37,127 bases of DNA from Amanita rubescens (lineage: Eukaryota; Basidiomycota; Agaricomycetes; Agaricales; Amanitaceae): positions 1-37,127 of the forward strand of contig WION01000524.1 of assembly GCA_015039365.1 (NCBI GenBank). The letters run 5' to 3'. The stretch's first letter is position 1; each line of letters begins with the position of its first letter. Both the position numbers and the translations under genes were made by a program. Below the pieces are notes generated by a model, which was given only the letters and a program-made list of their open reading frames with translations, was not told the DNA's origin and made no database searches. Shown here in pieces: positions 1 to 37,127 of the stretch.

Positions 1-413
1 ATGGAAGAAGTCGATGTCGCATCAAGTAATCTCGTCTCTAGACACGTTCGTATTTCCGCAATTTTGAATGATTGATTGAATGGGATGTCTAGCCAAGCAA
101 AGTCTGACGGAGGGAGCGAATATGTAGACGAAGGCCTCGAAAGGGGCGAGTCTATGAATGAGGATGAGGTGCGGTCGCGTATGCCCTGACTGGAAACCAA
201 ATGTTCAGGAATAGTACCGCAGGGGGAGAGTCCCCCAACCGTGAAGCTGCGATTCAGGCGAACGTCAACATAAGGCGGCTGAAGGACAAATGCGAGTAAA
301 AGAAAACGCGCCGAGGACATAGACAGTCCTACAACCCAGAAATAACCTTCGACAGCGGCTCTCATCAGCTATTACAACTCACCAGTCAGCCGAAATTGCA
401 GTGCTTCACATCA
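1..413. other. Window edge, no gene recognised
   Basis: I see no open frame with protein-like character and no RNA gene in this stretch. It may be the upstream region of the degraded gene that begins at 414. Confidence 0.4.
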
Positions 414-1681
414 TGAAGCAGTTTAATTTCCATCCTGGCCAATTGGAACAAATCTTGTCCGGTTAGTCCCTCATTCAATATTCTCGGGTCGAGGTTGGTT
501 GAATTTTAATATCTATTTCAGAGGAAGGCTTGCAAGTCAGCTTTTCTAAAGTCAAGTACAAACAAATCGCTCCGTTCGTTGGACTTGACTATTGGAAACG
601 GTTTCTGACGCCAAAACTTTCACACTCCATCGCTCTCGCATCCCGACACCACTTCTCAAGTCCATAGTGCAAGATTTGGACGTTATGCTCGTTCAGTATG
701 GCCCATTCCATGATCATCTGACTGAAGAAACTAGATCTCGCTTCCTCTCTCCTGTAAGTACTTTATGATTTCATTTACGGCACAAATCTCAAGATGTGCG
801 CAGATATTCAATAACCTCGTAGCGCAATTCGGTTTCCATTCTCAGAAATGAACCTGAGCCAGTATCGAAAGCCGCATCACTACAAGAGGAAGGATTGAAT
901 ATTACTTCAAAGCATTTGGCGCCGTCGCAATTCTCTGCATCGAAATCAAGCCTGAGATTGGAGACAAAAGATGGGCGTTTAAATGCGATCGCTCAAGTCA
1001 TAGCCGAATGCGAAGGTTAGTTTTCATTTTGACGCACAACTATAATCTGATACAAGCAATCCTGTAGCATGTGACTGGGATAACTCGCAAGCAAACTTTT
1101 GCGGCATCCCTATCTACGGCATTCTCTGTGACGGTATAACGTTCGAATTCTTCTTGTTTGATGGAAGTACCCGACCGTCCGACTTTTACCGTGGATGCTT
1201 CCCAGGAGATCCTAAACATCTTCGACGAGGTCTGCGGCTCAGCGATTTCACATTGATGGAGAAGACTACAGAATTCATCTGTGACTTGCGGCCGATATGC
1301 GAGTCCATCTTTGATATAATGGTGGTTGGATATATATCAGGCTTGACAGCTTATCGTGACCAGTCGTTCAGGCAAGGTATCAAACAGGGGGAACCAATAA
1401 AGAGCTTGGACAAATGGAATTTGGCAGTCCAACGTGCGGAGGAGGCGCTAAGTAAGTCCCGTGGAGCAGAACTAATGCGTCAAGCGGCGTATTTCGATGA
1501 TGCCGACACAATAGCTCAAAACGCGATAAATACCCTCAAACTCAGTATGGAACTCCTGCATGTTGTCATGTTGTAATTAATCTATGTGGGTTTTAGCATA
1601 GAGCTGATACCGGAACCAATCTTTTACGAAACACCACTCATCATGAGCGGTTGGGATGACGAAGCGATTCAACGGACGTAA
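414..1681 (+). pseudogene. Frameshifted hypothetical protein, possibly PD-(D/E)XK-like
   Basis: A multi-exon coding region can be followed from an ATG at 414 (start MKQFNFHPGQLEQ) through introns near 470-522 and 755-806 to a TAA at 1679-1681 (end MSGWDDEAIQRT). The longest uninterrupted piece is 1154-1576. The frame is broken several times. One break is near 650-665. Between about 840 and 1010 the conserved-looking text moves between frames: IEYYFKAFGAVAILCIEIK lies in one frame and RLNAIAQVIAECE in another. The junction before the last exon (about 1540-1608) also fails to keep phase. The layout resembles a hypothetical family common in mushroom genomes. The IEIK segment is compatible with the E-x-K part of a PD-(D/E)XK nuclease fold, but that is only a suggestion. 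Multiple frame breaks argue for a pseudogene, or for poor sequence here. Confidence 0.6.
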
Positions 1682-2625
1682 GGAACACCGCAATGTAATT
1701 CTTTCTCTCGAAAGCTATAATTAATGATGCAATGACGATGATGCGATAGAAGCGAGTGATTGAGTTAGACGTGAGAGCAATGCGCCTTTCGCCCTCAATA
1801 CTATATAACGCGTGTGGACACTTGTTTGGATAGCTTCTCCCATTTCACGTATCTTACACCCAGAAACTCGGCCATCATGGGACATCCTGACGTGCTGGAT
1901 AGGGAAGAGATGATCGATTTCGTGCAGCCTTGGTCGCTGACATTGACGTGGCCAAGATGGTGATCAACCATTAGTTGCTAGCTATGGTTCAAGCTTTCAA
2001 GACTGCATGTGCCTTGGAAAGGCATGGATTAGGTCGTCTGCTTCCGCTTGCACCATAGCTATGAGGTACCAGCAATCTTGAGGAGCACAATTGATATGTA
2101 TTCCCAGATGAGATTGCCACTGGACTCCCATCCAATGATCCTGCTATTGTTCTATTGATGTGTATGAATGATAAGTGCACCATCACAATCTGTATGCTAT
2201 CATATTGAAAATGTTAAGTAAGGTGTACTTAACACTTCAGTTTTCTCCATATGCCTTTGAGTCCCTTAGTAAACTTATTCTTAGGTTGTGTTGCAATGTG
2301 TTCAAGTTGTTGTTCACTGTGACCAGGATTAGAAGGCTACATCAAAGAACGGGTCAGATGTAACTTGGCAGTTGGTGTGCAATGATAAATACCATGGGTA
2401 CCAAATCTTGACCCTGCCCATGTACCTGATGGGCAACCTCTTTGAAATGGTCAAAGGTACTGGGGATCTATACAGAATACAAATCTAGTACTAATGACAA
2501 TTAAATGAATGTGCATGTGACCTACTATGGGCTCTTGTTCTTCAGGTTGTTGGATCTCAGATAGCTGGTCAAGGGGCTTTGACTAAGCAAAAGAAGTTAT
2601 TAGATATAAGTAAAGGTCAGCTTGC
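1682..2625. other. Intergenic; possible short gene remnant near 1877
   Basis: A TATA-like element (ctatataacg, 1801-1810) precedes an ATG at 1877 that opens MGHPDVLDREEMIDF. A neighbouring frame then continues (AALVADIDVAKMVINH), ending at a TAG near 1974. This could be the first exon of a lost gene. From about 2050 onward the sequence becomes AT-richer and almost free of CpG, which continues into the NB-ARC gene. Nothing else is recognised. Confidence 0.25.
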
Positions 2626-3399
2626 TTAGTTTACCATGTTCTCAGGTTGGTTATGATCTTGCTGAACTGTCAGAAGAACTTGATTGGAAGGGGCTTGGTT
2701 GGTGATACTGGTGACAGTTGCATCCAGATGGCCTGATTCAGGCTTCACTGTTTTGGCATTTATCACATCCAACTCCAGTTCCTCTGCATCATTCAACCCT
2801 TCTTCATTCAACATCTCCATCAGCAGCTTCTGTGCTTCATCCCACCTTTCTTGCTTCAAATATGCCAAATTGGACATACTAGCAAGAGTAGATGTGTGGT
2901 CTGGTCCAAGCTTTGCTTTGAATGCATTCATCACATCCATCTCAAGCTTCTCTGCCTCATCCCACCTTCCCTGATTCCTGTATGCTGATGCCAAATTGGA
3001 CATACTGCTGAGAGTGTCTGGGTGGTCTGATCCAAGCTTTATTTTTCTTGTATTCATCACATCCATCTCAAGCTTCTCTGCCTCATCCCACCTTCCCTTA
3101 TTCCTGTATGTTGATGCCAAATTGTCCATGCTACTGAGAGTGTTTGGGTGGTCAGATCCAAACTTTGTTTTGAATGCATTCATCACACATCTCAAGCGGT
3201 GAGAGTGTCTGGGTGGTCTGATCCAAACTCTGTTTTGAATACATTCATCACATCTGTCTCAAGCTTCTCTGCCTCATCCCACTTTTCCTGATTCCTATAT
3301 GTTGATGCCAAAGTGGCCATACTACTGACTGTGTCTGGGTGGTCTGATCCAAACTTTGTTTTGAATTCATTCATCACATCTATCTCAAGCTTCTCTGCC
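2626..3399 (-). pseudogene. Decayed 3' tail of the TPR gene
   Basis: The TPR repeat text continues past the stop of the main gene but in other frames. An extra A in the A-run at about 3490-3497 (minus strand) shifts the frame; repeats then continue in the shifted frame to about 3192. At about 3190 most of one repeat is deleted, joining ...HPDTLT directly to a following CVMNAF and creating stops. A third open stretch (2626-3195) carries about three further repeats and a non-repeat end (QVLLTVQQDHNQPENMVN). These pieces are the former C-terminus of the NB-ARC/TPR protein. They would be translated only if the shift is a sequence error or is removed by splicing. Confidence 0.7.
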
Positions 3400-5390
3400 T
3401 CATCCCACCTTCCCTGATTCTTGTATGTTGATGCCAGATTGGACATGGTGGTAAGAGTGTCTAGGTGGTCTGATCCAAGCTTTGTTGTTTTTTGCATTCA
3501 TCACCTCTATCTGCAGCTTTTGTGCTTCATCCCACCTTTCCTGGTTGAAGTATGTTAATGCCAAGTTGGACATGCTGACAAGAGTATCTGGATGGTCTGA
3601 TCCAAGCTTTATTTTTCTTGCATTCATCACATCCACCTCAAGCTTCTCTGCCTTATCACACCTTCCCTGATTCCAGTATGTTGATGCCAGATTGGACATG
3701 GTGGTGAGAGTGTCTGGGTGGTCTGACCCAAACTTTGTTATGAACTCATTCAATGCATCTATCTGAAGCTTCTCTGCTTCATCCAACCTTCCCTGATTCC
3801 AGTATGTTGATGCCAAATTGACCATGCTGCTGAGAGTGGAAGGGTGGTCTGATCCAAGCTTTGTTTTGAATGCACTCATCACATCTATCTCAAGCTTTTC
3901 TGCCTCATCCCACCTTCCCTGACCCCTGTATGTTGATGCCAGACTGGACATGGCAGCAAGAGTGTCTTGGTGGTCTGATCCAAATTTTATTTTTCTTGCA
4001 TCCATCACATCTGTCTGAAGCTTCTCTGCCTTGTCCCACATTCCCTGATTCCAGTATATTAATGCCAAATTAGCCATGCTGCTGAGACTGGAAGGGTGGT
4101 CTGAGCCCAGCTTTGTTTTTCTTGCATTCATCACATCCATCTGAAGTTTTTCTGCCTCATCCCACCTTCCCTGGTCCCTATATGTTGATGCCAAATTGGC
4201 CATGCTGGTGAGTGTATCTGGGTGGTCTAATCCAAGTTCTGTTTTGGATGTGTTCATCACATCTATCTCAAGCTTCTCTGCTTCATCCCACCTTCCCTGA
4301 TTCTGGTATGTTGATGCCAAATTGGCCATGCTACCAAGAGTGGATGGATGATCTGGTCCAAGCTTTGTTTTAAATGCATTTGTCACTTCTATCTGAAGCT
4401 TCTCTGCCTCATTCCACCTACCCTGATCCCTGTATGTTGATGCCAAATTGACCATGCTGCTGAGAGTGTCTGGGTGGTCTGATCCAAACTTTGTTTTGTA
4501 CACATCCATCACATCTGTCTGAAGCTTCTCTGCCTCATCCCACTTTCCCTGGTTCTTGTATGTTAATGCCAAATTGGACATGCTAGTGAGAATGGAAGGA
4601 TGGACTGATTGAAACTTTGTTTTTCTTGCATTCATCACATCCACCTCAAGCTTCTCTGCCTCATCCCACCTTCCCTTATTCCTGTATGTTGATGCCAAAT
4701 TGTCCATGCTACTGAGAGTGTTTGGGTGGTCAGATCCAAACTTTGTTTTGAATGCATTCATCACATCCATCTCAAGCTTCTCTGCCTCATTCCACCTTCC
4801 CTGACTCCTATATGTTGATGCCAAATTGGCCATGCTTGTGAGTGTGGAAGGGTGGTCTGATCCAAGCTTTGTGTTGAATGCATTCATCACATCCATCTCA
4901 AGCTTCTCTGCCTTGTCCCACCTTCCCTGATTCCTGTATGTTGATGCCAGATTGGCAATGCTGATGAGAGTGGATGGGTGGTCTGATCCAAGGTTTATTT
5001 TGAATCCATCTATTACATCCATCTGAAGCTTCTCTGCCTCATCCCACTTCCCTTGATTCCTATATATTGATGCCAAATTGGCCATGCTGGTGAATGTGTC
5101 CGTGTGATCTGATCCAAGCTTTGTTTTGAATGCATCAATCACACCTATTTGATGCTTCTCTGCCTCATCCCACCTTCCCTGATTCATGTATGTTGATGTC
5201 AGATTGGACATGCTGGTGAGAGTACCTGGGTGGTCTGATCCAAAGTTTACTTTGAATGCATTCATTACATCAATCTGAAGCTTCTCTGCCTCATCCCACC
5301 TTCCCTGATTCCTGTATGCTGTTGCCAAATTTCCCATGCTAATAAGAGTGTCTGGGTGGTCCAATCCAAGTTTCATTTTTCTTTGATGCA
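2740..5390 (-). repeat. 126-bp tandem TPR-coding repeats
   Basis: About 20 units of 126 bp (42 codons) run head to tail, including the degraded tail. Neighbouring units are similar enough to suggest continuing homogenisation. One stretch of about 121 bp at 3067-3187 looks identical by eye to 4645-4765, although other units separate them. Confidence 0.85.
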
Positions 5391-7007
5391 CTGCAACATG
5401 TAACAATTTTTCTTGTTCATCCCAGCTCCCAGCACGATCAAATGCAAGTGCAAATCTTGCATATTCATCATCATAGTACTTGTCATTCAACTTGAATTCC
5501 AATCCATGCAAAAAGTTTGACCTGATGTGTGGTGTGAGTGATTGACAGAATTCATAATTATCAGTATTCCAGTCAAGGGCTATTGAACAGGATAAAAGTG
5601 CTCTTGCTCTGTAATATTGATCAGTTACTTGTGTTTTTGGTATGCAGTTCCTACTCCAGGCATTTACTAGTAGGTGCATAGAATACAAGTGACTATGACT
5701 CCTGATTAAAGAGAAGGAGAGTAAAACCTGGATGCCATGCAGAAAATGTAATTTGTCCCAATCCCCATCTTCCCCCAAGAACACAGTTTCATCATCCAGC
5801 AAACTCAATGATGATGAAACATACACATGATCCTCAATATTTCTTTTCTTGTAATTCTCAGCAGCATTTTTGAATAATTCTTGTGGTATATTAGCATGAT
5901 CCAGGAAAGCAAAAATCCTCAAGAGCTTGATGGCACTTTGTGCTCCAACAGATTCCTGTGAACTATTTTTTGCAGCCATATCCTCCATCTTTTTTATGGA
6001 AATGTCCCATGTCCCATATGTAGATGTTCCATAATCTGAGGCACCCTCAAATCCAGGAGTGTCCCTCATTAATTTGTGCTTGTATCTTGTGTACAATTCC
6101 AAATAGCCATTAATGCTGCAACCACAGGAATGCATATATGCTCCTGCTTGGTCAATGGCAAGGGGGATTCCATCCAATTGTGACACAAACTTCTGTGCCA
6201 GATTATAGATATCATCATCTGTGTCATCAAGCATGGCTGACTTCAGAAGCAAAGAAATAGCATCCTCGTCTTCCATGCCATGAATCTCCATTGAGTTCTT
6301 GCTCAATGCAAACTTCTTCAACCCAATATTCCTACTTGTTATCATAACATTTCCTCCATTTCCTGGTGGAAGGAAATTCTCAACTACTGAGTAATGTTCA
6401 TCTGCTCCATCATACACCATCAAAAAATTGTGCCTTTGAGAGATCCAATGAAGAGCAGATCTGGCTGAGGGTCTACCATCTGGTGAAGTACAGTAGGTTG
6501 AGGATATTTGTGTGAGCATGAATTCAACACTTTTCTCTGAAGATGCATTGATCCAGAATATGTCAGAGAACCTTGAAGAGGTTCATCATGATGACAGTTA
6601 AATTGCCATACTAATATTATAAGATACTCACAAATCAGTATTTTCTTCAATAAATTTAAGGCAAATCTGTGTCTTTCCAATCCCACCTAAACCATGCAAT
6701 AGGAAAAAATTCCTTTGTCCTTGATCTTGGGAGGTAAAATGGTCCTTAAGCTTCTGCAAGTACTTGTCTTGACCTGTGAAGAAAGTGCTAGAATGTTTAA
6801 TAGCAGGTAAAGGAGGTAGATCAATGTCAGAAGGGTCTGAAAGATAGTAATTAATCTATGTATGAGTCTTCATTATTGACAGAATCCTGGTGTAATAATG
6901 CTGAAATGCAATACCTCTATGAATTGGCCATCCATAACAATGACATTCTGGAATCCAGCAAAGATACCAGCATTCCCTGCTACCTGAGGTATGTCTGCTG
7001 ACATCAT
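3400..7007 (-). CDS. NB-ARC protein with kinesin-light-chain-type TPR repeats
   Basis: STAND-type P-loop ATPase, the fungal counterpart of an NLR: NB-ARC switch plus TPR sensor. The gene model is 6915-7007, 6856-6914 intron, 6632-6855, 6572-6631 intron, 3400-6571. It totals 3489 nt and stays in frame throughout, giving 1162 aa. A short N-terminus is followed by the Walker A motif GLGGIGKT, a Walker-B-like FLMVYDGAD, an ITSRN motif (RNBS-B type) and LDGIPLAIDQAGAY (GLPL type). After a linker (to about 5390) come about 15 TPR units of 42 residues, each of the form LGSDHPDTLxSMxNLASTYxNQGRWDEAEKL. The repeats are unusually alike at DNA level. The frame ends at 3400 soon after a one-base shift, so the last residues (from AWIRPPRH) are out of register and the original protein was longer. 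The start ATG at 7007 has a second ATG right behind it. The whole gene is strikingly CpG-poor. Confidence 0.88.
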
Positions 7008-8884
7008 GATGGTGACTGGGTGTTGTGCAATGAATGATGTGCTATATGGTGGTCAAGAAGAAAGGAAGTGATGTCACATGTCACATGAAACTTCGTGGTA
7101 AAGGGCTCTCGAGTCTCGGCGCTGTCCGGCACATGGTGGAACTGATGAACAAACAATCGCATATATAGTGCAGGCTACGGCAGCTCCTCCCACCACGGAC
7201 AATTTGATCACCTGCACAAGCTTATCACCTCAATGCCTGGTTCACACCTCGCCCCGTCATCAATGTGATTTTGCTTTCCCCATTACTGAGTCACCTGCTG
7301 ACAGATGAATTCGACGTGGTGAGTTGTGTGGCCCGCCAACTTTATCCGATTGAACTAAATAGCCACCCCTTCAGTTCCTGCTCTACATGTGCCAACCTTT
7401 TTAGAATGCTACGCGCAAGTGGCGGGGCCGTATCTGTCGACGCATCGTCATGATGTCCGTGATATCTGTCGATTCATCATCTGATAGATGATAGATGATC
7501 GACAAGATTAACGTGAAAACGAATCTATCAAATACATCATCATCAGCTGCATGGGTTCATTTGACCTTACCAGTAGAATAGAACTGATACAATCTATACT
7601 TGACCAAGGAGCGCATGATTTTTAACACCTGCACTCCGACAAACAAGGTCGAATACTACGAAAGCTGCGCATCGTGCAACGGCAACTATCGATACCGGCA
7701 TCTTTTAGCCATCACCATAAGTACCCAAGCGCCCACTCACCTTGCCCCAAACTCCCCAACGAAACACGATAAACCGCCAAGGGATCCTCATCATCCCTTT
7801 CCTGCCTAACGACAAACCTCACAAACATACTCCGAAGCTGCTCCTCCCGAACCAGGGTTGAACCCGTTATTGTTTACCGCATTTCGTCGACATGTCACCG
7901 GTTGAGTGCGCTCCCGCAGCTCCTTGTATCCTGGAGCGAAGAGAAGCGCAGCATATCTGGGAACGACCTTTGGGCGAGGTCCGAGCTCCTATGCTCGTTC
8001 AGCCTGAACTTCAGCCCCTTTTCAACCCGATTATCGTGTTCGCCCGAGGATAACATGTACGCGCCAACAAATTTTGTTCGATAGGAGAATTGCGTAGAAA
8101 TCAGGTTGGGTGATAGTATGGGTTTGAACGGGAGAGACTGGTAGAGTAGATGAGGTTTGAAAGCGAACCGTCGGACGTCAGGAAGATGGTTGAGACGAAG
8201 GTTTTGAAGGTATATTAGGTGTGAAAGGCTTGAGTATGTCGCGCGAGTTGCTTCCAAAAACGCTGAGATTGACTGAGGCATCCGGTGAGCGTAGGGCTGC
8301 GGCCAAACTTTTGGGACAAAATCCACTTTTCTTAGCCCTAGGTCGGAAATGCGGAACGACAACTCACCAGACTCCCAACGAAGTGCAATAAACCTCCGAC
8401 GGATCATCATCACAATTCATCCCGTCCTTCGGTTGCATATCACAGATTGAATGGCTCACAAGCCCCAACTTGAATCCTATCGTCAACTCAGCAATCCTAA
8501 TCTCCCCCTCCAGGCAACGTCGCCGCTGATCCAAGGCACCTCCTTCAGCGCCCTGGGAATATGATCAGCCAATCTACGGATGCACCATCTCCTCCCTCAA
8601 ATCCTTCGGCCTAAACAACTGCTGAGCCGAAATGACGCCCGGCCCGCATCCCGGAGCAGACAAACTTGGGAACGTGTCCAAGATCGCCCGTTCGCGTTTC
8701 AATCCCACTTTGTGCCCAGGCGAATGTATGCATTAGCAACGTGGTATGAGTGTAGATGAGGAGAAACTGGGCTAAGTGAAAGTTCAGGTTTAAACGGGAG
8801 ACATGAGAGCGGGGGTGAAAGGGAGAATGATAGTTGAGAGTCGAGACGGAAGTTTGAGGAGTTCCGAGTCGTAAGCGAGCTACA
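7008..8884. other. Intergenic, no gene recognised
   Basis: CpG content jumps back to normal at about 7085. The longest open stretch (7895-8413, minus) has no protein-like pattern that I recognise. Segments near 7900-8130 and 8640-8830 look loosely alike and may be an old duplication. No RNA gene seen. Confidence 0.35.
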
Positions 8885-9310
8885 CGTTCTTCATGGCGCT
8901 TTTGAGCATTCCAACGGTTCCATTCACGTCAGGCTCGATTAGTTCTTATATGCATAAGTTATAGAAAAGGAGTGATGAGATTTGCGCACCCTTTGGATCG
9001 TCGACGTTGTAATGGAACGGAGAAGCCGCATGTTGGATGGCATCTATACCCTTTACAGCATCATCAAATGCTCCTTCCTATGATAACGTCAGGATATCGC
9101 GCCATAAATCATCCGCCAAACTCACTTTTGTGGTATCCTCAACGACGAACTCAAAATTGTCACACGTACGACTTGAACACATCTACTAGAAAAGCACTCT
9201 TTTCCCTTGACCGAACGGTACCATGAACAGAGCACCCTTGTTCAAGGAGGGTGCGATGAAGCCGTTCGCGCCTGATACGAGTTTTTTGATCCTGGAGCTA
9301 CGACAGGCAT
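8885..9310 (-). pseudogene. Truncated copy of the SDR gene
   Basis: This segment matches the 5' part of the SDR gene at about 18195-18648, and the similarity continues past the start codon into the upstream region to about 9400. The start codon (9308-9310) and first codons (MPVVAPGSK) are preserved. Then the Rossmann glycine motif is broken: text corresponding to the segment between FIA and LLEQG is deleted, and further small indels shift the frame. Only the region of exons 1-2 and the start of exon 3 is present; the catalytic YxxxK region and everything after it are missing. It is a dead partial duplicate about 9.3 kb from the intact gene. Confidence 0.85.
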
Positions 9311-10447
9311 GATGAGCTTATGCTGAGTGACTAAGACAGGAGAAGACGGGGACGGAAAGCTTGGCGAGCCGGTGGCCCGAATCCGTCCGATCACCACGCT
9401 GGTTGATACTATAGGGGACAGGAGGCGACGCATAAGCAGAATGGAAATGCGCGAGCGGCACAGGAAGTGAAGGCTGTATGACGAGGGTCTGGAAGGGCGA
9501 GGTCGGTAGCAGAGGAGATGTGGGTAGCGGAGGAGATGTGGGTAGCAGTATCTGCAAATGAAATGCGAGATATGCATTCATCGCCTCAGCTAGAGCGGCG
9601 TTTCGCAGACCTGTACCTTGACAGTGAATCTGAGCCATGTTGTGTGAGGGGGAAGTAAGGGGACGAATAGGGTTGAACGAAAAATTCCGAGTTGCGAGCG
9701 CTGGCGGCTATGTAGTGTCAGATAGAAGCTGCGAACATGATTTTCCAGTCTGTGGATATGGTAAGTTGACCATCTCGGACCAGCCTTGGCGTCTTGTCCC
9801 AGATAGATGACGACGAGGAGAGGAAAAAGGACGGGAGCGGCGGTTTTTACGTGTGTTGAGGGGGGTGTCCGCGGAGGTGGCAGTAATGACGGGACTGGCA
9901 GGGATGGGAGACATGAACGAGGGAGTTTTGGACTGGTAGAGATCGAGGAATCATTCCACAGCTGAGGCCGAGGCGAGTTGATCGTCTGGCCTTGGGCGTG
10001 CTGTGTTCGAGCAGGCGGCGGCCTGAGCGTGTCTTGCGTGCGTACTATGGTGGACTAGTGCACGGCTAGGAAGTTGAGACTGATGGCACTATGGTCACGG
10101 TAGTATGTGCGCTGACGCGACAGAGACCAGAGTTGCCAAATGGAGAAGTTCGTTCTCACGCGCAGCCCCACGGTCACCCGACAGTGGACACCGTTATCTC
10201 TTCGATCTTGAGCCCACACACTCTGAACCTCACCTACATCTAGTAAACTACATCATCTAACTCACCACTGTTCTCTGATTTCTTAATCCAGAAGCCAGAC
10301 ACATCATCCATTGCTCCTATCAAGTCCAGGACACTTCTTGATTCACACACCAGCTACCATTGCTTTTTTCCATCATCTCTGGTGTGCATTTCCTTTTCAC
10401 CACCCCTCATCAGACAATCTCATCTTGATCATAGTACAACTTCAGTC
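9311..10447. other. Intergenic and GTPase upstream region
   Basis: It begins with sequence duplicated from the SDR promoter (to about 9400). A short tandem repeat of an 18-bp unit (ggtagcagaggagatgtg, about 2.5 copies) lies near 9502-9550. Open stretches on the minus strand look like chance products of GC-rich sequence. From about 10205 the sequence turns AT-richer and CpG-poor. The last 200 bases before the GTPase ATG are rich in C, T and A, as is common for a basidiomycete promoter. Confidence 0.4.
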
Positions 10448-13400
10448 ATGGCAGCTACAACTAGTGCACCTTCTTTGAGTAGGCCAATTTATATGTCTCA
10501 GCATTGTTAATCCCTGATTGACACATATCAGATGCAGATGATCATGAGGCACATGTTCAAGTACTCAGGGAACGCTATCTATGCCCACACTTTCGCATCC
10601 TTGTCATTGGAAGGGCTAATGCAGGCAAGACAACCATCCTTGAGAAGGTTTGTGGTGTAGCAAAGGGGACAGAGACCATCATATATGACAAGGATGGTAA
10701 GTCAATTGGAATTTTGTGCTTCCTTTGGCTGTCAAGTTTCTTGCAGGCAATCAGCTTGAACAGTCTGTGATTCATTTGATGCCATCCATTGAGGTGAGCC
10801 AGATAATGATGTATGGATGTACCCATTCACATCCAAGGATAACAGAGAGGCCTGCATAATATTGAGCATCAAATTACATACCCTGGAAGCAACTTTATCT
10901 TCCATGACTCTATGGGTTTTGAATCTGGTTCAACTGAGGAACTGGAGCTTGCTTGGAAGTTCATTGAACAAAAGTCTGCAGAAACTGAGCTGAAGAAACA
11001 GCTGCATACAATTTGGTATCTTGCTTTTCCCTTTACAGTATTGTCTTACCTGGCTTCCTGTAGGTATTGTATACCCATGGACAGCCCTCGTCCCATTCTA
11101 CCTGCAGAACTTGAGTTCTTTAATAAAGGGACAGGCAGAGGTAAGTCACCATAAAATCTACTAAGTAACAATCTACAGTATACTAACTCATACATAAATA
11201 TATCCTTTCCAGTTCCTTTGGTAGTTATATTCACTAAATTTGATGGTCAAATAGCAAGTGAATTTGTCAACTTGACTGATTCAAAGGATGAAGATAAGTG
11301 GGAGAGTGCCAGGGAAATTGCTGAAATCACTTTCCAGAAAGTTTATCTTCCTAAAGTTATGGATGCCAAGTATCCTCCCAAGGCATATGTGCAATTGGAA
11401 GGTGAGAATGATGAGGATTTCTTCCTGAAAAATGGGAGTAATGTCATCTCATAGACATGGATTTACCTGAGAAGAATTGTGCTGAATTGACTCAGCAAAC
11501 TGCTGATGCAATAGATGATGAAAGCATACATCAGCTGTTTGTTTCAACACAGATGAATAATCTTGACCTTTGTGTTAAATCTGCACTTCAGTGAGAATCA
11601 TATTCAAAATGACATTTACTAACATTGACATTGTTCAGACATATTCTCAAACATGAAGATTTAAAATGGGATGAAGTCATTCTCATAGTTTTTTCAAAAT
11701 TTCCACATTTCTGGGTATGCATTTTTGTCAAACTGCACATCAGCACAGGAAATTTTAAATGGCAATAGGTGGACAGGGATGTAGGTGGCCTTCATATGGA
11801 ATTATGAATGCTTACAAAAGTTCATCAGGAGGCAAGTAACACTCCAATGCCTTCACATGAAAACAAGATTAGTGATTCTTCAGATGACCAATAAACAACT
11901 GAGTGAAACACAGGTTAGTCATACATCACATGTGTGGTAGCAAGATCTGATGATATTGATATCAGTGGGTAAGTGAAATTGAACTAGCATAGATCTGATG
12001 TATTGTCTCATGACAACAGTTTGTGAGTAATGCTTCCTTTTGTCATAGGCTGCAGCCTTATCCCATAATCTGCAGGAAGTGAGTGACATGACTTAATTTT
12101 GATTTTGGTAAATGATATCATGGTGCATCATATGACCAATAGCAAGTGAGTTGATCCATCATTGTAAGCAGACTTATCAATCCAGTCTCTTGTGGACAGG
12201 GAGTAAGTAATACAACACTGTTTCACACCACATCTGACCTGCTTAAAGAAAGTAAGCAACATTGATATTTGTACAGTTTATCAGACATAACACAAAGAAC
12301 AACAGGAGGTTGGTGACATACTATTATGTATGTATCTGAAAGAGAGTCTCATTGGATTAACAGGAAGTAAGTGACAGCTTCTCTCTGCCTGTTTATCAAC
12401 CTTACATTTTGTCCAAAACAACAGACAGTAAATATTTCTCATTCAAACTCAAAGAATCTTTACAAGCTACTGCAAAACAAACAGGATGTATGTGATCCTT
12501 TTGTGACATGTGAATTCATCATATGAAACAATATGGTAAAAGAAAGTCAGTGGTATTGTTTTCTTTTTTCCCAACTCATTATACTAATTCCATTCTTAAA
12601 GGAAGTGAGTGATGCTGGCCATGGTGCTACAGGATAATTTGGACAAATTGTTTTGTTCTACAGATTGTGAGTAATATTGCAAGTTTTGTAAAAAGCAGCA
12701 CAATCATATCTTTGTATATGACTATAGCAGGTTAGCAGCATGTCATGCTGGTTTCAAGTTAGTGGTCCAAAAGATGACCTAATCCCTGTGGGAAACAGTA
12801 TGTGAGTAACATTGCAAATATCTCTGATAAGCAGTTTTATGTACTTTTCCCTATGACTGATAGGATGTAAGCAACATTGATTTGTGTGGAAGACAGTTTC
12901 ATCACATCTCTTCCTTTTACCAACAGGGAGTGAGTGATATTGTACATTTTGTGAATGGCAGTCTCAACACATCTTTTCCTATGACCAACAGCGAGTGAGC
13001 AATGATATTGCACATTTTGTGGGAGGCTGCCTCCTCACATCTTTTTCTATGACCAGTATGTGAGTGACATTGGACATTTTGTGAAAGGCAGTCTTATCAC
13101 ATCATTTCATATGACCAACAGATTGTCAGTGACACCAGACATTTTCTGAAAGGCAGTCTTATCCTGTGACCAACAGCAAGTGAGTGATATCACATTGTGA
13201 AAGATGGTCTCATCATTCTTTGTAACAACCAACAGTTTGTGAGTGATACTGCATGTTTTGTGAAAGGCAGCCTTCTCATCAAATCTTTTCCTGTGACCAA
13301 CAGGATGTGAGTGACATTGTACATGATGTGAAATGCAGTCTCATCATCCTTTTCCTATGACCAACAGTTTGTGAGTGAGATTGAACATTTTATGAAGGGT

Positions 13401-16400
13401 CATGTCACATGAGCAACAGGATGTGAGTGAGACAGACTTTGTGAAAGGCAGTCTGCTCACATCTTCTCCTATGACAATAGGATGTGAGTCAGATTCCACA
13501 TTTTGTGAAAGGCAGTCTTGTCACATCTTTTCTTATGGCCAACAGGATGTGAGTGAGATTGCACATTCTGTTAAAGGCAGTCTTATCACATCTTTTCCTA
13601 TGACCAATAGCCAGCAAGTGACATTGCACATTTTGTGAAAGGCATCCTCATCATGTCTTTTCCTATAACCAACAGCAAGTGAGTGACACTGCACATTTTG
13701 TGAATGGTGGTCTTTTCACCTTTTTTCCTATGGCCAACAGCTTGTGAGTGACATTGTGCATCTTGTGAAAGGCAGTCTCATCACATTGTTTCCTATGAAC
13801 AGCAAGTGAGTGATATTGCACATCTTGTGAAAGGCAGTCTCATCACATCTTTTTATGACCAATAGTATGTCAGTGACATTGCACAATTTGTGAATGATAG
13901 TCTTATTGCATGTTCTCACATGACCATCAGCCTGTGAGCGACATTGCACATTATGGAAAAGGCAGTCTCACTTTTCCTATGACCAACAGCAAGTGAGTGA
14001 CATTGCAAATGTTGTGAAAGCCAGTCTCATCAATCTGACCAACAGCCAGTGAGCAACATTGTACAATTTGTGAAAGACAGTCTCATCACATCTTTTCCTA
14101 TGACCAACAGCAAGTGAGTTACATTAAACATTTTGTGAAAGCAGTCACACCACATCTTTTCCTATGACCATCAGCGAGTCAGTGACATTACACATTATGT
14201 GAAATGCAGTCTGATTACATCTTTTCCTGCAACTACCAGTTTGTGAGTGACATTACACATTTTGTGAATGAGTCTTATCACATTTTTTCCTATAACCAAT
14301 AGGATGTGAGTGCCATTGCATGTTTTGTGAAAGGCAGTCTCATCACATCTGAGTCTTTTCCCATGTTCAACAGGGAGTGAGTAACAATTTATGAAAGGCA
14401 GTCTTATCACATCTGTTCCTATGACCAACAGCTTGTGAGTGAAATTGCACATTTTGTCAAAGGGAGTCTCATCACATCTTTTCCTATGATGAACAGCATG
14501 TGAGTGACATTGCACATTTTGTGAAAGGCAGTCTCTTCACATCCTTTCATATGACCAACAGCTTGTGAGTGACATTGCACATTTTGTCAAAGGTGGTCTC
14601 ATCGCATTCTTTCCTGGATTCAACAGTATGTCAGTGACATTGCACATTTTGTGAAAGGCAGTCTAATCACATCTTTTCCTATGACCAACAGCGAGTGAGT
14701 GACACCACACATGATGTGAAAGGCAGTCTCATTGCATCTTTTCCTCTGACCAACAGGGAGTGGGTGACATTGCACATTTTGTGAATTGCAGTCTCACTGT
14801 CTTATTGCATTTTTTTTGGTAACCAACAGTCAGTGAGTGACATTGCACACTTTATGAAAAAGGGTCTTGTCAGATCTTTTTCTATGACCAACAGGGAGTG
14901 AGTGACACTGCACATTTTGTGCAAGGCAGTCCCATCACATTTTTTCCTATATCCAACAGCCAGTGAGTGACATCATTGCATGTTTTGTGATAGGCAGTCT
15001 CATCACATCCTTTCCTATGACCAACAGGATGTGAGTGACATTGCATGTTTTGTGAAAGGCAGTCTCATCACATCTTCCCCTGTGACCAACAGATTGTAAG
15101 TGACATTGCACATGTTGTGAATGGCAGTCTCCTTGGATCTCTTCCTATGACCTCCAGCAAGTGAGTAACACTGCACATCTTGTGAAAGGAAGTCCCATCA
15201 TATCTCTTCCTACTATGACCAACAGGAAGTGAGTGACATTGCATGTTTTGTGAATGGCAGTCTCACAATATGTATCTTTTTCTATACCAACAGCGAGTGA
15301 GTGACATTGCATATCTTGTGAAAGGCAGTCTCATCACATCTTTTCCTACAACCAACAGTTTGTGAGTCCCATTGCCTGATTTGTGAAAGGTAGTCTCATC
15401 ACATCTTTTCCTACAACTGACAGTCAGTGAGTGGAATTGCACATTTGGTGAAAGGCAGACTCATCACAATTTTTCTATGACAGCAAGTGAGTGACATTGC
15501 ACATTTTGTGAAAGGCAGTCTCTTCACACCCTTTCCTATGGCCAACAGTTTGTGAGTGACATTACACTTTCTTTTGAAAGGCAGTCTCTCCACATCTTTT
15601 CCTATGATCAACAGCTTGTGAGTGACATTGCACATTTTGTAGAGTCTCATCATATCTTTTCCTGTGACCAATAGCAAGTGAATAGCATTGCATATTTTGT
15701 GAAAGGACATCTCATCAGAACTTTTCCTATGAACCAATAGCCTGTGGGTGACATTGCATATTTTGTTAAAGATCTCTCATCAGATCTTTTGATATGACCA
15801 ACAGCTTGTGAGTGACATTGCACATGCTGTGAAAGGCAGTCTCATCACATATTTTTCCTTGGGCCAACAGCTTGTGAGTGACATCACAAGATTTGTGACC
15901 TGAATTCTTAGCATCCCTCAATTTACCAATGTTTGATATATAACTATATATATCAGAAAGTGAGCATGTTGCCATATCTTCCATGTCTTCCTCTTAGATT
16001 GTTATCAATATAGATTGTAAGATTTCATTTCAACTGATCTACTACCACCTCATGTGATCATTCCTCTCACTTATATAAATATCAGGTGAGTGATGCTGGT
16101 TCATGAGGCATTGGTTTTTATATTAGTTTGCATGGTAGTGTGTAGGTCTGATGACATATTGGATTTTATGTTCTAATATCACAAGTAGCAAGAGCTTTTC
16201 TCCCTCTTTGGAGACAAGCAAGGCAAGGCATTTTCAGTCACCTATGAAGGCAGCCAAAGGGAATTTGCAGTCAAGGTATTTTTTCCCTTCTTTTTTGGTT
16301 ACTAAGTACACAACTGATGCCATCCCAACAAGCTAACTGATTGCCAGGTCTTAGTTTGTAAATTATTCCTTTTCATTTACTGTATTTATGCTTAAACTTT

Positions 16401-16654
16401 CAAGCAATTGTTATCATTGCCAAGCTATCCTTTTGGATTGATAAAGCATTTCTGCCATCAGTTACAGAAGCCTTGGACCAATATAAGCAAAAAGGCTATG
16501 TTCAAAAGCTGAAGACTAAGATAACTGCCCAATTTATGGACCCTGGCCATCTAGATTTGGTCCCATTACTCTACAAGCAGGTGACTCACATTGATGGTAC
16601 ATAGCCACTTTGTCTTAGGCATGTGCTACTTATGAACAATTTATGACAGGGTGA
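10448..16654 (+). CDS. P-loop GTPase with 66 single-codon exons in its linker
   Basis: Exons read by eye: 10448-10478, 10532-10696, 10747-10793, 10846-11015, 11064-11140, 11213-11401, 11455-11590, 11639-11714, 11769-11780, then GAG (11829), a 30-nt exon 11884-11913, TGG (11966), 64 three-nt exons (12020-16016), 16189-16275, 16348-16357, 16405-16580, 16619-16654. Every join keeps frame; 479 aa predicted. The first eight exons give exactly 297 codons with G1 GRANAGKT (37-44), G3 HDSMG (D102), G4 TKFD (171-174) and a conserved FVSTQ, typical of the fungal AIG1/TOC-like GTPase family. Residues 298-377 are the linker from the tiny exons. Residues 378-479 form a C-terminal domain starting QELFSLFGDKQGKAF, probably helical. 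The last intron (38 nt) is short; if it is not spliced, the protein ends at TAG 16602-16604. If the splice at 11832 fails, it ends at 11894. About 80 exons in all. Function unknown; a signalling or self/non-self role is inference. Confidence 0.8.
11829..11894 (+). other. Alternative short C-terminus (no entry into array)
   Basis: If the GC-type donor at 11832 (gcaagt) is not used, the frame from GAG 11829 runs on for 21 codons (hydrophilic, ending SDSSDDQ) to a TAA at 11892-11894. This gives a GTPase of about 322 aa without linker or C-terminal domain. The 30-nt exon at 11884-11913, used in the long form, overlaps this stop in the same frame: its second and third codons cover it only in another register of splicing, since the long form removes 11832-11883. 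Confidence 0.5.
11829..16016 (+). repeat. Tandem intron array with one-codon exons
   Basis: Each unit is an intron (typically gtgagtgacattgcacattt ... ttttcctatgaccaacag, modal 62 nt) followed by exactly three bases. Exon triplets with start positions: GAG 11829, TGG 11966, TTT 12020, GAA 12076, CAA 12143, GGA 12200, AAA 12249, GAG 12306, GAA 12364, ACA 12425, GAT 12485, AAA 12543, GAA 12602, ATT 12664, CAG 12728, TAT 12799, GAT 12864, GGA 12927, CGA 12992, TAT 13057, ATT 13122, CAA 13177, TTT 13236, GAT 13304, TTT 13368, GAT 13420, GAT 13481, GAT 13546, CCA 13611, CAA 13676, CTT 13741, CAA 13803, TAT 13866, CCT 13931, CAA 13990, CCA 14046, CAA 14111, CGA 14175, TTT 14240, GAT 14303, GGA 14374, CTT 14432, CAT 14497, CTT 14562, TAT 14627, CGA 14692, GGA 14757, TCA 14830, GGA 14895, CCA 14960, GAT 15028, ATT 15093, CAA 15158, GAA 15226, CGA 15294, TTT 15359, TCA 15424, CAA 15484, TTT 15549, CTT 15615, CAA 15675, CCT 15741, CTT 15805, CTT 15871, AAA 15957, ATT 16014. 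Introns before about 12860 and after 15874 are diverged; those between are near-copies. Donors vary within consensus (GTGAGT, GTAAGT, GTCAGT, GTGAGC, GCAAGT). Confidence 0.85.
16076..16094 (+). promoter_or_regulatory. Zero-length exon / recursive splice motif
   Basis: Acceptor atatcag (ending 16085) is followed immediately by donor gtgagt (16086-16091). It lies inside the 172-nt intron between the last single-codon exon (ATT 16014-16016) and exon 16189. A joined AG|GT of this kind would let the intron be removed in two steps (69 nt, then 103 nt) without adding sequence. Confidence 0.45.
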
Positions 16655-16793
16655 AACACCCAGCATGGTATTTGGGTGATTTACTATTAGCTGCATTACC
16701 TTCTCATTGAGTTCATATTTGTTTGTACATAGATCACCTACCATATGCCTTCCTTTGGTTATTCATGCATCTGTCTCAAATTTCCTTGTAATG

Positions 16794-16828
<35 letters not shown>

Positions 16829-17212
16829 ATAGTTTTTATCTTTTTGTCTGCAACAAGTTATATGGCCTGAACATTTAAGTTCCAGGGAATGGCAGGGGTA
16901 TACCCTCGACGATCCCTAAGTCCGCTAGGACTGACATTAACTACCCTTATTTTTGTGGAACAACATAATTTCGAAGGCAATAGATAGTCCTTGGCAAAAG
17001 TTAAAAGCAATTTGGGGGAAGAGCAAGAATTGAGTCTGTCTGTATAACTACATTGTATTGATTTTGCTTTACATATTTCCTAAAGACTCTACTACATTTT
17101 CGTTGCTGTCACAGCTCAAGATATACTTGGTACAAATATTATATTCTATGACAGGCCGGCAGCCTGTACACAAATTTACCTGGGGTGATGCTGAGAACAA
17201 TGCAGAAATATT
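16655..17212. other. Convergent 3' region of GTPase and SDR genes
   Basis: No coding sequence is recognised. It holds the 3' ends of two convergent genes and an AT dinucleotide run at 16797-16824. The CpG-poor island ends at about 16905. Confidence 0.5.
16797..16824. repeat. (AT)14 microsatellite
   Basis: An uninterrupted AT dinucleotide run of about 14 units lies just downstream of the GTPase stop codon. Confidence 0.95.
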
Positions 17213-18648
17213 TCAGTTGAACACTGACCAGCCTCTGCGATCAAAGTCTACCAACATATCCTTTGATATTTCCTCCATCGTCTTGTACTTCAATCCAAAT
17301 ATCCTCTTCTCCTTACTTGTATCATAGTCGAGCATGTATGGCGCCATTCTCCCAGCACCTGGATTACCCACTGCAAGAGTCTTACCAGGAACGGCGGGAG
17401 GAGAAAGCGAGTTCGCTACGTCGACTTGTAAAAAGAGCGTTTCAGGCGTTCCGTCAAATGATCATAAGTTGATTTACTTACTCCAATCCTGCCAGTGGAA
17501 CGGGCCTACAGGTAAATATACTTGAGGATGAGTGTGCTCAAAACAATTTTTGGGACGTACCAGCACTGACGATAATGCGCTCTCCAGCAGCTTCGGCAAC
17601 AGATAGAGATCTGACTAATGCGTCTGTGAGGTCTCTGACGTCGATATAGCAACTGCCCGTGGTGGCTAATTGTTGGTTTGACTGTCCTGAACTGTTAGGA
17701 ACCACAATAGCGTTGTACCAGGCCTTTGCTGAGGTGTTGAGTTCCGCAGGAGATGAACATGGGTGCAGGATAGGCTATTGAATACAGGTATCAGCATCTG
17801 CCTTAGCTACGAACAGTAGTTTACTTGCCCCAAAGACCTGAGCGAACGTTGTAAATTGCTAGTGACTGAGACGAGAAATGCTTAAAACATACAAAGGGAG
17901 GGTTGATGACGACGAGATCCCACTTTACGTTCTTTTCATTCTTGCGGTAGATGGTCCAAGCGGCTAAATGCTATTAGGTGGATATACCGTCGAAGATGTA
18001 TTCTTACCTTTCTCAGCGAGCGTCTTGGAGGCTTGATATTTTTTCGGCGGCGGAGCGTTCCGCCCCAGCCTTTCGCATGCCTCGATTGATGGGTCATTCC
18101 AATCATTTTCGTTGAGAACGAGTGGGTCAGTAACAGAGTCCCGCATGACAGCAACGCATGAGGAGAGAACAGTGATGCGCTTGACAGAATCATACGCGTT
18201 CTTCATGGCGCTTTTGAGTATCCCAACGGTTCCATTCACGGCAGGCTCGATCAGTTCTTGATTATATGCGTAAGTTATGGAAAGGGAATCATGAAATTTG
18301 CGCACCCTTTGGATCGTCAACGTTGAAGTGGAACGGAGAAGCTGTATGTTGGATAGCATCTACACCCTTTACAGCTTCATCAAACGCTCCTTCCTATGAT
18401 AACACGTCAGGATATCGTGCCGTAAATCATCCGCCAAAACTCACCTTTGTAATATCCTCAACGACGACAAGCTCAAACTTGTCACCGTACGACTTGAACA
18501 TATCTACGAGAAATGCGCTCTTTTCCTTTGATCGAACGGTACCGCGAACAGAATATCCTTGTTCAAGGAGGTTGCGGACCAGCCAAACGGCGATGAAGCC
18601 GTTCGCGCCTGATACGAGTATTTTTGATCCTGGAGCTACGACGGGCAT
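17213..18648 (-). CDS. NAD(P)-dependent extended SDR, dihydroflavonol/methylglyoxal reductase-like
   Basis: Predicted carbonyl/aldehyde reductase of the extended SDR family (Gre2/dihydroflavonol-4-reductase group), probably cytosolic and using NAD(P)H. Eight exons, all in frame: 18445-18648, 18306-18393, 18008-18256, 17893-17963, 17829-17837, 17561-17774, 17482-17505, 17213-17415; 1062 nt, 353 aa. The Rossmann motif GANGFIA is close to the N-terminus, a serine of LSSCVA precedes the catalytic YQASK, and VFG, SPAELNTSAKAWYNA, and NPGAGRMA follow in the family order. The ATG at 18648 is the first in frame. The fifth exon is only 9 nt (VFG), and its donor is GC type (gcaagt, from 17828). The gene is divergent from the methyltransferase at 18882. 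A truncated copy lies at 8885-9310. The exact substrate cannot be told from sequence. Confidence 0.9.
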
Positions 18649-18881
18649 GATGGGTGTTGATAGCAAAGTGCGATTCTGAGTGAGACGGGAGGAGACGGGG
18701 TCGGAAAGTTACCTTGGGCCTTGGCCCTTGGCGAGCCGCTGGGGCCACATCGTCTACACCGTTGGGAAATAACACATGTAAATAATTAGCCAATTATCCG
18801 TCCGATCGATCACGTTATGAAAAAGAAAATCGTTAAACGGACAGGTAAGCATCCTCCCGGTTAAAACTCCATACTAAAGGC
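18649..18881. promoter_or_regulatory. Shared divergent promoter region
   Basis: Only 233 bases separate the start codons of the SDR (minus) and the methyltransferase (plus), so both promoters lie here. No clear TATA box is seen. Part of this region is duplicated with the truncated SDR copy at 9311-9400. Confidence 0.6.
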
Positions 18882-20004
18882 ATGGTACCGACGACAAAAC
18901 TACCTCAAATACAGAGCATTCCGTCACAATCGACGAAAAACCTTGCCGATGCTTTGGGATACTTGCAAAGTCTGTACCAACCACCTGTTAGGGGCAGTCG
19001 TCGACGTCGGTCCACTCCAAATAGAGAGCCGCGTGTTCATTTGGACCCATTTGAGCGGAATTACACTCTTAGATGGCTCACAGCGCTGATCTCTCATCTC
19101 GAGACTCGAGACTACGGTGACTCGGACGACTCTGCAGACTCGGAAGTAGAATCACTCGTCCAACTCGCCGCGTCCATCCTCGCACTTTGTTCAGGGACTG
19201 CCGGAGCAGGGACGTTCCATCGAGATTTCGTGTTCACGTCTAGCTGCGTTCCGTCGTGTTCAGTTACGGTCCGCGTCAAAGATATCCCGTTGGATAACCA
19301 AGATTACGCTAGTGTTGGAGCGCAGACTTGGGGAGGTGCATGTGTGCTGGCCGAGTCGATCGTGGATGAGCCTTGGAAATTTGGACTGTGTCGTGCGCAG
19401 CAGGAATCTGCGTCCTTTCGTATTCTGGAACTAGGTGCGGGCACCGGGCTCGTTAGCCTTACTGTTGCCAAGCTTCTCCAGAATCTCTCCACGACTTCTC
19501 CTTCTCCATCATCAGCTATTGTCATCGCAACGGACTATTACTCACCCGTACTGCACAACCTCGCATCCAACATCACTACCAACTTTCCCCAACCGTCCAT
19601 CTCAATCACGTCCCACCATCTTGATTGGTCTCACTTCTCATCGACGTACGCGTCTGTGGGAGCTCCTCCACCCAAACCATTCGACGAACCTTTTGACATT
19701 ATATTGGGCGCAGGACATCATTTACGAACTCGACCACGCAACATGGATAAAATCATGTCTCTCCGTCCTCCTCCAAAAGCCAGGTTTGAAAAAAGACCCC
19801 AGTAGAACGTTCCACCTGGTCATTCCACTCCGTTCAACGCACGTCAAGGAGTCGAGCACTGTCGAGTTGGTTTTTCCATTCGCAGAAGCGTCTAGTACGG
19901 GGTTGTGTATATTATCAAAGGAAGTCATTATTTGTGAGACTGAGGAGGAGGATGGTGGAGAAGGAGTAAATTACTTATACTACAAGATAGGCTGGCACGC
20001 GTAG
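18882..20004 (+). CDS. METTL21/FAM86-like protein lysine methyltransferase, one frameshift
   Basis: Predicted SAM-dependent seven-beta-strand methyltransferase of the METTL21/FAM86 (fungal EFM) group, which methylates lysines on translation factors or chaperones. It shows the group's QTWGGACVLAESI segment, SAM motif I as ILELGAGTGLVSL (about residue 185), a TDY segment after strand 2, and DIILGA where the group has its D/E-x-x-Y motif. There the frame breaks: an extra G at 19713-19714 shifts the reading frame. The text DIIYELDHATWI, needed for the motif, continues in the next frame to TAG 20002-20004 and ends YYKIGWHA. With one G removed the protein is about 373 aa and complete. Without correction translation ends at 19805 with a truncated, probably inactive enzyme. 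It could be a sequencing error or a recent mutation. No splice-site pair explains it. Confidence 0.8.
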
Positions 20005-20093
20005 GTAGTGTTCCGAATTCTGATCGTGTGACGTGACAGTTTCACGTCTTCTCCCATCCTCCGCACGGCCGCAAGGCCAACAACAATAATAAA

Positions 20094-23000
20094 ATGGACC
20101 ACGCTATCGGGGCTAGTAGGATCCCACCGGCCACGACGGCACCCGCCGCTGGCGTAGACAATAACACCAAGTCCGAGGTAAGTGGGTAACAATAACAATT
20201 AGCCCATCATCCTGCCAACAATTAACAATAACGAATCCCAGGATCTACCCGAAACGCTAATACTAGGCCCGTCTTTGCGCAGACGAAGAAGGGATCCGCC
20301 GTCTCCATCACCCGCACCGCCAACAATAGTACTAATACCCTCTAATGACAACACCACCGGATCAAGAATAGCCTCCATTCCAACCCCGTTTGAATACGCA
20401 GAGGGTGACGAAGATGACTTTCGCGGTTACTTTGATTTTGAAAAAGCTTGGGGTTCCCACCTCTCCTTGCCTTCACCTTCATCTTCTGGTAAATTCCCTC
20501 TCTCTTCCTCCTCTCTTCTCTTCTACCGAATAAAGAAACATGAACTCACGTCGTCGTCCTCGCCGTTCTTCCTCTTGCTCATCCCACCATTATCGATTGC
20601 AACCAACCTTTAACCCACTCAATTTATCTCATTCTCGTTCTGCAGCTTCGCTTAGGACGAGACTACCCAGTCCGAGTGACGACCAAGAATATTGTGATGT
20701 TTTGTATAAACTCGATTTAGGCGTCGAGTCGCCGTATTTGGGGTCGGCGTATGCTGATGAGGCGTTTACGAAGAGGATTTTGGAGGAGCCGCCCATGTTG
20801 GGTGATGTCGCCGCCAGTACGAGCGCTGTTGAGAGCTCGAGTGTCGTCCGGGAAGATTATAATTGGGATTGTCGGATGTGGTACGTTTGTTTTTTTATGA
20901 CTGGTATGGATGCTGACGACGATTTAGTTTAAGAAAGGCGGTGTCGCCTTGTCGGACGAGGTGTTGTGGTACGGTGTTTTGTTGGGAACATATTACCGAG
21001 GTGGGTTGGTTCGGGCCGCGTGTTTTGTGTTATTATCTAAATGTGGGCGGCTATAGTGGCTAAGCAAAGAAGAATCTGGAAATCTATGTCCATCATGCGA
21101 TAAAGCGTGTATTCTCTTTCCTCCTCCCATTGAGACGTCACGGTCGTCACCACCTCGATCAAGAACGTCTAGTACTTCGTCATCATCGACACGGACGACG
21201 ATAAGTTCTACTCTATCATGTCCAAACTCTGCAGGGACGATCGATGAGGATGAAGAAGAAGAAGAAGATATGTGGGATGTCAAGACGGCGTGGAAGAAGA
21301 GCGATGGAGTGTCACTTGATGTGGTGGAGATGATACGGGATGTAATGGGAGAGTCAATCAAGTTTGTTGGATTGAATGGACCAAGATCAGTTGATGAGGT
21401 GAGCGTCAAGACGCGAGTGGCGAGTGTAGTTGGGTTGGTGTTAGTTCTAGTGGTTTTATTTCGTTAATATTGGAATGCAAACAAATACAAACAACTTGTT
21501 TCGTTCCGCTCAGACCATCACCGATTTCAAAACTGATCACTCTTCCGCCATCACGACGCCTAATTCATCCGTTTCTTCTCCAACTAGCACACGGCACTTG
21601 CTTTTATCCAAAGTGCGCCAATTAGGTTTTGCTGCCTTTGGCCGTCGTGCAACCTCTGCTCAGCATGTCGCGTCCCCGGTTCCGACAACCGGCTCTTCTT
21701 CTATTCCGAAACACACTAGATCCGCCACTTTTGGAGACCCTGACTTGGCCTCTCTCAGCTTGAGACGTACTGGCTCAGGTTCCGTCTTCACCGTTCCCCA
21801 TCAGCACGCCTCAGGTCTCTTTTCACCTCCTGCGCCTCCTCCTCCTCCGCTCTTTGCCACTTCTTCTTCTCCTTCACTAGGGTCTTCTCCTCTTAGAGGT
21901 CTAGGAACGAGACCCACCCTATCAATCACCCCAACACCCACTTTAACCCCTACCCTCACACCTACGCCCACCCCAACCACGAGGACAACTCCCAACCTGC
22001 TCTTTCGCACCGCGAGCCAAATTAGCCTCGTATCCAGTAAAGGACAAGGGAAGAAAGCCCTCCTCCTCGCAAACCGCCTGGGACTTGGTGGAAGTCGAGT
22101 GAAAAAGCACGCTTCGCAAGAGCGGAGGTTGGACAAGGCCGAGCAGAGCAAAAAGGCGTTTATTAAACAGTGGTTGAGGACTGTGTCTGCTGCGAATGCG
22201 AGTAGTGGGAGGAGCGATGATGATGATTGGGATGATGATGGGGTGGGGGAGGGAGATGACCTTCAGCTCCTCGCGCTCGCCGCGGAGGGTAGCGAGATAG
22301 ACGTGGAGGTGGGTGATGTTGATGTTGATGTTTATGGTGATGATGGTGTGGAGGTGGTGGATGATAGTGGGGATGATGTGGTTGAGGTGGTTTTGGATAA
22401 ACCGCCATTACCGCCGCCGTTGTTGTTGCCTCAAGCGACGATACCTCTTCCTCCTCCTCTAGCTTTACTACTTCCGACAATGACGACGACAACACCGACG
22501 ATGACAATGCCAATACCGATACCAACCACGCCGGCAAGGAACTCAAATCACAATTACAATTTCGCATATAACAATGATACGAATACCACCACCAGCAAAC
22601 GCAATACCAATAATAGAAGGTCCTCTTCGGGGTGCGTGAGGTACCTCAATTTACGTCAATCTGGGTATACACCCGAGGAGGAAAAGATGTTTCTCGTTTC
22701 TTCGCTCGTGTTGAGGCCTAGTAAAGGGAGGGAACGGAGACGGTCGTCGGATACCAGTCCGCCTGCGGATGTCATCATGATCGGATCGTCTGACGCGAGC
22801 GGGGGGGAAGAATCGGTTATAGAGAGGATGGACGACGAATCGGAGGGACCTGATGTAGAAGATGGGGAAGAGGAAGAGGTGCAGGTTGTCGAGACGTGGC
22901 CTTGGAGTGGGCCCGGTGTTAATGGCGCTGCTGCTGCTCCGCCGACAACGCCGACGACGACGGGGAGGAATCTCAAGCAACGGAATAGCAGTCATGGGAG

Positions 23001-23199
23001 TTTGGGGAATCGGAGTAATACGACTGCGAGGAGACGTGCTTTGAAACGAGCTAGGCTGAAGAATCGGATCAAGATTTTAGGAGGGGCGCCCGTTGCTGCG
23101 CCCCCTCCTTCGTCTTCACCTTTACCTTCCGGAGGGGATTCACAAACACGGACCACGGGTGGTACGCCTCGGAGAGCCCTACGTCGTAATCGCAACTAA
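20094..23199 (+). CDS. RING-type zinc-finger protein with long disordered C-terminus
   Basis: Probable E3 ubiquitin ligase. Exons: 20094-20177, 20242-20488, 20646-20880, 20928-21000, 21057-21398, 21514-23199; 2667 nt, 888 aa, all joins in frame. A disordered N-terminus precedes a RING (about residues 185-235) with CRMC, then RCCGTVFCWEHI, then CPSC. The usual CGHxFC histidine is replaced, and a later histidine (WEHI) may act as ligand, as in some RING variants. An acidic stretch follows. The last exon encodes 562 residues rich in Ser, Thr, Pro and Asp, with a basic end. Without the 21399-21513 intron, the frame would stop at 21467 after a hydrophobic stretch (VVGLVLVLVVLF) that mimics a membrane anchor, and a new ATG would start at 21475. 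The strong donor gtgagc, acceptor ctcag and matching phase favour one gene. Target unknown. Confidence 0.7.
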
Positions 23200-23534
23200 A
23201 CGACTTTTTTTTTTGGCTTTTTTTTTATTTTTTCGATGCTGTCTTTTCTGCTTTGGTCGAGTTGCTTTTTGTATTTTTGAAGTTGTCGAGTTGTTTGCTT
23301 TTTTGTGTGCGCTTAGCTAACGAACGAGATTTGTGTTGTATGTATTTGGGCTATAATGTATAACAGAATTTCTCTCGCGGGGTAGGGTCGTCGGGTAAAA
23401 AAGGGGCATCAACTGAGATAGCCACGATCGATCGGTTGCGGTGGTGGCGGTGCAATCCTACTATTAGCGTGGCTCGGATCGAACTCTGACAGCAAGTAAA
23501 TTACCCTCCAAACCCGAAACTATATACACTACGC
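23200..23534. other. Convergent 3' untranslated regions
   Basis: A T-rich stretch directly after the stop (23200-23290) is typical of a 3' UTR. No gene seen. Confidence 0.5.
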
Positions 23535-24377
23535 TCAGCTCAGTATCTTACGAAGCAAATACCTCAACACGCCACTTTCCTTCGCGCTCTCTTTCGGATA
23601 ATACTTTTCGTTCTTGCAAGTATACTTTCGAAGTTGTCCCTCCGTTTCAAAGATTTTGACCGGCCTGCCTGAAATACGAATATCGATAAAATCCACCAGA
23701 TTGACGTGAGTGGACTTGATAAGCTGTACGTGCAGTGCTCGTTAGCACTGGTGGTCACACAAACACGAGACGGGAAAACACACGCACGTCTCTACACTCT
23801 GCTATCGTTTCAGGAACCGGATCCACCCCAAGAGCCTCGCAAAGAGCTTTCCACGCTTCAATATCATTCACGCTCGTTCCGTAAAACGACGCGAATTGTT
23901 TTCCCATCGCAGTCCCAAACGCAGATTTCGCCTTTTTCTCTTCTTGGGAACGTGGCATCCAGTCGAAATGGTCTTTCAGGCGCCGGTATTCTTGTGATAC
24001 GGGTGCCGTCGAGTCGTACTCAAATTCGGGGTATTCGGAGAAGAACCCTTCGATGAATGTTGCGCTAGAGTTCTGAGGAATGAGTTAGAGGCGTGGTATG
24101 CGCGACGAATTGAGAGGGGAACCTTCTTGGACATCGTTGTGTGTGGTTGGTGGGTTGAGCAAGCGCTCGTTCCGTAGTAAAACGACGCGAATTGTTTTCC
24201 CATCTCAGTCCCAGACGCAGATTTCGCCTTTTCCTCTACTTGGGAACATGGCGTCGAGTCGTACTCAAATTCAGGGTATTCGGAGAAGAACCCTTCGATG
24301 AATGTCGCGCTAGAGTTCTGAGGAATGGGTTAGAGGCGTGATACGCGACGAATTGAGAGGAGAACCTTCTTGGGCAT
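23535..24377 (-). CDS. Unknown basidiomycete protein, tandem copies fused in frame
   Basis: I do not recognise a function. The intact copy runs from ATG 24134: exons 24123-24134, 23788-24072, 23535-23723; introns 24073-24122 and 23724-23787 are all phase 0; 161 aa. It contains NSSATFIEGFFSEYPEFEY, then DIEAWKALCEALGV, then STHVNLVDFIDIRISGRPVKIF, and ends LLRYLLRKIL-type. Directly upstream is a second, shortened copy with its own ATG at 24377 (exon 24366-24377, intron 24318-24365). It lacks about 57 bases in the middle of the first domain and runs in frame through the downstream ATG. The transcript from 24377 would therefore give 226 aa with a duplicated N-terminal half. Which start is used cannot be decided. 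A third copy lies at 24973-25470. Confidence 0.7.
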
Positions 24378-24972
24378 GGTTGTGTGGTTGGTAGGGTTGA
24401 GCAGCCGTAATTATTAATATTATATTAGCGTGTTTTGACATGGTCAGGGTCCAGGGAACAGGGCGACATTCCCAATACAGTTGACACGTAATTTGCTGCA
24501 CTGAGGCAGGAGAAAGGGGAAAGACTGTTAGGGTTAAGTTACGGGCAAGCACGGCCAGAATCCGCGTCCAAAAAGCGCGTTTGATTAAGCTTATAGTAGT
24601 AATGGCAGAAGAAGTTATCAAGGTCAAGCGGCAAACGGTGCCGAATCGGAGTTTGAACTTTGGACGTAACACCTCAGCGTCCCCGGAATTTGGACGTCAC
24701 CGTCGCGGCGCCGCCCCTGGTTTATTTAATTATTTCTATACCTGCTGCCCGTCCTCTGATTGTTTTTGTGAAGACGACGGGTGTTCCAAGTTCGTGGACC
24801 CACCCCAACGCGAGCGCGAGTGTCCGAGTTTACTCCTATCGCATATAATCCTATTTCCAATACGATATGTAGGTTTTCAAGATGCTCGCACCGATACGCT
24901 TGTTTGCTCAATATCGCAATGCATGTATATTCACAAATCAGAACGAGAGTTCAATACATTGGAACTGCACAA
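24378..24972. other. Intergenic between tandem paralogues
   Basis: Open stretches exist on both strands but none looks like protein. It is probably the promoter of the fused gene plus the 3' end of the third copy. Confidence 0.4.
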
Positions 24973-25470
24973 TCAAGACACAATCTCCAGGCTCAAAATC
25001 TTGCGAAGTAAATGTTTCAACACCCGTTCTCTCTCCTTCACGCTTTCTTTCGGGTAATATTTTCCTTCCTCGATAGTATATCCTCGGAATTCTTCTTTCG
25101 TTCCGAAGATCTCGACTGGTTGGCCTGTGATGCGGGTATCAATAAAATCAACCAGGTTGACATGTGTCGAATCGATGACCTGTAGATGATTTTCGTGCGA
25201 ACAAGTCGACCTTGAAAAATTGAATACGTACGTTTTTGCATTCTTCGGGATCGAGTTGACGCCAAGAGCAGCGCACAGAGCCCGCCACGCTCTGATGTCA
25301 TGCACGTTTGATCCTCCTCATCGCTCTACCGATCGCCGGCTTGAAAGCTTTCTTTTCTTGCCGTTCCTGTCTCTGAGGTGGCGATACTCTCGGTTCACAG
25401 GTACCGTCGGGTCATAGTCAAACTTTGGGAATTGAGCAAAGAATCGGGCTATGAATGTCGCAGCTGATCT
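24973..25470 (-). pseudogene. Third copy of the 23535-24377 gene, broken
   Basis: The N-terminal half is visible from 25470 downward (SAATFIARFFAQFPKFDYDP). It is then interrupted: the middle segment is shortened, a TGA appears, and the frame changes before DIRAWRALCAALGV. The C-terminal half (STHVNLVDFIDTRITGQPV ... HLLRKIL) is intact after an intron near 25178-25229 and ends at 24973. No first exon with ATG is evident. Likely a pseudogene, although an unseen intron could restore it. Confidence 0.6.
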
Positions 25471-28014
25471 CTAATGGAATAGTGAGCGACAGAATCACAA
25501 GCGAGTTGTAAGGAAGGCAGCGATCTCGAATGGGAGTTTGAAAACGTCAACTTTGGAGACGTGTCCACCATCGCTGCCGCAGGAGATAGCACGGTAAGTA
25601 AAAACCATTCCTGGAACAATACGGCCTTTGATCCCCCTTGGTCCTTCAGAGGCGACTAACCGTGAAGTAGAACATGGGCGTTGCAACTTAGAAGGCACAT
25701 CTTGAATTGAACGTGTGCGAGAACGTTTCCTTTGCTTTCGGTGAATGTTCACGTCACTGACTCGACGAGAGCCCAAAGCTAATTTTTCCCGCGAACAATC
25801 GTTACAACACTGCTACTTGACGCACTACGCATGCTCCACGGATTTTTGACATCCGCGCGTCCTTAACGTGCGTATTCAATGGTATATGCTCAGGACGTTC
25901 ACACTAATGTGCTGGATCTTTCATATGCATATATGCTTACAAGTCCGGCGAAAGAGAACTCGATGCTATAGGAACTGTACGATCATCTCCCATCGCAGGC
26001 TATCCTCCGGGTAGCAGTCATTGAATGACGCAATTTCACGAGCAAGACGTACCACAATGAAGCACCTCTATCGTACTTATAACACAGTAACTATCTTAGT
26101 TGTCATTCCCGTCACCGATATCAGAGCAATGTCATAGCTTAATGATTGGTCGTGGAGAAACCTACCGGCGCTGAATGAACGTAAAGCGGATGCCGTTGAA
26201 TGTTCATGTCAAGGATGCTTCTTCGCGGCATCACTCCACACACGTGTCAGTTGTACTAAGATCAATCGATACACTTATCAAGTGAGTTAAATGAATGTAG
26301 TGCAGAATTAAGAACGTCACCCCCCACCTGCTATTCCACGTTTTCATAAGTGCCTCAAGTTTGGCGTAGAATAAACCGAGTAGATTGTTGGAGAGGTTCT
26401 CAATGGAGAACAAGCCGATCGATTTCAGGCTACGTAGTCTGATCCATTGGACCTGCAAATTCCTTGACGCGGGATACGAGAGTCCTGAAATGCTATGCAT
26501 AAGACATGAACCGATCGAGCGGAAATAGGAAGCTTACTCTTATCGTGGATTCTCAGTATATCCACCCGGGCTAAACCGTAGGATGACCCTCGAGCAGGAC
26601 GGCGGGAGTGGCTGTAATTGCATAGATGAATTACAACCGCCTTACGGGCAGCATCGACTCCCTGTCGACGAATGATTGGTGCCCTCGATGTGTCGAAGAG
26701 CTTGTCAACGACCTCGGACAATAAGATCAGGTATCGATTAGGCCAGAAGTGGTATCTCCATGGGAAATTGCTTTGTCGCAGGGTATAGGACAGGGTAAGC
26801 ATATATACGTGCGGATGAATGCCGATGTGTGCACGGGTGCTGCACCTGTGGGTGGAACGAATAATATGCGCGTCACGGTGCATGATGCAGCAGTAGCAAA
26901 GGCCGGTGGGTCGATTCTGCTGTGCTGGTGTCCCGTGAATGCTGGTGCATATCGGTGGGAAGGAAAGCGAGTCGATACTTACGTTTATAACCAATATCTC
27001 CCGTCCCTCAGCTCTGGAGAGGTAGGCTTGCATGGCATTCGTCATCATCACCATGATGACTGGCGCGCCCTGGCCCCAAGACGATCCGAATGATAATGTC
27101 GTAAGCCCTACAAGTTCAGAAGATTTCTCCGTTCCTGTCGAATGTACGGATTAGAAGTTGAGGATTGAGAAGGAAAAAAACGCGGTTCTACTACCTAAGG
27201 ATCAAGCATACGAGTCTCTAGGGCAGACTTAGCGAGCGAAATGGTTGACGCCGATGATCACGGTTGATCTTGATAGCGTTGAGGTGATAATACTGTTGCA
27301 GCAGGGTAAGCATGAACTAGCGGTCGAGATATAGAACAGAACTACTCACTGAGAGCCACGGGTACACCACCAAATGGTGCAAGGAATCGCGCATCGGATG
27401 GAACGCTGGCAGCAACTTCGGGCCGGAAGTCCGGAACCCATACAACATCACGCACGTGCACACTTTCAGCCTGTTCAGGGCCAACTCAGGGAACATGGTC
27501 GTCATGTTGATGCTCCAGCTTTAAACTCACTAAATTAAAGTGCAACTTTACCATGTCTGGACACTTTTATGATGGTGTGCATGTGCAAAATGACATCGCC
27601 TTGTGGACTTACTTTGTACACGTTCACAGAAGTGGAAAACGGCGCACGTTGCAACAATGCAAGTAAATGCCCGCTTCCGCGTCTGGCTACATGCCTCTGC
27701 ACCCGCTTTCCATGGGAACGAATAATTTCTACCTATAGACATACTGATCCGTCGTCCGGAGAAATACGATCATACTTATATGTGCACGTTCGTGATTTAT
27801 ATCGCGTGGAGCTTTTCAGGGATGAATCAAGGTCATGCGAAATCGAACGCGTAGATACACGCTGACACGCCAAGCATTTGGCGCAATATGCAACTTAGAC
27901 AGTCGATTCGACCATTCCACAGATGCACTGCGTTCCTAGAACATTACCTCCCGTTAAATAGACGTCACGGTCAAGTTCCTTACTTCTGTCGGATCCGCTC
28001 AACCCGGTTTCGCC
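25471..28014. other. No gene recognised
   Basis: This 2.5-kb stretch has moderately long open frames (for example 26425-27054 minus, 27569-27865 plus) but none with motifs that I recognise. The minus-strand text near 27000-27092 (VMMTNAMQAYLSRAEGREIL) could be a remnant of a fungal multi-pass membrane protein, which I cannot support further. No RNA gene seen. The last few hundred bases are the acid phosphatase promoter. Confidence 0.3.
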
Positions 28015-29319
28015 ATGCTTGTAGCCAACATGTTCAACCTCCCCGCCGTGGCCGCGATGAGTGCAATCACGTTCGCTATACTCGCTTCTGCCCAGGGCGT
28101 CCTTCCAGACAGCCAGGTGCCCAACGTAGGCGGTGGTGTGTGGAAAGCTAATGACCCCCAGCTAGCCAACTACACTTTTAAATTCCTTCCACCGTTCGCA
28201 ACCGATTACCAAGGCTATTACAAGTGGGCTGCCAATAACAACACCGTAGCCCTCCAAAACGCCACCGCCGTTGTTTCACCTCTAGGTTTGACGATGATTG
28301 GCGGTGCGGATGCCACCGACACCAAGTACGCTTTTTTCGAAGTTAGCGAAGGAAAGCCGAAGAAGATTTCTACAAACCCCAAATGTCATGGTCACTCCGA
28401 GTCGGGCTCGGATGACTCGGAGTCCAAAAACTGTGGTACATGGAAGTTTAAGAAGATCCTACATGTGATTTTCGAGAACGAGGTGTACAGCTGGACGATG
28501 AATGACATGTGGTGGAAGCTTTTGGCCACCCGTGGCAAGCTTTTGACCAACAGCCACGGTGTGACCCACCCCTCGTTCAGCAACTACGTCAGCTTGGTCG
28601 CTGGAGATTACTTCGGTATCGAGAACCAAGACTGGTACAACATCAACGCTACGACCGTCTATGACCTTCTTGATGCCAAAGGTCTCAGCTATGCCACTTA
28701 CGCTGAATGGTACACCCCCGCTGCTACCGCACGTGGTCCCCACGACTGCAACAACGAGTTGTTTATGGGCCCCCTCGACAACACAGACCCGCAATGGAAC
28801 GGCCCCGTCTACCGCCGTGTGGACGTCCCACCGCTGTTGTTCTCCACATATACCAGCAGTTACACTCGCTGCAGCAAAATCTACAATGCCACTGCGCAGT
28901 TCGACAAGGATGTGAAATCGCACAAACTCCCCACTTACTCTTTCTACGTCCCAGACATGCTTCACAATGGACACGACCCCACGCCCGACGAGGACTATGT
29001 TCACCAGGCTACTTCTGCTGGTATCTGGTTCAACGCCTTCCTCGACATGTACCTTCCCGCATTGACCGCTCAAGGTACCCTCGTAGTAGCGAGCTGGGAC
29101 GAGGCCACCTGGCAAAATGACGACGACTCTGTCCCCAACAACAACAACTCCATTGCTACGCTACTGTTCGGTCACGGCATCACCCCCAACACCGTCGATC
29201 ATACATATATTACCCACTACGGGACCCTCCGCGGCGCTATTACCAACTTTGGCCTGGGATCCCTTGGCCGTAACGACACCAACACCACCAACGGCGATCT
29301 GTCTAAGCTAGTCAACTAG
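28015..29319 (+). CDS. Secreted acid phosphatase (phosphoesterase family)
   Basis: Predicted secreted phosphatase of the PF04185-type phosphoesterase family (fungal phosphate-repressible acid phosphatase), releasing phosphate outside the cell. It is a single exon of 434 aa. A signal peptide covers about residues 1-27 with likely cleavage after ILASA. Family text includes HVIFENEVYSW, GKLLTNSHGVTHPSFSNYV, a YVPDMLHNGHDPTPDEDY segment, and VASWDEATW near the C-terminal metal site. Many N-x-S/T sites fit glycosylation. A second in-frame ATG (28030) could also serve and would keep the signal peptide. The absence of introns is unusual beside the other intron-rich genes of the window. Codon use is GC-rich, as for a well-expressed gene. 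A segment of Ser and Asp (about residues 126-140) is an insertion of unknown meaning. Confidence 0.9.
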   Translation: MLVANMFNLPAVAAMSAITFAILASAQGVLPDSQVPNVGGGVWKANDPQLANYTFKFLPPFATDYQGYYKWAANNNTVALQNATAVVSPLGLTMIGGADATDTKYAFFEVSEGKPKKISTNPKCHGHSESGSDDSESKNCGTWKFKKILHVIFENEVYSWTMNDMWWKLLATRGKLLTNSHGVTHPSFSNYVSLVAGDYFGIENQDWYNINATTVYDLLDAKGLSYATYAEWYTPAATARGPHDCNNELFMGPLDNTDPQWNGPVYRRVDVPPLLFSTYTSSYTRCSKIYNATAQFDKDVKSHKLPTYSFYVPDMLHNGHDPTPDEDYVHQATSAGIWFNAFLDMYLPALTAQGTLVVASWDEATWQNDDDSVPNNNNSIATLLFGHGITPNTVDHTYITHYGTLRGAITNFGLGSLGRNDTNTTNGDLSKLVN

Positions 29320-30389
29320 TTTTGGCGGGTCGATTGTAAGCGCAATTGTTAGGCTATCCGTACGAATTACTTATGGAACTTTTGTAGCTATGTCATGGAC
29401 TCATACGCTCCTTTTTCTCATTTGTTTCAACGAAGAAGTCTTGCGTGTATATATACTCGAGTCAGATTTCGAACGGAAGCTTGTAGTTTGCTCATAGTTA
29501 CTAGTCACCGACGTTTTTTAATCGAATCCATACCATTTTGGCAGGACGCAGTTCTCAATATTTATCCCCCTCATCCGGCGAAAGCGAGGGGAGGTGCAGA
29601 AGCAGAAAAGACTGAAGCGGAAACATGCCGACTCCTCCATATAAAACCTCGCAGAGAACGGTTACATTGCTATGTAGGAGGGTGACCCATACAGACCACT
29701 GCAGACATTGAGTGCGACAGCGGTGAGGACGGGGCGCGCCGATCTCTTACAAAGTCTCCCGAGAAGGGGAATTCGAATCAGTACTACTAAGCACCGGCCG
29801 ATTTTTATCTGCGATTGAATGCTGTCGATGCCAGAAGTTTGCCTCGACTGGGACCTAGAGCTGGTGTTCAAGGTCTCCTATAATTTTGCGAGTGCATGGT
29901 AGGTATCTTGATATTATCCCGACCGCCCAAGCCGATTGGAGCTGGAGCTGAAACGTAAGCTCGGCTTGGCTCCGGATCAGCTCGGCTCCACCGGCTCTGA
30001 CCTCCAAGCTTTCTCGCCGTCTACAGGTTTCAATGAGAATGCGACGCGACTCCAACGAACACACAAAATCGAGAAATGAGGCTTCAGCACCAACGACAAG
30101 AGAACGAACAGTGTTGGAGTGAGGGGCAAAGGAGTTGAACTGGCCGACGCTTAAGCATAGGAGACCAGCGATTAGAGACGCCCAAGAGCGAGAACATGGA
30201 TGACGGTGCATCCCGGTCGACCGCAGATCGGAGCTGAGCGTATATGGGGCCGTGCTTTGGGTTTACGGATAGCGGGAGAGTGAGAGAGAGGTCAGTATCC
30301 ACGGTGGACGTCCAGAGGCGCGCAGTACATCTTTGGACCATATATCAGTCTTCTTACAGTACATGAACAGACAACTTTACCACAATATT
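29320..30389. other. Intergenic, no gene recognised
   Basis: It includes the phosphatase 3' UTR. Open frames on both strands lack protein-like patterns. The end may contain a last small exon of the NACHT/WD40 gene if the intron after 30405 is spliced. Confidence 0.4.
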
Positions 30390-33300
30390 TTAACAGTCAA
30401 TATCATTTACCTTATACCATTCGTCTCCAAGAGCCATGCGGCTAACGTCGACCTCCACCCCTCTCGGAATTACCATCCTGTTGCCAGGCAAAAAGAAGGC
30501 ATGTCTAAGATTTGGTGGAACCCAGAACAGAAGTTCGCCATCACGACCAGTAAACCATCCTTGCCCATTCATCTTCGTGTGCTGAAATATTCCAGCAGGA
30601 TCGTGAAGAGCATGTTCTTTGCAAGACGAGAAAGTTGGTGAAGAAACCTAATGTATCAACGTTGACAGAATACTATTGTGAAAAGCCTGAAGACCATACC
30701 TTTGCGTCAAATTCATCCCATAACCGGATCGTGTTGTCATCCGACCCCGATGCTATGCACTTGCCGTCTGTCGATAATGCAACAGATATGACAAAACTCT
30801 GATAATGTTCCCCCAGGGGTGTGAGTCGGAGCAGTTCTCCCGTCTCAGCGTCCCACAATCCAATTGTGTTGTCGCCTGACCCCGATACAATGTGCTTGCC
30901 AGTTGGCAAGAATGCAACAGACATGACCATATCCTGATGTCCCTCCAACGGTGCCCGCAGTGGCTCTCCTGTGTTGGCATCCCACAAACAGATTGTCTTG
31001 TCATCTGACCCTGATACGATGTGCTTGCCATCTGGCGAGAATGCGACAGACTTTACTGAACCATGATGTCCCTCCAGAGGTGCTCGCAGTGACTGTCCCG
31101 TCTCAGTGTCCCATAATCGGATTGTGTCATCCTCTGACCCCGACACGATGCACTTGCCATCTGGCGAGAATGCAACAGACATGACCGAACGCTGATGTCC
31201 CTCCAGAGGTGCTCGCAGCGGCTCTCCCGTCTTCGCATCCCACAATCGGATTGTGTTGTCAGATGACCCCGATGCAATGCATGTGCCATCTGGTGAGAAG
31301 GCAACAGACATGACCCAATCCTGATGTCCCTCCAGAGGTGCTCGCAGCACCTCTCCCGTCTCGGCATCCCACAATCGGATTGTGTTGTCATATGATCCCG
31401 ACACGATGGACTTGCTGTCTGGCGAGAATGCAACAGATGCAGTCCAATGCTGATGTCCCTCCAAAGGTGCTTGCAGCGGCTCTCCCACCTTGGCATCCCA
31501 CAATCGAATTGTATTGTCATTTGACGCTGACACGATGTGTTCGCCATCTGGCGAGAATGCAACTGATGTAACTGGACCCTGATGTCCCTCCCTGAGAGGC
31601 ACTCGCGGCAGCTCTCCCATCCCAATGTCCCACAATCGGATTGTGTTGTCCTCTGACCCCGACACGATGCGCTTGCCATCTGGCGAGAATGCAACAGACC
31701 CAACCCGACCCCGATGTCCCTCCAGAGGTACTCGCAGTGGCTCCCCCGTCTCTGCATCCCACAATCGGACTGTCTTGTCATATGACCCTGACACAACATG
31801 TTTGCTGTCTGGCGAGAATGCAACAGACATAACCCAATTCTGATGTCCCTCCAAAGGTGCTCGCAGCGGCTCTCCCGTCTCGGCGTCCCACAATCGGATT
31901 GTGCTGTCGTATGACCCTGACACGATGCGCTTGCTGTCTGGCGAGAATGCAACAGACGTGACCAAACCCTGATGTCCCTTCAGAGGCGCTCGCAGTGGCT
32001 CCCCCGTTTCTGCATCCCATAATTGAATTGTCTTGTCATATGATCCTGACACAATGTGTTTGCCATCTGGTGAGAATGCAACAGACATAACCCAATTCTT
32101 ATGTCCCTCCAAAGGTGCTCGCAGCGGCTCTCCCGTCTCGGCGTCCCACAATCGGATTGTGTTGTCGTACGACCCGGACACGATGCGCTTGCCGTCTGGC
32201 GAGAATGCAACAGACGCGACCCAACCCCGATGTCCCTTCAGAGGCGCTCGCAGTGGTTCCCCCGTCTCAGCATCCCATAATCGGATTGTGTTGTCATACG
32301 ACCCCGATACAATATGCTTGCCATCTGGTGAGAACGCAACAGACACGACCAAATTCCGATGTCCCTCCAGAGGCGCTCGCAGTAGCTCTCCCATCTCAGC
32401 ATCCCACAAGCAAATTGTCTTGTCATACGACCCCGACACGATGCGCCCACCGTCTGGTGAGAATGCAACAGACTTTACAGAATCGGTATGGCCATATAGC
32501 TCTCCCTGCACGACCGACCACGTTCCATTATGGTCAGAAATTATTTTTGCAGAACGATGGAACTTGTCCGCAAACGTCGTCGAAATACATGAATTCTTGG
32601 GCGAAAATGGCAGTGCAGATAGGTACAGATGAGGGGTGCTGAATGAAATAATGCCACTGAATAGACGAAGAAACCTTTGTGCATCCGCTACGTCATTCAC
32701 GGTTCCTATATATTTTTCCTGGGGCTAGTACACATTAGAAAATATACGGTGCAGAGAACCAGTTGACATACCGTGATCCACTGAATGAGAGATGACAGCG
32801 ACCCAGCGCATGTATTGATGGACTTGAGGAGGCTGAGCGCTTCAAACCAGAACAACAATTCCTTGTCGCTGAACAATTTGCGAACGAGGTCTGCAACGGA
32901 CACGTTGAACGGCATGTTACAAACATGGACAGTCCAAAATCGACACGAATACGCCAGTTCAGGGGAGATACATTCTTTGACGGTACGATCATAGAGATCG
33001 GGGATTTTGGAATTAGGAAGGTAGGAAGTTGGAATTTGGCAAATGTTGAATCGCAGTCCGTTCTCCATCACCAGAAGGCAGGAGACGGCGAGACTTTCCT
33101 GAACAGGCGATACGTCAATGAAGTACTCGCCACTCCGATCACGATCGATCAAGAAATCGGGAAAGGAAGCATGGAGGGCACGGATAGGGATCGAAGAATC
33201 AGTGGTTCCGCCGAGGAGTGCACCCATTGGGATCACAATGGAGCGGAGATCAATATCCGAACCGTTAACAAAATGGCGCCTCATTGCCGCTAATGAGGCA

Positions 33301-35820
33301 AGAGGAAGTGGCTCCACGGTTCCGAGGATTTGTGCCATCACAGATTTGAAGCGATCAATACAACGACGGCGCGCGGGTTCGTCTTTTGGAAACATTGCTT
33401 CCAGAGTGAGCCTATACATCCCGTCGAGCAGCGGAACGTCTTTACTGCGAGCCATGATGGCCGTGAAACGCCCTTCTGCAGTAAGTCCTGCGCCCGCGCT
33501 ATTCTCCCCCTTCACAAACGCACAAGCCAACCGGGCCCACTCAAACAATCCACCAGATTCACGAGCAAGGGAAGCTGAAAATGTCGGAAGCGCGGGTCCC
33601 ACCTCTATCTCTAACAGTTGATCGGTAACATAGCGAAGAACGTCAAGTTCCGTTGATGGAATGCTTTCCATGGACTTTTGTCGAACATGGATAACACTTT
33701 TGAATGCGTCAACGACATCTAGCAATGGTCGCGATGTAAGCAGGATCCGGAAGTGAGGGGGAAGGTTTGTGATGCTTCCTTTGGTCTTGGCATGCTTTCC
33801 AGCAAGAATCCGAAGAATGTGCCGTCGCGAATTTGTATCACCACTCTCGTCCAACGCGTCAATGACAATGACAATAGGTCCTGCCATTGCATCCGACATT
33901 GCATTGGCAGGCTGAACAATCAGCTCCTCCCATTGCTGCAAAACATCAGGAGTGTTCCTGAGCGACGTTTTATGATGGATTGCAGCCGCCAACGCTTTTC
34001 GCAACTGGGGGTGACAGTCAGCGAGGTCCTGTGCGATGGTTGCAAAGATCTTTTCATGGCGCCGTTCTGCTGCCCGGTTCCGGTCAAAGCAAAAAAGAGA
34101 TCCAAGGCGTCCCAAAGCTTTAAAGCGGTGAGCGATGGTGTGAGCAATCGCAGATTTTCCGGAACCGGCGGTGCCATGGAGACAGAATAATCGAGGCGCG
34201 CTATCGTCGACGTCGTTAATCCAATCCGTGATTTCATCGAGAATTTCGCCACGGGTCCCCTCCAAACAAAGCTTTTGGGTATTGAGGCCCGCACCCGCAG
34301 CATACGGCATACTATTGAGGTCCAAGTCTTCTGCTTTAACGTGCAAGTGTCAGAGAGCGCGGCCGGATTGATTAGAAAAAGGACTCACGCAATCCTTCAA
34401 AATGATCCCAAATCCGATGCACAACTACCAACGTATCTCCTATAGCGCCGTCGCGGAACTCTTGCATAAGTTTGTCGAAAACGCCGTTAAACTCTTTCAC
34501 GCGGTCGTCCGTCCCAGACAACAAGTTCTTGATAAATCTCGTCCCTTGACAAACAGGTGAGTTCACCGCCGGTATTATTACAATGCAACCTCAACGTACG
34601 GAATTTCTCGTTTTTCGAGTACTCCCGAATGAAATAGGAACACTCCAGAGTTTGATGGGTGATACACTCGACGACACTCTTCATGGACTCAATGCGCTGT
34701 AATTCTTCCCCCGTAAGGAATGTATACACTTCATCCATCTTTAGAAGGAGGGATCTGATTGAGTCGTCACGGTTCACTTGATCGATAATCGTCTATTCAA
34801 TATCAGCCCCACCAGTCGCAGGTAACGTATGAGACCCGAACCTTGGATGCAACAGAGAGTATGGTCCAAGCAGCGTATGCGTAAGGGTGGATCTAGGCAT
34901 TAAATCAATACACAGGTACCATTGTACAGTATGGGTGGAATTTACCGTGGCTAACTTGTTAACAATGTCGTTGAACATGGAAAGCTTGTCGAGGAACAAT
35001 GATTAGCGCTGTCGACTGTTGATACAACACCTCGGATAGGCGAGCCAAGGGTCTTCATATTAGAGAGGGCGGTACTCGCGGTCTCGCGGGCTTCCTCCGC
35101 AGTAGCGAGCGCCGAGACGGAAGTCATATCGACTGGGGTTTGGGTAGACTGAGATGGGGAAGGACGGGGATCCTCCTATCGACGTCAAAAATCTTCTCTA
35201 TGGAACTGATGAGGGGACACACCTTATGGTCAAAATAGACCTTGACGAGGGGATCGTGAGTTTGAACAATATACGGATCTAGTGAGATCAATCAGCATCG
35301 CTCAGGGTTAATGGAGTCGAGAAGAAAAACGGCTCACTTGTAAGATCGCGTTTAACTATTTCATGGAACGACAACGTCCATTCCTTCTCAAGTTTGAGTT
35401 TATTTTTAGGCCAGACACGGTGAGTTCTGAGGAGACGAAGGGTCGCTTCCGATTGCGCATCGATACTACAACAAGTTAACTTCCGGTTACTGACTCAAAA
35501 GTTTAAACGGAAGGGCGTACATCGCTTTATCCTCCAAGACCCATCTCAAGGTAGTTTCCCCGCGTTTGAAATGCTTTTGCACCGTTGACGTCCCTGTCCC
35601 ATTGTCCAATTCTAATACTGGGGCTGCCTGCCAACCGATGGGCTTTGCAAGGATAAGTTCGACTTCTTCGCAAAGTGTGAGTGCGCGCGGTCTCAGATAG
35701 CGAAATTATCTGTACCTTTTATCTGGACGGCATTGGGTCTACATTCTCAATTCGGCCAGAAAGCAGTCAGAGTAACGAATAGCATACTCACAGCCCGACT
35801 GCCGCAGCCTGAGAACTCAT
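30390..35820 (-). CDS. NACHT-WD40 STAND protein (fungal NLR-like)
   Basis: STAND NTPase of the HET-D/HET-E/HNWD type: a regulatory N-terminus, NACHT switch and WD40 sensor. The likely start is ATG 35820 (MSSQAAAVG), with a 29-nt first exon. Several small exons follow: a C2-like region (AKPIGWQAAPVLELDNG ... THDPLVKVYFDH), a helical region (MFNDIVNKLA; HPYAYAAWTILSVASK; MDEVYTFLTGEELQR), and the NACHT (exon ending 32772) with Walker A GTAGSGKS, Walker B IVIVIDALDES and LLTSRP. After the 32725-32771 intron come 14 WD40 repeats, each ending in TIRLWD. The intron 30648-30699 leads to a closing exon (GWFTGRDGELLFWVPP ... ALGDEWYK) typical of fungal WD40 NLRs. The frame stops at 30390. The joins at 34346-34390, 32725-32771 and 30648-30699 are phase-consistent; the smaller 5' exons are less certain. 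WD40 repeats are nearly identical, the mark of the variable allorecognition class. Role in non-self recognition is inferred from family. Confidence 0.85.
30709..32490 (-). repeat. 14 highly similar 129-bp WD40-coding repeats
   Basis: Units of about 43 codons (VAFSPDGKxIVSGSxDNTIRL type) run head to tail. Differences concentrate at a few positions, for example around the residues just after the EGH motif (RNLV, RGWV, KNWV, QGLV). Near-identity points to concerted evolution. Confidence 0.9.
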
Positions 35821-37127
35821 TTGAAATGCACGAGCTGGGAGAGCGAGTTGAGGTGAAGCAAGCGCTGAAGACCTGCCATTCTGGTCGTCGACACGTGTAT
35901 ACGCCCTAGCAGTAGGCGCTGGCTTATTGATGGCAATTGCTTGCAAGGTTGAGCGCCAATGGCATGCCGGAGACAAGCCGTAAATAGATGTAAACATAAC
36001 GTCATGCTCTTTGACTCACTACCCATCCGAGAATCCGGCCCAAAGGATGACCAATTCTACTTCCAATGACATTGACAAGATAAGCATCATGAGTGCAGTC
36101 CTGACGCGAGGAGATACAGAGAAATCATAAGTGAGTTATCAACGCTGCTCCTAGATGACGGCTTTACTCACCGTGTGACTCGAATAGGCAGGGAAGTTTT
36201 ACATACCCCATGACACCCTCTCGTTTGCATCGTTGGATCGCAAATCCGTCCGGTTCACGATGCCCCTAGCAGCCGTCCGTTGCATTGAACGGTTGAACGC
36301 CAGAACAAGCACATATGCGCTCACCGTATCGTATCAACCTGTCCACAACTCGTACGTAGCCCCTCCATCTTGGAACTAAAATATGACTTGAACCGAACTT
36401 CAAGGTCGTTCAAATAATGTTTTTACGCCCAACTGCGAACGCGTTTTGCGCCATACTTCAAGATGCACGGAAAATCGAACTGCAAAAGGGTTAGATGAAG
36501 AGTGTCAAGGCGTGTTATTCGGACACTCTTTTATCCACCTCGTCTAACGTTGCTAACAACGATGGTTGTCTAATCAGCGAAGAATCGGATACCATGGTCT
36601 TCGCGTTCCGGATAGTGGACTTTTTCTTCTCCATAGGGCCCAAGGTCTTGTTCTAAGTAGGGTGTGTAATTTCTATGTCGAATTCTTCATATTAATGGAT
36701 TTTTGATAGACTTTCTGACTTTCAACCTCGACGATGACATCATGACTTACGATGGGACGTATCATAGCTATTCTCAGGATCAAAATGAGGAGACGCGTTT
36801 AGGATGACCTCACCTCTGATCAATCAGCCCAAGCGACCCCCAATTGGCAATTGCGCGCCATCACGCGCTTCCAAGAGCTCCTTCTCACTCCTTCCCAGAG
36901 TTTTCCGTTATTACAGCGAAAATGATCCTCTCGGAACGGAAGCGTTTCCAAAACGTGATCATCCACATTCTGTATAACTTGTCTTCAGGAGAGGATTTGC
37001 ATTATCAACAATTGTTATAATGCTGCCATTGGGCTCACTAGCGCTCACTACTCAAGCCCCGCGTTTGAATTGTCTAACGGCGGTCGATCCCATCAGAACT
37101 AAATGAAGACCAGGTATGTTTTCGACT
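35821..37127. other. Upstream of NACHT gene to window end; no gene recognised
   Basis: It holds the promoter of the NACHT gene. Short open frames near 35788-36026 overlap its first exon and are not convincing. The last kilobase shows no protein-like frame and no RNA gene. Confidence 0.4.

Follow-up and report, generated by a model that had tools for sequence, protein, structure and literature searches.

Can a run of isolated triplets, each preceded by a splice acceptor and followed by a donor, be a run of exons of a single codon? The question is raised by a GTPase gene of Amanita rubescens on contig WION01000524.1 (GCA_015039365.1), of which the whole stretch of 37,127 nt, here called the window, was analysed. 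Between the GTPase exons and the C-terminal exon of this gene, in sense orientation, lie 66 acceptor-NNN-donor units, 62 found by a splice-site parse and 4 by eye. Judging from the sequence, the introns of the array are very probably removed serially, and the predicted product is a variable linker, some 65 residues long, that joins the GTPase domain to the C-terminal helices.

Gene model and identity of the GTPase

All exons lie on the plus strand. Those of the GTPase (10448..11714) were placed by translation and comparison with homologs, with boundaries good to 1-2 nt and position 11714 exact: they open with MAATTSAPSLS (10448-10480) and the P-loop exon GRANAGKT (from about 10525), continue at about 10749-10793, 10846-11019, 11068-11139, 11212-11400 (carrying TKFD) and 11454-11591, and close with an exon ending in FPHFW (11640-11714). 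P-loop GTPases are defined by the motifs G1, GxxxxGK[ST], and G4, [NT]KxD, both of which are present here as GRANAGKT and TKFD; G38, K39, T40, T167, K168 and D170 are invariant in 20 aligned relatives. The only domain match of the window protein was to the MMR_HSR1 GTPase, below threshold, and no NACHT-ankyrin architecture was found in it. In a comparison with solved folds of immunity-related and dynamin-like GTPases, the best Foldseek matches, GM4951, BDLP, IniA and Irga6, had E values of about 4e-5 to 1.3e-4 at TM scores (query) of only 0.28-0.38 and 9-13% identity, and a PDB sequence search gave no match at E<=0.1.

Downstream, a 12-nt exon, VDRD (11769..11780; VGRD in the database protein P0018, VDR in P0002), precedes the first one-codon exon, GAG (E, 11829..11831), which P0018 reads within RDEMANKQ. 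The array is then interrupted by a 30-nt exon, MTNKQLSETQ (11884..11913; MANKQLSEAQ in P0018), and resumes with 17 one-codon exons spelling a conserved string, WFEQGKEETDKEIQYDG (11966..12929), 15 of which came from the parse, whereas K (12249-12251) and Q (12728-12730) were recognised by eye. The hypervariable part follows as 47 parsed one-codon exons, RYIQFDFDDDPQLQYPQPQRFDGLHLYRGSGPDIQERFSQFLQPLLK (12992..15959), and then ATT (I, 16014..16016), at which P0002 has I and then VRFHF, the following intron read through. A zero-length acceptor/donor joint, CAG/GTGAGT (16085..16086), seen by eye, is a possible recursive splice site, and a matching AG/GT joint was found by eye in 12 of 14 aligned loci. 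TGT (C, 16139..16141), also placed by eye, is the likely final one-codon exon and 67th unit. The gene ends with the exons QELFSLFGDKQGKAFSVTYEGSQREFAVK (16189..16275; PELFSVFGE in P0024) and AIVIIAKLSFW...LLYKQ (16404..16580).

Across 11914-16188 every one of the 62 parsed exons is 3 nt long; the four that the parse skipped (GAG 11829-11831, AAA 12249-12251, CAG 12728-12730 and ATT 16014-16016) were recognised by eye and string match. Donors and acceptors closely resemble one another. The preliminary description had counted 66 units between 11829 and 16016, where our outermost two also lie, and its estimate of about 79 splicing events compares with a model of 79 exons and 78 introns. Its picture of a tandem array with GT donors holds for the length of all 66 units, but has to accommodate the 30-nt exon and GC donors at 11832 and 13614.

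Spacing, stop codons and conserved residues

The triplets were compared across 21 loci, the window and 20 others. Anchored parses were obtained for 14; the N anchor was missing from L011 and L029, the anchor motifs failed in L012, L016, L018, L020 and L027, and these seven are excluded from parsed counts, while L030 was read with a separate, rougher script and enters no count. GTPase and C-terminal exons flank the array in sense in 19 of the 21 loci, while L011 and L029 showed only the C-terminal exon in the segment examined. This exon is open in all 19 loci with anchors, and its Ka/Ks has a median of 0.61 and is below 1 in 160 of the 169 computed pairs (of 171). Arrays hold 36-83 parsed exons, of which 775 of 784 measure 3 nt; the exceptions in L014 are two of 4 nt and three of 2 nt, and joining all of its exons would be out of frame.

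Since the design of the parse favours exons of 3 nt, the unbiased count is that of a motif scan, in which 384 of 392 strict acceptor/donor pairs lying 0-30 nt apart were separated by exactly 3 nt in the 20 loci and the window (exceptions: 3 at 2 nt, 2 at 4 and 3 at 6), as were 400 of 408 when the donor motif was relaxed slightly. In 11781-16188, [CT]AG-NNN-GT[GA]AG[TC] matched 49 times, against a mean of 0.18 and a maximum of 2 in 1000 Markov resamples. The preliminary description had taken this spacing as an argument against a plain minisatellite, in which the triplet would be the variable part of a repeat within one 4.3-kb intron removed whole. Taken alone the argument is weak, because five control spacings inside the introns were constant in 81-98% of cases and the 3-nt rule by itself cannot separate exons from a minisatellite; we dropped it as proof of exons. 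A minisatellite would also account for the high identity of the repeats and the exact loss of units, and removing the whole array would likewise preserve the frame.

The composition of the triplets speaks against it. A minisatellite free of coding constraint would be expected to carry stops at its variable bases, but TAA and TGA are nearly absent there: no stop was found among the 775 parsed triplets of the 14 arrays, and a genome-wide count of one exact pattern gave 316 CAA/CGA to 1 TAA/TGA. T at the first position occurred in 0 of 403 xAA+xGA triplets versus 84 of 245 xAT+xTT (Fisher 8e-41, with units that are not independent). We prefer this matched comparison to a null of independent positions, which overpredicted reverse-complement stops as well (64 expected, 18 observed). 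Stops are also few when the joined triplets are read in frame +1 (3/761). L009, whose array opens with WFEQG, has one TGA unit, and the rougher parse of L030 has one TAA ahead of its conserved string, which we take for a misparse.

Residue order is conserved as well. In 13 of the 14 parsed arrays the successive exons, each giving a single codon, open with W-F-(E/D)-x-G, and K comes next in 12 of the 13 according to the parse, the K of the window having been recognised by eye; the introns flanking the conserved codons are alike too (77-84%). First-pass strings of the excluded loci contain WFEQG or WFEKG in L016, L018, L020 and L027 and FEQGKEAD in L012, and L028 has no conserved string (order score p 0.45 vs P0018 and 0.04 vs P0002). 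Two intronless jgi database proteins, P0018 (WFEHGKKDTDKQIVYDG) and P0002 (WFEKGKKESDREIEYDG), carry 17 residues at the linker site in matching order, each identical by eye to the window string at 12 of 17 positions. Ordered array codons scored p<=0.004 against P0018 and p<=0.002 against P0002, each in 13 of 14 loci (1000 shuffles). In a second subfamily, the L030 string KHNDID-W-F-Q-E-A-I-K-A-A-G resembles P0041 KHNEIDWFESADDAAG. From their short contigs, and frames that run unbroken across the intron positions of the A. rubescens genes, P0018 and P0002 are probably transcripts of relatives' genes, although the relatives may hold the linker in an ordinary exon of their own genomes. Both end inside or just past the linker, the end of P0002 resembling a retained intron.

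The shared layout in sister genes and the near absence of stops thus make it likely that the triplets are one-codon exons. That they are translated, as had been proposed beforehand, gains support from stop avoidance, the residue string of the paralogs and the relatives' intronless proteins; a minisatellite leaves unexplained why TAA/TGA are missing, why 13 of 14 arrays share an ordered residue string and why such a string recurs in relatives' proteins, and we regard it as extremely improbable.

With the window's predicted linker as query, a protein search returned 9 candidates and no match at E<=10; P0018 residues 180-311 gave 41 matches, the best coverage besides P0018 being 67% (P0002, P0017 and P0072). 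Viral contigs that were searched gave no match. Of the 120 matches listed, those that are A. rubescens models have lengths of 211-407 aa, against 459 aa for the joined window prediction, and the linker is absent from the eight inspected (P0001, P0008, P0014, P0070, P0071, P0072, P0076 and P0114): P0070 joins the GTPase straight to the C-terminal part, and P0072 carries the linker start only, ending shortly after the first W. The linkers thus seem to be missing from the annotation.

Proposed splicing and turnover of the array

With acceptor and donor 3 nt apart, neither exon definition nor simultaneous assembly on neighbouring introns would be possible; splicing should therefore be intron-defined and serial, the array introns being removed one after another. 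Any skipped unit, being codon-sized, would leave the frame intact. It is possible, if rather doubtful, that many of these codons are alternatively included exons giving many linkers per gene, as for the nank genes of the truffle Tuber melanosporum, whose codon-sized microexons are said to be alternatively spliced in passages of two papers (PMC4986451, PMC10197012). Compatible with such a combinatorial use are parsed units that measure 3 nt, lie in phase 0 and contain no stops, apart from the exceptions in L014, L009 and L030, array donors and acceptors that are much alike, and the 46% of messages that would be complete after 77 introns at an assumed fidelity of 99% per intron. Against it, inspection by eye showed every one of the 17 conserved positions in its place in P0018 and P0002, and the linkers of P0024 (67 residues) and P0033 (50 residues), the two that were measured, are close to the length expected if arrays of 36-83 units were included in full; these two proteins differ in the linker, but they also differ by 5% elsewhere and so are not isoforms from a single gene.

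We favour serial removal of all units, with diversity arising in the DNA. Near-identical introns would provide homology for unequal crossing-over, by which codons could be added, removed or reordered singly; gain and loss of 65-nt units would drive the evolution of the hypervariable linker, and selection would alter the codons themselves. Two copies that are nearly identical, L026 and L032, are set apart by precisely one unit of 65 nt, which carries one R codon. Among unit pairs preselected for an intron difference of at most 4%, introns differed by 0.4% per site and the following triplets in 74% of 780 pairs in L014, and by 1.3% and in 84% of 2086 pairs in L026; these two of the 14 arrays yielded enough pairs, five others giving 1-4 and seven none. 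In L014, 34 units whose two flanking introns are identical have 4 codons among them. Introns found near-identical beside different codons in two arrays would also result from mass insertion of introner-type copies into an older linker that had been continuous, each copy landing between two codons. We judge this very unlikely: the units lie head-to-tail inside a GTPase gene family in the 21 loci examined, their number changes by a whole unit, and we know of no mechanism that would place an insertion after every third nucleotide, always precisely in phase 0.

As a tentative proposal, which we rate a little short of even, codon shuffling would operate genome-wide over some 6,000 one-codon exons (extrapolated), with introns serving as recombination homology, a recognition peptide edited residue by residue with the frame kept, and codons diversifying many times faster than their flanking introns. 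By analogy with the repeats of fungal NLRs, the linker probably functions in recognition (allorecognition or immunity). The layout points to a way of diversifying a protein through a DNA repeat that is nearly all intron and contributes one residue per unit; if alternatively spliced, the arrays would give this mushroom a large combinatorial repertoire.

Comparison with known systems

Isolated ultra-small exons have been reported as spliced, according to passages of the papers concerned, namely exons of 1 nt (PMC4674806, PMC12940212), two of 3 nt in lipS (PMC5639578) and one of 3 bp in hth (PMC7392893); like those predicted in Amanita they are too small for exon definition, but they number one or two per gene rather than tens in tandem. 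Tens of consecutive one-codon exons strain models of splice-site pairing, as dozens of near-identical introns would need orderly removal with no help from exon definition. In Schistosoma mansoni the micro-exon genes are likewise built from short exons (3-81 bp), but their introns reach 5 kb, their proteins are secreted, and tandem near-identical introns are not mentioned in the passages available (PMC10526429). The WD40 repeats of the fungal NLRs het-d and het-e share near-identical units, changing unit number and few variable codons per unit (PMC1805685), and homogeneous units with few variable sites were found here in two arrays, with a change of number in one pair of copies; the entire het-d/het-e repeat is protein, whereas the Amanita unit is all intron bar one codon.

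Titles and abstract openings in a literature search disclosed no gene with a one-codon exon layout; the closest published case found came from passages of two papers that mention the truffle NACHT-ANK (nank) receptor-like genes, whose codon-sized microexons overturn the earlier remark that no described gene of this organisation was known. As far as the brief descriptions allow the likeness to be drawn, both are fungal, belong to expanded putative self/nonself gene families and have multiple 3-bp exons, of which the window would contain 66-67; the truffle genes differ in belonging to another phylum, in encoding NLRs rather than GTPases and in being stated to be alternatively spliced.

Anatomy and scale of the probable microexon array

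Translation of the window gene gives a P-loop (GRANAGKT) and a TKFD motif, by which we identify it as a GTPase gene; it scores slightly under the cut-off of Pfam MMR_HSR1, and species-named proteins among the 120 matches listed of 839 are mostly from Amanita. A splice-site parse of the window placed 62 exons, each of 3 nt, between exon MTNKQLSETQ, ending at 11913, and exon QELFSLFG, starting at 16189. Together with four additional triplets (11829, 12249, 12728 and 16014), spotted by eye and positioned by string match, these reproduce the 66 three-base units of the preliminary description, whose end points agree, and the analysis placed a 67th triplet at 16139. The splice signals described there, namely the donor, the branch-like TGAC and the CAACAG acceptor, are all seen in a typical unit. 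Since 11781-16188 holds 49 strict units against 0.18 expected by chance, a chance origin of the array is excluded. A zero-length acceptor-donor joint, CAG/GTGAGT at 16085/16086, is a candidate recursive splice site; an AG/GT joint stands at the corresponding place in 12 of 14 parsed loci and is missing from L014 and L026. Downstream of the gene, positions 16797-16824 form a simple repeat, (AT)14.

GTPase exons, array and C-terminal exon, all in sense, are found in 19 of the 21 array-bearing loci; in L011 and L029, the C-terminal exon is the only flanking exon present in the stretch examined. Across the 75.7-Mb genome, the unit pattern (at most 3 mismatches) gave 3868 matches and its reversed control 3. 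Because the pattern recovers 495 where the parse recovers 775, extrapolation suggests that the genome may hold ~6,000 units, part of them in redundant contig copies; the tie to a gene covers the units in the examined stretches. L016 and L018, which are 99.1% identical and have identical first-pass codon strings, exemplify such redundancy. Near-identical gene copies on different contigs (L016/L018 and L026/L031/L032) may be alleles, duplicates or assembly redundancy.

Coding constraint on the triplets

Exact three-base spacing had been put forward as an argument for exons. A motif scan of the 21 loci found 384 of 392 strict acceptor-donor pairs exactly 3 nt apart, but for five control motif pairs inside the intron the distance is constant in 81, 85, 92, 95 and 98% of cases, so that spacing alone is insufficient as proof of exons. 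The triplets themselves contain no stop codon among 775 in the 14 parsed arrays, a count in which, as in those that follow, the units are copies of one another. Although base changes are most often C-to-T, in one exact 24-base frame around the triplet CAA or CGA occurs 316 times genome-wide and TAA or TGA once; the sole TGA unit of the strict pattern lies in L009 (reverse-strand position 1506), an array that begins WFEQG. In a matched test, the first base was T in 0 of 403 triplets ending in AA or GA versus 84 of 245 ending in AT or TT. The weight of this evidence is limited in that reverse-complement stops are likewise under-represented (18 versus 64 expected) and the joined triplets are nearly open in frame +1 too (3 stops in 761, versus 88 in frame +2). 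In L030, which lies outside the stop counts, a rougher parse places one TAA before the conserved string, probably a misparse.

Codon usage also sets the microexons apart: A or T ends 97% of their 754 codons of 17 amino acids (14 loci), compared with 64% of 368 codons from the window gene's ordinary exons. TTT encodes every Phe (68), AAA every Lys (42) and GGA 88 of 92 Gly, and a G preceding the donor, frequent by eye in the ordinary exons, is rare in microexons.

Residue order and the predicted linker

W-F-(E/D)-x-G opens the triplets in 13 of the 14 parsed arrays and is followed by variants of K-E-T-D-R-E-I-Y-D-G, with exact TDREIYDG in L013, L021 and L024. In all of these 13 loci, codons 1, 2 and 5 are TGG, TTT and GGA, respectively, whereas mean identity of the introns after codons 1-4 is 77-84%. 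L030 (C124:38001-41500), of another GTPase subfamily and with intron sequence unlike the rest, reads W-F-Q-E-A-I-K-A-A-G after an 18-nt exon, KHNDID; a database protein similar to the window GTPase, P0041, carries the similar KHNEIDWFESADDAAG.

Several such jgi proteins of relatives derive from contigs 1.0-1.9 kb long and read unbroken across positions of introns in the A. rubescens genes, which argues that they are probably spliced messages. P0018 reads VGRD-E-MANKQLSEAQ-WFEHGKKDTDKQIVYDG, and the window exons give in order VDRD, E, MTNKQLSETQ and the triplets W F E Q G K E E T D K E I Q Y D G. In P0002, WFEKGKKESDREIEYDG is followed further on by I-VRFHF, the reading of the window ATT exon and the start of the next intron if that intron were retained. 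In 13 of 14 loci, the ordered array codons outscored at least 997 of 1000 shuffles against P0018 and at least 999 against P0002; the exception in both cases is L028 (p 0.45 and 0.04, respectively). Among the proteins inspected, the linker runs on into a window-like C-terminal domain in P0024, P0033, P0041, P0060 and P0113. P0024 and P0033 are 95% identical either side of the linker and 39% inside it, and their linkers measure 67 and 50 residues. An AlphaFold2 model of P0024 is confident for the GTPase domain and C-terminal helices, with pLDDT <50 in the linker (residues 296-358); its nearest solved folds, all weak matches, are immunity-related and dynamin-like GTPases.

Codon change, genomic setting and precedent

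L026 differs from its near-copy L032 by exactly one unit (393 versus 328 nt across the spot). Unit pairs selected for an intron difference of at most 4% numbered 780 in L014 and 2086 in L026, the remaining arrays having too few. Within the selected pairs, the per-site difference between introns is 0.4 and 1.3%, and the codons that come next are unlike in 74 and 84% of pairs, respectively. In L014, a set of 34 units identical in both flanking introns is divided among four codons, CTA, CAA, CGA and CTT. On a minimum count of changes, no fewer than 4 of 7 in L014 (43 units; p 1.4e-4) and 11 of 24 in L026 (67 units; p 3e-9) fall within 3 of 65 columns. The otherwise homogeneous L014 array (C13:578000-587999) includes two 4-nt and three 2-nt exons, and joining all its exons is out of frame. 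The codon-focused change is equally compatible with (i) diversifying selection, (ii) local hypermutation and (iii) intron homogenisation; our choice is diversifying selection, preferred because of an analogy with het-d/het-e repeats (PMC1805685).

Two NLR-type tandem-repeat genes share the contig with the microexon GTPase, both on the reverse strand: an NB-ARC gene with 14 TPR_10 stretches (3400-6582) and a NACHT-WD40 gene (30673-34349; NPHP3_N/NACHT 32706-34349, WD40 repeats 30673-32724). They are compatible with an immune setting, of which they are no proof. Array anatomy, coding constraint and residue order are demonstrated; we propose that the array introns would be removed serially by intron-defined splicing, that the codons would mostly be fully included in the message, that recombination may run through the introns and that the linker may have a recognition role.

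The preliminary description knew of no gene so organised; a precedent exists, however, in the nank genes of Tuber melanosporum, whose diversification PMC4986451 and PMC10197012 attribute to codon-sized microexons of 3 bp that are alternatively spliced. On this precedent, the type of array is not wholly new; unlike the nank genes, the Amanita array belongs to a different phylum and a different protein family, and its novelty lies in these and in its apparently large scale in A. rubescens.
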